Shown: positions 1 through 64,000, counted from the stretch's first letter. The stretch is DNA of 64,000 bases from Desulfuromonadaceae bacterium (GCA_028688955.1 JAQTXD010000008.1:1-64000); one strand, 5' to 3'. The notes: generated from the sequence alone by a model not told the origin. Made by a program: numbers and translations.

Positions 1-38
1 ATGTACTGTTGGCCTAACTATTTTATGCGAGGTTACCT

Positions 39-893
39 ATGAGCTGGTTTACCAAAGAAAGACCCGGAATTGAAAGATCTGGTGGTAACAAAGTCACGTT
101 TCCCGATGGCATGTGGGTTAAATGCCCTGGCTGTTCCGAAACTCTTTTAAGCAAGGATATAGAAGCTAATCTGCAGGTGTGCCCAAAGTGCGGCCACCAC
201 TATCGTATCAGCGCACGAAAGCGCCTTGAAGCTCTCCTTGATGGAGCGGTATGGCAGGAATTTGATGCCAACATTACTTCCACAGACTTTCTTGAATTCA
301 AAGACGCAAAAAGCTATCAGGACCGCATCGATGCCGCCCTGGCAAAGGGTGGTTCAAAAGATGCCGTCATCTGCGTTGAAGGTACCATTGAAGGTCTGTC
401 GGTACAGGTGTCCTGTTTTGACTTTTCCTTCATGGGGGGCAGTATGGGGAGCGTCGTGGGAGAAAAAATTACCCGTTCCATCGAACGCGGGCTGGAGAAG
501 CATCAGCCGGTGATTATCATCTCCGCATCCGGCGGGGCTCGCATGCAGGAAAGCATTCTCTCTCTGATGCAGATGGCAAAAACGTCTGCTGCGTTGGCTA
601 AACTCAAACGGGCGGGTATCCCGTTTGTGTCTCTGTTAACCGATCCTACCACCGGCGGAGTAACCGCAAGTTTTGCCATGCTGGGAGACATCAACATAGC
701 CGAACCAAAAGCGCTGATCGGTTTTGCCGGTCCTCGTGTTATCGAGCAGACAATTCGCCAGAAACTTCCTGAAGGTTTTCAGAGGGCAGAATATCTTCTC
801 GACCACGGGATGGTTGATGTCATCATTCCCCGAACAGAAATGCGTACAAAACTTGCCTCAATTCTAAAAATGCTGCATCGGACAAACGCCTGA
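39..893 (+). CDS. accD: Acetyl-CoA carboxylase carboxyltransferase subunit beta
   Basis: Protein has the N-terminal zinc-finger CPGCSETLLSKDIEANLQVCPKCGHHYRIS and the carboxyltransferase core SASGGARMQESILSLMQMAKTSAAL...PTTGGVTASFAMLGD. Confidence 0.97.
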   Translation: MSWFTKERPGIERSGGNKVTFPDGMWVKCPGCSETLLSKDIEANLQVCPKCGHHYRISARKRLEALLDGAVWQEFDANITSTDFLEFKDAKSYQDRIDAALAKGGSKDAVICVEGTIEGLSVQVSCFDFSFMGGSMGSVVGEKITRSIERGLEKHQPVIIISASGGARMQESILSLMQMAKTSAALAKLKRAGIPFVSLLTDPTTGGVTASFAMLGDINIAEPKALIGFAGPRVIEQTIRQKLPEGFQRAEYLLDHGMVDVIIPRTEMRTKLASILKMLHRTNA

Positions 894-894
894 C

Positions 895-2172
895 ATGTCC
901 CTGGCAGATGTGTTGGACAAGCTTTACGCCCGTCGGCGCTTTGGTATACGGCCAGGCGTCGACAGGGTCGGAAAGCTGCTGGAACGTCTGGGAAATCCTG
1001 AAAAACAGTTTCGCACGATTCATGTTGTCGGTACAAATGGCAAAGGTTCAACCTCAGCCTTTCTCTCCTCAATTCTTCTGCATGCAGGGCACTCGGTTGC
1101 CCAGTTCAGCTCTCCTCACCTGATACGCTTCTCAGAACGATTTCGGATACACGGCGTCGAATATCCGGCTGAAAAGTTGTCAGTCAAACTGGAAACTGTG
1201 CTGGAGGCCGCTCCCGAAGAAGCTACTTTTTTTGAGATTACCACCGCGCTGGCGGCTTACATCTTCCGAGATGAGGGCGTCGCTCTGGCTGTCATGGAAG
1301 CAGGAATGGGCGGCTGTTCCGATGCAACTGCCTCGCTCAATGGCGAGATGTCCATTCTTACTCCGATAGCCCTTGACCACACTGAGTATCTTGGTGCGGG
1401 CCTTCAAGAGATTGCCCGGGAGAAAGCCGGAATCATCAGACCGGGAACGAGGGTAATCAGCGCCTGCCAGCCGGAAACTGTACATGAAGAGATTGAGAAG
1501 CGGTGCATAGCCGGGAAGTGTGATTTAAAAACGCTTGGTACTGACTTTACGGTTAATCGGAACGATGATGGCACTATCAGCTACCGGGGACTGAATAAAG
1601 AGCTGGAATATATTGCCCCGGGAATAGCCGGAAGATATCAGGCGATCAACGCAGCGGTTGCACTTGCTGCCGCTGAAACACTGGAAATGAACGGGATCGA
1701 CATTGCAACAGCTTCATATTCAGAAGGCATCTCTGCAGCACGCTGGCCGGGACGAATGGAATTAATCGCCGGTACACCACGGCTGCTGCTGGACGGAGCG
1801 CATAATCCTGCCGGTGCAGGCGCTCTTGCTGATGCGTTGCAGGATTATTCCTATTCACGACTGCTGCTTGTGACCGGTGTCTGCGACGACAAGGATATCG
1901 AGCGTATTTTCGCACCACTTATACCTCTGGCAGATTCCGTCTACACGGTCACTCCCGCAGTTGACCGGGCCTTAAAAGATGAGGAACTCGCAAGTTTTTT
2001 TCTCTCAAGGGGGATAGTCGCCCAACCGTGCGGTTCAGTTGTATCAGGAGTCAACAGAGCAATCCAGCAGGCCGCTGAAGATGATCTTGTGGTTGTATGC
2101 GGTTCACTGTTTGTTGTGGGTGAAATCAAAGCGTGGCTTGAACAGACGGAATTCAGCGGGATCAGAGGTTGA
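895..2172 (+). CDS. folC: Bifunctional folylpolyglutamate synthase/dihydrofolate synthase
   Basis: VVGTNGKGSTSAFLSSIL P-loop, FSSPHLIRFSERFRI and LLLDGAHNPAGAGAL motifs; directly follows accD. Confidence 0.96.
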   Translation: MSLADVLDKLYARRRFGIRPGVDRVGKLLERLGNPEKQFRTIHVVGTNGKGSTSAFLSSILLHAGHSVAQFSSPHLIRFSERFRIHGVEYPAEKLSVKLETVLEAAPEEATFFEITTALAAYIFRDEGVALAVMEAGMGGCSDATASLNGEMSILTPIALDHTEYLGAGLQEIAREKAGIIRPGTRVISACQPETVHEEIEKRCIAGKCDLKTLGTDFTVNRNDDGTISYRGLNKELEYIAPGIAGRYQAINAAVALAAAETLEMNGIDIATASYSEGISAARWPGRMELIAGTPRLLLDGAHNPAGAGALADALQDYSYSRLLLVTGVCDDKDIERIFAPLIPLADSVYTVTPAVDRALKDEELASFFLSRGIVAQPCGSVVSGVNRAIQQAAEDDLVVVCGSLFVVGEIKAWLEQTEFSGIRG

Positions 2173-2180
2173 TTGTTTCA

Positions 2181-4229
2181 ATGATACGATTGTGCTATCT
2201 CGTTTTGTGTATTGTATGCAGTTGCTGGGGGTCACCCGCCGTAGCTGCGCAGCCGCCAGACCCTGATGAAAATATGCATATCAATGCTGACCACATGAGT
2301 CAAAATTCGGCAGAGCAGGTATACACGGCAGATGGCAATGTAGTTGTCCTCTGGCAGGGACTTCGCCTCACCGCAGACCACGTCCGCTTTAGTGCAGAAA
2401 CTCATCTGCTGCAAGCAGATGGCTCGGTTGTTATGAAAAAGGATCAATCGGTTCTGAAAGGCGAAACACTGGTTTTGAATATGGATACCGGACGGGCAGA
2501 AATGGATTCTACTCTGCTTACCCTTCCTGAAACAAATACGACCGTTACCTCAAAAAAACTCATTCGTATAAATGAGACCGAATTCAGTGGAACGGCAACA
2601 AACCTGACAACGTGCGACCTCCCTGATCCAAGCTGGAATTTTACTTCTGACAGCCTCAAGGTCAATCTGCTTGGCTATGCAACCGGGCGTAACGTTATAT
2701 TTTATGTAAAGAACATTCCGGTACTATATATTCCCTGGATAGCCTTCCCCGTCGTGCTGGAGAAACGATCCGGCCTTCTCTTCCCGCACTTTGGCTACTC
2801 AAAGAAACGCGGTGCGCAGCTTGATATTCCCCTCTACTGGGTCATTTCACCCAGCCAGGACCTTCAGTTCGATCTTGATATAATGACCGATCGTGGTGTA
2901 GGGACCGGAGCTGACTATCGCTACATTCGCACTCGCGGCAGCGAAGGGCATATCAACGCGTATTCAATCTACGATCAGCAGGAGAGCCGGTGGCGTTGGC
3001 AACTGGCTCAGGAGCACAAAGAGATTTTTTCCCGCGATGCCAATATCCGCACGATGGTCAACGCCACAAGTGACCGGACTTTTTTGAAGGATTTTGGCGA
3101 CAAAAATGGTGACTACAACAGACAATCGAGCGATACGACCGTAAATGTACTGAAAATGTGGCAGAACTACGCTGCAACATCATATCTGCACTACAGCGAA
3201 GACCTCTATGCCGCCAATAACCGGTCTACTCTTCAGACACTCCCCTCACTTGGCATAGCTGCGGTCCGACAGACTGTTTTTTCACTGCCGGTTTTTTTCG
3301 ATCTCGACGGATCTGCAGAAAATCTGTATCGAGATACCGCGCCACGCGGCCAACGCCTGCACATCTTTCCGCGATTCACTCTGCTGCCATTCCAGAACAG
3401 CGCCGTTCAAACATCACTGTTTGCAGGAGCGCATATACGTGGCTACGCCACCGACAGAAGAGATATCAACGGTGGCGTTCATACAAGCGATGGAGATCTG
3501 GTACCTGAGGCAGGTGTACGCATGTCAACATCCCTGACCCGCATCTACGATACCAATGCATCTACACTGAAAAAGGTTCGGCATGAGCTGATTCCCGAGG
3601 TCAGGTACTCCCTCGTACCGGAACAGGAGCAACAACGACTTCCTCTGTATGACTACACGGATCGCTTGATCCACCGGAACATGATTTCACTGTCAGTGAC
3701 CAGTCTGGTCAATGGTAAATTTACCGGTAATGGTACGACTGAATATCGCGACATTTCACGTATCAAACTGAGTGCCGACTATAAAATTTCAGGAGAGCGA
3801 CAGGACCTTTTAACACTGGTTGAGAGCCAACGGGCATGGAGTGATCTGATGCTGGAGTCGGAGACACGCCTGTCAAAGTTACTAACAGTAACCTTTGATA
3901 CACGCTACAACCTGTATGAACATTTCCTGTCGACCGCCGTAGCCGGAATTGATGTTGATGATCGACAGGGAAACATCATTGGTGCGGGGTACCAGATGGC
4001 CCGCCACGAAGTCGAGTACTTTGAGGGGCGGCTCTCTACCAGGCTGATCAAACCTCTGCACCTTTCATATACCGCCCGTTACTCATTTGAACGAAACGAT
4101 TTCCTCGAATCCGTGTATGCAGCCGAATACCGACATAAATGCTGGAGCGTGAACGTTGCGGTTCACCAACGCCCCGGTAACAATTCATATACATTCAATT
4201 TCAATCTTGCGGGACTCACCGGTAAATAA
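2181..4229 (+). CDS. lptD: LPS-assembly protein LptD (OstA/Imp family)
   Basis: N-terminal OstA-like region (INADHMSQNSAEQVYTADGNVVVLWQGLRLTADHVRF) and C-terminal LptD beta-barrel (VKNIPVLYIPWIAFPV..RSGLLFPHFGYS). ORF track starts at TTG 2169; ATG at 2181 is likely. Confidence 0.93.
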   Translation: MIRLCYLVLCIVCSCWGSPAVAAQPPDPDENMHINADHMSQNSAEQVYTADGNVVVLWQGLRLTADHVRFSAETHLLQADGSVVMKKDQSVLKGETLVLNMDTGRAEMDSTLLTLPETNTTVTSKKLIRINETEFSGTATNLTTCDLPDPSWNFTSDSLKVNLLGYATGRNVIFYVKNIPVLYIPWIAFPVVLEKRSGLLFPHFGYSKKRGAQLDIPLYWVISPSQDLQFDLDIMTDRGVGTGADYRYIRTRGSEGHINAYSIYDQQESRWRWQLAQEHKEIFSRDANIRTMVNATSDRTFLKDFGDKNGDYNRQSSDTTVNVLKMWQNYAATSYLHYSEDLYAANNRSTLQTLPSLGIAAVRQTVFSLPVFFDLDGSAENLYRDTAPRGQRLHIFPRFTLLPFQNSAVQTSLFAGAHIRGYATDRRDINGGVHTSDGDLVPEAGVRMSTSLTRIYDTNASTLKKVRHELIPEVRYSLVPEQEQQRLPLYDYTDRLIHRNMISLSVTSLVNGKFTGNGTTEYRDISRIKLSADYKISGERQDLLTLVESQRAWSDLMLESETRLSKLLTVTFDTRYNLYEHFLSTAVAGIDVDDRQGNIIGAGYQMARHEVEYFEGRLSTRLIKPLHLSYTARYSFERNDFLESVYAAEYRHKCWSVNVAVHQRPGNNSYTFNFNLAGLTGK

Positions 4230-4231
4230 AA

Positions 4232-4258
4232 ACGGGGCACCCGTCAAAAGCGCCCCGT
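4232..4258. terminator. Hairpin ACGGGGC...GCCCCGT between convergent lptD and pentapeptide gene
   Basis: Inverted repeat seen directly between convergent ORFs. Confidence 0.55.
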
Positions 4259-4288
4259 CCATGTCAAACCGTACAATTTCCTGCCAGC

Positions 4289-4711
4289 TTACTTGCAAAC
4301 TCCGATTGATCCTTTTTTGCACACCCTGTTATCAAACCAGGTGACATCCTCCAGATTTGCCCCACTGAAATCTGCCCTGTCAACCGACGCATTATCAAGC
4401 GATGCCCCGGTAAGCGTGGCCTTTTTCAGGTTGGCTTTTTCCAGACTGGCATCATCAAGAACGGCATCCCTGAGATCGCACTCTTCCAGATTTGCCTCCA
4501 TCAGGTTAGCACCCTCAAGCGCCGCCTGACTCAACTGAGCACCTTTCAGGTTTGCTCCCCTCAGGTCACACCCTGGACAGTTTTTTGATGCTTTCAGGCG
4601 TTCAAGATCCTCCGGCACAAAAGCAAACGCGCGGTTTGTTATGAGTATAAGCAATAGTGCCGCCGCCCCTGCAAATAGTGGTAACCTGATACGCACTAAT
4701 AATTTCAGCAT
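4289..4711 (-). CDS. Pentapeptide repeat protein with N-terminal signal/anchor
   Basis: Tandem A(N/D)LxxA repeats (LRGANLKGAQLSQAALEGANLMEANLEECDLRDAVL...). Confidence 0.9.
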   Translation of the reverse strand: MLKLLVRIRLPLFAGAAALLLILITNRAFAFVPEDLERLKASKNCPGCDLRGANLKGAQLSQAALEGANLMEANLEECDLRDAVLDDASLEKANLKKATLTGASLDNASVDRADFSGANLEDVTWFDNRVCKKGSIGVCK

Positions 4712-4749
4712 CTACGACTCCTTTTGATTCAGATCAGATTCGGATAAAA

Positions 4750-5832
4750 TCATGAGTACCCTACCAGAAAAAGGAGCCGTTTGTATATAGCAACCCGCTT
4801 TACGTCGCTCACAGACAGATCGCCGGCAGATACCGGAGTAGCAAACTGACGCAGAAACCGCTTGTCACTCAGGGTCAGTTTCGGATTATCGATGCCTATC
4901 CGTGAGAGTACGTGCAGTGATCGGAGCGAGAAACATCCCACAGAGGACGCAAGGCATGGATTGAGCAGAATCTTTTTTTCATCAAGGTTATGGGAATCGC
5001 CGCTGTCGCGTTTTTTCAGATAGAGGACAAAGTTATCCGGCGACGAACGTTCATTTTCAAGCATCTTCAGTCGGCCAATTTCCTCCGCCGGATTTTCCCT
5101 TGCGTTCCGATGGGCAAACAGCTGTATCTCAAGACCGGTTTGGGCAATCATTTCAAGCACTCCGTCAATGCGATAGGTATGGACCCGAGGATGGAGGAGA
5201 GCATCAGCAAGCCCGGAGACAGTCGCAGCCTCATCAGAATTAGCGAGATAATTTGCCAGACGTGACCCGGTAGGCGCCTTTTTAAGGATACGGCGTGCGT
5301 CAGCGGGAGAATCAATTCCAAGGAGACGGAATGCGCGGCGAATAGACTCTTCCTGCCGGCGGGCATAGCGACTGTAGAGCATTATCCGCATAATGCCGCC
5401 GGGCACGAGACGACGTTCCAGGTCTATCAGACCCGCCACGGGGTCGTCCAGATGATGGAGCACGCCAAAAGAATCAATCAGCCCAAACTCTTCATGAACA
5501 ACGGCAGGATCCGACAGATTTCCACAGCGGTACTCGACATTCATCAGTCCGTGCAGCAAGCAGTGCAGACGCGCCCGGCGGAGACTCTGTGCAGACAGGT
5601 CAAGAGCTGTAATAGCGACATCCGGATTAGCAACGGCATAGGGGTAGGGAGAGAACGTCCCGCACCCGGCAATCAGAATTTTTCTTGCTTCCAACGGAGG
5701 TAGCGATCGGTTAAAGCGCGCCCAGAGCGCGTCAAGATTGAGGGCGTAGGTATCGCACCGACGAACCGAGGCAAGCAGCGGGTAGATGGGATAGGGATGC
5801 TTTTGGTAATGTGTTTGTACCGGATTTGACAT
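4750..5832 (-). CDS. Class I SAM-dependent methyltransferase
   Basis: ILIAGCGTFSPYPYA glycine-rich motif I, DLSAQSLRRAR and FGVLHHLDDP motifs. Confidence 0.88.
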   Translation of the reverse strand: MSNPVQTHYQKHPYPIYPLLASVRRCDTYALNLDALWARFNRSLPPLEARKILIAGCGTFSPYPYAVANPDVAITALDLSAQSLRRARLHCLLHGLMNVEYRCGNLSDPAVVHEEFGLIDSFGVLHHLDDPVAGLIDLERRLVPGGIMRIMLYSRYARRQEESIRRAFRLLGIDSPADARRILKKAPTGSRLANYLANSDEAATVSGLADALLHPRVHTYRIDGVLEMIAQTGLEIQLFAHRNARENPAEEIGRLKMLENERSSPDNFVLYLKKRDSGDSHNLDEKKILLNPCLASSVGCFSLRSLHVLSRIGIDNPKLTLSDKRFLRQFATPVSAGDLSVSDVKRVAIYKRLLFLVGYS

Positions 5833-5878
5833 GCGGCACTGTAGCAGGATGTCGTCCAGCTTTCAACTGGCAGAAAAA

Positions 5879-5907
5879 GAGCCCTTCGCAGAAGTTACGA
5901 AGGGCTC
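5879..5907. terminator. GAGCCCTTCG/CGAAGGGCTC hairpin followed by CAAAAA on the plus strand
   Basis: Perfect 10-bp inverted repeat. Confidence 0.6.
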
Positions 5908-5928
5908 AAAAACAGCATGGTTCCTACA

Positions 5929-6687
5929 TTATTTTTTAATCTTGCTCTCTTCTACAATTGCCGTGTACTTGTATCCGCCGCCAAAGTCTTTATCCTTTGC
6001 AAGAATGCCGGTCACCGTAACAATATCGCCAACCTCAGCTATATCCTTAGAGGTACAGACGAGGTTATGGTTCTTTTTGGACTGGGAACCGCTACCGTCC
6101 TGAATATGGATCCAGTTCCTGCCCATGATCCCGGCTGACACCTTGACAACTTTGCCACTGATTACAACTTTTTTCTTGTTCAGTTTTGCACTTTTGGCAA
6201 ATATCTCCTGAACAGTATAGGCATTTGCTCCGCTGGCTTTGGGTACCGATATTTTTTCGTCTTTGCCTGCTGCAGCAGCTTTGCTGCCGCCTGTTTCAGT
6301 TTTGCCCTTATATGCGACAGCGCCTTTGGCAGTTGAACCAGAGACCACGGCATCGGCAAAGACAATCTTGTCAAATTTCCGCTTCAGGCTCTTGCTCTCA
6401 AAGTTGCTCATCTCGTTGGCGCCCTTAAAGCTCATCTGGGAACCGACAGTAACGGGAGCTGCCATAAACGCCACCCACACTTTTGTTCCATCTTTTTTCT
6501 GGAGATACACATACGTATAGCCACCACTGTCCATTGTTTCAAGGACCTTGCCGGTGAGGAGGGCAGGCTCGGGCTGCGCCGCCGCACCTGTTACGGGAGC
6601 TGCAGTCTTGTCTGGTGAAGCCAACACAGTTGATACGGAAGAGAGTGCTATTACGCAGGAAAGTGCCAATAGAAGGTTCTTTTTCAT
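5929..6687 (-). CDS. Exported OB-fold (NrfJ-like plus second OB-fold) protein
   Basis: Signal peptide MKKNLLLALSCVIALSSVSTVLA; TGKVLETMDSGGYTYVYLQKKDGTKVWVAF, then KKVVISGKVVKVSAGIMGRNWIHIQDGSG..GDIVTVTG. The ORF extends to 6798 but the internal Met precedes the signal peptide. Confidence 0.72.
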   Translation of the reverse strand: MKKNLLLALSCVIALSSVSTVLASPDKTAAPVTGAAAQPEPALLTGKVLETMDSGGYTYVYLQKKDGTKVWVAFMAAPVTVGSQMSFKGANEMSNFESKSLKRKFDKIVFADAVVSGSTAKGAVAYKGKTETGGSKAAAAGKDEKISVPKASGANAYTVQEIFAKSAKLNKKKVVISGKVVKVSAGIMGRNWIHIQDGSGSQSKKNHNLVCTSKDIAEVGDIVTVTGILAKDKDFGGGYKYTAIVEESKIKK

Positions 6688-6774
6688 GAATTCCCCTTTT
6701 TTATATTTACCAACCAAGGCGGTAACACTATCATATATTTGTTGTATCGGCACCCAAAAAATACAGGAGCCCGC

Positions 6775-7908
6775 ATGTTCAACCGACTCTATATCCACGT
6801 GCCGTTCTGTAGTGAAAAATGTCAGTACTGTGCATTTATCTCACGCACGCCCCAAAATGATGAACTTGTCGAATATCCTGCACTCCTGAGCCAGGAACTG
6901 CGACTCAACTCCCATAACGCCCGACTTCTCAAATCGATCTACTTTGGCGGCGGGACTCCATCACTGCTTAAGCCGGAACAATTAGGCCGGCTGCTTACAG
7001 AGATTGCAGAGCAGATTGGCATCCATGAAGAGGCGGAAATTACTCTGGAGGCAAATCCGGGAACTGTTACCCCCGTATCCCTGAAAACGTTTTATGATGT
7101 CGGCTTCAACCGGATATCTCTGGGTGTCCAATCATTTGATGACCGATTCCTTACCTCTCTGGGACGAATCCACACTGCGGAACAATCGCGGCAGACATTT
7201 CATGCAGCACGACAGGCCGGTTTTAAAAACATAAGTGTAGATTTGATTCACACCCTTCCCGAGCAAAATATTGAACAATGGCGTTTAGAATTACTGCATG
7301 CCCTTGATCTTTGCCCGGAACATATTTCCATCTACGGACTCACAGTGGAGGAAGGAACACCATTTGCGCGCATCTATCCTCCCGGCAGCGCACAGTTGCC
7401 GGATGATGACATATCAGCCGACATGTTTGAACTGGCCGATGAGCTTCTTACCGCAGCCGGGTTTGAGCATTATGAGATTGCCAATTATGCGCGATCAGGC
7501 TACCTATCTCAGCATAATAGCGGATATTGGAAACGTGACGGCTACCTTGGATTAGGCGTTGCCGCACATTCATTCCTGCACGAGGGGCATGGCGTACGCT
7601 TTTGCAACCCGGAGACCCTGGATGAATACCGTCATGGCGTGACGACAGGAAACGCAAAACGAATCAACGAGCAACGACTTACTCGGGAAGATGAACTGTC
7701 TGAGTATATGTTTTTAGGATTACGCCTGTCCGAAGGAATAAACTTTTCAGCCTTTGAACAGAGATTTAGCCGGTCGCTTGAGTCCGTTTACGGCACCGTA
7801 ACAACAGAACTTGTCAAACGGGGACTGCTCACTCAAGACGCACATGCGGTGCGCCTGACACTACGGGGCATGCTTCTCTCGAACCAGGTTTTCTCCCGTT
7901 TTTTATAA
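6775..7908 (+). CDS. hemW: Radical SAM coproporphyrinogen III oxidase-like protein (HemW family)
   Basis: YIHVPFCSEKCQYCAF (CxxxCxxC), YFGGGTPSLL, EANPGTV, NRISLGVQSFDD. Confidence 0.93.
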   Translation: MFNRLYIHVPFCSEKCQYCAFISRTPQNDELVEYPALLSQELRLNSHNARLLKSIYFGGGTPSLLKPEQLGRLLTEIAEQIGIHEEAEITLEANPGTVTPVSLKTFYDVGFNRISLGVQSFDDRFLTSLGRIHTAEQSRQTFHAARQAGFKNISVDLIHTLPEQNIEQWRLELLHALDLCPEHISIYGLTVEEGTPFARIYPPGSAQLPDDDISADMFELADELLTAAGFEHYEIANYARSGYLSQHNSGYWKRDGYLGLGVAAHSFLHEGHGVRFCNPETLDEYRHGVTTGNAKRINEQRLTREDELSEYMFLGLRLSEGINFSAFEQRFSRSLESVYGTVTTELVKRGLLTQDAHAVRLTLRGMLLSNQVFSRFL

Positions 7909-7925
7909 ATTTTTATTATGATTTC

Positions 7926-7952
7926 TTGACAACTGTCAAGTGACTGGCATAC
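7926..7952 (+). promoter_or_regulatory. Candidate promoter/operator: TTGACA-AC-TGTCAA palindrome overlapping a -35-like box, with a CATACT -10-like box after about 16 nt
   Basis: Direct reading of TTGACAACTGTCAAGTGACTGGCATACT upstream of the DUF3015-like gene. Confidence 0.4.
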
Positions 7953-8092
7953 TGTCCGGGCATATTTCGTTCTAAAAATATTACTTATATGAACCGGCAT
8001 TATAACAGACGGCAGCAATACTACCGACGGCTATAGTTGCTTTTTTCACCCCCATCGTTACGAAGGGGGAATTCACACAATAGGAGGCATGT

Positions 8093-8560
8093 ATGAAAAA
8101 AACTCTGTTGGGATTAGCATTTAGTTTGGTTGTTACCGGTTCTGCATTTGCCGGACAAGCTCAGAACAACGTCGGTTGCGGACTGGGAGCCCTGTTGTGG
8201 GAAAACAAAGCCGACAATTCAATTCTTTTCCAGGTACTGCAGTCAACAACAAACGGGACTTCTGGAAGTCAGACATTCGGTGTTACTTCAGGTACATCCA
8301 ACTGTCAAAAACCGTCAAAGATCGCTCAGAATGAAAAACTGAATCTGTTTGTTCAGGCCAATATGGACAAACTGGCACAGGATATTGCAGCGGGTAAAGG
8401 CGAGAGCCTCGATACGTTTGCTGAGATGCTGGGTGTTGCTCCCGGTCAGAATGCTGCGTTCAATGCAAAGCTTCAGGCCAATTTCGGCAAAATTTTCACC
8501 TCTGAGAATGTCGTTCTTGCCGAAGTTATTGATAACGCGGTAACTGTTACCAATAACTAA
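8093..8560 (+). CDS. DUF3015-like exported protein
   Basis: Signal peptide MKKTLLGLAFSLVVTGSAFA; NNVGCGLGALLWENKADNSILFQVLQSTTNGTSGSQTFGVTSGTSNC is typical of DUF3015. Confidence 0.85.
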   Translation: MKKTLLGLAFSLVVTGSAFAGQAQNNVGCGLGALLWENKADNSILFQVLQSTTNGTSGSQTFGVTSGTSNCQKPSKIAQNEKLNLFVQANMDKLAQDIAAGKGESLDTFAEMLGVAPGQNAAFNAKLQANFGKIFTSENVVLAEVIDNAVTVTNN

Positions 8561-8580
8561 TTTTAATTTTTTAAAGCATC

Positions 8581-8617
8581 AGAACAGGCACGCAGATATT
8601 CTTTGTGTGCCTGTTCT
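8581..8617 (+). terminator. AGAACAGGCAC...GTGCCTGTTCT hairpin followed by ACGTTTT
   Basis: Perfect 11-bp inverted repeat just after the DUF3015 ORF. Confidence 0.7.
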
Positions 8618-8644
8618 ACGTTTTACCCTCAGGAACTTGTGATT

Positions 8645-10570
8645 GTGATTTCTATCATCCTTAAATCAAGGTTTTTTTTCCATTTCCCCAGATTATTGGT
8701 GCTGATGACAGGTCTTATCGGCCTGCCTCTGCCTGCTCTCTGTGCTAACCCTGAATATGTCAGCAGCCTGATCCGTGAAGCGGCACGACTGAAACTATAC
8801 GAAGATCGGGGCTGGCGCGCCCTTCTCCATTACGGGAAAAATAGTACCGGCTCATACCGCAGTAAAATTGACGATTCAAAGTTCTTTAACTCACCAGTCG
8901 GGAGAATAAATCCCGAAGCGGAACTGGAAGCAACACTACAGAGCTTTTTCCTGGTTGATCTCAAAGACGGCCAGAGCAGCCTCTGTCGTTTTCCAGGCCG
9001 TTTTGCCTGGCTGGATGAACATCTGCACATTGATCAGTCTCAGCTTCCCTCCACAGTGTGTTCCGAACGTGACAGTACATTTGAAGCAATTGGAGCACAG
9101 TCAGCAGTGCTTGTTTTCCCGGTTGGGCACATCAATAGTCCCGCCTCCATGTTCGGACATACCCTGATTCGCATTGACGGTAAGAGCAGAAGCCGACTCA
9201 TTTCATACGCCGTGAACTATTCTGCTGCAAATACGGATTCAAACGGCCTTGCCTATGCGTGGAAAGGGTTAACGGGAATGTACAAGGGGTTTTATTCACT
9301 GATGCCCTACTATGACAAAGTTCGTGAATACAACGACCTCGAACACCGGGATATATGGGAGTACAAGCTTAATCTTACTGCGCCGGAAGTAAAACGAATG
9401 CTCGAACACATATGGGAACTACAGAACATTGAATCTTCGTATTATTTTTTGGATGAGAACTGTTCTTACAACCTGATGTTTCTAATGGAAGTAGCGCGTC
9501 CGGAACTGCAACTGACTGAGAAGGCAGGTTACTTCGTTCTGCCATCTGACACAGTGCAAATAGCTATGGCCAATGGCATCATTGGCGGCGTTAGCTACCG
9601 CCCCTCACAAGGCACCAAAATCAGAAAAATCATCTCGTTGCTGAAACCCGACGAACAGACAATCGCCTATGACATTTCCTTTATGGCGGAGGACCCGTCT
9701 CGAGTAATCAGCCTTCCCGTTTCAACTATTGAGAAAATAAAGATACTCGATCTTGCGGCGGGGTTTGTTCAATACCGGTTTGGTCGTAAAGAGATTGAAA
9801 AGGATGTCTATTCGCGTTTGTATCTCAAGATTCTTAGTGTAAGGAGTGGTCTGGGAAACGCTCCTGAAGATATTTACACTATTACGGAACCGGTCAGTCC
9901 CGACAAGGGGCACGGAACCACACGAATTTCTTCAGCGATTGGAGTTCATCGAGGCACCTTGTTCGGAGAGCTGAATGTTCGTCCAGAATTTCATTCACTC
10001 CGAGACCCAGATCAAGGATATCTGCCGGGGGCGCAGATAAAGTTTCTGGATACCGCTCTACGCTATGGTGGAGGTTCTAAGAATTTGTATCTGAATTCGC
10101 TGTATATCCTTGACATTATTTCCATCGCACCGCGAGACACTTTTTTCAAACCGGTTTCATGGAAAATAAATACCGGTTTTGACAAAGAATTGTTGCACAA
10201 CCGTCAGGAACACCTCATTTACCACCTGAACTCAGGCGGTGGTTTTTCTTATTCAACTCCATTCGAAGGCATTTACTACCTTTTTGGTGAGCTGATGATA
10301 CAGGCGGGGCACGAATTTCGTGCCGGTATTACCGCTGCACCCGGACTCAGCGTGGGTATGGTGGAACAGCTTTCAAGCAGCACAAAACTTCTACTTGGTG
10401 TGGCCGGTTACTGGTACAGGTCTGGTGAGGACCGTACCTCCGTAAAAGCAACCGTCAGTTTGAACCAGCGCCTGACGCAAAACAACAGCCTCTCTCTTGA
10501 AGCCCTCCACGAATATATGAATAGCACCACTCTCTCCGAAGTTTCACTCCGTTGGAATTTTTACTATTGA
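8645..10570 (+). CDS. DUF4105 (Lnb N-terminal-like) membrane/periplasmic protein
   Basis: ERDSTFEAIGAQSAVLVFPVGHINSPASMFGHTLIRIDGKSRSRLISYAVNYSA and YYFLDENCSYNLMFLMEVARP are DUF4105 hallmarks. The start is probably a GTG near 8645 with an upstream AGGAA (ORF track begins at 8603, inside a hairpin). Confidence 0.85.
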   Translation: MISIILKSRFFFHFPRLLVLMTGLIGLPLPALCANPEYVSSLIREAARLKLYEDRGWRALLHYGKNSTGSYRSKIDDSKFFNSPVGRINPEAELEATLQSFFLVDLKDGQSSLCRFPGRFAWLDEHLHIDQSQLPSTVCSERDSTFEAIGAQSAVLVFPVGHINSPASMFGHTLIRIDGKSRSRLISYAVNYSAANTDSNGLAYAWKGLTGMYKGFYSLMPYYDKVREYNDLEHRDIWEYKLNLTAPEVKRMLEHIWELQNIESSYYFLDENCSYNLMFLMEVARPELQLTEKAGYFVLPSDTVQIAMANGIIGGVSYRPSQGTKIRKIISLLKPDEQTIAYDISFMAEDPSRVISLPVSTIEKIKILDLAAGFVQYRFGRKEIEKDVYSRLYLKILSVRSGLGNAPEDIYTITEPVSPDKGHGTTRISSAIGVHRGTLFGELNVRPEFHSLRDPDQGYLPGAQIKFLDTALRYGGGSKNLYLNSLYILDIISIAPRDTFFKPVSWKINTGFDKELLHNRQEHLIYHLNSGGGFSYSTPFEGIYYLFGELMIQAGHEFRAGITAAPGLSVGMVEQLSSSTKLLLGVAGYWYRSGEDRTSVKATVSLNQRLTQNNSLSLEALHEYMNSTTLSEVSLRWNFYY

Positions 10571-10577
10571 TAATGAA

Positions 10578-10610
10578 AACGCACCTGACGGTGCTTCTAT
10601 CAGGTGCGTT
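10578..10610. terminator. AACGCACCTGA...TCAGGTGCGTT hairpin
   Basis: Perfect 11-bp inverted repeat between convergent genes. Confidence 0.6.
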
Positions 10611-10650
10611 ATATTCATGGTGATTACCACTGTTAGATACAGCCACTACA

Positions 10651-11043
10651 TTATTTTTTTGCTTTTTTTACCTTTACCATATCCTTACCACAGCCGCATT
10701 TGCCCGGTTTCTGGCTGATAGACCCGCAGTTGCATCCATCACCGCATCCACATGCATATTTACCGGTAGCTGGTGCAGAAAGCTCTTTACCGTCAAGCTT
10801 GTAGAACACTTTACCGTTTTCAACCTTGTCAATAGTAGTTTTGACCAGATCTTTACCACAACCGCATTTCCCCTCTTTATTTGCGAAACTGCCACAATCG
10901 CAGCTCTGCCCGCAACCACAGACATAGACGGTGTCACCAGCTTTTCCTGCAAACTTACCGGTAGGTCCTTTTGCGGCAAACGCAAAAGATACAGCAACAA
11001 AAACAAACAACAGGGAGACAACAAGCAAAACAGATTTTTTCAT
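10651..11043 (-). CDS. Exported Cys-rich protein with duplicated CxCG motif modules
   Basis: Signal peptide, then two copies of Y(V/A)CGCGxxC(D/N)CGS...GKCGCGKD(L/M)VK. Confidence 0.8.
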   Translation of the reverse strand: MKKSVLLVVSLLFVFVAVSFAFAAKGPTGKFAGKAGDTVYVCGCGQSCDCGSFANKEGKCGCGKDLVKTTIDKVENGKVFYKLDGKELSAPATGKYACGCGDGCNCGSISQKPGKCGCGKDMVKVKKAKK

Positions 11044-11160
11044 GGTAGATCCTCCTCAAGATATATGTGCGCTTAACTTTACAAAGAAAATGTTGGTTGT
11101 CAACAAATTTAGCAGGCACATTTCGACTACGAGCAATAAACGCAAAACTTTAAGTCGAAT

Positions 11161-11826
11161 CTACTGCAAATTGAACGTCACCGGAAAAACAAGTTCAACT
11201 GCAACAGGTGGACGCGGAAAGGTACCAATATTTTTTACCGTTTGTAAGGCACTGTTGTCGAGCACAGGGTACCCGCTGGTCTCTTTTACACGTATTGAGT
11301 GGATCCTGCCGTCTTCCGCTACAACAAATGATAACACGACTCTTCCTGTCCATTCCATCCTGCGGGCAATGGAGGGATAAATAAGATTTTTTGAGATAAC
11401 GCTGCGAATATAACTCAACTGATCTTTCAGATAAAGTTGCTGAGCCTTTTCCGGAGTTATTCGCTCTTCCCCACGCAGGGAGTTTGTTTCCGAAGCAGTT
11501 GTAAATGCAGACGGTGCATTGGAATTCTGCAGGGGCACGTGTGCTGCAACCGCTCTGTTTGATGCGGGTAGCGTCGGAAATGGTCCCGGGGACTGACTGG
11601 CCATGATTTCCGGTACAGCTGCCGGTCGTACCTCCACCATCTTAACCGGTGCAGATGGCGAAGCTACCGGCAGCTGTCTGACGGCAGTCACCGGTCGTCT
11701 GGGTCTTTCCTTCGGCTGCTCCGAGACCTGACATTGAGCAAGTGTAAAATCAAGAGTGATGGGGGGAGTATGGGTAACTGCATTGGCGGTCAATGCCAGC
11801 ATCAGCGCCAACAGCCCCAGATGCAC
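11161..11826 (-). CDS. tonB: TonB family energy transducer
   Basis: N-terminal TM, Pro-rich linker, C-terminal ISKNLIYPSIARRMEWTGRVVLSFVVAEDGRIHSIRVKETSGYPVLDNSALQTVKNIG. Start uncertain; the ORF extends to 11991, overlapping exbD. Confidence 0.88.
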   Translation of the reverse strand: MHLGLLALMLALTANAVTHTPPITLDFTLAQCQVSEQPKERPRRPVTAVRQLPVASPSAPVKMVEVRPAAVPEIMASQSPGPFPTLPASNRAVAAHVPLQNSNAPSAFTTASETNSLRGEERITPEKAQQLYLKDQLSYIRSVISKNLIYPSIARRMEWTGRVVLSFVVAEDGRIHSIRVKETSGYPVLDNSALQTVKNIGTFPRPPVAVELVFPVTFNLQ

Positions 11827-11848
11827 CCCCAGTGAAGTCAGATAATAT

Positions 11849-12241
11849 TTAACCTGGCAGAGCACTGATGGCCTCCGTCTGCAGGCTGAGTTTCTTGAAC
11901 CCCATACAGGTAACAGAATCCAGCACCTTAACAAAGTCCTGCAATACCAGTGACTTGTCAGCCCTGATGAGAACCGGAGAATTTCGATCAATGCCGTTCA
12001 GTGACTGCGTGAGGGACGCAATAGTTGCAGGTTTACCATCAAAGAACAGCATTCCGACCTGGCTGATCACTATTGTATGCCCCTGCAGTGCGGCGCTGCC
12101 CCCCCGAGAAGCCTTGGGTAGTTGCACCGGAATTGCGCCCTGGGCAATAAATGTAGAGGTTGTCAGGACAATGGTCAACAGCACCAGCATGATATCGATG
12201 AACGGAATCACGTTGATGACGCTAACTTCTTTCTCTTCCAT
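11849..12241 (-). CDS. exbD: ExbD/TolR biopolymer transport protein
   Basis: [38 protein letters not shown]. Confidence 0.93.
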
Positions 12242-12656
12242 GGTGGACCTCCCAGGCGAGCATGGTTTCCTTGGCCTGGCGAACCAGGAAGTTGTAGATT
12301 GTCACCGCCGGAATAGCGACCACCAACCCAACCGCTGTCGCCTTCAGCGCCAGTGCCAGACCTACCATGATTTTGCTGGCGTCAACAAAACCGTGCTGAC
12401 CCATGGTTGAAAAGGTCAGCATGATACCAAGCACAGTCCCCAACAAACCGATATAGGGGGCATTGCTGCCGACAGTCGCAATGATATGCAGTTTTCTGGT
12501 CAGTGCCAACTCCAGTTCTTTCTTGTCCTTATATGATAATACGTCAATTTTTCGATAGAATGCTTTTCGCTCCAGAGCGACCCCGACTGCAATCACGCTC
12601 ATTACTATCAATAACCCTATAACGCCGTAGTCAATTGCTTCTTTGAGCCAATTCAT
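12222..12656 (-). CDS. exbB: MotA/TolQ/ExbB proton channel protein
   Basis: [23 protein letters not shown] and [20 protein letters not shown]; Met at 12656 fits this family. Confidence 0.93.
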
Positions 12657-12840
12657 CAGATGCATCTCCTTTCTTTTTGTTCCAGAGTGCGACTGCGACC
12701 AGAATAACTCCCATGCCTGCACAATTAAAGCAAGCCGTGCAGTTGCCACCAGCGCACATACCCGTAATGACCGGCAGTGCAGTAATACCTCCGGTAGCGC
12801 CAACAGCGCAAAAAACCAGTGAACTAGACATTTTTCCCAT
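12631..12840 (-). CDS. Small Cys-rich membrane protein ([14 protein letters not shown])
   Basis: Sits between the 4Fe-4S protein and exbB with short overlaps on both sides; two hydrophobic segments flank [17 protein letters not shown]. Confidence 0.6.
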
Positions 12841-13669
12841 AACATATGGCTCCTTCCGGACACACTTTTTCACATTGATGACAAGGCATACAGGAAAGCT
12901 GATCAATTTTTGCGCTTGCGTCATGCATGCTGATGGCCCACGTCGGGCAGATATCTGTACACTGCCCGCAACCGGTACATCGGTGTTTCACAACCGTAAC
13001 CCGTTTGCCAAACCTCATCCCCAATCTGCTAGACAACGCATCCAATGCACCTACCGGGCAGAGAAAATTACAGTACGCCCTTCCCCCCTTAGCAACCACT
13101 GCAAGCAGAATGAAAAGTGCCAGATTTATTATGCCGTAGGCCCGAAAGAAGTAGGCCAGATCGGCCTGAATAAAGAGCGAACCGAAGAGGCGTGGGATTG
13201 CAGCAAAATTGCAGTAATTACAGCAAAGACTCCCCAGGCCAAGAAGCGGAGCCGCCAGATATACACCCAGATATCCGTATCGGACCGGAGCTGCCGGGAT
13301 CGATTCGTAGTGTAATTTCAACTTTTCCGGAACAAACCGACTCCCCAATTCCCCGGCACCCCCGATCGGGCAGAGATGACTGCACCAGTACCGCCCCAGA
13401 AAAAACGTTGAAATAATCACTCCGGCGATCAAGCCGACGCCCATATACGCGCGCATGATTCCGCCGATGACTTCACCTATTCCGGCACCTTTGCGAATGG
13501 CATAAAACATACGCGGGCACCAGGTACCACAAAAATCTCCGTCACCGGTAGTTACCTGGAAAACGATCGCCAATGGTGGCAAAAACAGCAGTAACGATAC
13601 GATCATTATCCATGTACGATGTGTGCGCATGAAACGCGTAAAACTGTTTTCAATGTGCATTATCATCAC
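12824..13669 (-). CDS. Membrane polyferredoxin (NapH/NosR-C-terminal-like 4Fe-4S protein)
   Basis: Multiple TMs with WCSHLCPIG and [11 protein letters not shown], then two ferredoxin motifs [12 protein letters not shown] and [12 protein letters not shown]. Confidence 0.9.
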
Positions 13670-14399
13670 CTCCTCCAGCTCCGGTGAAGCGGATTGGTAT
13701 TTTCAGGAGCGGTTCGTTGGTAGCTGCATCATAAAAGGCCACGGCAGGGCCATTCATTTGCTTCCCCGCTGTTTTTCCACGCCATTTGCTGCTCGAATCT
13801 GCCGAATTTTCATTACGGCCACCCTCACCCGCTGTTTTTAGATCCAGGGGCAGAGCAGATACATGACGCGTTACATGTGTTTCAGCCATAGACCGCTGAT
13901 AGTTATTAACCTGTGTTGAGCGGGATGGTGCCAACTCTTCGCTTTGATCACACTGAGCACACAGCTCTACCCCTTGCTTTTCCTGAACTGTACCGGAACT
14001 GGGTGTCAGCTGTTGTTCACCATCCCGGATTCGTCTGATTTTTACCCACAGTGCAATTTTATCTTTCGGACGAAGATCATAGTACGTGTTATTCTGAAAT
14101 TTCGGATGTCGGAACAACCCCAGATTTATCGGCACTTCCGAATTGTAAAATGTGGCCGTCAAGGTCGGATCACCTTCGAGAGCAACACGGGCATTTCCCC
14201 TGTATGGTGAAAGAACCGCAGCAGTGGCAACCAGAACATAGGAATCTCGACCCTTATCCAGCACAGCAGGGTGCCGTGCAACCCCACCACCTTTTTTTAT
14301 GGTTCCGATTGAATGGGCAGAATCGTGAAAACGATATGTAGCGGCAAGTGTAAAAAAGGCCACTGACACAGTAAAAATGATGATGGTTTTTCGCGTCAT
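13650..14399 (-). CDS. Hypothetical membrane-anchored protein in a TonB cluster
   Basis: N-terminal TM; long ORF between the receptor and the polyferredoxin; no family recognised. Confidence 0.6.
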   Translation of the reverse strand: MTRKTIIIFTVSVAFFTLAATYRFHDSAHSIGTIKKGGGVARHPAVLDKGRDSYVLVATAAVLSPYRGNARVALEGDPTLTATFYNSEVPINLGLFRHPKFQNNTYYDLRPKDKIALWVKIRRIRDGEQQLTPSSGTVQEKQGVELCAQCDQSEELAPSRSTQVNNYQRSMAETHVTRHVSALPLDLKTAGEGGRNENSADSSSKWRGKTAGKQMNGPAVAFYDAATNEPLLKIPIRFTGAGGGDDNAH

Positions 14400-14408
14400 G
14401 GCGTCCCC

Positions 14409-16490
14409 CTAGAATTTGTAGGCGACTTTGCCAAAGACCGAAATCGGAGCGCCGGGGCGATAGCGTTCAGTACCGGTTGTATCCTTAGTAACCTCCATGG
14501 CATACTGCTTATCGAAAACGTTATTTACGTCAAAGGTAATATCCCAGTTTTTGTTTTCATAACCGACCATGGCATTAGTCAGGAAGTTGTAGCCTCCATA
14601 CGTTGCTGAGTTAGCATTATCTACATAGTATTTGCCCCAGGTGTAGGAGTCGATTTTAGCCTTGAATCCGGACGAATGCTTATAGAATGCATACATGTTG
14701 TACTGATGCTTTGGAACATAGGGTAGCTGGTTGCCATTGCGGTTGTACGTCACCCCGGAGAGAGCTTCCTTAAAAGTATCGTACTGGAAATCACTGTACG
14801 TATAGGTACCTCCCAGGAACAATCCCTGCAATAATTGATATTTACCCGCAAACTCGAACCCCTTTTTTATGGTTGAGCCGGCATTATTATACGTTGTATC
14901 GCCTCCTGCGAGATAACTCAGGACAACCTCGTCTTTGACATCAAGATAGAACACAGATGCGTCAAAACTGTGTCCCCCATCAAAACGTGCACGGGCTCCG
15001 GTTTCATAATTAATCGTTTTGACGGGAGTAAGCCCCGGATTTTTGTCGAGTTCGGAAGACTGTGGTGTTTGGAATCCGGTGGCAACGGTTCCATAAAGAC
15101 TGTAGACCGTGTTGATTTTATAGACTGCGCCGATACGCGGACTGACCTGTGTAAAATCCTTGTTTGTGTTTGTAGTGGAGCGGTCAGCTTTATACTTTCC
15201 GGTGGCGTAGTCATAGCTCTGATAATTCTCCGTAGAAAGATCGAAAAATACCTGATCAAGACGGATACCGGCATCGAAAAGCCACGCATCGTTGACTCTG
15301 ATCGATTCCTGTGCGTATACACCCCACTTGGAGATGGTATCGCTACTGTGCGAAGCTTCACTGCCGCTGGCATCAGAAAGTGTCGCCGTAATGCGACCTG
15401 TAGGGAGAGTTTTGACATCTCTGTACAGATATTTACTCCCCTTAGGAGTATCTATCTGTCCCGCGACTCCAACGGTCAAAGTGCCGGCATTTCCAAGCAG
15501 CGAGTGTTTCCAGTCACCCTGGATGTCGGTTCCGTACACATCGGAGCCACCGTCATTAATGAGTCCCGTCACCGGATGGTAGTGCTCCCAGTTTTGGTAA
15601 TAGGCAACCGGCTTGATCTTGAAACTGCCAATATCAGATTCCAGTTTGATGCTGGTATTGTATATTTTGCTGTAGCGACCGGAATGACGCCACGCTTCGG
15701 AGGTCAACTGGGCAGGATCCGCCTCAAATGCCGCTTTGGTTAGTGTGCCCGGCAACTGGATATTGGCGTCGGTATAGCTGAAGTTCAGGTCCACCGTTGA
15801 TGTGCTGTTCACCATATGGGCAGCCTTTACATTGAACTGAGTGCTGTCGAATTTGTTCCATTCCCTCCAGCCATCGGTACTTTTCCGGGTGCCGGACAAC
15901 GATAGCGCCGTGCTTTCCCCCGCCTTGACCGATACCAGTGCATTGTATATCTGTGTATTATCGCTACCGTAACCGACTTTGAGGCTATTGATCTCTTCGA
16001 ACGGACTTCTGGTAAGTATATTGACAACGCCTCCGGCGGCATTTGCCCCGTACAGTGTTGAATTGGGTCCCTTGACTACGTCGATTCGATCTACTGTCTG
16101 GGTGTCAACGAAATCAAACCGGGTCATTCCGTCCGGATCAGTTATGGGTACCCCATCTAGCAACACCATAATCTCACGTACGCCATAGAGTGCCTTGAGG
16201 CCGGCACCGCGAATGATCAGGCGGGAGTCATAGCCGCCGTTCTTCGAATCGGACTGCACTCCTGACAACCCGGTAAGCCCTTCCTTGATACCGAACATAC
16301 GTGAATTATTGAGTACATCCCGACCAACGGTACTGATACCGGCTGCAACTTCATCGGTTTTTCTTTCCGTTCTGGTAGCAGTTACTACAACCTCATCAAG
16401 TTGCTGTTTTTGTTCTGTTCTTTCTGCTGAAAATGCGCTTGCAGTAAATGCGCACGAGGCGGCTATAATATTCAAACATGTCTTTTTCAT
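14409..16490 (-). CDS. TonB-dependent outer-membrane receptor
   Basis: Signal peptide; TonB box-like QLDEVVVTATRTERK; plug VQSDSKNGGYDSRLIIRGAGLKALYGVREIMVLLDGVPITDPDG; C-terminal FGKVAYKF. Confidence 0.95.
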   Translation of the reverse strand: MKKTCLNIIAASCAFTASAFSAERTEQKQQLDEVVVTATRTERKTDEVAAGISTVGRDVLNNSRMFGIKEGLTGLSGVQSDSKNGGYDSRLIIRGAGLKALYGVREIMVLLDGVPITDPDGMTRFDFVDTQTVDRIDVVKGPNSTLYGANAAGGVVNILTRSPFEEINSLKVGYGSDNTQIYNALVSVKAGESTALSLSGTRKSTDGWREWNKFDSTQFNVKAAHMVNSTSTVDLNFSYTDANIQLPGTLTKAAFEADPAQLTSEAWRHSGRYSKIYNTSIKLESDIGSFKIKPVAYYQNWEHYHPVTGLINDGGSDVYGTDIQGDWKHSLLGNAGTLTVGVAGQIDTPKGSKYLYRDVKTLPTGRITATLSDASGSEASHSSDTISKWGVYAQESIRVNDAWLFDAGIRLDQVFFDLSTENYQSYDYATGKYKADRSTTNTNKDFTQVSPRIGAVYKINTVYSLYGTVATGFQTPQSSELDKNPGLTPVKTINYETGARARFDGGHSFDASVFYLDVKDEVVLSYLAGGDTTYNNAGSTIKKGFEFAGKYQLLQGLFLGGTYTYSDFQYDTFKEALSGVTYNRNGNQLPYVPKHQYNMYAFYKHSSGFKAKIDSYTWGKYYVDNANSATYGGYNFLTNAMVGYENKNWDITFDVNNVFDKQYAMEVTKDTTGTERYRPGAPISVFGKVAYKF

Positions 16491-16567
16491 TATGTAAGGT
16501 TTCCTTTCGCATTTAATTTTATTATTCCGTTTCAGAAACCATATGAGTGCCTCGCCAGAAACAAAAA

Positions 16568-16613
16568 AAGCCGAATAGCTCCCCCTATCTGGTAAGGAGG
16601 AATTATTCGGCTT
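16568..16613 (-). terminator. AAGCCGAATA/TATTCGGCTT hairpin followed by a T-run on the minus strand, between hemP-like gene and receptor
   Basis: Perfect 10-bp inverted repeat with AAAAAAA on plus (T-run on minus). Confidence 0.75.
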
Positions 16614-16660
16614 GCTTGCGTGGATTTCGCGATATCACCGCGAAATCATTTGCTGGCTGG

Positions 16661-16822
16661 CTATATCAGTGGTTTTTGAAGCAGTAATTTATTACCTTTT
16701 GTTGCAACGAGAACGTACGTTGTATCGCCATACTGAACAGTAAGCGGAAAATCGTTCCTCTCCATTGAAAGTACTTTCCGTGGCGGTACTTTGGTCGCAA
16801 TTTTATAATCGGAAATGGTCAT
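16661..16822 (-). CDS. HemP-like small protein (hemin uptake protein family)
   Basis: About 53 aa, VPPRKVLSMERNDFPLTVQYGDTTYVLVATKGNKLLLQK; resembles the HemP G..Y.LR.T..GKLILTK tail. AGGAG precedes the ATG. Confidence 0.6.
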   Translation of the reverse strand: MTISDYKIATKVPPRKVLSMERNDFPLTVQYGDTTYVLVATKGNKLLLQKPLI

Positions 16823-16920
16823 GACGCAACTCCTGTCGTGACGGGCATTCCGCAACACAACCGACTGCGGAAACCGTCCGCGTTCAATTAGTTTTTAAAG
16901 TTTTACTGGGTATACGAATT

Positions 16921-17592
16921 TTATGTTCTGGCAGCAACAGAGAGTCTGGGAGGTTGTTCAGGCGGGTCTGCATAACGAGAAGTCATGCGATATGTAAGGG
17001 GGGCATACTGAGTGGTTTCATGAGGTATGACGATCTGCTCGGAGTAGATAACGGGGATCAATTCAAATGCGCCGGCTGACGCAATGGCGAATAGTTTACT
17101 CTTGCCGCACGGGGAACCGCATTTGTAGTAGGTTTCTCCACTAGAGCTGATTCCTGAGCTCTGCGTACTCGGGACATTTACCTCATGCTGATGTTCATTA
17201 CTCTTTGCACAGCAGGTGCCCTTGACTAATATCCAATCGTCCTCTACCGCAACAGCCCGCGAAGATTCACTGGAATTGCCCTTCTCAACCACTGGTAAAA
17301 TAACCTTCGGCACACAGCACACATCAGTTGATGGCGTTACCTTGGCAGCACGCTGCTTTTTCTGTACACAACAACAGCTATGATGCATCCGGTTCTCAAG
17401 AGAACAACCGTCTATATCGCAATCACCTGAGCACTCACCGGTAACGGCATGTGCAATAGACTTCGAGTGCATTGCAAACGGAGCGAGCGGACTCAAGACA
17501 ATCATCATGTAGACAAATATCAGAAGGCCTGCCCACTGCCTACGATGTGAGCGTTTCCTGGTATGTGGAAAATGATGCGATACGGCACTCAT
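16921..17592 (-). CDS. Cys-rich membrane-anchored protein, paralogue 1 (GECSGDCDIDGCSLE...HHSCCCVQKKQ)
   Basis: Shares a TM-adjacent core and C-terminal CGSPCGKSKLF...SRYADPPEQPP with ORFs at 20882 and 27360. Confidence 0.75.
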   Translation of the reverse strand: MSAVSHHFPHTRKRSHRRQWAGLLIFVYMMIVLSPLAPFAMHSKSIAHAVTGECSGDCDIDGCSLENRMHHSCCCVQKKQRAAKVTPSTDVCCVPKVILPVVEKGNSSESSRAVAVEDDWILVKGTCCAKSNEHQHEVNVPSTQSSGISSSGETYYKCGSPCGKSKLFAIASAGAFELIPVIYSEQIVIPHETTQYAPLTYRMTSRYADPPEQPPRLSVAART

Positions 17593-18220
17593 TGGTTTAT
17601 ATCCCGACTTATGTTTGCAAATCAGATGCACCAACATGACACAGCCAGAGTATGTGGCCAGTTTCCGACTTTGCGGACTCATCCAGAGGAAAATTTACAG
17701 ACCTAACTCATGCATGATATATACCAGTCAGTACACACTGTGCAAAGCATGCATAAAAACTGCTTCTATTCACCTTTTGCAGCATCTTCGATACTTTTAA
17801 TTCCCTCTGACGCTCCGCAAGACTGCTGACAATAATCCATAAATATGCTTTCAATATAAGTATATTAGCTACTTTACGTCGATATACTTTACATTTTTAC
17901 AGGCACAATTTCATTTTAACCCCGTCAGCACGACGTTCCGTATATGAATAAGCACATCCAGGTTAAACCGGCAATTATCTGAAATTATTTAATTAATATG
18001 CCGTTGCCGTAATTGAAATCAATTGCAATTTATAAACCGGCAGTCAGCTGTCGAGAAATTTTACAGTTACAAGTTCCTTCATGTATCCAATGGCATGCAG
18101 GCGATAAAACCATTCGGGATTTGCTAAAACCACTACTTGCCTGAATGCTTTCAAAATGTTATTATGGCCCCCCGTAATCACACCAAATTGGGTGACAACT
18201 ATCTGGTATCACAAGGAGAC

Positions 18221-18523
18221 ATGATGAGAAAAAATGTTATTTTGGCAACAGTTGCAGTAAGCATTGGCATGATGTCAGCGGCCGCATTTGCAACAGGAAA
18301 CAGCGGCGAAGCAATTTTTAAGGCAAAATGTGCTGCCTGCCATCCTGATGGTGGCAATATCATGAACCCTAAAGAGACTCTCAAGGGGATTAAAGACACC
18401 AAGATAATCACCACTAAAATTCGCAAGGGTGGCGGTGGAATGCCGGTGTTCGATACCAAGACAATTTCAGATGCTGACGCAAAACAGCTTGCCGGGTACA
18501 TTGTAAAGACCTTCAAAAAGTAG
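18221..18523 (+). CDS. Periplasmic c-type cytochrome (class I, monoheme)
   Basis: Signal peptide MMRKNVILATVAVSIGMMSAAAFA; CAACH heme motif; distal GGGGMPVF; ADAKQLAGYIVKTFKK. AAGGAG upstream. Confidence 0.92.
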   Translation: MMRKNVILATVAVSIGMMSAAAFATGNSGEAIFKAKCAACHPDGGNIMNPKETLKGIKDTKIITTKIRKGGGGMPVFDTKTISDADAKQLAGYIVKTFKK

Positions 18524-18530
18524 CCTGATC

Positions 18531-18563
18531 CACCGGGGAGATTCAGTTTGAATCTCCCCGGTG
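18531..18563. terminator. CACCGGGGAGATT/AATCTCCCCGGTG perfect 13-bp hairpin after the cytochrome gene
   Basis: Inverted repeat seen directly; no clear T-run. Confidence 0.55.
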
Positions 18564-18655
18564 CCCATCCGCACGTACAGATCCCTTCGTACATTATTTA
18601 TCCTGCTGGCCTTGATAATCACCGATATCCATTACGCAATTGACAGGATGTAACT

Positions 18656-19039
18656 ATGAAAACAGCAATTTTGATGATGGCACACGGTAGCCGCATTGCA
18701 GAAGCAAATGACGCCGCTCGAGAAGTCGCTGCCATGGTAAAGGAAATGACCCCATTTGAAATTGTAGAGGTGTCGTTCCGGGAACTGCATGAACCAAACA
18801 TTCAACAGGGGATTGATGCCTGCGTAGCCCGTGGAGCCGAGCGCATTCTGCTGATGCCGTATTTTCTTTTCATGGGTGCTCATGTTCAGCATGACCTTCC
18901 TGATGAAATTAAAGAAGCCCAGAAGCGTCATCCCGGCCTGATCATGGAGATGGGTGGTCATCTGGGTGCACACCGTAAATTGGCAGAGATCGAGACCGAG
19001 CGGATTCGCGAATCTCTGGAAAGGCTGGGGTGGAACTGA
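18656..19039 (+). CDS. cbiX: Sirohydrochlorin cobaltochelatase, short CbiX type
   Basis: MMAHGSRIAEAND, LMPYFLFMGAHVQHDLP. Confidence 0.9.
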   Translation: MKTAILMMAHGSRIAEANDAAREVAAMVKEMTPFEIVEVSFRELHEPNIQQGIDACVARGAERILLMPYFLFMGAHVQHDLPDEIKEAQKRHPGLIMEMGGHLGAHRKLAEIETERIRESLERLGWN

Positions 19040-19677
19040 TGGACTCTCTGAGTATGAAACCGGAGGCGATCGAAGTAGAGTCGTTCCGCATCATTGATGC
19101 CGAAGCGGGCAACCATGGCTGGCCTGATTCGGAATGGCAGGTTGTCCGTCGCGCAATACATACCAGCGCCGATTTTGAATATTCCCAGGCCATGGTTTTC
19201 TCTGATGATGCTATTGAAAAAGCGGTTGCCGCCATCTCGAGTGGCGCAGGCATTGTTACCGACACGAACATGGCGCTTTCCGGCATAAGCAAACCCCGCC
19301 TGACTCCACTCGGCTGCAAAATATCCTGCCATGTCGCCGACCCGGATATTGCCGTTCAGGCAAAAGCCGAAGGCATTACCCGCTCAATTGCAGCCATGCG
19401 CAAAGCGGTTGCCAACCCGCATAACCGCATCTTTGTTATCGGAAACGCCCCGACAGCCCTGTTCGAATTGCTCCGCCTTATTGAAGCCGGTGCGGCAAAA
19501 CCGGATCTAATCATCGGGCTTCCGGTCGGCTTTGTTGGAGCGGAGGAGAGTAAAAATGCTCTGGCCGCCGGCACCCACGATATCCCGTTCATCACCAACA
19601 TCGGGCGGAAGGGAGGCTCCAATGTGGCAGCCGCAGTTGTGAATGCTCTCGGCATCCTTGCTGTTCCGCAACAGTGA
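19030..19677 (+). CDS. cbiC: Precorrin-8X/cobalt-precorrin-8 methylmutase
   Basis: RRAIHTSADFEYSQAMVFS, DTNMALSGI, GNAPTALFELLRLIE, LPVGFVGAEESKNAL. Confidence 0.95.
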   Translation: MELMDSLSMKPEAIEVESFRIIDAEAGNHGWPDSEWQVVRRAIHTSADFEYSQAMVFSDDAIEKAVAAISSGAGIVTDTNMALSGISKPRLTPLGCKISCHVADPDIAVQAKAEGITRSIAAMRKAVANPHNRIFVIGNAPTALFELLRLIEAGAAKPDLIIGLPVGFVGAEESKNALAAGTHDIPFITNIGRKGGSNVAAAVVNALGILAVPQQ

Positions 19678-20738
19678 AAATGGAGCTTCGCTCAGGATAC
19701 ACAACAGGCGCGTGCGCTGCAGCAGCGTGCAAAGGCGCAGTACTGATGCTGACAACCCAGGCTATTGCATTCGAGGTCAGTATTGATCTTCCGACGGGGG
19801 CCAGCGCTCAGTTCCAATTGCATGGCCAGTCATTTTCGGAGGGCACGGCAACCTGCTTTGTCGTAAAAGATGCCGGTGATGATCCGGATATAACCAATGG
19901 AGCGGAGGTACACGCCCTGGTTTCAGTGCTTCAGGGGGCCACCGGTAAAAATGTCGACATTTCAGGCGGAAGAGGCATAGGCATTGTAACCAAGCCAGGG
20001 TTGGCAATTCCACCGGGCGAATGGGCCATAAATCCGATACCACGAAAAATGATCGAGCAATCTGTTCACTCCGTTCAATTAGAGTTCAATACTCATCATG
20101 CATTCCACATTGAAGTTTCAATTCCTGATGGCGAAGAGCGGGCAAAAAAGACACTCAACGCCCGGCTGGGAATCATGGGCGGACTTTCGATTCTTGGTAC
20201 TACCGGCATTGTCCGACCCATTTCAGCCAAGGCGTGGACCGATACAATTGACGCGTCCATCGATGTTGCAAAAGCCTGCAATTGCCCAACAGTCGTATTA
20301 TCCACTGGCCGCAGCAGCGAAATGGCAGCTCAGCAGCATCTTCCCCACCTTCCTGAAGAGGCCTTCATCATGATGGGTGATCATGTTGCCTATGCCTTGC
20401 AGGCATGTAGTAAACGTGGTTTCAATCAACCGATAATCGCCTGCCAATTTGCAAAGCTGTTGAAAATTGCCTGCGGCTATAAGAATACACATGCAGCGGC
20501 ATCAGAGCTTGACCTTGCCGTGCTGCACGACTGGGCACACGCGGGGCGGATTTCCCAGGAGTACTTGTCAATTATTTCAAAGGCTAACACTGCCAGGGAA
20601 ATTGCAATAGCAACAGGCTTTGATAAAACCCTGATGGAGATTGTAGCCAATCGTGCCAGACATGCTGCAACGGTTCACGCACTCGGCATTCAATTACACA
20701 CTCTACTCTGTGGATATGATGGCACTGTTTATGCTTAA
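19674..20738 (+). CDS. cbiD: Cobalt-precorrin-5B (C1)-methyltransferase
   Basis: LRSGYTTGACAAAACKGA, DDPDITNGAEVHA, GRGIGIVTKPGLAIPPGEWAINPIPRKMI, GLSILGTTGIVRPIS. Confidence 0.96.
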   Translation: MKMELRSGYTTGACAAAACKGAVLMLTTQAIAFEVSIDLPTGASAQFQLHGQSFSEGTATCFVVKDAGDDPDITNGAEVHALVSVLQGATGKNVDISGGRGIGIVTKPGLAIPPGEWAINPIPRKMIEQSVHSVQLEFNTHHAFHIEVSIPDGEERAKKTLNARLGIMGGLSILGTTGIVRPISAKAWTDTIDASIDVAKACNCPTVVLSTGRSSEMAAQQHLPHLPEEAFIMMGDHVAYALQACSKRGFNQPIIACQFAKLLKIACGYKNTHAAASELDLAVLHDWAHAGRISQEYLSIISKANTAREIAIATGFDKTLMEIVANRARHAATVHALGIQLHTLLCGYDGTVYA

Positions 20739-20881
20739 ATAAATTACCGGCAACAGTTCATTGTGACGCACTGGCGGGCTTGACAGCATCGTCTTAATAA
20801 AGTTACGATCAAACCCCGGCGAGTGTCAGAAGATTCTGTTGCACGTTACTGTAAGCTACCAGCATTTTTTCCAGGTGTTGT

Positions 20882-21472
20882 ATGACGATGTCCCACCGCT
20901 ATATAACGTCACTTTTTATGACGGCAGTCTACCTGCTGATTGTGTTCAGCCCGCTGACTCCGCTTGCCATGCAGTCAAAGATGATTGCTCATGCAGTCAC
21001 GGGTGAATGTTCCGGTGATTGCAAAATTGACGGCTGTTCACTGGAGCGGAGCGCGAATCACACCTGTTGTTGTTGGCAAAAAAAACAACACTTACGAGAC
21101 GATACCCACCGGCATGACATGGCCAAGACAGTTGTCACTCCACCTGGACCACCGGCAAAAAACACATGGAAAAAATCCAGCTGTTGCAATGAACCGGCAT
21201 CAGATTCCCACACAAGTTTAGACGAGACATCATCAGTTTCGGCCACCCCTGCCGAATCGTCAACAGGGGCCATCGTCACCAGCAGCCCCTGTGGTACCGG
21301 CAAGCTTTTTGACCTGTTGAACAGTGAACAAGCCCAACACATTCCCTATTTCTTTGTCGATGGGATCCCTTCGCCAGAGCAAACCCCCCTCACCGCTTCC
21401 CCCCCCGGTTTCCTGACCTCACGATATGGAGATCCACCTGATCTGCCTCCACAAGTCCGTTTTATCTCCTAG
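20882..21472 (+). CDS. Cys-rich membrane-anchored protein, paralogue 2 (GECSGDCKIDGCSLERSANHTCCCWQKKQ)
   Basis: Same architecture as ORFs at 16921 and 27360; C-terminal SSPCGTGKLF...SRYGDPPDLPPQ. Confidence 0.8.
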   Translation: MTMSHRYITSLFMTAVYLLIVFSPLTPLAMQSKMIAHAVTGECSGDCKIDGCSLERSANHTCCCWQKKQHLRDDTHRHDMAKTVVTPPGPPAKNTWKKSSCCNEPASDSHTSLDETSSVSATPAESSTGAIVTSSPCGTGKLFDLLNSEQAQHIPYFFVDGIPSPEQTPLTASPPGFLTSRYGDPPDLPPQVRFIS

Positions 21473-21761
21473 TCAGAGTCATATCATTTCCGTCTGAGAA
21501 CCATTACCGCTTAATGCCGTACTCACGTGTAATTTGTATTGAGTTCGTGTGCATATGGATAAAGTGTGAACATCAATGGTTGCATGGGTCTATCGTTTTT
21601 GTTTGGCGTTGTCCGATTGAATGGCGATGTCATCATTACAGATTGTGTTTGTACGGTTTGGCTGACAGGACAAGGAACAATATTCACTCGTGCAGGTACT
21701 GATACGGTGCTGACACCATCTTTGGCGGTGAATCGTAAAAGGGCATATTGATAGGTCATAC

Positions 21762-22469
21762 ATGAAACAGAGAGTAACCACACATATCAAACGAGAAAAG
21801 GCTATCGGGCTTGCTGCCGCCATAGCACTGCACTCCGTTGTGCTCTATTTTCTGTTAAGCTATCACATCATTCCGCCGCCTTCAGAGGCTCTAACCGTGT
21901 TTGTAAACTACGTCAATCTTACAGCACCCGCCAACGTCACCGCGCCGACACAACAAAAACCAGTTTTGACGAAACAAGAGAGCCCTCAGGCACCCGTGCC
22001 CACAGCACCAAAGATACTGGCAAGCGAAGCACCGATTATTTCAAAATCCGAACCGGTTGTACCGGCGCCGCCCGTGACCAGAATACAACCGATTCCGGTG
22101 CAGATGAGTGCCCCTGTTGTGTCCAGACCGGTAATTGCACCATCTCCACATGAAGGCGGCACCCAGATGCCGCAGACGGTACACCTGAGTGGAGAGCTGT
22201 CGGTCGCCTGTACGGACCGCACAGCGCCTTCGTATCCAAAGCAATCAATCCGGCTCGGCGAGCAGGGTAAAACAATACTGCTGGTTGAGCTGAACGAACT
22301 CGGCCACGTAACCAATGTCGAAATAAAGACAAAATCCGGCTTCCCCCGCCTGGATGAAGCAGCCGTCAATGCCGTAAAGACATGGCGATGCAACCCGGCA
22401 AAAAGAAATGGTGTAGCAGTTCGCTCCATTGCTTTGCAACCATTCAATTTCACACTTAAAGGACGCTGA
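21762..22469 (+). CDS. tonB: TonB family energy transducer
   Basis: N-terminal TM, Pro-rich linker, C-terminal PSYPKQSIRLGEQGKTILLVELNELGHVTNVEIKTKSGFPRLDEAAVNAVKTWR. Confidence 0.93.
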   Translation: MKQRVTTHIKREKAIGLAAAIALHSVVLYFLLSYHIIPPPSEALTVFVNYVNLTAPANVTAPTQQKPVLTKQESPQAPVPTAPKILASEAPIISKSEPVVPAPPVTRIQPIPVQMSAPVVSRPVIAPSPHEGGTQMPQTVHLSGELSVACTDRTAPSYPKQSIRLGEQGKTILLVELNELGHVTNVEIKTKSGFPRLDEAAVNAVKTWRCNPAKRNGVAVRSIALQPFNFTLKGR

Positions 22470-22470
22470 C

Positions 22471-23202
22471 ATGGATCAGAGACTCGGTTTTGCACATTTT
22501 ATTTCTCAAACTGATGCCGTCGGCATGACGGTGCTTCTGCTTCTGGTGGGCATGTCCCTGGCCAGCTGGTATCTTATCCTGACAAGGACTCTTGCCAACC
22601 TATACGCTCGGAAACGTGCCGACCTGTTTCTCAAGCAATTCTGGGAAGCGGATTCCCTCCAGGACATGGAGAAATTGCTGCAGAATTCTGAAGCGGATAA
22701 CGCCTTTGCAGATCTTGCCAACCAGGCGTTGACAGCGGGACGGGACGGCAGTCGGCACGGTGTTCAAAAACTGGCCTCGGCCGGTGGCCTCTCCGAGTTT
22801 GTTACCCGCGCACTGCGCAACAGCCTTGAGCAGGAGTCTGCACGCAGCGAAACAGGTTTGACGGTTTTAGCAACCGCTGGATCAGCTGCACCCTATATCG
22901 GGCTGTTCGGCACGGTCTGGGGAATTTATCACGCCCTAGTATTTATCGGCATAAGCGGTCAGGGAACGCTGGACAAGGTCGCCGGCCCTGTTGGGGAAGC
23001 GCTGATAATGACTGCCGTCGGTCTTGGTGTCGCAATTCCAGCAGTATTGGCTTACAACTCGTTCAACCGCCGCAACCGAATCTGGCTTGCCCGACTGGAC
23101 GGCTTTGCCCATGACCTGTACACACTTGTCACCGTTGGAGAGAAAGCCGGCACCGAGTCTTCTCCAGATCTGCGGCAGACAAACGACGTAGTGGCCCGAT
23201 AA
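22471..23202 (+). CDS. exbB: MotA/TolQ/ExbB proton channel protein
   Basis: LATAGSAAPYIGLFGTVWGIYHALVFI and AVGLGVAIPAVLAYNSFNR. Confidence 0.95.
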   Translation: MDQRLGFAHFISQTDAVGMTVLLLLVGMSLASWYLILTRTLANLYARKRADLFLKQFWEADSLQDMEKLLQNSEADNAFADLANQALTAGRDGSRHGVQKLASAGGLSEFVTRALRNSLEQESARSETGLTVLATAGSAAPYIGLFGTVWGIYHALVFIGISGQGTLDKVAGPVGEALIMTAVGLGVAIPAVLAYNSFNRRNRIWLARLDGFAHDLYTLVTVGEKAGTESSPDLRQTNDVVAR

Positions 23203-23213
23203 AGGAGGAGATC

Positions 23214-23636
23214 ATGGCAATCGGAAGCTTTAATCAACGCCGCCAACAGGGGCCGATCTCAGACATGAACATGGTGCCCATGGTTGATGTCATGCTGGTG
23301 CTGCTGGTTATTTTCATCATTACAGCGCCGTTGCTGACTCATGCAGTTAAGGTGGATCTGCCCAAAGCCTCAAGCGCTGCCAACATTACCAAGCCTGAGC
23401 ATATCCAGCTAGGTATTCGCAAAGACGGCTCGCTCTTCTGGAATGGCGAAATGGTTCCAGCCACTTCGTTACCGGTACGCTTTGCCGCCGAAGCGAAGCG
23501 TGATCCGCAGCCCGAGTTGCATATCCGCGCCGACCGACAGGCATACTATGAGCTGGTAGCCCAGGTTATGTCCAGCGCAACCAAAGCGGGGATTGTGCGA
23601 ATCGGCTTTGTAACAGACCCAACAGCAGCTCAATAA
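23214..23636 (+). CDS. exbD: ExbD/TolR biopolymer transport protein
   Basis: ISDMNMVPMVDVMLVLLVIFIITAPLLTHAVKVDLPKASS. Confidence 0.95.
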   Translation: MAIGSFNQRRQQGPISDMNMVPMVDVMLVLLVIFIITAPLLTHAVKVDLPKASSAANITKPEHIQLGIRKDGSLFWNGEMVPATSLPVRFAAEAKRDPQPELHIRADRQAYYELVAQVMSSATKAGIVRIGFVTDPTAAQ

Positions 23637-23659
23637 CAAATTTGTAAAGAGAGACCAAC

Positions 23660-25870
23660 ATGACCATGCTCCACACCTTACTGCCCCTCGCAGTCATAGT
23701 CGCTCTGCTGGCACCAACTGCACGCGCCGAGAATGTTCAGGAGTTGCCGGAAATCGTTATCTCCGGGACACAGGAAGAGTCCTCAAACTCATCTCTCGGT
23801 GCAGCCAGACTTAATGACGCAGTCCTGGCACCACAGCGAACGGCAACCAGTGACAGTGCGCACCTTTTGCAAGACATCCCCGGCGTAAGTCTCAATGGTG
23901 CCGGTGGTATATCGAGCCTTCCTGCAATCCACGGCCTGGCAGATGACCGGATACGCATTCAGGTTGATGGTATGGATTTGATGTCTGCATGTCCCAATCA
24001 CATGAATTCGGCCCTTTCCTATATCGACCCGACGAAGGTCGCGGTTGTCACCGTGTTTGCCGGCATCACTCCGGTCAGCGTTGGCGGTGACAGTGTTGGC
24101 GGTTCAATTCAGGTAAAGTCCGCTCCGCCCGAATTTGCTCCCACCGGCGAGAATGTCACCATCAAGGGGCAGGCGGGTACATTTTTTCGCAGCAACGGTA
24201 ATGCCTTTGGCTACAATTTTGGCGCCACGCTTATGGGACGAAACGCCAACGTGTCCTACAGCGAATCCCATACCCAATCAGACAATTACAAAGCCGGAAG
24301 AGCATTTAAGCCTGTCTCCCAGGGGCACGAAGGCGGCCCCTTGATTCCCGGCAATGTAGTCGGGTCATCCGCTTATGACGGGGCAATAAACAGGTCAATT
24401 GGCCTGGCACTGCGACATGAGAACCATTTGCTCCAACTTGACGCAAGCATGCAGGAGGTAGGTTTTGAAGGGTTTCCCAACCAGCGCATGGACATGACTA
24501 ACAACAGAAACACACTCTTCAACCTTCACTACACCGGTCAGTTTGGATGGGGTGACCTTGAAGCACGAGCCTTCCACCAAGACACCCGGCACAAAATGGA
24601 TATGGGAACGGATCGTTTTTTCTACGGCACCGGTATGCCCATGGAATCCAAGGCCAAAACCAACGGGATGTTACTCTCGGGAAACATTGTACTTACTGAG
24701 CAGGATACTCTGCGGGTTGGATCAGAATATCAAAATTACACCCTCTACGACTGGTGGCCTCCGGTTGGCGGTTCAATGGGGCCAAATGCATTTTGGAATG
24801 TTGACTACGGCCAGCGGGATAAAATCGATTTTTTTGGCGAATTGGAAACACAATGGAATCCCCAATGGCTCAGCCAGGTGGGTGTTCGCAGCGATATTGT
24901 CCTAACCAATGCAGCACCCGTGCAGGGTTACGACAACGGCCTCGCCGGAATTTGGGGCAACGACGCGGCAGCCTTCAATGCACAGAACCGCAAACACACC
25001 GACTTCAATTGGGATGTGACCGCTCTCGCACGCTATACGCCGACCACGACACAGACGTATGAAGCCGGATACGCACGCAAATCCCGCTCACCGAATCTCT
25101 ACCAGCGCTACCCCTGGGCAACAAATGCAATGGCAGCATTGATGAACAACATTGCCGGTGATGGCAACGGCTACATCGGCAATAATGACCTGAAATCTGA
25201 AGTAGCCAACACCGTAAGCGTGACCGGCGATTGGCATGATACTGAAAAGAAAAAATGGGGACTGAAGGGGACAGGGTACTACACCTACGTTCAGGATTAT
25301 ATGGATGCACAACGCTGCGACTCTGGACAGTGCAGCGCTGCCAATGGGTCTGTCAGTTCCGGCTTTGTGCTGCTCCAATATGTGAATCAAACAGCTCAAC
25401 TCTATGGATTCGACCTGTCTGGCAACCTCCTTCTTTCTGAATCCGACGACTACGGGAGTTTCACCGGTACCGGCCTGCTCAATTATGTCCGGGGTGAAAA
25501 CCGGACGACAGGCGACAATCTCTACAATGTTATGCCGCTCAACGTGAAGCTCGCGGTAGTGCATCGCCGGGGAGGCTGGTCCACAACTGCCGAATTCCAG
25601 GCGGTAGATGATAAGCGGCACGTGTCACAGGTACGAAACGAGATGCAGACCGGTGGCTACAGCCTGTTTAATCTGCGCAGCAGCTACGAGTGGAAATACG
25701 CCCGCCTTGATGTCGGTATCGAGAATATCTTTAACCGTTTCTACTCAATGCCATTGGGTGGAGCGTACGTCGGCCAGGGAGCTTCAATGACAACCAACGG
25801 TATACCGTGGGGTGTTCCCGTTCCGGGCATGGGTCGCTCGTTCAACGCATCTCTGAACGCACACTTTTGA
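23660..25870 (+). CDS. TonB-dependent receptor, OprC/NosA-like (putative copper receptor)
   Basis: Plug IHGLADDRIRIQVDGMDLMSACPNHMNSALSYIDPTKVAVVTVFAGITPVSVGGDSVGGSI with C111xxxM115; H311xM313 in RHKMDMGTDRF. Both motifs read from the translation. Confidence 0.9.
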   Translation: MTMLHTLLPLAVIVALLAPTARAENVQELPEIVISGTQEESSNSSLGAARLNDAVLAPQRTATSDSAHLLQDIPGVSLNGAGGISSLPAIHGLADDRIRIQVDGMDLMSACPNHMNSALSYIDPTKVAVVTVFAGITPVSVGGDSVGGSIQVKSAPPEFAPTGENVTIKGQAGTFFRSNGNAFGYNFGATLMGRNANVSYSESHTQSDNYKAGRAFKPVSQGHEGGPLIPGNVVGSSAYDGAINRSIGLALRHENHLLQLDASMQEVGFEGFPNQRMDMTNNRNTLFNLHYTGQFGWGDLEARAFHQDTRHKMDMGTDRFFYGTGMPMESKAKTNGMLLSGNIVLTEQDTLRVGSEYQNYTLYDWWPPVGGSMGPNAFWNVDYGQRDKIDFFGELETQWNPQWLSQVGVRSDIVLTNAAPVQGYDNGLAGIWGNDAAAFNAQNRKHTDFNWDVTALARYTPTTTQTYEAGYARKSRSPNLYQRYPWATNAMAALMNNIAGDGNGYIGNNDLKSEVANTVSVTGDWHDTEKKKWGLKGTGYYTYVQDYMDAQRCDSGQCSAANGSVSSGFVLLQYVNQTAQLYGFDLSGNLLLSESDDYGSFTGTGLLNYVRGENRTTGDNLYNVMPLNVKLAVVHRRGGWSTTAEFQAVDDKRHVSQVRNEMQTGGYSLFNLRSSYEWKYARLDVGIENIFNRFYSMPLGGAYVGQGASMTTNGIPWGVPVPGMGRSFNASLNAHF

Positions 25871-25896
25871 TATATCCAACAGAAAAGGGAATATCC

Positions 25897-27354
25897 ATGA
25901 ATATCAACCATAGCTTCCTCAATAAACACGGATTCATCATAATTATAACAGCCGTGGTCGCGCTATCATCGGGGGGATGCAGTAACGACGGCCCGGCAAT
26001 TGAGGCACATCCGCAGGTGATCACCTTCGCAGCTCCTCCTGTGCCAAACAGTGGAGACCATACCGCGACCGTAGTGGCAACAGCCAGCTCCAACCTGGCA
26101 GTCATCTACGGCAGTAGTACCCCGGCAATTTGTTCCGTTGACAGCAGGACAGGTGTTGTAACCGGCACAATGTCAGGCACCTGCACGGTCACCGCAAATC
26201 AGTCAGGAAACACGCACTACGCCCCGGCAGCGCAAGCAACTCAGGACATCACCTTCAACTTGAGTCAAGCCATTACCTTTGCTGAACCACCAACTCTGAG
26301 CCAGTTTGATACGGCAACTGTTTCAGCTACGACAACCTCCGCCCTTCCGGTAAGTTACAGCAGCACAACTCCATCTGTCTGCTCGGTGAATAGCGGTAGT
26401 GGCCTTGTGACCGCTCTTTTGACCGGTGATTGCATTATTGTCGCAGATGCAGGTTCGCTCCATGCGACACAGACCATCCCGGTTGCTGCACCAACAGGGA
26501 TAACCCTACCCGGTATCCCGGCACAGGTCACAGCAACTGCAGGCACAGCAACAAACACTGTCGAGGTACGTATTGGTGCGACATCAAGCGGCGGCAGTCC
26601 GATCACCGGCTATAGCGTGACCTCCAGTCCGAGCGGAGTTACCGCATCCGGGACGGGATCATCGATAATCGTTTCCTGTCCGACAACGTGTGCAGGCTAC
26701 TCCTTTTCCGTGGCAGCAACCAATACCGCTGGTACTGGTCCGGCATCCGCGCCAGTTGAGGTAATTACGGCCTATAATGTCATCGAGACCTTTTATGAGC
26801 CTGACACCCAGCCCAATAATTCATTGTTTATCGGATCATTCACATTAAATTCCACAACCGGCACGGTAACGGGACTTCATGGCATCTTGAGTGAATCTAT
26901 GACGGGCAGCTCAGCTGTTTATCCGAATGACACCATGACCTGGCTATCGCTCAACAATCAGCTGTCAACAGCACCGGTGACGCTGGGTGGGGTGAGTGGC
27001 CTGCTGGTAACCACGTTCCTGTTGCCGACAACAAATACATTTACAACAGCATATGGTGGCGATGGGTGGGCTCCGGGGACGGGGTATGCGATGTACTACG
27101 GTTTCCCAACAGCCCTCAACCCCAAGGCAGGTGGAGTAGGCAACGCCTATGCCATGATTTTTGTTAACACGGCGAATCCGACGGCTGCGTTGACGCAAGC
27201 ACAAATCGACAAACTCGCCTATGCAGACTGCGCCGCTGGGGGCATGATGAGTTCCGTGTGTATGACCGGAACAACGGTCGCGGGATATGGAACCATCGGT
27301 TCTATGAGTGGACACCCAGTATCTCAGACCATAACAAAAGGAATAACACCATAA
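25897..27354 (+). CDS. Putative lipoprotein with repeated Ig/Fn3-like domains and a Met/Cys-containing C-terminus
   Basis: Lipobox-like VALSSGGC; repeated ITFAxPP...CSVxSxxGxVT modules; Fn3-like ITGYSVTSSPSGVTA; C-terminal DCAAGGMMSSVCMTG. Confidence 0.75.
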   Translation: MNINHSFLNKHGFIIIITAVVALSSGGCSNDGPAIEAHPQVITFAAPPVPNSGDHTATVVATASSNLAVIYGSSTPAICSVDSRTGVVTGTMSGTCTVTANQSGNTHYAPAAQATQDITFNLSQAITFAEPPTLSQFDTATVSATTTSALPVSYSSTTPSVCSVNSGSGLVTALLTGDCIIVADAGSLHATQTIPVAAPTGITLPGIPAQVTATAGTATNTVEVRIGATSSGGSPITGYSVTSSPSGVTASGTGSSIIVSCPTTCAGYSFSVAATNTAGTGPASAPVEVITAYNVIETFYEPDTQPNNSLFIGSFTLNSTTGTVTGLHGILSESMTGSSAVYPNDTMTWLSLNNQLSTAPVTLGGVSGLLVTTFLLPTTNTFTTAYGGDGWAPGTGYAMYYGFPTALNPKAGGVGNAYAMIFVNTANPTAALTQAQIDKLAYADCAAGGMMSSVCMTGTTVAGYGTIGSMSGHPVSQTITKGITP

Positions 27355-27359
27355 ATTTC

Positions 27360-27845
27360 ATGCGTAGACCACCCCGCTGCATACCGGCTCTTGTGCTTGT
27401 CATACTCTACGTGATGATGGTCATAAGTCCGTTTGCACCGATTGCTCTGCAATCAGCTGTCATTGCTCACGCTCTCACAGGGGAATGTGCCAGCGATTGC
27501 TCTATCTGCGGCTGTTCGACCGAGCGTAGTGCCAATCACACCTGCTGTTGCTGGCAGAAAAAAATTCAGGCGGCTCATGCAGAAGAACAGGAGCAACCAG
27601 AATGCTGCAAGAAAAGCCAAACTGGGCAAAAACGTATAAAAGCCATAATCAGCTCCCGTCCCTGCGGTAGCGGTAAAACTGCTGCATTGGTAGGAGTGGG
27701 GCATGGAGATGTTTTCCCGTATTTCTTCAACGCAGATAGCCCTGTCGTGCTGGAGTCACCATTGATTACCAGAAACCCAACTCGCCAGATAGATTGGCTT
27801 GGAGAGCCTCCGGACCAACCACCAAAAATCTCTTGCCGTACCTGA
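27360..27845 (+). CDS. Cys-rich membrane-anchored protein, paralogue 3 (GECASDCSICGCSTERSANHTCCCWQKKI)
   Basis: Same architecture as ORFs at 16921 and 20882; C-terminal SSRPCGSGKTAAL...LGEPPDQPPK. Confidence 0.8.
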   Translation: MRRPPRCIPALVLVILYVMMVISPFAPIALQSAVIAHALTGECASDCSICGCSTERSANHTCCCWQKKIQAAHAEEQEQPECCKKSQTGQKRIKAIISSRPCGSGKTAALVGVGHGDVFPYFFNADSPVVLESPLITRNPTRQIDWLGEPPDQPPKISCRT

Positions 27846-27887
27846 ATTATTTTTCAACGTTCATCAATTCAGAAAAAGGAGAGAGGT

Positions 27888-30710
27888 ATGAACATACAAT
27901 CACTTGTATCAGTACTTGCTTTATTCATGTTTATAATTGGATCCGTGGGGCAGGCAACTACCGCAATGGCTTACTCTACACCGCCAAGCTGGATGCCGAT
28001 GACCATGTTGGACATCAGTTTCAATGCCGGCACGAACAAACTGGCTATAGCACCTACAACGTTTGCTGCACCCTTATCAACCAACACGAATATGATGGGA
28101 GCGCCCGCAGCAGGGGTTGCCAGTTTCGACCCATCCACGCCGTATGCTGTTCTCAATGGCACCGCCTTCAGCCGACGTTTCGGCTGGAACGACGCCAACG
28201 AGATGACGTCTTCAGCCATTTTACCAGCCGTCCAGGCTTTTTATGGCCAAGGAGCCAATATCTGGATCCAGAGTCTGTCACAGTCGCCAGGCTTCAGCAC
28301 ATATCAGGCGATAGGTGCTAATGGGCTCGACATGGGAAACACCTATCCCGGCATTTTCGGCACCGCCGGCAGTTCCACCAAGTGGAAGTGGGACGGCATG
28401 ATGGACCATAATACCAACGCCGTACCATTCAGCTTTCTGACAAAACCAAACCAGTTCTTTTCAGCCTACTACAAGATTTATGTGGGTGATGCTGTCGGCA
28501 ACGAGCTACTGGTCGACAAAAATGGCATCAAGGTTGCCTCGGCAGCCACGGACACTACCTGGGGTTGGCAGGGGCCTCCGTTTGTCTTTACCAGCCAAAC
28601 CGGCGTGGCAGTTAGTACATTACTCGAGTCCGATGTGTATACCCATACCGATGATGCCTCCCCCATCACCGTAACCGGCGGTGAATACGCCATATCCACC
28701 GATGGGGGTTCTAGCTGGGCCGACTGGACAAGTGCTGCCGGTACAATCAACAAAAATGATAAAGTCAAAGTACGCCAGACATCATCTGCAATTGCCGGAA
28801 CCACAACGACCGCTACTCTGGCTATCCCGACGGCAAACGGATCAGGACAGTTCCGTGTCACCACCGCCGGCACAAACCCATCCGATACCGTCCCGAATAC
28901 ATTCACTTTTACCAGCCTGACCATCGCTCCTGCCAATACGGTCACCGAGTCTTCCGTAGTGACTATTTCCGGCATCAACGCTCCGTCAGCGATCTCTGTC
29001 AGTGGCGGTGGCCAATACGCCATTTCAACCGATAATGGTCTCTCCTGGGGTGCCTGGACCTCCATTGCCGGAACAGTTGAAAACAGCAACCAGGTAAAGG
29101 TGCATCTGACCTCTTCGGCCACTCCGGGTGCTTCGGCATCGACAATCCTGACCATTGGTGGAGTTACAGCAACATTTTCTGTAACCACCGGCAGCCCAGT
29201 CCCGCCATCAACAACTTTCACAAGCGTGTCAAACGCTCCGGCCAACACCTCCGTTTCCGGCATGCCGTTTTATGTCATGTCCAACCCTATTGCCGCCACC
29301 GCAGACTCGTCTATAAGTGTAGCGGGAGGCATAACCCCACAATACTCAGTTTCCACCGACGGTGGATATAACTGGAGCGTATGGTCTTCCACAACTCCAG
29401 CCACTGTTGTTGCCGGTACCCATGTAAAGGTCCGTGTGGTCCCAGCCACGACACCATTCACAACCTCAACAACCAACTTGAATCTCGGCAGCACCATCAT
29501 CGGCTTTAGCGTTACCACCGGCTATGTCAACCCACCTTCCTGGATGCCTATGGCCATGTTGAATGTGACATTCAATTCCAGCACAAACACATTATCGGTT
29601 CAGGATGAAAGTACCCACCCTTCCTTCTCCAGTGGAGCTTTGCCAGCCCTTACCTACGTCCCGGCAGGCTCATATGACCCGAGCAAACCTTGGAGCGTAT
29701 TAAACGGGGGAGTGGCTATCAGCCGTCAACTCGGTTGGGACGACAGTTCTGCACTGCACGGAAGCGGCATCACCATACCCGGCAGCATCCTCTATCAGAT
29801 CCAGGCCGCATTTCCAGGGGCAAGTATCTGGATAGAACGCCTGTCCCAGTCTCCTGGGCTTGAAACATACTATGCTGACGGTATGTTCGGCGTCGGCGGC
29901 ACAAGCAGTGGTGCATTAACCGGTTCTCCACAGCCCTATTCAAACATGATGACGGGATTCGCTAATATTTATGAAAACAACTATTACGGAATATTCGGCA
30001 CAGCTGGAAGTTCCACCAAGTGGAAATGGGATGGCACCATGATTCACAATGTATATGCAGTTCCAGCTGCATACATCACCCAACCAAACCAGCTTTTTAC
30101 CGCAACCTACAAAGTATATGTCGGAGATAGCGCAGGGAATGAAGTAGCTGGATCAACAAGCACAACTGAAACGTGGACGTGGAAGGGGCCGGCATCGGCT
30201 TTCATATTTGGCTTTGCCAGCCAAACTGATGCAGCGACAAGTACATCAGTAGAATCAAACACCATAACCGTTGCCAACATCACCACCCCAGCTGCGATTT
30301 CCATATCCGGTGGCGCATTTGCTGTTTCCACTGATAGCGGTGCCACCTGGAGTGCATATTCGGCAAGTCCGGCAACCGTTAGCGCCGGTGATCAGGTCAA
30401 AGTGCGACAGACAACCTCGGCAATGCCCGGAGCCACGTCAAATGCAACATTAACCATCGGAACAATTCCGGGTGCTTTCAGCGTCACCACCGTGAAACGG
30501 AATGGCAGTACCGGTGTCAAGCCAACTGTCAGCGACGCCCTCAAAGCGCTTCAGTTGTACTCGGGAGCAATTCCCCTGACCCCGGTCGATCAAATCCGTT
30601 ACGATGTCGCTCCGCTTGCAGCTAACGGCATCCCTCAGGGAAATGGTGCTGTTGATGTGGCCGACGTCATCATGCTTCTGCGGAGAAGTATCGACATCGG
30701 TACCTGGTGA
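27888..30710 (+). CDS. Large secreted modular protein: duplicated PPSWMPM-type domain, four Ig-like repeats, C-terminal dockerin-like module
   Basis: Signal peptide; two copies of PPSWMPM(T/A)ML...GIFGTAGSSTKWKWDG...YK(I/V)YVGD(A/S)(V/A)GNE; repeated ISVSGGxYAISTDxGxSWxxWTS...; C-terminal VSDALKALQL...YDVAPL...GNGAVDVADVIMLLRRSI. Confidence 0.85.
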   Translation: MNIQSLVSVLALFMFIIGSVGQATTAMAYSTPPSWMPMTMLDISFNAGTNKLAIAPTTFAAPLSTNTNMMGAPAAGVASFDPSTPYAVLNGTAFSRRFGWNDANEMTSSAILPAVQAFYGQGANIWIQSLSQSPGFSTYQAIGANGLDMGNTYPGIFGTAGSSTKWKWDGMMDHNTNAVPFSFLTKPNQFFSAYYKIYVGDAVGNELLVDKNGIKVASAATDTTWGWQGPPFVFTSQTGVAVSTLLESDVYTHTDDASPITVTGGEYAISTDGGSSWADWTSAAGTINKNDKVKVRQTSSAIAGTTTTATLAIPTANGSGQFRVTTAGTNPSDTVPNTFTFTSLTIAPANTVTESSVVTISGINAPSAISVSGGGQYAISTDNGLSWGAWTSIAGTVENSNQVKVHLTSSATPGASASTILTIGGVTATFSVTTGSPVPPSTTFTSVSNAPANTSVSGMPFYVMSNPIAATADSSISVAGGITPQYSVSTDGGYNWSVWSSTTPATVVAGTHVKVRVVPATTPFTTSTTNLNLGSTIIGFSVTTGYVNPPSWMPMAMLNVTFNSSTNTLSVQDESTHPSFSSGALPALTYVPAGSYDPSKPWSVLNGGVAISRQLGWDDSSALHGSGITIPGSILYQIQAAFPGASIWIERLSQSPGLETYYADGMFGVGGTSSGALTGSPQPYSNMMTGFANIYENNYYGIFGTAGSSTKWKWDGTMIHNVYAVPAAYITQPNQLFTATYKVYVGDSAGNEVAGSTSTTETWTWKGPASAFIFGFASQTDAATSTSVESNTITVANITTPAAISISGGAFAVSTDSGATWSAYSASPATVSAGDQVKVRQTTSAMPGATSNATLTIGTIPGAFSVTTVKRNGSTGVKPTVSDALKALQLYSGAIPLTPVDQIRYDVAPLAANGIPQGNGAVDVADVIMLLRRSIDIGTW
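27969..28497 (+). repeat. Intragenic domain repeat copy 1 (PPSWMPMTML...YKIYVGDAVGN)
   Basis: Aligned by eye to copy 2 at about 29529-30139. Confidence 0.7.
29529..30139 (+). repeat. Intragenic domain repeat copy 2 (PPSWMPMAML...YKVYVGDSAGN)
   Basis: Aligned by eye to copy 1. Confidence 0.7.
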
Positions 30711-30759
30711 CGAACAGCATCAACTGTTTGTGCGTAATTTTACAACAAGGAGATTTATT

Positions 30760-31248
30760 ATGATGAAGCAGATTTTTTTCGCTCTTTTATGTTCATTTTC
30801 ATTTTTGACGCTTGCCGCGTGTGGAAGCGGCAGCTCACACACAAACACAAGCGCCACGCTCAAGGTGAGCCTCAGTGGTGTTCTCGCTCCTGACAAAGCA
30901 ATTGCCGGAGCGAGTTTCACGGTAGCACTCCCGGCCAATGTGACACCTGCTATGGCTGGAAGTGCAATTGCGACCTCTGTTGTTACTCCATCGGGTACAT
31001 TTGCAGGAGGTACCCAAACACCACCTGAGTACAATGCATTGACAAACACCATTCAAATAGCGCTCGCAAACAACGTAGTAAACGGCGTAACTACGGTTGG
31101 GGAAATTGCGACCATCACGTTGCAACTGGCTAATAATGCAGGACCTTCTGCAAATAACTTTCCATTAACCGATATAAGCGTTATTGATACATCGGGAAAC
31201 CCTGTCACAGGAGTTACTGCAATTGTCTCTAACTTGACCTTGCAGTAA
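30760..31248 (+). CDS. Small lipoprotein with cohesin-like domain
   Basis: Lipobox LTLAACGSG; beta-rich ATLKVSLSGVLAPDKAIAGASFTVALP...GEIATITLQLANNAGPSANNFPLTDISVIDTSGNPVTGVTAIVSNLTLQ resembles cohesin-family strand order. Confidence 0.6.
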   Translation: MMKQIFFALLCSFSFLTLAACGSGSSHTNTSATLKVSLSGVLAPDKAIAGASFTVALPANVTPAMAGSAIATSVVTPSGTFAGGTQTPPEYNALTNTIQIALANNVVNGVTTVGEIATITLQLANNAGPSANNFPLTDISVIDTSGNPVTGVTAIVSNLTLQ

Positions 31249-31354
31249 CCACATTCTTATCAACAATATAATCAGTATTTTTTTGACAAACCGTGCGTAT
31301 GAAGATAAAAACTTGGATCATTTGTGAAGTAAAAAATATAAAGGAGATTTACTT

Positions 31355-31840
31355 ATGAAAAAGTTGTGGTTTGCCCTGATGCTCGTTTTAGCCCTTGGAA
31401 CCGTCTGCCTGGCCGCTGAGAAAATTGAGGCACCTGATGCCTGTAAACACTGCGGTATGAATCGTACAAAATTTGCTCATAGCCGTATGATTGCTACTTA
31501 CACCGATGGCAGTAAATCCGGTACGTGCAGTATTAACTGTATTGCGACAGATTTGAAGGAAACCAAAAAAGAGGTTAAATCACTCCAGGTTGGTGATTTC
31601 AACTCAAAGAAGCTGATTGATGCCAAGACTGCAACATGGGTAATTGGTGGCAGCAAAAGGGGTGTCATGACTCCGGTTGCAAAATGGGCTTTTGCTGACA
31701 AGAAAGATGCAGAGGCATTTGTACTGAAAAACGGCGGTAAGTTGGCAACCTTTGACGATGCTCTGAAAGCGACAGAAAAAGAGCAGGCTGATCGGGAAAA
31801 ACCAATGGACCACAAAGGACACGGCGACCACAAGATGTAA
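31355..31840 (+). CDS. NosL-like copper-chaperone-family protein
   Basis: Signal peptide; CKHCGMNRTKFAHSRMIATYTDGSKSGTCSINCI, WVIGGSKRGVMTPVAKWAFADKKDAEAFVLKNGGKLATFDDAL; His-rich C-terminus DHKGHGDHKM. Confidence 0.82.
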   Translation: MKKLWFALMLVLALGTVCLAAEKIEAPDACKHCGMNRTKFAHSRMIATYTDGSKSGTCSINCIATDLKETKKEVKSLQVGDFNSKKLIDAKTATWVIGGSKRGVMTPVAKWAFADKKDAEAFVLKNGGKLATFDDALKATEKEQADREKPMDHKGHGDHKM

Positions 31841-31869
31841 CAACTGCCCAAAAGTAACGACAAATAATG

Positions 31870-31896
31870 GCCCGGCTGAGATGATATCCGCCGGGC
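31870..31896 (+). terminator. GCCCGG...CCGGGC hairpin with TGTTTTTATT
   Basis: Inverted repeat plus T-run after the nosL-like gene. Confidence 0.75.
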
Positions 31897-31938
31897 TGTT
31901 TTTATTAAATTGCATCCATCATTTCCCGAGGAAATGCC

Positions 31939-32712
31939 ATGTATCCACTCAGACTCATATTACTTACACTCTTTTTCTGCATACCTCAGGCAGTTGAAGC
32001 CGGTGACATTGAATCGCACGACAAAAATCAGACAATTGCTGTGGCGGCTTCTGCCTGCTTCAAATTCAATGATTTCAGCACCAGAATACGTGACAGCCGG
32101 ATCAGCAGAGCAGATGCCAGACATGAACTTCCCGGGAGACTTGAAGAGGTTAGAACAGAATACTATCGACGTGGCGGGCAAGATTATTCACCCTCTGACT
32201 GGATTTTTCCCGTAGCCGGTTACGATGCCGGTACAATTGGCACAGGAAAAAACCATGGTTTCATCCCTCAAGGATATGACTATTTCAGCGGAAATCGCCA
32301 CGGCGGCCACCCGGCCTACGACATTTTTATCCGGGATCGGAATCAGGACGGCATTGATGACCGGAGCGGCTCAGCAGTCTCTGTTCTCTCAATGACCGGA
32401 GGAATAGTTGTTGCGCTTGAAAAGGAATGGCATCGGGGGAGCCCGCTACGGGGAGGGAAGTATATCTGGGTCTATGATCCGGCCAACGAACTGCTGGTTT
32501 ACTATGCCCATAACGAAAAGTTGTTTGTTGAAACAGGAACGATTGTCAAGCCGGGGGACACACTCGCCACAGTTGGACGCAGCGGCCTCAATGCAGCGAA
32601 GCGGCGTTCTCCAACTCACTTGCATTTCAGCGTGTTCTCCGTTGAAACGGGCACGCCGGTTCCCAAGCCGGTATTTCGAGAACTTCAGCACGCAAGAAGT
32701 GCCCCTGCCTGA
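31939..32712 (+). CDS. M23 family (LytM) peptidase
   Basis: GGHPAYDIFIRDRNQDGID (HxxxD), YYAHNEKLFVETGTIVKPGDTLATVGRSG, THLHFSVF (HxH). Confidence 0.88.
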   Translation: MYPLRLILLTLFFCIPQAVEAGDIESHDKNQTIAVAASACFKFNDFSTRIRDSRISRADARHELPGRLEEVRTEYYRRGGQDYSPSDWIFPVAGYDAGTIGTGKNHGFIPQGYDYFSGNRHGGHPAYDIFIRDRNQDGIDDRSGSAVSVLSMTGGIVVALEKEWHRGSPLRGGKYIWVYDPANELLVYYAHNEKLFVETGTIVKPGDTLATVGRSGLNAAKRRSPTHLHFSVFSVETGTPVPKPVFRELQHARSAPA

Positions 32713-32798
32713 CTCCGTAACAAAAATGCCACCTGGTACATGTGGTGGTCGTACATTGAGCGTTTGTGAGTGGTATGTGGGCGGGCTCCAGGTTTGTA

Positions 32799-33560
32799 CT
32801 AATCTGGTATGCCTTTCAATCCCCTGATTATTTCAACTTGCCTCTGAAAAATATAGCGGGAAATCAACTGTTCCTGATTCTTTTCAGGCAAGGTTCTGAA
32901 TTTATAGTGGTAGGGTGATGCGTTTCCTACAATATCAACAAGTATTGCCGACACGGTGAGTAGTGTATCTTTCAACAGTACCGCATCCGGCAGCAAAAAC
33001 TTTACTGACATCTCTGCACCGGCTTCCAGCTCGGCGTACCTTTCGACAGAAAGGGCAATACCTTGCGTTGAAATATCCACCAGATTACCGGCAATATCAT
33101 GTCCCTGAGACTGAATGGTGGCGCTCACCGGCGGACTGAGATTCAGCCGTACGGCTGCACGTTTTTCAGCCAGAACTTCCACAAAACACAACTTTGTGAG
33201 TGAAGCCACATGCTTCTTGATGTTTACATACCGGACGTGGGCAACAATTGGATGCGGGAAAAGCGGACTGCTAATCAACGTATAATGATCGTCAGACATC
33301 GCTATTGCCTGCTGTGGATGTACGTCAAGATCAGCACACCCCCGTTCAACCCCGAGTATCGTCGCAGGGTACGTAATCGGCAATCCTTTGTAATAGTTGG
33401 TCAGCTTTACCTTCGAGCCCACTTTATCAGTACACTTCCCAAGAAAAGTTTTTAAGATTTCGGCCTGATCATCGTCGAAGGTCGTCTGAATTTTCGCGCT
33501 ATAAAGTGACGTAAAGTCCATGAGATCCTGTGTGCAACGGTCGGGAATTTCAGCGTTCAA
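32799..33560 (-). CDS. PilZ domain protein with YcgR-like N-terminal region
   Basis: RAAVRLNLS (RxxxR) and DISTQGIAL (DxSxxG). Confidence 0.85.
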   Translation of the reverse strand: MNAEIPDRCTQDLMDFTSLYSAKIQTTFDDDQAEILKTFLGKCTDKVGSKVKLTNYYKGLPITYPATILGVERGCADLDVHPQQAIAMSDDHYTLISSPLFPHPIVAHVRYVNIKKHVASLTKLCFVEVLAEKRAAVRLNLSPPVSATIQSQGHDIAGNLVDISTQGIALSVERYAELEAGAEMSVKFLLPDAVLLKDTLLTVSAILVDIVGNASPYHYKFRTLPEKNQEQLISRYIFQRQVEIIRGLKGIPD

Positions 33561-33660
33561 AAACGAACGTGTTAGTAACGTAACGTGTCAGAGTACCAGC
33601 GTAAACTACTCCGCAACGTCCATGCAGACACCAATTAATCAAGTAACGGCATCAACACGG

Positions 33661-34647
33661 CTATCGACCTGCAAGCTTGCTTTCCCAACGCCATGCATCT
33701 GCTACAATAGTTTCAAGATTGTTATAGCGAGGCTGCCAACCAGTCAACCTCCTGATTTTATCAGCTTTTGCAACCAGTGATGCAGGATCACCGGGTCTCC
33801 GTCCATCTTCCAAAACAGTAAAAACAGCCCCGCTGACTTTTTTCACAATTTCAAGCACGTCCCGGACGCTGCTGCCATGGCCATAACCCACATTCATAGC
33901 CGTTGATTCACCACCATTTTCAAGATACTTCAATGCGAAGAGGTGGGCGGAAGCGAGATCCTCAATGTGTATATAATCGCGAACGCCTGTTCCATCCGGG
34001 GTCGGAAAATCTGTGCCATATACACGGATACAGTCCCGCATTCCAAGTGCCGCCTGACATGCGACCTTTATCAGATGGGTTGCGTCGGGGGTTCGCTGCC
34101 CCATACGCGCCTGGGGGTCCGCACCGGCGACATTGAAGTAGCGCAGCGCAACGTACTGCAGGCCGTGCGCCTCACCAACGTCACGCAGCATCCACTCACT
34201 CATTAATTTTGAGGTACCATAGGGATTGATCGGTGCGGGAGTACTTTCCTCTGAAGCTACACCACCATCAGGAATACCGTACACGGCAGCAGTGCTGGAA
34301 AAGATGAATCGCTTTACGCCGAACTTTACGCATTTTTCCAACAGCCCCAGCGTGTTGCGTGTATTGTTACCATAGTATTTCATCGGCAGAGAAACCGATT
34401 CAGGTGCGATAATAGCCGCGGCAAAATGCAGAACCGTCGTAAATTTATGGCGCTCAAATAACGCATCCAAACGTTCATGATCAGACAGGTCACCCTCGGT
34501 CAACTCCTCTCCATGCGTCAGGGCGTCACGAAAACCTGTTGAAAGATTATCATACACCACAACTTTTCTGCCGGACTCTGAAAGCTGGCGGACAACATGA
34601 CTGCCGATGTATCCGCATCCACCACTCACCAGTATTGTTTCTGACAT
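33661..34647 (-). CDS. galE: UDP-glucose 4-epimerase
   Basis: ILVSGGCGYIGSHVVRQL, FSSTAAVYGIPDG, NPYGTSKLMSEWM, YFNVAGAD. Confidence 0.95.
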   Translation of the reverse strand: MSETILVSGGCGYIGSHVVRQLSESGRKVVVYDNLSTGFRDALTHGEELTEGDLSDHERLDALFERHKFTTVLHFAAAIIAPESVSLPMKYYGNNTRNTLGLLEKCVKFGVKRFIFSSTAAVYGIPDGGVASEESTPAPINPYGTSKLMSEWMLRDVGEAHGLQYVALRYFNVAGADPQARMGQRTPDATHLIKVACQAALGMRDCIRVYGTDFPTPDGTGVRDYIHIEDLASAHLFALKYLENGGESTAMNVGYGHGSSVRDVLEIVKKVSGAVFTVLEDGRRPGDPASLVAKADKIRRLTGWQPRYNNLETIVADAWRWESKLAGR

Positions 34648-34663
34648 GCTGGATTTCTCCTTG

Positions 34664-35431
34664 TTAAATGTATTTTTTAATGTTTTTCAGAGCCCTTTGA
34701 AGGTGATCGGCACTGTGGGCTTCTATCGTCCAGACGGCTTGCGGAGCATGTTGTTTCAATAGCGGGAAAAACTGCTCAAAATTAATAGCACCCTCTCCCA
34801 CCGGCAGGTGTTCGTCGCGTCGACCATGATTATCATGGATGTGACTCTCAACTACGAATGCTCCAAGTTCGCTGAACCACGCTTCAAGGGTTACCGCCGT
34901 AAACATATTCCAGTGCCCAACATCAAAGCAGTGACGGAAGCAGGGATCATCAACGGCCTCAAGCAATGCCTTAATTGTAGACGGCTCTTTCTCGAAAATA
35001 TTTTCAACCGCCAGAATCGTTCCAAACTCACGTGCCACGGGAACAAATTCCTGCCAGAAATCAATGCTGTTTTTCAACCAATTAAGTCGATTGTCTCCGT
35101 AATGCAGGTCATCATAGCCTGGGTGGACGACGATAACCTTCGGGCGGAGCAGTTCTGCTGCCTTCAGCACCTGATGTATGCGCTGGCGGCTCGCGGCGCG
35201 GATACTTGGATCAACCGCTCCAGGATTGAGATCCAGGAAGGGAGCATGAATTGTCGTAGTAAGGCCGCTGGCATGAAGTGCGCCTGCAAGAGACAGCAAC
35301 TCTTCCCACACCAGAGAGTCCAGATCATCGGCGGAAAAGAACACCTCCGGGTTGATACGATTTGTGATTGCAAAATCAAGGTGTTCTGCCAAACGCCCGT
35401 ACGGGACATGCGCGTGAATCTTATTTTCCAT
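34664..35431 (-). CDS. Sugar phosphate isomerase/epimerase (TIM-barrel, AP-endonuclease 2-like)
   Basis: TIHAPFLDLNPGAVDPSIR, VVHPGYDD, VENIFEKEPS, CFDVGHWNMF, HIHDNHGRRDEHLPVGEGAINF. Confidence 0.87.
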   Translation of the reverse strand: MENKIHAHVPYGRLAEHLDFAITNRINPEVFFSADDLDSLVWEELLSLAGALHASGLTTTIHAPFLDLNPGAVDPSIRAASRQRIHQVLKAAELLRPKVIVVHPGYDDLHYGDNRLNWLKNSIDFWQEFVPVAREFGTILAVENIFEKEPSTIKALLEAVDDPCFRHCFDVGHWNMFTAVTLEAWFSELGAFVVESHIHDNHGRRDEHLPVGEGAINFEQFFPLLKQHAPQAVWTIEAHSADHLQRALKNIKKYI

Positions 35432-36467
35432 GTTCTTTCCTGTGTTCCTTGATTTTTTCATCCATCGCAGTACGGGCGACCAAATCTTCCAGTTTGTGAA
35501 TCGAGTTTGGGTCTCCAAGCACGATCAGCGTATCATGCTCTTCAATTTTAGTCTGTGAATGCGGATTGAAGACCATCTTTCCGTGACTCTTTTTTATACC
35601 GACAATAATGACGCCGATCTCTTTGCGGAATCCAGAACTGACAAGGGTTTCACCGACAAACGCAGAGTGGGATGGAATGTTGATTTCCTCCATCTGTAGT
35701 TCCAGATGCTCATGACCGGTTGCAATTTCGATAAAATCAACAACGTTCGGGCGCAATATCGATTGTGCCATTCTGTTGCCGCCGATGGTATACGGCGACA
35801 CGACTTTGTTGGCACCAGCCCGTTTAAGCTTTATATCGGAGCCTTCTTCACCGGAGCGTGACATGATATATAAATCCGGGTTAAGGCCGCGCGCTGTAAG
35901 TGTGATATACACATTCTCGGTATCAGAAGTAACAACCGAAATCAAGCCTTTGGCTCTGTTTATTCCCCCCTTGAGCAACGTCTCATCAAGAGTGGCATCC
36001 CCCTTCATAAACAGGTACCCCTCTTCCTGAAGGCGCTCGGCAGCCTCAGGATTTTTCTCAATAATGACAAATTTCAGGCCATTCGACTTGAATTCTTTAC
36101 AAATTAACGAACCGATTCGGCCAAAACCGCAGATGATATAATGTCCGGTAAGCGCTTCAATCTGCTTTTCCACCTTTTTCCTCCCCATGATCCGTTGAAT
36201 CTGTCCCTCAAACATAATCTGGGCAAGACTCCCGACGATATATCCCAATACGCTTACACCCACGACGATCAAGCTCATGGTAAACAGTTTCCCACCATCG
36301 GAAAGATCGTGGACTTCTTTAAAGCCGACAGTTCCCAGGGTAATAACGGTCATATAGACAGCATCGAGCAGGCGCCACCCTTCGATGGACATATAGCCGA
36401 ACGTTCCCCCTGATATAAGCATCAGAAGAACAAAAAACGAAATTTTAAGGTGTCTCGCCGGATCCAT
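35421..36467 (-). CDS. Potassium channel protein with TrkA-N and TrkA-C domains
   Basis: Pore region VYMTVITLGTVGFKEVHDLSDGGK; IICGFGRIGSLICKEF Rossmann; C-terminal EEHDTLIVLGDPNSIHKLE. Confidence 0.9.
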   Translation of the reverse strand: MDPARHLKISFFVLLMLISGGTFGYMSIEGWRLLDAVYMTVITLGTVGFKEVHDLSDGGKLFTMSLIVVGVSVLGYIVGSLAQIMFEGQIQRIMGRKKVEKQIEALTGHYIICGFGRIGSLICKEFKSNGLKFVIIEKNPEAAERLQEEGYLFMKGDATLDETLLKGGINRAKGLISVVTSDTENVYITLTARGLNPDLYIMSRSGEEGSDIKLKRAGANKVVSPYTIGGNRMAQSILRPNVVDFIEIATGHEHLELQMEEINIPSHSAFVGETLVSSGFRKEIGVIIVGIKKSHGKMVFNPHSQTKIEEHDTLIVLGDPNSIHKLEDLVARTAMDEKIKEHRKEHGK

Positions 36468-36607
36468 AGTCGTAGCAATTTACCTGCAAGGGTTCAAAAA
36501 CACAAGCAACTTTCTTTTGTATGTTGTAAAGCGCACAAACTTGAAAATGGCCGGAATTAGTCACTTAAGTCACCATAAATGAACAAAAACACCATCCGGG
36601 ATATTTG

Positions 36608-36632
36608 ACAAAACTTGCATACTGTATACAAT
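36608..36632 (+). promoter_or_regulatory. TTGACA-16-TACAAT promoter overlapping palindrome TGTATACA upstream of gntR
   Basis: Direct reading of TTGACAAAACTTGCATACTGTATACAAT. Confidence 0.55.
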
Positions 36633-36665
36633 GTTGCAAAATATTTCCGGGAGTTGTACCCATCC

Positions 36666-37334
36666 ATGAGAAAGTTGATTGAAAAGCATCTAACACTACG
36701 CGAAAGAATACTCGAAAACATTAGAGATGCAATTCTTTCCGGCAGCCTCAAGGCAGGCAGCCGTGTATCTGAGCCGGAATTGGCAGAACGATACGGAATT
36801 AGCCGTACCCCGATACGCGAGGCCTTTCGTCAACTGGAATCGGAAGGGTATCTTACCGTCATTCCTCGACGCGGAGCAGTTGTAAGCGAATTAAGCCCCA
36901 AGGACATCGAAGAGTTTTACGCCATAAAAAGTATCATGGAAGGGTATGCAGCTCGTCTTGCCTGTGTTAGATTCACCGAAAAAGACCTTGATCGTCTTCA
37001 GGCAACAAACGATAAGCTTGCTGAACTGGCACGAATTGGTGACATCAAGCATTTTTTCAAAGTTCATAGCGACTTTCACGAACAGTTCATTAAGGCCTCC
37101 AATAATGAGAAATTGTATGAATTAATAGCAGGACTGGTTACAAAGTTTCAGCGGCTGCGTTTCACATCTCTCAACCTCCCGGGACGGATGCTTGTTTCGG
37201 TTCAGGAACATGAAAAGATTATTGACGCGTTTCGCAAAAGAGACGCCGACCTGGCAGAAGCTCTTGTTCGTAAAAATGCTGAGTTTGGTGGACAGGTTCT
37301 GATGAATACCCCAGCGACTTCAATAAAAGCATAA
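36666..37334 (+). CDS. GntR family transcriptional regulator (FCD/FadR subfamily)
   Basis: LRERILENIRDAILSGSLKAGSRVSEPELAERYGISRTPIREAFRQLESEGYLTVIPRRGAVV; FCD-like EEFYAIKSIMEGYAARLA. Confidence 0.95.
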   Translation: MRKLIEKHLTLRERILENIRDAILSGSLKAGSRVSEPELAERYGISRTPIREAFRQLESEGYLTVIPRRGAVVSELSPKDIEEFYAIKSIMEGYAARLACVRFTEKDLDRLQATNDKLAELARIGDIKHFFKVHSDFHEQFIKASNNEKLYELIAGLVTKFQRLRFTSLNLPGRMLVSVQEHEKIIDAFRKRDADLAEALVRKNAEFGGQVLMNTPATSIKA

Positions 37335-37400
37335 GCACGTTTTGATACGAGTGTTGAATTTCTGCAAGAACCTGTTACGCTCAATCACAAAGAAACTATA

Positions 37401-38114
37401 ATGATTAAATTTAAATCTATTGCATTGATTCCGGCAGCCGGCATGGGCAAACGCATGGGTGCTTCAATTAACAAGCAATACCTGCAACTGAGCGGCGTGC
37501 CTATTGTTGCCCGGACGATTTCTGTTTTTGAGCAGTCTCCGCTGATTGACTCCATCTACCTGGTCATTCCTGTTGAGGAGATTCCTTACTGCCGTGAGCA
37601 CATAGTTGAAGCTTGCGGATTTCGCAAAGTTGTTGCTATTGTTCCCGGTGGGAAAGAACGGCAAAACTCCGTCATGAATGGCTTGCGGGCTATGCAGGAT
37701 GTTGTATCAGACAGTGATATCATCCTGATTCATGATGGAGTCAGACCGCTGATAACTGAATTGGTACTGCAGCAATCCATTGCATCGGCGAAACTCTACG
37801 ACGGTGTACTGGTTGCGGTCCCTGTTAAGGATACAATCAAAACGGTGCGCGATGGGGTCGTTATTGATACTCCGTGCAGGGAATTACTGTGGCAGGCACA
37901 GACGCCTCAGGCGTTCCGTTTTGGGAAAATTTTCAGCGCCCATGTTTCTGCCGAGACGACTGGATTTATCGGCACAGATGACGCATCCTTAGTGGAACGT
38001 ATCGGAGGGAAAGTACATGTAATTCGTGGTGAGTATCAGAATATTAAAATAACAACTCCTGAAGATCTCACCTTGGCTGAATCATTTATAGCTGCAGCGC
38101 AAAGAGAGGGGTGA
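37401..38114 (+). CDS. ispD: 2-C-methyl-D-erythritol 4-phosphate cytidylyltransferase
   Basis: [67 protein letters not shown]. Confidence 0.96.
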
Positions 38115-38117
38115 CGA

Positions 38118-39290
38118 ATGCGGTCTCAAACATCAGAAAAGATTTTGATTGTTGATGATGAGCATGAAATCGCTCGAGCACTGGGGCTGTATCTTGAGGA
38201 CGCGGGGTATGCACCGGCGCTGGTATTTGACGGTTCTGCAGCGCTGGATGCACTGATATTTGAGAAGGATTATACGGTTGTTTTGCTTGATATCAACATG
38301 CCGGGCCTCGACGGTGTAACGGTTTTGAAGCGACTCCAGGCTGCAGAATGCGACACTGCAGTGATTATGATGACTGGTCGGGGCAATGAGAATCTTGCAG
38401 TTGAATGTATGAAGAATGGCGCCGAAGATTATATTTCAAAGCCATTTGCCTTTGAGGACATGCTTCAGAGAGTTGAACGGGCACAGGCTCACCGCCGGGA
38501 GAGAATAGAAAAACGACAGCTGCAACGGGAAAAAGAGGATTTTATCCTCATGCTCTCTCATGACTTGAAAAACCCGTTGACTGCCGTGATCGGGTCAATC
38601 GATATAGTCAAGGAAGGCTGCCTTGGCACAGTTAATGAGGAGCAGGGAGAGTATCTGCAATCGGCTATCGACAGTTGCAATGAAGTAGTAACCATGATTG
38701 ACAACCTGCTCGACATCAGAAAGTTCGAAGCGGGAAAGATTCATATGGCAACCCATCAACACAATATTATTGAACTTGTAACCAAAGTAGCAAACCAGTT
38801 TGCCCGGCCGGCAAAACATGACGGCATCGAGTTTGTAACCGATTTAGAAACTGAATCGTTACTTGTAGAGGTAGACAAAAACGCATTTATCAGGGTCGTT
38901 GGAAATTTGCTCGGCAATGCCCTTAAATTCACCCATGAAGGTGGCACCATCACAGTTAACTGTCACAGATTCAGAGGAGATCGTCCCTGCCTGCTGGATA
39001 TACCTGCATATATTACACTGCCCCCGGATTTTCTGAATAATACATGCATCGTCAGGCTTTCCGTTAGCAACACCGGCAACGGCATCCCGTTAGACGAACT
39101 GGAGCACATATTCGACCGCTTTACCCAACTCTCACGGAAGAACGGGCGTGAACGCAGCGGTGCAGGACTGGGTTTGACATATTGCAAACTAGCCGTAGAA
39201 CGCTTTAATGGTGTAATCTGGGTGGAAAGCAAAGAACAACAGAGTGAATTTGTGATCCTCTTACCATGCAGTTCCAACAACCACACCTAA
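38118..39290 (+). CDS. Hybrid response regulator/histidine kinase (REC-HisKA-HATPase)
   Basis: ILIVDDEHEIARALG, VVLLDINMPGLDGV, ILMLSHDLKNPLTAVIGSID, GLGLTYCKLAVE. Confidence 0.93.
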   Translation: MRSQTSEKILIVDDEHEIARALGLYLEDAGYAPALVFDGSAALDALIFEKDYTVVLLDINMPGLDGVTVLKRLQAAECDTAVIMMTGRGNENLAVECMKNGAEDYISKPFAFEDMLQRVERAQAHRRERIEKRQLQREKEDFILMLSHDLKNPLTAVIGSIDIVKEGCLGTVNEEQGEYLQSAIDSCNEVVTMIDNLLDIRKFEAGKIHMATHQHNIIELVTKVANQFARPAKHDGIEFVTDLETESLLVEVDKNAFIRVVGNLLGNALKFTHEGGTITVNCHRFRGDRPCLLDIPAYITLPPDFLNNTCIVRLSVSNTGNGIPLDELEHIFDRFTQLSRKNGRERSGAGLGLTYCKLAVERFNGVIWVESKEQQSEFVILLPCSSNNHT

Positions 39291-39308
39291 TCAGCCCGGA
39301 GTATACAA

Positions 39309-39791
39309 ATGAAGTTCATCACACTCGTACTGACGTTTATTACCGCTGCCACACTACCTCTTTCTGCAGGCGCAGCTACCCTTGATTTCAGCAAATCAAT
39401 TACAGTCGGGTCCGGACCGAAGACGGTTGTGGAGTTCACAGATCCTGACTGCCCCTATTGCCGGAAAGCTTCAAAATATTTTGAAGGGCGCAGTGATGTA
39501 ACCCGTCACATATTCTTCTATCCTCTTCCCCGCCATCCCAAAGCAAAGGTAAAGGCTCAATACATTCTCTCTCAGATGGACCGGTCTTCCGCCTACAAAG
39601 AGGTCATGTCCGGGAAAATGGATGCTGTGCAAAATTTCGAGGGGATAACCCCGGTCGGGGTCAAACTGCAGGAAGAACAGCGGGACATTGCAAAGGGTCA
39701 TAAAGTAAGTTCCACCCCAACGTTCATGATCAACGGTAGAATAATCGAAGGGTTTGAGCTGAAGAAAATTGAAGAGGCATTGGGTAAATAG
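39309..39791 (+). CDS. Exported thioredoxin-fold (DsbC-like) protein
   Basis: Signal peptide; VVEFTDPDCPYCRKASKYF (CPYC) and VSSTPTFMINGRIIEGF. Confidence 0.87.
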   Translation: MKFITLVLTFITAATLPLSAGAATLDFSKSITVGSGPKTVVEFTDPDCPYCRKASKYFEGRSDVTRHIFFYPLPRHPKAKVKAQYILSQMDRSSAYKEVMSGKMDAVQNFEGITPVGVKLQEEQRDIAKGHKVSSTPTFMINGRIIEGFELKKIEEALGK

Positions 39792-39852
39792 TCCAATACA
39801 TATGCAGCCACGCGCGTGGTCGCCAACGACCTGCCATGTATCGTAAACAGAG

Positions 39853-40701
39853 CTAGAACTCCATCGGCATTTCTTTAAGTTGTTGTGCCGTAAAGACCGG
39901 TCCGTCCTTGCAGACGTAGACATTGCCCACATTACACCTGCCGCATTTGCCCAGGCCGCACTTCATCCTGTTTTCCAGAGTCGTATAGACCTGATCGTCC
40001 CCAAAACCAAGCTTCTCCAGTACCGGCAGCGTAAACTTGATCATTATCGGCGGACCGCACACAAAGGCAATGGTGTTCACGGCAGATGGCGCCGCCTCTC
40101 CCAGAACAGTCGGTACAAACCCGACCGTGCCATCCCAGGAAGGACCATCCCCACCCGGGTCAACGGTCTTTACCAATCGTACGTCTCCCCGTTCCTGCCA
40201 TTCTTTCAGTTCCCGTTTATAGACCAGATCGGCTTCGGTTCTGGCCCCGTACACAATCGTGATGTCGCCGAAATTGTCCCGCAGGTCGAGACAGTTCCAG
40301 ATCAGGGTGCGCAGCGGCGGCAGGGCGATGCCCCCGGCAACAAACACCAGGTTTTTGCCGTACAGCTGTTCAATCGGGTAGGAGTTGCCGTAGGGACCTC
40401 GCACACCCATGGTGTCACCGACTTCGAGGCGACGCAGTTCTTCGGTGACCCTGCCGACGGAGCGGAAACTGCATTCGATGTATCCTTTTCTCGTGGGAGA
40501 AGAGGCGATGCAGAAGGTTGCTTCTCCGGCACCGAAGGCAGAGTATTCAGCAAACTGTCCGGCGCGGTAGCTGAAGCTGTCATTAACTTTTTCATCCTGA
40601 AATACCAGACGCAGGGTTCTCACGTCAGGGGTTTCGTCGATGATTTCTGCGACGGTGGTGAGGTAGGGGAGATAGATGTTTTTGTTGCTGTGATCACACA
40701 T
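39853..40701 (-). CDS. flxA: FAD/NAD(P)-binding oxidoreductase subunit, FlxA-like
   Basis: RAGQFAEYSAFG, MGVRGPYGNSYPIE, LVFVAGGIALPPLRTLI, MKCGLGKCGRCNVGNVYVCKDGPVF (2Fe-2S). First of the flx side of the flx-hdr cluster. Confidence 0.85.
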   Translation of the reverse strand: MCDHSNKNIYLPYLTTVAEIIDETPDVRTLRLVFQDEKVNDSFSYRAGQFAEYSAFGAGEATFCIASSPTRKGYIECSFRSVGRVTEELRRLEVGDTMGVRGPYGNSYPIEQLYGKNLVFVAGGIALPPLRTLIWNCLDLRDNFGDITIVYGARTEADLVYKRELKEWQERGDVRLVKTVDPGGDGPSWDGTVGFVPTVLGEAAPSAVNTIAFVCGPPIMIKFTLPVLEKLGFGDDQVYTTLENRMKCGLGKCGRCNVGNVYVCKDGPVFTAQQLKEMPMEF

Positions 40702-40720
40702 AGTTAAAAACCTTTTCCTG

Positions 40721-40880
40721 AAACACTGAGCAACAGAGCAGCGGAGAAATCCAAAATCTTTGAATTATGGAGAATAAACCAAACTCTTTTTTGGGTTATC
40801 CCCTTAAAGTCTTTCGCTTTGGTCTTTCCCCTCGTTTTATGCTTTTGACATTCTCCGGTGCTCCGTTGCTCTGTGTTATT
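40721..40880. repeat. Intergenic inverted-repeat element copy A (flxA/flxB junction)
   Basis: Left arm AAACACTGAGCAACAGAGCAGCGGAGAAATCC; right arm TTCTCCGGTGCTCCGTTGCTCTGTGTTATT. Confidence 0.85.
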
Positions 40881-41886
40881 CCTGTTTTTTAGATATCTCT
40901 TCAACAATCTGGGCAATATCGATGCCGACCGGGCAGACGCGGATGCATCTGCCGCAGCCGCTGCAGAGGGTCTGGCCGAATTTGTCGTCGTAGTATTTGA
41001 ATTTGTGCATGATACGGTTGCGGTAGCGTTTCGGCTGTTGATCCCGTGGATTGTGCCCCGAGGCATGGTGGGTGAATTTCCAGAAGCCGCAGGCATCCCA
41101 GTATTTACGGCGTTTACCGGCCTTTTCAGTGCCTTCATCGACGATGTCGAAGCAGTGGCAGGCCGGGCAGACGAAGGCGCAGGCGCCGCAGCCGACGCAG
41201 CGGGTGGCGATGGCATCCCAGAAGGGGTTTTCGAAGTTGTCGTCCAGCCAGGCCTTGACTTTCTTCAGATCGAATTTTTCCGCGTACGGTTTGGCGAGCG
41301 GCAGAGGTAATGCGCTGCTTACTTCGCTGAAGAGCGTTGTATGAGCAGTGATCAATGCCTCGCCTTTGTCACTGAGGGTTTCGCAGGCGTAGTCACCCCC
41401 TTCCAACGGCGTGAGAAAGAGATCGCTGCCTTTTGTTTCGCCTGGCGAGAGGCCGACTGCGGTGCAGAAGCAGGCGTCGTCTGCAGAGGTGCAGGCAAGG
41501 CCGATGACGGTGGTTTTTCTTCTTCGCTCAAGAAAAAATTCGTCTTTGTCGTCCCAGGAGAATACAGCATCCAGTAGCGGGATGGCAACGGCGTCACAGG
41601 GACGCACACCCACCAGAACGGTTTCCGGGAATCTGGCCGGGTCAATGTCGGTGACGGTGACTTTCTGCCCTTCTTTTTTATATGTCATGATGTCTTCACA
41701 GACCGGGAAGCATGCTTCTTTGGCAGAGCGCTTCGGCAGTCGGTCAGTGATCATTTCTGCTGCGCCGGTGAGCGGTTCGTAGAGCGGCGTACCGGCGTTC
41801 AGGCGCGGTGCAACAACGCGGATGCCCTGGGCGATGAGGTCGCCTATGAGGGTGTTCAGGTTTTGTTGGGTTATGTATATATTCAT
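40876..41886 (-). CDS. flxB: 4Fe-4S dicluster subunit, FlxB-like (sulfite reductase subunit A/hydrogenase beta-like)
   Basis: CVGCGACAFVCPACHCFD and CSGCGRCIRVCPVGIDIAQIVEEI. Confidence 0.82.
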   Translation of the reverse strand: MNIYITQQNLNTLIGDLIAQGIRVVAPRLNAGTPLYEPLTGAAEMITDRLPKRSAKEACFPVCEDIMTYKKEGQKVTVTDIDPARFPETVLVGVRPCDAVAIPLLDAVFSWDDKDEFFLERRRKTTVIGLACTSADDACFCTAVGLSPGETKGSDLFLTPLEGGDYACETLSDKGEALITAHTTLFSEVSSALPLPLAKPYAEKFDLKKVKAWLDDNFENPFWDAIATRCVGCGACAFVCPACHCFDIVDEGTEKAGKRRKYWDACGFWKFTHHASGHNPRDQQPKRYRNRIMHKFKYYDDKFGQTLCSGCGRCIRVCPVGIDIAQIVEEISKKQE

Positions 41887-41900
41887 TTTTAAAACCTTTG

Positions 41901-42116
41901 AATAACACGGAGCAACAGAGCAACGGAGAAAAGCAAAACCTTTGAAACAGGAAAAAAACTGGAATCGTTTTGGGGAGGACCAAAGGCTTAAAATCGTTTT
42001 TGGTTTATCCCATAAAGTCTTATGCCATTGTCTTTCCTTTTGTTTCTTTTGCTTTGTCTTTTCCCTCGTTTTTCTGTTTTTGGTGCTCTCTCTTGCTCTG
42101 TTACTCCGCGTTATTA
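41901..42116. repeat. Intergenic inverted-repeat element copy B (flxB/flxC junction)
   Basis: Left arm AATAACACGGAGCAACAGAGCAACGGAGAAAAGC; right arm GCTCTCTCTTGCTCTGTTACTCCGCGTTATT. Confidence 0.85.
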
Positions 42117-42126
42117 CGATCTTGAT

Positions 42127-43047
42127 TTACTTGATAAAGCTCTGGTCATCTTTGTCGGTGAACATGTTCAGTGGGCCCTTGTCGAGTACCTCAAAGCCGG
42201 CTTCATGGTCGTAGAGTTCTTTCAGTTCTTTGGCCATTTTGCGATTGAGGAGGTTGAGCGGTATGTCCATGGGGCAGACCCGCTCACATTCGGCACAACC
42301 GGCGCACCTGCCGGCCAGATGCATGGCACGGACTATATGCCAGGCGGTATTGCCGGCCGGTCTCGGAGTGGTGTCCACCATCTGCGGTTTGTTACGGTCG
42401 CAGAGGCATTGTTCACAGAAGCAGAAGGGACAGACCTGACGGCAGGCGTAGCATTTGATGCATTTGGTGAATTGTTCTTTCCAGTAGGCCCAACGCTCGG
42501 CCGGTGCCAGGGCTTCGAGGCGGGCGATCTCTGTGGCGTATTTCTGTTCCAGTTCCGGAGTAACCGGAGTGTGTACCGGTACAAAGTCACAGCCGCTTGG
42601 CAGGTGGGCGTCACATTCGGTGCATTTGGGAGCAATGCTGGCGCTGGTCAGTTCTTCGGCGGCATTGAGAGTGGAAGCCAGCACACCGGCACAGGGGATT
42701 CCGATGAGGTAGAGTTCTTCCCGTTTCAGCTGTGATTCACCCATCAGTCCGGTGAGGGCCTTCAGGTCACACCCCTTGACGACGATGCCGATCTTGCCGG
42801 CTTTCGGTATTTCTTTTTTGGCTTTGGTCAGGTAGACGGCCAGGTTGTTGACGCAGGCCGGGGTAAAAATCAGTTTTTTGGCGTCGTCTGGACTGCTGAT
42901 GACGATCGGCTGGGCGGATCCTTTTCTGCGGGCGGCGGCATAGCCGACGATGGCAGTGACACTGCCGGCGGCGAGGATGCGCTCTGCCTCAATCTGAATG
43001 GCATCAGTAATGGCGGCGTAGATGGTTGTGTCGATGAGTGTAGACAT
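42127..43047 (-). CDS. flxC: 4Fe-4S protein, FlxC-like (F420 hydrogenase beta subunit-like)
   Basis: CIKCYACRQVCPFCFCEQCLCD and CAGCAECERVCPMDIPLNLLNRKM. Confidence 0.82.
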   Translation of the reverse strand: MSTLIDTTIYAAITDAIQIEAERILAAGSVTAIVGYAAARRKGSAQPIVISSPDDAKKLIFTPACVNNLAVYLTKAKKEIPKAGKIGIVVKGCDLKALTGLMGESQLKREELYLIGIPCAGVLASTLNAAEELTSASIAPKCTECDAHLPSGCDFVPVHTPVTPELEQKYATEIARLEALAPAERWAYWKEQFTKCIKCYACRQVCPFCFCEQCLCDRNKPQMVDTTPRPAGNTAWHIVRAMHLAGRCAGCAECERVCPMDIPLNLLNRKMAKELKELYDHEAGFEVLDKGPLNMFTDKDDQSFIK

Positions 43048-43072
43048 GGCAAACCTTTTAATGCTTATTTTG

Positions 43073-43223
43073 AAACACAGAGCAACGGAGCGACAGAGAA
43101 AACCAAAAACAGAGAATATGGAGGATAACTCAAAATACGTTATTTGGTTTTTACTCTGTATTTGGTTTTTACTCTGTATCTGCTTCTGCCCTTCTCACTT
43201 GCTCTGTTGCTCTGTGTTATTCC
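43073..43223. repeat. Intergenic inverted-repeat element copy C (flxC/flxD junction)
   Basis: Left arm AAACACAGAGCAACGGAGCGACAGAGAAAACC; right arm TTCTCACTTGCTCTGTTGCTCTGTGTTATT; internal tandem (T)TTGGTTTTTACTCTGTAT x2. Confidence 0.85.
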
Positions 43224-43228
43224 CGACT

Positions 43229-43729
43229 TTAAATCTGGTTATACGCTTCTTGCAGTTCCGGGGTGTTGATGGCGCCGGACCATTGTTCTTCCCTGGACAG
43301 ATCCTTGAAATCTGTCAGTGGCCCCATACCCCGTACTTTTTCCGTAAGGTCGGTGACGACTTCAACCCATTTGCCACCTTCGGCAGCGGATACCCAGGAG
43401 AATTGCAGACGGTTCAGATCAACACCGATGAATTCCAGCAGTTTGCGGAAGACCGCGAATCTCCGGCGGGCATGGAAGTTGCCTGCAATGTAGTGGCAGT
43501 CGCCAGGATGGCAGCCGGAGACGAGCACTCCGTCGGCACCCTGCTGGAAGGCTTTCAGGATGAAGACCGGGTCGATGCGGCCGGTGCAGGGGAATTTGAG
43601 GACCCGCACGTTGGACGGGTACTGCATGCGACTGGTACCGGCAAGGTCAGCCCCTGCATACGTGCACCAGGTGCAGACGAAGGCAATTATTTTTGGTTCA
43701 AAGTCGTGTGTGGGTTTGTCTGGGTGCAT
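43229..43729 (-). CDS. flxD: Hydrogenase iron-sulfur subunit, FlxD/MvhD-like
   Basis: IIAFVCTWCTYAGADLAGTSRMQYPSNVRVLKFPCTGRIDPVFILKAFQQGADGVLVSGCHPGDCHY. Confidence 0.9.
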   Translation of the reverse strand: MHPDKPTHDFEPKIIAFVCTWCTYAGADLAGTSRMQYPSNVRVLKFPCTGRIDPVFILKAFQQGADGVLVSGCHPGDCHYIAGNFHARRRFAVFRKLLEFIGVDLNRLQFSWVSAAEGGKWVEVVTDLTEKVRGMGPLTDFKDLSREEQWSGAINTPELQEAYNQI

Positions 43730-45726
43730 TAGAGTGCCTCTATCATGGCGATGACTTGCTCATCAGTATAGCCATCCAGCTCAACTGATTTTGACGGGCA
43801 GGTCGCCTGGCAGGTGCCGCAGCCGGCACAGACGCCCGGATTGACGAAGGCGACGGTTTTGATGAGGTTACCCTGCCGATCTCGTATTTCTTTTTCTTCC
43901 ACGGCGCCGTAGGCACAGACTTTTTTGCAGGCAAAACAGCCGACACAGCCGGATTCCTTGACCCTGGCGACGATCGGTTCCCGCTCCAGCCGGTCTTTGG
44001 AGAAGAGAGTCATGACTTTGGCGGCGGCAGCACTTGCCTGACTGACGGTTTCCGGGATGTCTTTTGGGCCCTGGCAGGCACCGGCCAGGTAAATGCCGGC
44101 GGTGGCGCATTCAACCGGACGCAGTTTGGCATGGGCTTCAGAGTAGAAGTTGTACTTGTCATAGGAGATGCCAAGTTTCTGGGCCAGCAGCTCGGCTCCT
44201 TTTTGCGGTTGCACAGCGGTGGCGAGGACAACCATGTCGGCTTCGATTTCCACCTGCACGCCGACGGCGATATCGCTCCCCATGACGACGATTTTGTTCC
44301 CCTTCTGGTAGAGGCGCGAGACCATCCCCCTGATGTAGACGGCTTCTTCTTCCTCGATGGAGCGGCGCCAGAATTCGTCATAGCTTTTACCTGGGGTACG
44401 GGCGTCCATGAAGAAGACGTAGGCCTGACCGTCATGGACTTTATGGTGATAGAGCATGGTGTGTTTGGCGGTGTACATACAGCACACCTTGGAACAGTAA
44501 GAGATGCCTTTTTCCCGGGCCCGGGAGCCGACGCATTGGATGAAGACGATTTGTTTCGGTTCTTTGCCGTCGGAGGGACGGAGAATCTTTCCACCGGTGG
44601 GACCGGAAGCGCTTGCCAGTCTCTCAAAGGTCATGCCGTCGATGACGTCAGGGATTTTGCCGTGACCGAATTCACCGTAACCTTTAATGGCTGAACCTTT
44701 CGGTTTTTCGTCTATTGTGTAGAGGTCGAAGCCGGTGGCAACGACGATGGCACCGACCTTTTCGACGATCAGTCTGTCTTCCTGTTCGAAGTCGACGGCA
44801 CCGGGGCCGCAGACTTTCTGGCAGATGCCGCATTTACCGGTTTTGAATCTGGTACAGTTGTCCCGGTCAATAACCGGGGTGTTGGGTACGGCTTGCGGAA
44901 AGGGGACATAAATGGCGGTGCGCAGGCCGATGTTCTGGTCGAATTTATTGGGAATTTTTTTCTGCGGGCATGTGGTCATGCAGACACCGCAGCCGGTGCA
45001 CTTGTCCTCATCGACGGAGCGGGCTTTTTTCTTAATCGTGACCTGGAAGTTGCCGATGTACCCTTCCACCAGTTCTATTTCAGAATAGGTGTAGAGTTTG
45101 ATCCTGGGGTGATTGGCAACGTCTACCATTTTCGGGGTCATGATGCATTGGGAGCAGTCGAGGGTCGGGAAGGTTTCCGAGAGTTGCGCCATGTGCCCGC
45201 CGATGGAGGGTTCCCGCTCGACGAGGATGACTTCATGGCCGCTGTCGGCGATGTCGAGGGCGGCCTGGATGCCGGCGATACCGCCGCCGATAACGAGCGA
45301 GCGTTTAGTGACCGGGACGGTGATGGTGGGAAGGATGCGGTTTTTCTTGACCCGCTCGACCATCATACCGACGATTTCCGTGGCTTTGACAGTTGCTTCC
45401 TCGATGTTTTCGTGGACCCAGGAGCAGTGTTCGCGGATATTTGCCATTTCACAGAGGAAGGGATTTAGTCCGGCTGCTTCCACGGCTTTGCGGAAGGTTT
45501 TTTCGTGCATGCGCGGACTGCAGGCGGCGACGACGATGTGCGTGAGTTTCTGCTCTTGGATGGCTTTTTTAAGAAGGTTCTGACCGGGGTCGGAACACAT
45601 GTATTTGTAGTCGGTGGAATATGAGACGCCGGAGAGTTTACCGACGTCCCGGGCTACCCGTTCAACGTCGACGGTTCTCGATATGTTTTCGCCGCAGTGG
45701 CAGATGAATACGCCTATTCTTGACAT
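43729..45726 (-). CDS. hdrA: Heterodisulfide reductase subunit A-like protein
   Basis: GVFICHCGENI, VIGGGIAGIQAALDIADSGHEVILVEREPSIGGHMAQLSETFPTLDCSQCIMTPKM, multiple 4Fe-4S motifs. Confidence 0.95.
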   Translation of the reverse strand: MSRIGVFICHCGENISRTVDVERVARDVGKLSGVSYSTDYKYMCSDPGQNLLKKAIQEQKLTHIVVAACSPRMHEKTFRKAVEAAGLNPFLCEMANIREHCSWVHENIEEATVKATEIVGMMVERVKKNRILPTITVPVTKRSLVIGGGIAGIQAALDIADSGHEVILVEREPSIGGHMAQLSETFPTLDCSQCIMTPKMVDVANHPRIKLYTYSEIELVEGYIGNFQVTIKKKARSVDEDKCTGCGVCMTTCPQKKIPNKFDQNIGLRTAIYVPFPQAVPNTPVIDRDNCTRFKTGKCGICQKVCGPGAVDFEQEDRLIVEKVGAIVVATGFDLYTIDEKPKGSAIKGYGEFGHGKIPDVIDGMTFERLASASGPTGGKILRPSDGKEPKQIVFIQCVGSRAREKGISYCSKVCCMYTAKHTMLYHHKVHDGQAYVFFMDARTPGKSYDEFWRRSIEEEEAVYIRGMVSRLYQKGNKIVVMGSDIAVGVQVEIEADMVVLATAVQPQKGAELLAQKLGISYDKYNFYSEAHAKLRPVECATAGIYLAGACQGPKDIPETVSQASAAAAKVMTLFSKDRLEREPIVARVKESGCVGCFACKKVCAYGAVEEKEIRDRQGNLIKTVAFVNPGVCAGCGTCQATCPSKSVELDGYTDEQVIAMIEAL

Positions 45727-45727
45727 G

Positions 45728-46615
45728 CTACAGTAACCCCTTCTCTTTGAGTAACGGCGTCGGGTTGACGATCATGGCATTGAGACCGAGTTTGTCCGGG
45801 CCGAGGCCGACGGAGAGTCCCACCAGTTGGGTGAGGTAGAAGACCGGCAGGTTGTAACTGGTGCTGTAGACGCTTTCGATTTCTTTCTGGCGAATGTCCA
45901 GGTTGCCGTGGCACAGGGGGCAGCCGACCATGATGCAATCAGCACCGGCTGCTTTGGCGGAGTCGAGTATGGCGCCGGTCAGCTGAATGACAACCCCGGG
46001 ACGCGAGAGGGTGAAGTTGGCGCCGCAGCATTCGAGGCGATGGCTCCAGGGCACGGTGATGGCACCGACAGCTTCGACAACCTGTTCCATGATGGTGGGT
46101 GCTTCGACGCAATCAAGATTGGGGACGTCGGTAGGACGGGTCAGCAGACAACCGTAGTAGCAGGCGACTCTGAGGCCGGCCAGCGGTTTGCTGACTGCAG
46201 CGGCGAGGCGTTCGAGGCCAAGGTCTTTGGCCAGTATCTCCAGCAGATGTTTGACGTTGCTGTCCAGTTTGACCGGGGCATCAATGGCGTATTCCACCTG
46301 TTTGCGTTTTACTGCATTCTCACCCAACACATGCTGTGCGGTCTTGAGGCGTGAGAAGCAGGCGGCACAGGCAACGGCGACGTCTCCGTCAATTGTGTCG
46401 GCGAGTTCAAGGTTTTTGGCACAGAGTGAAAGCGACAGCAGTTCGTCGACATTGTGGGCCGGGGTGGCCCCGCAGCAGAACCAGTCGGGAATTTCCGTCA
46501 GGCCGATATCAAGGGTTTTAAAGAGTTCCCGCGTGGAGAGGTCATATTCACCCGCAGAGGCGTGCAGCGAGCAGCCGGGGTAATAGGAGTATTCCAAGAT
46601 GTTTGTTTGAGTCAC
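45728..46615 (-). CDS. hdrB: Heterodisulfide reductase subunit B-like protein
   Basis: EYSYYPGCSLHASAGEYDLS, CYYGCLLTRP, RLECCGANFTLSRP, CIMVGCPLCHGNLD (CCG domains). Confidence 0.95.
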   Translation of the reverse strand: MTQTNILEYSYYPGCSLHASAGEYDLSTRELFKTLDIGLTEIPDWFCCGATPAHNVDELLSLSLCAKNLELADTIDGDVAVACAACFSRLKTAQHVLGENAVKRKQVEYAIDAPVKLDSNVKHLLEILAKDLGLERLAAAVSKPLAGLRVACYYGCLLTRPTDVPNLDCVEAPTIMEQVVEAVGAITVPWSHRLECCGANFTLSRPGVVIQLTGAILDSAKAAGADCIMVGCPLCHGNLDIRQKEIESVYSTSYNLPVFYLTQLVGLSVGLGPDKLGLNAMIVNPTPLLKEKGLL

Positions 46616-47196
46616 AGGGCGTCACCTTTTTTACGCATCTCCTCTATTCGCGAGAATATTTTTTCGATTTCAGAGAGGTTTTTGTTTTTGCTGTGAAACA
46701 TTTTCAGTTTGCCTTTGGCGAGCAGCTTGGGGCCGAGCATGAGGTCTTTTAATAATTGTCCGGATTTGACGTTAAAGACGGCGGCAAGGCGCATTTCGTA
46801 TTGACGGCCGTAGGTGCGGATGTTGTTGAGGAAGAGTTTGTTTGCCAGCTGTACGTAGCTTTCCTTCGATGGACCATGGGCATCCCAGGAGAGTTTGCGC
46901 AGGGCGTCCATGATGGAGGCGAGGTGCACTTTGTTGGGGCAGCGGGTTGAGCAGGTTTCGCAGGAGGCGCAGTACCAGATGGAACGACCGGCCAGGATGC
47001 GCTGCCATTGGCCGAGCTGCAGCAGGCGAACAACCCGGTTGGGCGGATGTTCCATGAAGGTCGCCATCGGGCAGCCGGCAGAACATTTACCGCATTGAAA
47101 GCAGCGACGCACCGACGTGTCCGACAAAGCCTCAACTTTACGCACAAAGTCTACGTCCATCGTAGACGGAGAGATGATCATCTTTTTCTTTTTCAC
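46612..47196 (-). CDS. hdrC: Heterodisulfide reductase subunit C-like protein
   Basis: RRCFQCGKCSAGCPMATFMEHPPNRVVRLLQLG and WYCASCETCSTRCPNKV. Confidence 0.94.
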   Translation of the reverse strand: MKKKKMIISPSTMDVDFVRKVEALSDTSVRRCFQCGKCSAGCPMATFMEHPPNRVVRLLQLGQWQRILAGRSIWYCASCETCSTRCPNKVHLASIMDALRKLSWDAHGPSKESYVQLANKLFLNNIRTYGRQYEMRLAAVFNVKSGQLLKDLMLGPKLLAKGKLKMFHSKNKNLSEIEKIFSRIEEMRKKGDAL

Positions 47197-47426
47197 GCGA
47201 GTATCCGTTTAGTAATAATAAAATTAAATTTCGGCGTCACTCATTCTTAACAGCAGCATTTATGGTTCTAAATGGCCTTATAACACAATCAGTTGTGATG
47301 TTGTCTACACATTTGACCCATAAAATGCAAGTCAATTTTAGCCGTACTACTATTTTTAGGATAAATTAAAATTTGTAATTCCAACAAACCATCACGTAAA
47401 CTGCTTCATCATATAAATGGCAACAA

Positions 47427-47467
47427 AAAAGGGGGGCATCCCCTTGAAACAGGAATGCCCCCCTTTT
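47427..47467 (-). terminator. Strong bidirectional hairpin AAAAGGGGGGCAT...ATGCCCCCCTTTT
   Basis: Perfect 13-bp inverted repeat downstream of the small minus-strand ORF 47484-47642. Confidence 0.8.
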
Positions 47468-47483
47468 ACAACAGGCTCACAAT

Positions 47484-47642
47484 TCAGTAGATAACTATAT
47501 ACCCATGAGCTTCCGCAATTTTACGCACTTCATCACTGTCCTGCAAATGGTAGGTTTTCCCCTCCAGTGTGAACAGGAAACCACCTTTTTCATCCGGCAC
47601 AGCATCTGCCAATAACGCCTCAAAAGTTGCAGTTTTTATCAT
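47484..47642 (-). CDS. Small conserved-looking protein (52 aa), hypothetical
   Basis: MIKTATFEALLADAVPDEKGGFLFTLEGKTYHLQDSDEVRKIAEAHGYIVIY; closely follows the threonine aldolase gene, with a terminator downstream. Confidence 0.6.
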   Translation of the reverse strand: MIKTATFEALLADAVPDEKGGFLFTLEGKTYHLQDSDEVRKIAEAHGYIVIY

Positions 47643-47661
47643 AGTTACCCCCTGTACATAC

Positions 47662-48729
47662 TCAGCCAATGGCTGAACTGGCCAGACGAACCGCCTCAGC
47701 CAGTTGGATGACATCACTCTCTGATGTCTGCCATGAACACATAAAACGCGCGCCACCGGAACCGATAAATGAATAGAAGTGCCATCCGGCGCCCCGGAGT
47801 GCGGTGGCAGTTCTTTCCGGCATTTCGACAAAAACAGAATTGGCCTGACGTGGGTACATGACGCTGACGCCGTCAATGGCAGTCAGATGTTGCGCAAGCA
47901 ATTCGGCACAATTGTTGGCGTGACGGGCATTTTTCAGCCATGTGCCACCCTCGAGCATGCCAATCCAGGGGGCAGAAATAAATCGCATCTTTGAGGCCAG
48001 CTGCCCTGCCTGCTTGCAACGATAATCAAATTCGTTGGCCAGTTCACGGTCGAAAAAGACCACCGCTTCGCCGACCGCCATACCGTTTTTCGCCCCCCCC
48101 AGACAAAGAACGTCAACACCGGCACGCCAGGTGATATCCGCAGGAGACACATCCAGCGAAACTACGGCGTTGGCAAAGCGTGCTCCATCCATGTGCACAC
48201 GCAGTCCATGTTTCCGCGCCAACACACTTGCAATCTTTATTTCATCAGGAGTGTACAATGTGCCGACTTCTGTTGCCTGAGTCAGGCTCAATACTTTCGG
48301 GCGGGGATAATGAATATCACTGCGTCGGGTGATAACGCGCTCTACCTCGTCGAGATCAAATTTTCCGCCGGGACCGTTCACGTGAAGCAGTTTAGTGCCA
48401 TTTGAAAAAAACTCCGGAGCACCACACTCGTCGGTCTCGACGTGGGCCAATTCATGGCATATGACACTGTGGTACGAGCGGCACAAAGACGCCAATGCAA
48501 GTGAGTTTGCTGCAGTGCCGTTGAATACAAAGAATACCTGACAGTCAGTTTCAAATACTTCGCGGAGCTCCTGACACGCCCTCTCTGTCCAGATATCATC
48601 ACCGTAGGAAGAGACAAATCCGACATTGGCAGCCTGCATTGCCTGCCATGCTTCCGGACAGATCCCGGCATAGTTGTCGCTGGCAAACTGGTTATGAACA
48701 CGGTTCTGTATCTGTTCCTTCACTTTCAT
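47662..48729 (-). CDS. Low-specificity L-threonine aldolase family protein
   Basis: FASDNYAGICPEAWQAM, HVETDECGAPEFFSNG, LSLTQATEVGTLY, LRVHMDGARFANAV, LCLGGAKNGM (PLP lysine). Confidence 0.92.
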   Translation of the reverse strand: MKVKEQIQNRVHNQFASDNYAGICPEAWQAMQAANVGFVSSYGDDIWTERACQELREVFETDCQVFFVFNGTAANSLALASLCRSYHSVICHELAHVETDECGAPEFFSNGTKLLHVNGPGGKFDLDEVERVITRRSDIHYPRPKVLSLTQATEVGTLYTPDEIKIASVLARKHGLRVHMDGARFANAVVSLDVSPADITWRAGVDVLCLGGAKNGMAVGEAVVFFDRELANEFDYRCKQAGQLASKMRFISAPWIGMLEGGTWLKNARHANNCAELLAQHLTAIDGVSVMYPRQANSVFVEMPERTATALRGAGWHFYSFIGSGGARFMCSWQTSESDVIQLAEAVRLASSAIG

Positions 48730-48884
48730 TCTCCGTACTGGAAGTGACATTCAGTTGGTGGCAATTTACCACCACTAGCATTACGAATCCATGTTTTTCC
48801 AACCAGTACGCTGACAACAGTTGAATAGTCGCGGATAAATGACTATCATGGCTCCTTCAATTTATACTTCCAAGTGAGTACGTA

Positions 48885-49778
48885 ATGCGCTACAGCCATA
48901 TGAGGCTTTCACACAAGGTAGTTCTGGTAACCCTGTTTACTTTGATTATTGCCGGTTTCACGGTTCTCCGAACCCCTTCAGTAACCGATATTCCGGCGGC
49001 ATCACCGGAAGACAAGGCGAAAGAAGACCTCTCACGGGTGGAATACCCAAGTCTCAAAAGCATAAAATGGCATGCACAATTTATTCAGCCGCACCAATCC
49101 CTGGAGTCGCTGTTCGGTCCGGACTGGGTTCTGGTAGCACGGTTCAACCGTGTTGACCGACGTCACATCTATCCCGGCATGACAATAAAAGTTCCTGACA
49201 ATATAGAGGATATTCGCACGTACACACCACTGCCCCGTTTCTATCAGCCGGCCGCCCGTCACGAAAAATATATCCTCGTCGATATTACCGAGCAGTGGCT
49301 TGGTGCTTATGAATATGGCAAACTGGCTTTTTCAACGCCGGCTGCAACCGGTAAAGCAACAACCGAAACGCCGGTCGGCATGTTTCAGGTTTCTACCCGT
49401 CACATTAACCACACCTCGTCGCTGTACAAAACAGCTGATGACGAGGAGCAGTACCCGATGGATAACGCCCTCCGCTTTCACGTTGGAGAAGATAATGTTT
49501 CCTACTGGTTACACGCCCGTGACCTTCCAGGGAGACCGGCATCCCATGGTTGCATCGGACTTTTTGACGAAGAAATGCAGCTGAGGGTTTTCGGGTATCC
49601 TCAAAAGCCGGTGTTGCTGGACTCTCAGAAGCTTTATAACTGGGCCGCTGGAGAGGACGAGTACGGTGAGGACAGTGGAGAACCAGAAGAATTGGAGGAT
49701 GGGCCGGTTGTAGAGGTACGCGGCAGCCTGCCCCGTTATCTGGACAGGCCGCCACTTGTAAATAAAAACGTTAACTGA
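48885..49778 (+). CDS. L,D-transpeptidase (YkuD) family protein
   Basis: ILVDITEQWLGAYEYGKLAFSTPAATGKATTETPVGMFQV and HARDLPGRPASHGCIGLFDEEM (HxxxxxSHGCI). Confidence 0.92.
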   Translation: MRYSHMRLSHKVVLVTLFTLIIAGFTVLRTPSVTDIPAASPEDKAKEDLSRVEYPSLKSIKWHAQFIQPHQSLESLFGPDWVLVARFNRVDRRHIYPGMTIKVPDNIEDIRTYTPLPRFYQPAARHEKYILVDITEQWLGAYEYGKLAFSTPAATGKATTETPVGMFQVSTRHINHTSSLYKTADDEEQYPMDNALRFHVGEDNVSYWLHARDLPGRPASHGCIGLFDEEMQLRVFGYPQKPVLLDSQKLYNWAAGEDEYGEDSGEPEELEDGPVVEVRGSLPRYLDRPPLVNKNVN

Positions 49779-49790
49779 AGAACGTCGACG

Positions 49791-50765
49791 TTACCTGGAG
49801 AGCCATTTCGCAACATCTTTGGCGTGATACGTGATGATAATATCTGCACCGGCCCGTTTGAACGCGGTCATAGTTTCCAGTACAACCCGCTCCTCCTCGA
49901 TCCATCCCCGCTGCGCTGCGCCCTTGATCATGCTGTACTCACCCGAGACATTGTAGACGGCCAGCGGCAGGTCATACTCGTTGCGCAGATCACGCAGAAT
50001 ATCAAGATACGGCAGACCAGGTTTCACCATAATTATATCAGCCCCCTCATCAATATCCGCTGCAGCCTCACGTAATGCCTCCCGGCGGTTGCCCGGATCC
50101 ATCTGATAGCTGCGACGGTCACCGAACTGCGGAGTTGATTCTGCCGCTTCCCGGAACGGGCCATAGTAGCCGGAGGCATATTTAACCGCATAGCTCATTA
50201 TCGGGATTGAATCGTAGCCGTTATCGTCAAGTATCTCACGAATTGCACCAACCCGACCGTCCATCATATCAGAAGGGGCCACCATATCAGCCCCCGCCTG
50301 CACATGTGAGAGTGCTTCACGTGCCAGCAGATCCAGTGTAGAGTCATTGTCTACATCGCCATTTTTGATAATCCCGCAGTGCCCATGATCAGTATATTCA
50401 CACATGCAGACATCAGTTATTACCGCCAAACCCGGCACCTCTTTTTTAAGCGCCCGAATTGTTTCTTGAATAATACCGGTATCGGAGTAGGCGTCACTGC
50501 CGACGGCGTCCTTTGCCTCAGGTATTCCAAACAGCAGCACGGCCGGAATCCCCAGATCACGAACCTCTTTTGCTTCAGCAAGTACGTGTTCAATTGATTG
50601 CTGATAAATACCGGGCATAGAAGATATTTCTTTTCGTATGCCGCTACCGAAAGCAGAAAACATCGGATACACAAGATCATTAACAGAAAGTGACGTTTCG
50701 CGAACCATACGACGAAACGTTTCACTTCCCCTTATTCTACGAGCACGAAACTGCGGGAAAAACAT
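49791..50765 (-). CDS. hemB: Porphobilinogen synthase (delta-aminolevulinic acid dehydratase)
   Basis: [64 protein letters not shown]. Confidence 0.97.
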
Positions 50766-50984
50766 GGTAACTCCTCCTTTTATACAGGGCAAAACGGTCG
50801 TTTTACGGCCTGGAATATATTTCTGGAGAGTAATGCAGCACGCCTTAAATTGCAAGATTTTCCCAAAAAACTGCTCTTACCTCTGCCACTGGTTACTAAT
50901 ATTCAATCGTTATCATGTGGCCTTTTTTACTTGCATGAAATAAGACTGAAATGGTATTAATAGCCGTTATTAAATTTCGGAGGT

Positions 50985-52391
50985 GTGCGCATGAAAAAGA
51001 GTGTTGTTTGTACAATGGCAGCAGCCACAATTATTTCGGCAACGGCAGCTTTTGGTGCGGTGAAAGAGGGAAGTTTTGCTGTAACCCCTCTCGTTGGCGG
51101 GTATATTTTTGACGGTGGAAAGTCCCTTGATCCCACCCTTGTTCTCGGGATTCGGGGGGGATACAACTTCACGAAGAATATCGGCATTGAAGCCCTCTAT
51201 GATTATGCCACCCCCACAGACGGAAAATCCAACAGGCTAAAGGATATCTCCCTCCACCGTTTTGGCGGACAGGCGCTCTACCATTTTTTCCCGGACAATG
51301 TTTTCGTACCATATCTGGCAGCAGGCTATTCCGGTGTCAAATATGAAGGTAACGGCGTCAATCAAAAAAAACATGGCGCGTTCGATTACGGTATCGGAGC
51401 CAAGTATTTCATGACAGATGATATTGCTGTTCGTGCCGATGTCCGTCACATTTATTATCGTTATAATACCTGGGATAATAATGATCTTGAGTTTACTCTG
51501 GGAGCATACTTCCAATTTGGAGCTGCCACACCACCTGCAAAGGCGGTTGCTGCACCAACGCCACTGCCTGAGCCGGTTAAGGTCGTTGCCGCCCCGGCAC
51601 CTGAACCGGCGATAGTGGCGCCCGCTCCGGTACCTGTTCCCGTTCCCGTTCCCGTTCCTCCGGCAGATACAGACCATGACGGTGTCATAGACACCCAGGA
51701 CAAATGTCCGGGGACACCGGCAGGGGTAGCGGTTGATGGTAGCGGCTGTCCAATTGACTCAGACAAGGACGGCGTTGCTGATTATCTTGATAAATGCCCG
51801 GCAACACCGGCAGGGGTAGCAGTTGACGGCAGCGGATGCCCGATTGATTCAGACAAGGACGGCGTCGCTGATTATCTTGATAAATGCCCGGCAACACCGG
51901 CAGGGGTAGCGGTTGATACCAGCGGATGCCCGGTGGATTCAGACAAGGACGGCGTCGCTGATTATCTTGACAAATGCCCCGATACACCGGCAGGAGTAGC
52001 GGTAAGTGCCAACGGTTGCCCGCAGGAAGCGGCCAAACGTTTCTGCGATAAACCGGCAGTTATAGAGGTTTCATTCGACACAAACAAAGCTGATCTGAAA
52101 GCCAAATACCATGATGAGCTTGATAAATTGGGCAATTTCCTGAAAGAGTTCCCCGGCTCAAAAGGGACCATTAATGGATACACCGACGCCGATGGCAGCA
52201 AAAATGCCAATCTTAAGCTGTCACAAGCCCGTGCAGAAAGTGTGCGGAATTATATTATCACCAAATTTGCAATCGAGGCAGGACGTATCACCGCGAAAGG
52301 TTATGGACCGGCTAATCCGGTTGCATCAAACAAGACGGCAGAAGGTAAAGCGAAGAACCGTCGTATAGAAGCCGTTTTCAGCTGCGAATAA
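50985..52391 (+). CDS. OmpA-like outer-membrane protein: beta-barrel, Pro-rich linker, four TSP3-like repeats, OmpA peptidoglycan-binding domain
   Basis: Barrel GGYIFDGGKSLDPTLVLGIRGGYNFTKNIGIEALYDYA; VPVPVPVP linker; DSDKDGVADYLDKCPATPAGVAVD repeats; C-terminal OmpA domain. Confidence 0.93.
   Translation: MRMKKSVVCTMAAATIISATAAFGAVKEGSFAVTPLVGGYIFDGGKSLDPTLVLGIRGGYNFTKNIGIEALYDYATPTDGKSNRLKDISLHRFGGQALYHFFPDNVFVPYLAAGYSGVKYEGNGVNQKKHGAFDYGIGAKYFMTDDIAVRADVRHIYYRYNTWDNNDLEFTLGAYFQFGAATPPAKAVAAPTPLPEPVKVVAAPAPEPAIVAPAPVPVPVPVPVPPADTDHDGVIDTQDKCPGTPAGVAVDGSGCPIDSDKDGVADYLDKCPATPAGVAVDGSGCPIDSDKDGVADYLDKCPATPAGVAVDTSGCPVDSDKDGVADYLDKCPDTPAGVAVSANGCPQEAAKRFCDKPAVIEVSFDTNKADLKAKYHDELDKLGNFLKEFPGSKGTINGYTDADGSKNANLKLSQARAESVRNYIITKFAIEAGRITAKGYGPANPVASNKTAEGKAKNRRIEAVFSCE
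51666..52025 (+). repeat. Four tandem 90-bp (30-aa) calcium-binding TSP3-type repeats
   Basis: DxDxDGVxDxxDKCPxTPAGVAVxxxGCPx x4; the middle copies are nearly identical at DNA level. Confidence 0.9.
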
Positions 52392-52410
52392 CATCTGCAC
52401 GATAGTCATC

Positions 52411-52447
52411 CAGATGCCCTTACGGTACATATCCGCAAGGGCATCTG
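52411..52447 (+). terminator. CAGATGCCCTT...AAGGGCATCTG hairpin
   Basis: Perfect 11-bp inverted repeat after the OmpA-like gene. Confidence 0.6.
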
Positions 52448-52539
52448 AGTTTATGCCGCACGCGAATGCAAAGAAAATATAATTACAGCATGCTTACAAA
52501 GCAATGCACCATGTGTGCAGAATCTGAGGGAGTTATTTC

Positions 52540-53724
52540 ATGAATAAACGTGTAATTGCACCTGTCGCCGCAGCCTTGCTCATTTCCGCGACAGCTGCAT
52601 TTGGTGTTGAACAAAAAGGTCAGCTTTCATTTGCACCTGTTACAGGTGGCTACACGTATGATGGAAAGCAGCATCTTAAAGCCGCGCCGCTTTACGGCGC
52701 CAGGCTTGGGTACAACCTGACACCGGATTTTGGCATTGAGGCGCTGATTGACTATGCACGCACCAAGGGCACAAAGAGCACTGATAACACAACCATGTAC
52801 CGTATCGGCACTGACGTTGTTCTCAATCTGCTACCGGACAGTGCGCTGGTCCCTTTTCTGGCTCTTGGTGTATCAGGACTCAGTTTTGATGGTTCCGGGC
52901 AGGATAAAGATTTCCGTGCAGCCTGGGCATACGGTGCCGGCTTCAAGTATTATCTCACAGATGCCATCGCCCTGCGTGGTGACGTCCGACATATCATCTA
53001 TAATCACAACGCCACGACCCTGAACAACCTTGAATACATCGTGGGCGTACATATTCCGTTCGGGGCCACGAAACGGTCACTCAAGCCGGCGGAATCCACC
53101 CAGAATGCTCCGGCACCAGTTCCCGCCAAGAGTGTTGCAGTTGCGGCCTCAACAGAAGCTCCGCTGATTCCCGCTCCCGCCGCGGCACTACCTGCACCGA
53201 ATTCCCCGACACGAATTGTTCTGCCCGTACTGAGCAGTACCGCTGATTCCGATAACGACGGAGTTAATGACTCATTGGACCGGTGCCCGAAGACCCCTCC
53301 CGGAGTTGCCGTAGATGCGTTCGGCTGCCCGAAAAACGATCGACTGGCACAAAAAGCTGAAACGGCAAAACGCTTCTGTGACAAACCCGTTGTACTTACC
53401 GTTTCGTTTGATTCCGGAAAAGCAGAAATAAAACCTGAATTTCGTGACGAACTGGTGCGTATCGCCTATTTCCTGAAAGAGTTTCCCGAGGCACGGGGCA
53501 CTATAGAAGGATACACCGATAACGTCGGCAATGCGGCTGCAAACACGTCGCTTTCTCAGCGACGGGCAGACACGGTTCGTGCCTATATCATCAATAATTT
53601 TGGTATTGCACCTGCCCGCATTGCCGCAAAGGGCTTTGGGCCGGATAAGCCGCGGGAAACGAACAAAACAGCTGCAGGCAAGGCAAAAAATCGACGTATT
53701 GAAGCAGTATTCACCTGTAACTAG
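52540..53724 (+). CDS. OmpA-like outer-membrane protein, paralogue with one TSP3-like repeat
   Basis: Homologous barrel GGYTYDGKQHLKAAPLYGARLGYNLTPDFGIEALIDYA; DNDGVNDSLDRCPKTPPGVAVDAFGCP; OmpA C-terminal domain. Confidence 0.93.
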   Translation: MNKRVIAPVAAALLISATAAFGVEQKGQLSFAPVTGGYTYDGKQHLKAAPLYGARLGYNLTPDFGIEALIDYARTKGTKSTDNTTMYRIGTDVVLNLLPDSALVPFLALGVSGLSFDGSGQDKDFRAAWAYGAGFKYYLTDAIALRGDVRHIIYNHNATTLNNLEYIVGVHIPFGATKRSLKPAESTQNAPAPVPAKSVAVAASTEAPLIPAPAAALPAPNSPTRIVLPVLSSTADSDNDGVNDSLDRCPKTPPGVAVDAFGCPKNDRLAQKAETAKRFCDKPVVLTVSFDSGKAEIKPEFRDELVRIAYFLKEFPEARGTIEGYTDNVGNAAANTSLSQRRADTVRAYIINNFGIAPARIAAKGFGPDKPRETNKTAAGKAKNRRIEAVFTCN

Positions 53725-53740
53725 CAAACATTCCAAATAA

Positions 53741-53785
53741 AACAGAGAGAGGGGCCCCGCAGTACCTGGGGCCCCTCTCTCTGTT
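53741..53785. terminator. Very strong hairpin AACAGAGAGAGGGGCCCC...GGGGCCCCTCTCTCTGTT
   Basis: Perfect 18-bp inverted repeat between convergent genes. Confidence 0.8.
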
Positions 53786-53804
53786 TCAGACAAGCATGGT
53801 GAAA

Positions 53805-54149
53805 CTAATTTTTACGGCGATCCTTAAGGGAGATCACCTTTGGTGCCCCCCCTTCCTGACGCTCTTTCTGGATACGCTCCTTCTCGGCATTTTCGTTAAC
53901 AATATGTTCAAGCTCCACAGGGGAAACAATATCTTCCAACCGGAGCGGAGTCCCTCCCATGGTAAAATCAGCTCCTTCAAGCTGATGTTCGTCAAGTATC
54001 CAGGTAAACACCTGAAGCGGAAACGTCAGCACCAGCAACTTGACCTGCCACCAGCCAGGCTTGATATCGGGAACAATCTCTTCAACACGGGCATAAAATC
54101 CCGGCTTATTATCTACATGAATAAGAACCAGATCATATATTGTCGCCAT
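53805..54149 (-). CDS. Hypothetical protein (114 aa)
   Basis: Good-quality ORF MATIYDLVLIHVDNKPGFYARVEEIVPDIKPGWWQVKLLVLTFPLQ...; family not recognised. Confidence 0.65.
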   Translation of the reverse strand: MATIYDLVLIHVDNKPGFYARVEEIVPDIKPGWWQVKLLVLTFPLQVFTWILDEHQLEGADFTMGGTPLRLEDIVSPVELEHIVNENAEKERIQKERQEGGAPKVISLKDRRKN

Positions 54150-54175
54150 TATACGTGCCTTTACACCTTATAAAT

Positions 54176-54697
54176 TTATATCAACGCCTTACTTTCCGCC
54201 CAAAGCAACAGCGGAGTACCCACCTTTTCACCGGTCAAGCGGGAAGCTTCATCAATACATTTCCGCAGATTCTGTTCCTCTGACGCAATCTTTGCTCTCG
54301 CCCGCGGCATCAGCATAAGGTCCAGCCTATCGCAGATAAAGAGGACGCAATCAGCCGGCCGCAAGCCGGGTTCCATGGCACAGCCGGCTTCACCGCCATA
54401 GGGGCAGAGCGGTTTCTGAGAAAAATTTGCTGCAGTCTGCACAGCTGATGTGATGTACGTAATGGCATCCAATACGTTAATCCGGTATTTGCCGTTCAAA
54501 CAACACTGTCCCTGACATTCCCGGCAAACAGAAGCAGAATCCACTTCTGCAACAATGCCTGAAAGTTCCTCTTTTATCTCCCGGTATCGGGTCAGAAGCG
54601 GCATCAGCTTCAAACGGACTTCAGCGGGGCAATCCGACAACAGATTACTGATATGTATTCTACCGAGATCCCACGCCTGCTGGTCATCCACGTTCAT
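54176..54697 (-). CDS. Cys-cluster protein (YkgJ-like), hypothetical
   Basis: VCRECQGQCCLNGKYRI and QKPLCPYGGEAGCAMEPGLRPADCVLFICD. Confidence 0.65.
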   Translation of the reverse strand: MNVDDQQAWDLGRIHISNLLSDCPAEVRLKLMPLLTRYREIKEELSGIVAEVDSASVCRECQGQCCLNGKYRINVLDAITYITSAVQTAANFSQKPLCPYGGEAGCAMEPGLRPADCVLFICDRLDLMLMPRARAKIASEEQNLRKCIDEASRLTGEKVGTPLLLWAESKALI

Positions 54698-54728
54698 CCT
54701 GCCTTTTCGTGTGAGTCATGTCAATATT

Positions 54729-55100
54729 GGTTGAAGCAGTTCGTAAGCCGGGTTCTGTTCCCGGGTCGGGTTACCCCTTCCCGGACGATGGTCATTCATC
54801 TGGGTATGCCGTTACCGACACCCTCAAGCAACCAACCCGGAGGCACGGGCGGGCCGCCCTTAACGCCTCCCTATTTGGTCTTGCTCCTGACGGGGTTTAC
54901 CTGTCATCTGACGTCACCGCCAGACCCGGTGAGCTCTTACCTCACCCTTTCACCCTTACCTGCCAAGGCAGGCGGACTTCTCTCTGTGGCACTTTTCCCT
55001 GGGGTCACCCCCGCTGGACGTTATCCAGCGTCACGCCCTATGGAGCCCGGACTTTCCTCCACCGGACGAGCCGGCAGCGGCCATCTGAACTACTTCAACC
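54729..55100 (-). ncRNA. rnpB: RNase P RNA, class A
   Basis: Minus strand contains GAGGAAAGTCCGGGCTCCATAGGGCG near the 5' end and ACAGAACCCGGCTTACGAACTGCTTCAACC at the 3' end, both class A signatures. Confidence 0.95.
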
Positions 55101-55150
55101 AAAATGTAAGCAGAAGCGTGGTCCACGAACCAAATCGCCCCTTGCAATTA

Positions 55151-55867
55151 TTATTGAGGCTGCTGCAACTTAAGAATAAGAATGCGCTGGCAGTGTGGAC
55201 AGGCAAGCAATTCCTCATATTTGTACAGATTGTTATACAGCTGCGGTGGCAGGTGCATGTTACACCCCATGCAGTAACCGTCACGGGCAATTGCAAGAGC
55301 ACGTCCACGACGTTGTTCACGCAGTATTGTGAATTTTTTCACGAGACTGGCGGGCATGCCTTTGGTGACGTTCTCTCTCCGCTCAATATCGGCATCGATT
55401 TTTGACTGAATCGCATCAATTTCGGCCTGCTTGGCGGCGACCCTTTGAGCGGAATTTTCTGCCAGCTCATCGCAGGTACTCTTCTTTGCTGCCAACTCCG
55501 TGGAAGACTCCTCAATCTGGCTGATCTTCTGCAGCAGCAACTCCTCAAGATCTGTTACCTGCTTCCGTGCTGCCGTAATTTCACGACCAACCGCCTGGAA
55601 CTCTTTGTTCGTCTTGATTTCCTTCATGTTTGATTCTGATCGAGTAATATTCTCCAGTTCTGCGGCGTGCGTTGATTCCAACTCAGCTTTTTCAGATTCA
55701 AGCTTGGTCAGATTAACCTCAAGAAGCGCGACCTCTTCCCGCACACGCTCCACCCCCTGATTAATTCCACTCAACTCGGCCTCTAAGCCGCTCTGAGCTT
55801 CCTTAAGAGCGTCTATCTGCTGATCGACCTCCTGTAATTCTTCCAGCATATCCAGTTTCTTTTTCAA
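55151..55867 (-). CDS. Coiled-coil protein with C-terminal C4 zinc ribbon
   Basis: Long coiled-coil; YCMGCNMHLPPQLYNNLYKYEELLACPHCQRIL (CxxC...CxxC). Start probably TTG (KKKLDMLEEL) after GGGAG. Confidence 0.87.
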   Translation of the reverse strand: MKKKLDMLEELQEVDQQIDALKEAQSGLEAELSGINQGVERVREEVALLEVNLTKLESEKAELESTHAAELENITRSESNMKEIKTNKEFQAVGREITAARKQVTDLEELLLQKISQIEESSTELAAKKSTCDELAENSAQRVAAKQAEIDAIQSKIDADIERRENVTKGMPASLVKKFTILREQRRGRALAIARDGYCMGCNMHLPPQLYNNLYKYEELLACPHCQRILILKLQQPQ

Positions 55868-55907
55868 AATCAGTCTCCCTTGCTGCACATTAGTTTTGTT
55901 TCCCCAG

Positions 55908-57026
55908 CTATATTCGAAACGGATCCAGTTCCGTTTGGCATGTTTCGACAGTGCACCCCAGATATCCGGCAGCGACAAGCAGCTGACCAAGCCGTTCCGT
56001 TATTTCATGTGCCATGATTATTTCTGTTGGAAAATGACCGGCATCAATCAGGGCAATCCCCGCATCCTCTGCGTCACGCGCCTCATGATATTTTACGTCA
56101 CCGGTCACCAGTACATCCGCGCCGGAGCAAACCGCCTCCCGCAACAGCGAAGCTCCACTGCCACTGCAGAGTGCCACCTTAGATATTTTGGTTTCCGGGT
56201 CCCCTACGTAGCGAAGCGCCGGAGCAGCGAGTATGGTTCTCAACGTGGCAGCGTACTCTCCCAACGTGAGAGGTTCCTGTAAAGAACCTATCCGTCCAAG
56301 ACCAAGCTTTTCCCCTTCATTCAGAAGCGGATAGAGATCAAAAGCCGGCTCCTCGTAAGGATGCACCGCACGTAGCTTCTTCAGCGCATGTGGTACCCGG
56401 GCGCGGAGAATCAGCAGTTCAAGCCGTTCCTCAGGAACGGCTGACATTCCCCCGATTGATCCGATGTATGGCTCAGCACCTTCAAGCGGCGTGAATGTCC
56501 CTATTCCGTCTGCGGCAAAAGAACAATCACTGTAATTACCCTGTTGTGCGCTGAACGGAAAAAGCGCAGAGCGCACGTGCCCAAGGTGCCCGGCAGGTAC
56601 AAACACAACCAGTTTTACAAGCTCACCGGTTGTTGTCACTTTGAGGGGGACAGCATTTGAAAGCCCGATTTTAGAGGCGAGCAGATCATTCAGTCCGCCA
56701 CGGGCAATATCATAGTTCGTATGAAGGGTAACTATCGAAAGCCCCCCCTTTATTGCCGTATGTATGGTAGCGCCAAGAGTAGTTGCAGTTGATATGGACT
56801 TGAGCGGTTTGAATATCAGGGGATGATGTGTGATGAGTAGTTGGCAGGATGCTGCGAGAGCAGTGTTGACAGCGGCAGGCGTTGGATCGAGTGCAACCAT
56901 GATTCGTGTTACTTCGCCAGCAGGGTCACCAACCTGAATGCCAGGATTGTCCCACGCTTCTGCCAATACCTGTGGAGCTATTTTGTTAATGATACCAACT
57001 ATGTCCGCTATTTTTGGAATTTTCAT
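55908..57026 (-). CDS. Nif3-like dinuclear metal centre protein
   Basis: WDNPGIQVGDPAGEVTRIMVALD, LLITHHPLIFKPLKSI, LHTNYDIARGGLND, VLVTGDVKYHEARDAEDAGIALIDAGHFPTE. Confidence 0.93.
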   Translation of the reverse strand: MKIPKIADIVGIINKIAPQVLAEAWDNPGIQVGDPAGEVTRIMVALDPTPAAVNTALAASCQLLITHHPLIFKPLKSISTATTLGATIHTAIKGGLSIVTLHTNYDIARGGLNDLLASKIGLSNAVPLKVTTTGELVKLVVFVPAGHLGHVRSALFPFSAQQGNYSDCSFAADGIGTFTPLEGAEPYIGSIGGMSAVPEERLELLILRARVPHALKKLRAVHPYEEPAFDLYPLLNEGEKLGLGRIGSLQEPLTLGEYAATLRTILAAPALRYVGDPETKISKVALCSGSGASLLREAVCSGADVLVTGDVKYHEARDAEDAGIALIDAGHFPTEIIMAHEITERLGQLLVAAGYLGCTVETCQTELDPFRI

Positions 57027-57041
57027 CGGCTATAATTAAAA

Positions 57042-57069
57042 AGAGTGCAACCTTGCGGTGTTGCACTCT
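57042..57069. terminator. AGAGTGCAAC...GTTGCACTCT hairpin
   Basis: Perfect 10-bp inverted repeat between the tRNA and the Nif3-like gene. Confidence 0.45.
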
Positions 57070-57143
57070 CGTGGTGAGGTATGATAGCGGGGCGTTCCCA
57101 AATATCTGGCCGGCATCCGGCGTTTATCCCTCGCTGTATGAAA

Positions 57144-57220
57144 TGGTGGGCCCACCAGGACTCGAACCTGGGACCAACCGGTTATGAGCCGGTGGCTCTA
57201 GCCAACTGAGCTATAGGCCC
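57144..57220 (-). tRNA. tRNA with CAT anticodon (tRNA-Met elongator or tRNA-Ile2)
   Basis: GGGCCTATAGCTCAGTTGGCTAGAGCCACCGGCTCATAACCGGTTGGTCCCAGGTTCGAGTCCTGGTGGGCCCACCA folds as a cloverleaf with encoded CCA, 77 nt. Confidence 0.95.
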
Positions 57221-57287
57221 GTAGGGGAGTTGCATAATAGAGGAGGCACACACCCCTGTCAAGTACTATTTGAGCAGTTTTCAGCAG

Positions 57288-57851
57288 TTATGCGCGGGAC
57301 AGGAAGCGGCCGTCGCGGGTGTCTACTTTTACCTTTTCACCCGCCTCGAGGTACGGAGGAACCCTGACTTTCAAGCCGGTTTCAAGAAGCGCTTCCTTTG
57401 TTTCTGCCGTCGCAGTCGCATTTTTCATGACTGGCGGCGTCTCTGTCACCGTTAACTCTACCGTCATAGGCAAATCAACATTTACCAGTCGCCCCTCAAA
57501 CAGTCCCAGGACAACTTCCAGCCCATCAAGCAGATAGAGTGAAAGCGGCTCAAATTCTTCCGCAGGCATCTCGAACTGTTCGTAGTTCTCCATATCCATA
57601 AAAACGCCGTTACCGCCATCAGCATAGAGGAACTGCCCTTTATGGCGTTCAAAATCGGCCTCATCCACTTTGTCGCCGGAACGGAACGTCTTCTCCAATA
57701 CCTGACCGGTGATCAGGTTGCGGTATTTGGTCTTTACCATTGTATTGGCGCCACGGGCAGTGGGCGAGCTGATGTTGATTTCGGTGATCAGGCAGGGGGC
57801 ACCATCCAGTTGAATGACAAGACCCTTTTTAAAGTCGGATGTTGAAAACAT
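57288..57851 (-). CDS. efp: Elongation factor P
   Basis: ISSPTARGANTMVKTKYRNLITGQVLEKTFRSGDKVDEADFERHKGQFLYADG...; EF-P C-terminal ETGLKVRVPPYLEAGEKVKVDTRDGRFLSRA. Confidence 0.93.
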   Translation of the reverse strand: MFSTSDFKKGLVIQLDGAPCLITEINISSPTARGANTMVKTKYRNLITGQVLEKTFRSGDKVDEADFERHKGQFLYADGGNGVFMDMENYEQFEMPAEEFEPLSLYLLDGLEVVLGLFEGRLVNVDLPMTVELTVTETPPVMKNATATAETKEALLETGLKVRVPPYLEAGEKVKVDTRDGRFLSRA

Positions 57852-57899
57852 AAATGCAGCTTCTCCTTGATATTGTGTATAGCAATAGCCGCAGGCTAA

Positions 57900-58328
57900 T
57901 TACTTTCGATATTCTGCCGTAGGCCAGAACGGAATGCCGCCACGCGGGGTAAATTCTCCCCGCACGATCAGATAAACCGGCCTGAGCAGCGTGACCAGAT
58001 CATTGCAGATGCGATTGACACCGGCCTCGTGAAACTCGCCGTGCATACGGAACGACCCGAGGTACAACTTCAAACTCTTGCTCTCTACACACCACTGGTC
58101 CGGCTGATAATCAATGATGATCTTCCCGAAATCCGGCTGCCCGGTCATCGGACAGAGACAGGTAAACTCAGGACATTCAATGTGCAGAGTCCCGACGGCA
58201 CCGACCGGGTTCAGATCCGCCTGGGCAAACGGGTTCGGAAACGCTTCCAGCAAACCTGCATCCGGCTTGTCGTAATTATATACGGTTGCACCGGCACCGA
58301 GAGATTTCAATTGAGCATGCAATTCCAT
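57900..58328 (-). CDS. queF: NADPH-dependent 7-cyano-7-deazaguanine reductase
   Basis: ECPEFTCLCPMTGQPDFGKIIIDYQPDQWCVESKSLKLYLGSFRMHGEFHEAGVNRI. Confidence 0.95.
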   Translation of the reverse strand: MELHAQLKSLGAGATVYNYDKPDAGLLEAFPNPFAQADLNPVGAVGTLHIECPEFTCLCPMTGQPDFGKIIIDYQPDQWCVESKSLKLYLGSFRMHGEFHEAGVNRICNDLVTLLRPVYLIVRGEFTPRGGIPFWPTAEYRK

Positions 58329-58416
58329 TATTCACTTCCTGAGCGACATAGGTAGGCAAAGGGGGGACAGCATAGCAATGAAGCGAACTGCAGGCAATCT
58401 TTTTTACGGACTGTTG

Positions 58417-59679
58417 TCATGCCGCAGTAACCGGCAGCACACTGCCCGCTTCCGGCATAAGATAGCAGCGCCACCCTTCCGGGAGCAGTGGCAACGCCAT
58501 CTTCAGAGCATCATCCAATGTCCTCGCGGGGATCATGCCCATTTCCGTGACCTGCTGGGCCGGAAACTCTGAGACAAGAATAATCCGAAAACGCTGGGCT
58601 TTTTGCAGTACCGAGTAGGCTGTCTGGCCATTGATCTCATACCCTGACCGCAACGCGGCTTCAAACGCGGACAAGCTTTTGTGGCGAAACCAGCTGAAAA
58701 AACTGCTGTTGCCAAAGCCGTCGCGACACTCAGCCAGCAGGATCATCACACCTTCGTCCCTGAGCGCCTGAGACGCGTATTCCATTGACTTATGCGTTTG
58801 GATCAGATTGATATCCTTGGGGAAACCACCACAAGAGGCAATCACCAGATCACCTTTTTCAGCCAGCGGATACGCAAACCGCTCCCGGTAAAAACGACAG
58901 CCGGCCTCATGTGCCTCTCGCCAATCACCGGCAAACGCCGCAACGATCCGTTTATCGGCAGTCAGCACGGTATTGAGGATAAATGACGGACGGGCCAGGG
59001 CACAGCCGTCCATCATAGTGCGGTGAACCGGATTACCATCAAGATTACCGGTCACCGCCAGTGGATTCTTGCCACTCCCCTCTTCCGGGTTAAGTACCGC
59101 AAAATGGCTGGCCATACAGGATTTTCGGCTGGCGATACCGGGAAGGACGCTCTTGCGCCCTCCTCCAAACCCGGCAAAATAATGAAAGCCGATCGTACCG
59201 GTCAAAATCAGCCGGTCTGCCTCCACTGCAATCCTGTTGATACTGACCTTGACGCCTCCTGAAGTTGTGCCGACGGTAACCAGCGAAGCGGGGTCGTCGC
59301 ACTCGTGGTCGGTGACACGTATCCGCCCATAGAGCGAACCAAGTATTTTGCGATGCTCATGCTCTGTCTGTTTTCGGTGAATGCCGAGGGCTATCAAAAT
59401 TTCGATTCTGTCGTCGGCAATCCCGTGACGATTCAGAGAATCAACCAGCAGGGGCAGATAAATCTCGCTGCCGGTGTACCTGGTAATGTCCGAAGTGACG
59501 ATAACCACGGAATCACCTGGTCTGTAGGTGGACATGACCGCGTCACAGTTCGCGAGCGCATTTATTATAATTTCGACAGGGGATAGTTCAATATCAACAG
59601 GCGGGGGGACGATTACTCCCGCCAGATGCTCCGGCGGGAGATCGAAAGTAACTGAGGTTGAGCCGTATTTCAATTCCAT
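58417..59679 (-). CDS. larA: LarA-like nickel-dependent lactate racemase family protein
   Basis: VVIVTSDITRYTGSEIYLPLLVDSLNRHGIADDRIEILIALGIHRKQTEHE; GFHYFAGFGGGRKSVLPGIASRKS. Confidence 0.85.
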   Translation of the reverse strand: MELKYGSTSVTFDLPPEHLAGVIVPPPVDIELSPVEIIINALANCDAVMSTYRPGDSVVIVTSDITRYTGSEIYLPLLVDSLNRHGIADDRIEILIALGIHRKQTEHEHRKILGSLYGRIRVTDHECDDPASLVTVGTTSGGVKVSINRIAVEADRLILTGTIGFHYFAGFGGGRKSVLPGIASRKSCMASHFAVLNPEEGSGKNPLAVTGNLDGNPVHRTMMDGCALARPSFILNTVLTADKRIVAAFAGDWREAHEAGCRFYRERFAYPLAEKGDLVIASCGGFPKDINLIQTHKSMEYASQALRDEGVMILLAECRDGFGNSSFFSWFRHKSLSAFEAALRSGYEINGQTAYSVLQKAQRFRIILVSEFPAQQVTEMGMIPARTLDDALKMALPLLPEGWRCYLMPEAGSVLPVTAA

Positions 59680-59693
59680 CGGTATGCGGCCTG

Positions 59694-59938
59694 TTAAATC
59701 CAGGCATCGCCACCGTCGTATTCGTAGTCGGCACCCTTGGTCCGCGGAGTCACCTTGAATTTGGCTTCACGGGCAAGTCGCCTCATCTTGTCTGTGGCAG
59801 TTTCTCCGAGACAGGATATCTTCCCGCGAATTTCACGACCTGATGCCGGAGCCAGCAACAGGGCAGCAGCGACGCCGATTACGGCACCGGAAGCAAAGGC
59901 GATCACAGCGGCAGCGGCGTTATCATTGTTGTTTGACA
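59694..59938 (-). CDS. YtxH-like small membrane protein
   Basis: VIAFASGAVIGVAAALLLAPASGREIRGKI. Confidence 0.8.
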
Positions 59939-60028
59939 TGTCAGACTCCTTTATTTTGGTGTACAAATAATATCTGTTCAATGAGGTCATGTATCTAGCA
60001 CAAAAACAACTCTTAATAAAAGCAAAAA

Positions 60029-63004
60029 TTACAGCACTCGCGCCAGATGCCGCCGGATCATATCCTCGAAATCAGCATCTCGACTTCCGCTGTAGACAAG
60101 TGATGAACCTATCTCGGCGGCAAGAATTGCGCAGAGGTATTTTTTTGGCAGTTTCCCGATCCGCTGCCGATATGCAGCGGTGTCTCGCAGCATGTGCGGC
60201 AGATGGCTTAAAATGGCCTGACGAAAAGGGGACTGTAGACAGAGCTCCGGATGGCCCGAAAAGAATTCGAATAAACGGGAATAAAGACTGTTGATGTTCT
60301 GACTGATAGTTTCCGAAATTTCACTGTAGAGCTGTGTTCCACCCGCCTCAAGATGCCGCCGCAGGATCAGGCGGGCTTCATCGGCAGCCCGCTTCTCCAG
60401 TATTGCCAGTACATCATTGATATAGCGGTCTTTATGGTCCATAAATTCACGTTCTGTAAGCAGCAGGTTGGCAATGATTTCATAGGAGGACGAAATAACG
60501 CCGCACTTGTTGGCGGAAGCGTCGCGCATCAGCACCACGCCGCTTTTTTGCAGTTGGACCCGGGCCTCCGGTGTGATGTACGAGTTGGCTCCTTCAATAA
60601 TGACACCGGACGTCGGCACACCGTCAGCATCAAGAAATGACCGCCAGTTCCGGCCTTCAATCGTTTCAGGACGGCCGCCGGCCGGGATAAAGAGATCTGC
60701 TTTGACCGTAAAGACCAAACTGTTGTAGATGTGATTGAAATCATCAATATCCAGCCATTCTTCGACAAGCCTTCCATCGATTCGGCTTATCTTGCGATGG
60801 GACTCCTTCAGCCCATCCACACGACGACCGGTCCGGTACACGATGCTGCCACCTTCACCCAAAAACTCCGGATTGAAGGCATCCAGATCGCTTGCAAGTA
60901 CGATACGCCGCAATTCGTCATGACTGATGCCGTTCAGATCAGAGAGCGCTGCCGTCCCGTCAAGGATTAATCGCACCTGCATTCCGGGACAGCGGTCCAG
61001 CATGATGCGCAAGGAATTGCCGGCCACATCACCATTCGGTCCGCCGGTCATTTTCAGCGTAAAGGGATCCTTCCGGATATTTATACCGGCCGCTTCCGCC
61101 ATGGTGATTTCTGCAAACGTCACTACGCCGGTGGAGGTCACGCCGTACTCTTTATGGTTAATGCCGAAATTCTTGCTTGACATGATACCGACACCAAGAA
61201 TATAGCCGCGCTTTTTCGAGAGGGCAGCGATCGCCTCGATCATGCCGTCATGCATATTTTCATCAGGGCCGATCTCTATCGGTTCATCGTCACCGTAGTA
61301 ATCAACGATCCGCCGGTCTCTGGCTATCCCGTTTTCGGTAATAAAGATATCCAGAAAGGCATTGGCTATCCCGTACTGCAGTTTATAGAGTCGAAAGTTT
61401 TCAATATCGCTGCCGGGCTGTTCCAAATCGGAGACATCAAGAACAACCGCAAGCTTTGAGCCCCCCTCATAGATATCCTTATTTTTCAACTGTTGGGTAT
61501 TTGCCAAAACATAGACTTCTCGGAAGATCGTATTGGCCGAGGTGATATAATCGTCGGCACTTCGTGCGATAACCGTGCGCCACCCGCCGCGGGCAATATC
61601 CGAGAACCCGATATGATAGCCGGCGCCAAAACGACTGAAGAAAAACGTAACGCGGAAGGGAAGTGTTTCCGGGAGGTCCGCAGTGAATTCCCGACCGAGG
61701 AGTCGCAGATATCCGGGGTCAAGCCGGAAGGCCAGGGCCTGCTTTTCCTCGACAAAGAAGTTGGTTTTGAGGGTATGAGTTATCAGTAACAGGCAGCAAC
61801 CGTAGACTGACCGGCGGAGATCATCCAGCCAACGATGGCCGGTATCGTACCTCTGCACTGCGTTTTGAACTTCAGCAAGAGCAGTGGTATAGAGCGCTTG
61901 CCGATCCTGCAGATCAGGATCAAACCGCACTCGGAACAGACGGATCAAAAGTTGCGCCATTTCAGGGTGATCGTAGAATGCACCCTGAACATCCTCCAGC
62001 CCGAATTTCTCCGGTTGACCGTGGGCAAGACTTGTGTGACAGAACGCTATAAACCCGTTAACCAGCGCTGCATCTTCACCGGAAATGAATCCCTCAACAA
62101 CATACTGGCGATATGCCTGCGTCGATGTAGAAAGAATCTGCGTCGTACAGAGCTCACGCTTAAGGCGGGCAGCCAGCGGGCTCTCCGGGGAGATATCCTC
62201 CCCCCGACGGCTGATAACGAGGAAGGATCCGAGAAAATAGGGATGGATGCCATTTGAGATCGTCAGGCAATACGCTCTGCGGATGCCGATATCCAGGCGA
62301 TTAAAGACCTCCAGAAGCTGCAGGAGAAATTCCCCCTCGGGTGGGTTGCCGACTGCAAACAGCACCCGGGTTTCAGATCTTCCGTCGCGATCAACCTGTG
62401 CAATATCCAGATAAAGTCCTCCAGAAGCGTTGGCACTGCCGAACAGCCAGACCAGATACGCGATCCGGCTTGGCGGGGACATGCGGATATAGTTTTCATT
62501 ATTCAGCCAGAGTATTTTCAATAGCTGATCAAGTTTTTTCAGATCAAATGCGGGAAACGAAGAGCGCAACTCCGTTCGAACCTTGCGTATCAGTGCATCC
62601 GGGATGTCGACCTGCTTCTTCAGATCAATATCGCTATTCCGACGGCGGTCGAACTCAAAACGCTGGATTTCAAGTTCATGACTAAGTCCGGGCATATCGG
62701 CGTTTGAGTGGGAAAACATGGCATAGGAGATCTCCCGCTCGCCGAGTCGCTGCAACAGTCGGTAGAGAGAACCGGGCAGATTGACGCAGGCAATCACCAG
62801 ACGTTTTGCCTGATCGGACAAGACGAGGTGCTGGTTATGCCGCAACTCCCCCATCTCCCTGGCGAGGAGCGTCAAGGCACCTTCTTCATCTGCCATAGCC
62901 TGAAAAAAGTAAGGGCTCATGTGCTGTTGGAGCCAGAGAGCGTTTTCTTCTGCAGCAATGCGGGATGCGTGGGCTTTACGTCGGATAAGTGTAGGCAGGT
63001 GCAT
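60029..63004 (-). CDS. Large NAD-dependent glutamate dehydrogenase-type protein
   Basis: GFSDIARGGWRTVIARSADDYITSANTIFREVYVLANTQQLKNKDIYEGGSKLAVVLD; KMTGGPNGDVAGNSLRIMLDRCPGMQVRLILDGTAALSDLNGI. Confidence 0.88.
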   Translation of the reverse strand: MHLPTLIRRKAHASRIAAEENALWLQQHMSPYFFQAMADEEGALTLLAREMGELRHNQHLVLSDQAKRLVIACVNLPGSLYRLLQRLGEREISYAMFSHSNADMPGLSHELEIQRFEFDRRRNSDIDLKKQVDIPDALIRKVRTELRSSFPAFDLKKLDQLLKILWLNNENYIRMSPPSRIAYLVWLFGSANASGGLYLDIAQVDRDGRSETRVLFAVGNPPEGEFLLQLLEVFNRLDIGIRRAYCLTISNGIHPYFLGSFLVISRRGEDISPESPLAARLKRELCTTQILSTSTQAYRQYVVEGFISGEDAALVNGFIAFCHTSLAHGQPEKFGLEDVQGAFYDHPEMAQLLIRLFRVRFDPDLQDRQALYTTALAEVQNAVQRYDTGHRWLDDLRRSVYGCCLLLITHTLKTNFFVEEKQALAFRLDPGYLRLLGREFTADLPETLPFRVTFFFSRFGAGYHIGFSDIARGGWRTVIARSADDYITSANTIFREVYVLANTQQLKNKDIYEGGSKLAVVLDVSDLEQPGSDIENFRLYKLQYGIANAFLDIFITENGIARDRRIVDYYGDDEPIEIGPDENMHDGMIEAIAALSKKRGYILGVGIMSSKNFGINHKEYGVTSTGVVTFAEITMAEAAGINIRKDPFTLKMTGGPNGDVAGNSLRIMLDRCPGMQVRLILDGTAALSDLNGISHDELRRIVLASDLDAFNPEFLGEGGSIVYRTGRRVDGLKESHRKISRIDGRLVEEWLDIDDFNHIYNSLVFTVKADLFIPAGGRPETIEGRNWRSFLDADGVPTSGVIIEGANSYITPEARVQLQKSGVVLMRDASANKCGVISSSYEIIANLLLTEREFMDHKDRYINDVLAILEKRAADEARLILRRHLEAGGTQLYSEISETISQNINSLYSRLFEFFSGHPELCLQSPFRQAILSHLPHMLRDTAAYRQRIGKLPKKYLCAILAAEIGSSLVYSGSRDADFEDMIRRHLARVL

Positions 63005-63106
63005 GTGCTTGTCTCCCTCAAATAGTAAATGGACACGTAAAGTATAGCGCCATATTCACAATCACGATAGATTTACTGTCAATAAAAAACCAATAAAGCT
63101 TTTCTT

Positions 63107-63120
63107 GACCGTATACAGTC
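63107..63120. promoter_or_regulatory. GACCGTATACAGTC near-palindrome in the divergent GDH/enoyl-CoA hydratase promoter region
   Basis: Direct reading; shares ACTGTATAC with the gntR promoter site at 36621. Confidence 0.4.
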
Positions 63121-63160
63121 GAATTGTTATAGTCACGCCGCAATTTATTCCACCTCACAC

Positions 63161-63952
63161 GTGATGGCAGACAGGAAAAGAGCAATGCCCGAGAGACTTT
63201 GTACTATTCAGACGACACAAAACGGCATAGCGGTTCTGACCATTCCCGGAGGTCGAGACGCATCGGCCAGGGGGCTATTGGATTCGCTGCACCGTCAGAC
63301 CGGCATTCTGGCAGGTAAAGATGACATTAAGGGGCTCATTTTAGTCGGTTCAGAAGGCGTTTTTTGCGGAAGTCCCGCCGCGTGTAATACTTCGCACCAT
63401 GAAGCGGCACACCTCTCCAGCTTCGGCCAGAGTGTGCTGTTCGATATCGAAAAAATTGGCAAGCCGTGTATTGCGGCAATTGAGGGAGAATGTTCGGGGT
63501 TGGGACTGGAAGTCGCCCTCGCCTGTGATTTCATTATAGCATCGCAGTCAGCCAGTTTCGGTTTTCCTGGCATCGCCGACGGACTGATACCCTTCTGTGG
63601 CGGAAGCCAACGCCTCACCCGACTAATAGGCAAATCTAAAGCAAAAGAGCTGATCTACAGCGGTGATCTCATTGATGCTGCAGAAGCGTACCGGATCGGC
63701 CTGATAAACCGGCTTTATCCCCGGAGCGAGGCACTGGCCCGGGCTGAGGTGTTGCTTGCCCATATCTGCACCCGCAGCCCGAACGCTATCCGCATCGGCG
63801 GTGAAGTAGTCAATGCCGGATACGACATTGATCTGCACACCGCCTGCATACTTGAGCGGGACGCTTTTGCCCTTTGTTTTTCCAGTTTTGACCAGCGGGA
63901 AGGGATGCAGGCCTTTCTGGACAAACGTCAGCCGCAGTTTAAAGGAGAGTAA
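63161..63952 (+). CDS. Enoyl-CoA hydratase/isomerase family protein
   Basis: KPCIAAIEGECSGLGLEVALACDFIIASQSASFGFPGIADGLIPFCGGSQRLTRLIGKSKAKELIYSGDLIDAAEAYRIGLINRLYP. Confidence 0.93.
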   Translation: MMADRKRAMPERLCTIQTTQNGIAVLTIPGGRDASARGLLDSLHRQTGILAGKDDIKGLILVGSEGVFCGSPAACNTSHHEAAHLSSFGQSVLFDIEKIGKPCIAAIEGECSGLGLEVALACDFIIASQSASFGFPGIADGLIPFCGGSQRLTRLIGKSKAKELIYSGDLIDAAEAYRIGLINRLYPRSEALARAEVLLAHICTRSPNAIRIGGEVVNAGYDIDLHTACILERDAFALCFSSFDQREGMQAFLDKRQPQFKGE

Positions 63953-64000
63953 ACCATGCCTTTGAAACAGGGGTGCGTCCAGGTATATACCGGCAACGGC

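Follow-up and report, generated by a model that had tools for sequence, protein, structure and literature searches.

Known cohesin-dockerin systems

In the cellulosomal type I cohesin-dockerin pairs of Clostridium and others (PF00963/PF00404), a tag of 60-70 aa with two EF-hand-like repeats, usually placed at the C-terminus, is matched by a beta-sandwich cohesin partner. Non-cellulosomal cohesins and dockerins are also known and were reviewed by Peer et al. (2009, FEMS Microbiol Lett 291:1-16), as represented in PMC9012536 and PMC5244752. For methanotrophic archaea and sulfate-reducing partners, proteins bearing these modules were tied to functions at the cell surface, and adjacent cohesin and dockerin genes were reported in one sulfate-reducing partner (PMC9012536, PMC10553843). 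Cohesin-dockerin pairs have also been engineered for surface display, holding protein complexes (for example PMC9705933), and a soil study read the dockerins in Geobacter-type transcripts as cellulose degradation (PMC6199725).

The window analysed here, a stretch of 64,000 nucleotides from a Desulfuromonadaceae bacterium, carries on its plus strand the gene of a large exported protein (27888-30710) directly followed by that of a small lipoprotein (30760-31248). This pair resembles the cellulosomal type I pairs in the length, the two repeats and the usually C-terminal position of the tag, and in a cohesin partner that is here recognised by remote homology. Unlike those pairs, it has a single cohesin per lipoprotein with no multi-cohesin scaffold, and the partner is encoded next door. 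In addition, those tagged proteins that were scanned are surface proteins of adhesin-like type rather than glycoside hydrolases, about 8-9 residues are inserted in loop 2, degenerate versions of loop 1 are frequent, and Pfam does not recognise the cohesin-like domain. As in the non-cellulosomal cases, both modules occur in organisms without a cellulosome; in contrast to them, the modules occur here as a standard pair of genes in which the lipoprotein is adjacent and co-diverges, and this pair recurs both inside single genomes and across the genomes of one order. The systems of methanotrophic archaea and sulfate reducers share with this one the setting of non-cellulolytic anaerobes and a probable surface or adhesion role, but their proteins are recognised by standard domain annotation, whereas the lipoprotein domain described here escapes Pfam and belongs to a Gram-negative, lipoprotein-based arrangement. 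Relative to the artificial display systems, the window pair is apparently a natural equivalent. The pairing of a lipoprotein with a dockerin had no earlier description in the literature searched, to which subscription papers mostly did not belong.

The tagged protein and its dockerin-like domain

The ORF at 27888-30710 translates into a 940-aa protein composed of a signal peptide, a duplicated domain, CHB_HEX_C/BNR-like repeats and a C-terminal dockerin-like domain, and its C-terminal end reads ...PTVSDALKALQLYSGAIPLTPVDQIRYDVAPLAANGIPQGNGAVDVADVIMLLRRSIDIGTW. Pfam recognised CHB_HEX_C over the cut-off (E 9.7e-9) and BNR below it (E 2.9e-5). The duplicated domain consists of two copies of approximately 210-250 aa without family assignment, each starting with PPSWMPM.

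The dockerin-like domain covers 67 aa (30507-30707, plus strand) and is supported by paralogues, relatives, Dockerin_1 matches, PDB profile matches and alignments. Both reading frames are present, and so are the peptides quoted by the initial annotation, which had seen a dockerin-style end in this protein and a cohesin-like domain in the next. As single sequences, the window proteins gave no match to Pfam Dockerin_1 (PF00404) even at E 10 in the Pfam and NCBIfam searches. At the family level the dockerin reading is backed, since among 44 relatives of the domain, 16 matched Dockerin_1 with E values of 1 or lower (best 7.8e-7), and several paired loci, e.g. G004:C107, G038:C20 and G041:C1, exceeded the Pfam cut-off. 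When the family profile was compared with the PDB, solved dockerins were found weakly among the best matches (5m2o_B, E 0.0017; weaker, 2ccl_B, 2y3n_B and 1ohz_B), the top match being an unrelated designed repeat protein (E 0.001). A plasmid search with the domain returned no match.

Two EF-hand-like repeats can be followed along the 67-aa module by their D..L/I..L helix motifs, which are in register with relatives of full pattern. The claim of two such segments stands as far as the module is concerned and had to be amended in its details for the window copy, which has lost loop 1 and expanded loop 2. Loop 1 is degenerate (NGSTGVKPTVSD), keeping only the Asp of position 12, and loop 2 reads D-VAPLAANGIPQG-NGAVDVAD, with 9 inserted residues separating NG from the invariant Asp of YDVAPL, so that canonical 12-residue Ca2+ loops (DxNxDGxxxxxD) in both repeats are not found in the window dockerin. 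A textbook loop 1, for example DINGDGKVDISD, exists in many partners and was kept in the relatives L140, L157 and L190; it is absent from the window subfamily and was lost in many relatives. Across the family, the second repeat follows the pattern D-V-A-P-L-x-N-G-x-P-x-P-D-G-x-I-D-x-x-D, which can be interpreted as a loop 2 with an insertion of 8-9 residues after the first ligand. This interpretation would explain the near-invariant Asp of DVAP. These assignments rely on an alignment read by eye, as automatic classification misplaces the anchor in G038:C20, G048:C11, L145 and others. As the window copy has lost the acidic ligands of its first loop, we infer that its Ca2+ dependence is reduced or altered.

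The lipoprotein and its cohesin-like domain

The next gene is indeed that of a lipoprotein, as initially annotated, and only its start required correction, from 30604 to 30760. The former was merely the start of the longest ORF, while the ATG at 30760 is credible by virtue of the ribosome-binding site AAGGAG (30747-30752, plus strand), read from the sequence 7 nt upstream, and of a lipoprotein signal peptide. From this ATG the gene encodes 162 aa on the plus strand (stop at 31246-31248). The product opens with MMKQIFFALLCSFSFLTLAACGSGSS..., and its signal peptide with the lipid-acceptor cysteine (30760-30822, plus strand) contains a hydrophobic stretch and ends in the lipobox LAAC, the Cys codon occupying 30820-30822. 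The lipobox cysteine that characterizes bacterial lipoproteins is thereby present, and the lipobox is conserved in the family. The residue following the lipidated cysteine is used to predict membrane sorting, the established +2 rule. In the window lipoprotein this residue is Gly, as it is in 27/28 and 45/58 family members with a recognised lipobox, and outer-membrane sorting is predicted on this basis. The two genes lie on the same strand, with 49 bp between the upstream stop and the ATG, and the sole terminator-like stem in this space has 3 G-C pairs; such sites occur at chance rate in the region.

Behind the signal peptide lies a single beta domain (30853-31245, plus strand), for which cohesin likeness had been proposed. 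Neither Pfam nor NCBIfam scans yielded a match of the window lipoprotein to Cohesin (PF00963) even at E 10, and 39 lipoprotein relatives gave none in Pfam at E 1. The relationship emerged from profile-profile alignment by hhalign, in which a profile of 127 non-redundant lipoprotein domains was compared with one of 32 cohesins, made from proteins of the same order recognised by Pfam. The alignment reached E 3.7e-5 and a score of 32.2 over 108 columns, with a probability of 71%, i.e. not above 95%, and ran end to end (columns 12-138 of 144 against 7-117 of 123). It exceeded every control: 200 column-permuted cohesin profiles gave a maximum of 15.6, the reversed profile 14.4, fn3 and Big_2 about 12, and 69 profiles of other proteins from the same loci a maximum of 18.5. 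The result was unchanged when cohesins originating from lipoprotein loci were left out. A first, shallow comparison (39 versus 16 sequences) had been weak (E 0.014) and limited to the C-terminal half; the 16-sequence cohesin profile itself retrieves solved cohesins at E 1.9e-14. Against the PDB, the lipoprotein profile matched nothing but antibody chains, with E values of 0.45 or higher. AlphaFold on single sequences returned a beta-rich model of pLDDT 42 with no PDB match for the lipoprotein domain, and a second such model had a pLDDT of 59, again with no fold match in Foldseek. Taken at the level of profiles, these results are good evidence that the lipoprotein domain is remotely homologous to cohesins, and the likeness to cohesin and dockerin profiles on which the initial proposal depended was thus found for both partners as families.

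A larger class of lipoproteins, of about 380-580 aa (L053, L034, L038, L020 and L028), carries the cohesin-like domain at the C-terminus, behind an N-terminal region, and is likewise encoded directly downstream of dockerin genes.

Pairing in the source genome and in relatives

Two queries, the 71-aa C-terminus and the lipoprotein, were run separately against the source genome. All four of its dockerin-like genes adjoin a lipoprotein of the same family, three of them besides that of the window: L002/L008 (contig 16), L003 (contig 94) and L005 (contig 82). At L005 the lipoprotein comes first, and the dockerin is N-terminal with the canonical loop DGDVDGDNRVTGID. Two further matches of the dockerin search were discarded as chance, L006 lying in a phage-type baseplate-like reading frame and L004 being antisense to the gene itself. 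The lipoproteins L008, at the end of contig 16, and L226, at the end of contig 63, are nearly the same in sequence; probably the assembly stops there within a repeat, or the pair is duplicated, and no gene is truly broken.

Profiles built from the four pairs were used to search 58 genomes of the same order, and dockerin-like domains were found in 49 of them (up to 13 matches per genome) and the lipoprotein in 44. Among the dockerin matches listed, one lay 30-300 bp upstream on the same strand for 67 of the 140 lipoprotein matches and within 2 kb for a further 16, and none was found on the opposite strand within 5 kb of any of the 140. Moreover, 80 loci were picked by their lipoprotein match alone, disregarding neighbours, mostly from genomes of other genera. 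A same-strand adjacent dockerin was present in 61 of them, in the upstream gene in 57 and in the downstream gene in 4; in 3 loci the dockerin shared the strand but fell outside the adjacency cut-off, and in none of the 80 was it on the opposite strand. By our own estimate, about 10 dockerins among about 4500 genes would provide well under one such neighbour in 80 by chance. The recurrence of the pairing in the source genome, in relatives and in loci chosen blind to their neighbours therefore excludes a chance origin of the arrangement.

No dockerin was found within about 3.5 kb of the lipoprotein in the 16 remaining loci. Lipoproteins without a recognisable dockerin in that range include L128, L150, L159, L166, L171, L174, L178 and L186, as well as L188, L192, L193, L194, L198, L202 and L204, and these may be orphans, may serve distant dockerins or may be paired with a degenerate tag.

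The lipoprotein family occurs almost exclusively in a single bacterial order, probably a Geobacter-like one, whose genomes often hold several copies. In a sample of the class, 85 of 244 genomes matched it, just five of the 85 being outside the order, and in a phylum-wide sample of 297 genomes there was one match outside the order, in a 606-aa protein. This exported protein (L227:2201-4018, minus strand) bears the cohesin-like domain at its N-terminus, and no dockerin was seen within the 7.5 kb read around it.

Co-divergence of the two domains was assessed on 79 non-redundant adjacent pairs, whose distance matrices correlated with a Mantel r of 0.456. Free permutation of the pairs gave a maximum of 0.136 in 2000 trials, and shuffling of partners within genomes, which keeps the species history, gave a mean of 0.302 and a maximum of 0.428 in 5000 trials, none of which reached the observed value. 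Since the signal goes beyond within-genome reshuffling, matched partners evolve together; the same signal could come from joint duplication or joint travel of the two genes without contact.

Tagged partners and scaffold-like loci

In ten full partners from other loci, Pfam identified Ig-like domains (Big, MBG, TIG, Glucodextran_B), NHL propellers, an RCC1 propeller and Lcl_C, one of the ten having no Pfam domain. No carbohydrate-degrading catalytic domain was detected by Pfam in the 11 tagged proteins scanned, i.e. these ten and that of the window, in agreement with the non-cellulolytic setting initially proposed, as neither cellulases nor hydrolase catalytic domains appeared in this set. The partners scanned here are not plant-fibre enzymes, which argues against the reading of such dockerins as cellulose degradation (PMC6199725). 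The marks of a cellulosome, namely dockerins on carbohydrate-active enzymes and a multi-cohesin scaffoldin, were not found for the pair, whose lipoprotein has one cohesin-like domain.

At L070, a 1243-aa protein (622-4350, plus strand) combines a canonical C-terminal dockerin with two cohesins that Pfam recognises, and the next gene encodes a 482-aa lipoprotein with the cohesin-like domain (4369-5814, plus strand). This layout is scaffoldin-like in a non-cellulolytic setting and makes chains of attachment possible, because two cohesins and a dockerin in one protein precede a lipoprotein of the family. A second dockerin type, with DxNxDxxVSISEVQxAINxFLG occurring twice, was observed C-terminally after a cohesin at L072:397-2280 and L073:3-1004 (both plus strand), and one EF-hand of this type lies within the same 340-aa protein as a cohesin-like domain at L181:2949-3968 (plus strand).

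Gene neighbourhood of the window pair

Downstream of the window pair, a NosL-like gene (31355-31840, plus strand; Pfam NosL, E 1.2e-15) is a conserved neighbour, and the same gene order was found at L044/L081 and L046/L088. This gene is outside the general two-gene module and is tied to the particular pair of the window. At these loci the duplicated-domain protein was also kept together with the pair and NosL, and at L044/L081 so was M23. The joint conservation of these genes suggests that the window locus may be a metal-related surface system. A TonB-dependent receptor of the window (23660-25870) has haem and copper receptors as its nearest models, far below their cut-offs. The metal-receptor neighbourhood noted initially is specific to the window locus and does not generally accompany such pairs. 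In addition, a Cys-rich frame at 27258-27845, overlapping the end of an fn3 gene, possibly encodes a small exported protein (MRRPPRCIPALVLVILYVM...), for which Pfam gave no family match.

Functional interpretation

The dockerin relationship, the remote cohesin homology, the conserved adjacency and the co-divergence constitute the computed support for an interacting pair, and the dockerin/cohesin reading of the initial annotation is borne out by family-level profiles, order-wide pairing and co-divergence. Judging from sequence comparisons, the window pair is probably one instance of a two-gene attachment module specific to this lineage, in which dedicated cohesin-lipoprotein/dockerin pairs keep large exported proteins attached to the outer membrane. 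The large multi-domain surface protein encoded by the first gene would cross the inner membrane via its Sec signal, and the lipoprotein of the adjacent downstream gene, itself anchored in the outer membrane by the lipidated cysteine, would bind the C-terminal dockerin-like domain of that protein through its single cohesin-like domain. Several such pairs are present per genome, and the co-divergence of matched partners suggests that each lipoprotein probably captures its own neighbour. From these observations we infer physical binding, one-to-one specificity and a surface (outer-leaflet) orientation. A broader proposal, in which the pairs form an order-wide library of orthogonal private anchors built on a cohesin branch unknown to Pfam, with a loop-1-less window subfamily that may bind independently of Ca2+, is put forward tentatively and with somewhat less than even chances.

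The lipoprotein could instead act as a chaperone or sorting receptor in the periplasm or at the outer membrane, recognising the dockerin-like tag transiently during secretion and anchoring nothing. Such a role would suit the C-terminal position of the tag in nearly all members and the provision of each exported protein with its own lipoprotein, as is the case with dedicated secretion partners; it is nevertheless unlikely, considering that the homology is to cohesins, modules of stable complexes, and that the N-terminal dockerins at L005 and L016 suit binding better than a C-terminal export signal. It is also conceivable, with a rather low probability, that the tags bind other cohesins of the same genome, such as the two of L070, and that the lipoprotein, merely co-transcribed, has a separate role. 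Pfam cohesins were present in 19 of the 20 relatives searched, and L070 unites two cohesins with a dockerin in a single protein, but the lipoprotein domain is itself cohesin-related, dockerin adjacency and co-divergence belong to the lipoprotein, and the PF00963 matches of the source genome are three separate proteins encoded elsewhere.

A purely superficial resemblance, in which the C-terminal domain is peculiar to the lineage, the beta-rich lipoprotein is unrelated, and both were co-inherited as an operon with no interaction, appears scarcely credible. The empty single-sequence scans of both window proteins and the loss of Ca2+ loop 1 in the window copy and many relatives would fit it, and against it stand the dockerin matches at family level, a cohesin profile match far above both the permuted (200, maximum 15.6) and the natural (69, maximum 18.5) controls, and co-divergence in excess of within-genome reshuffling.

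If retention by dedicated lipoproteins is correct, the non-cellulosomal dockerins of this order would acquire a concrete function, the attachment of surface proteins through a dedicated lipoprotein. The co-diverging pairs would then supply orthogonal binding modules already matched by nature, and with the copies that lack a canonical Ca2+ loop one could test directly whether dockerin binding requires calcium.
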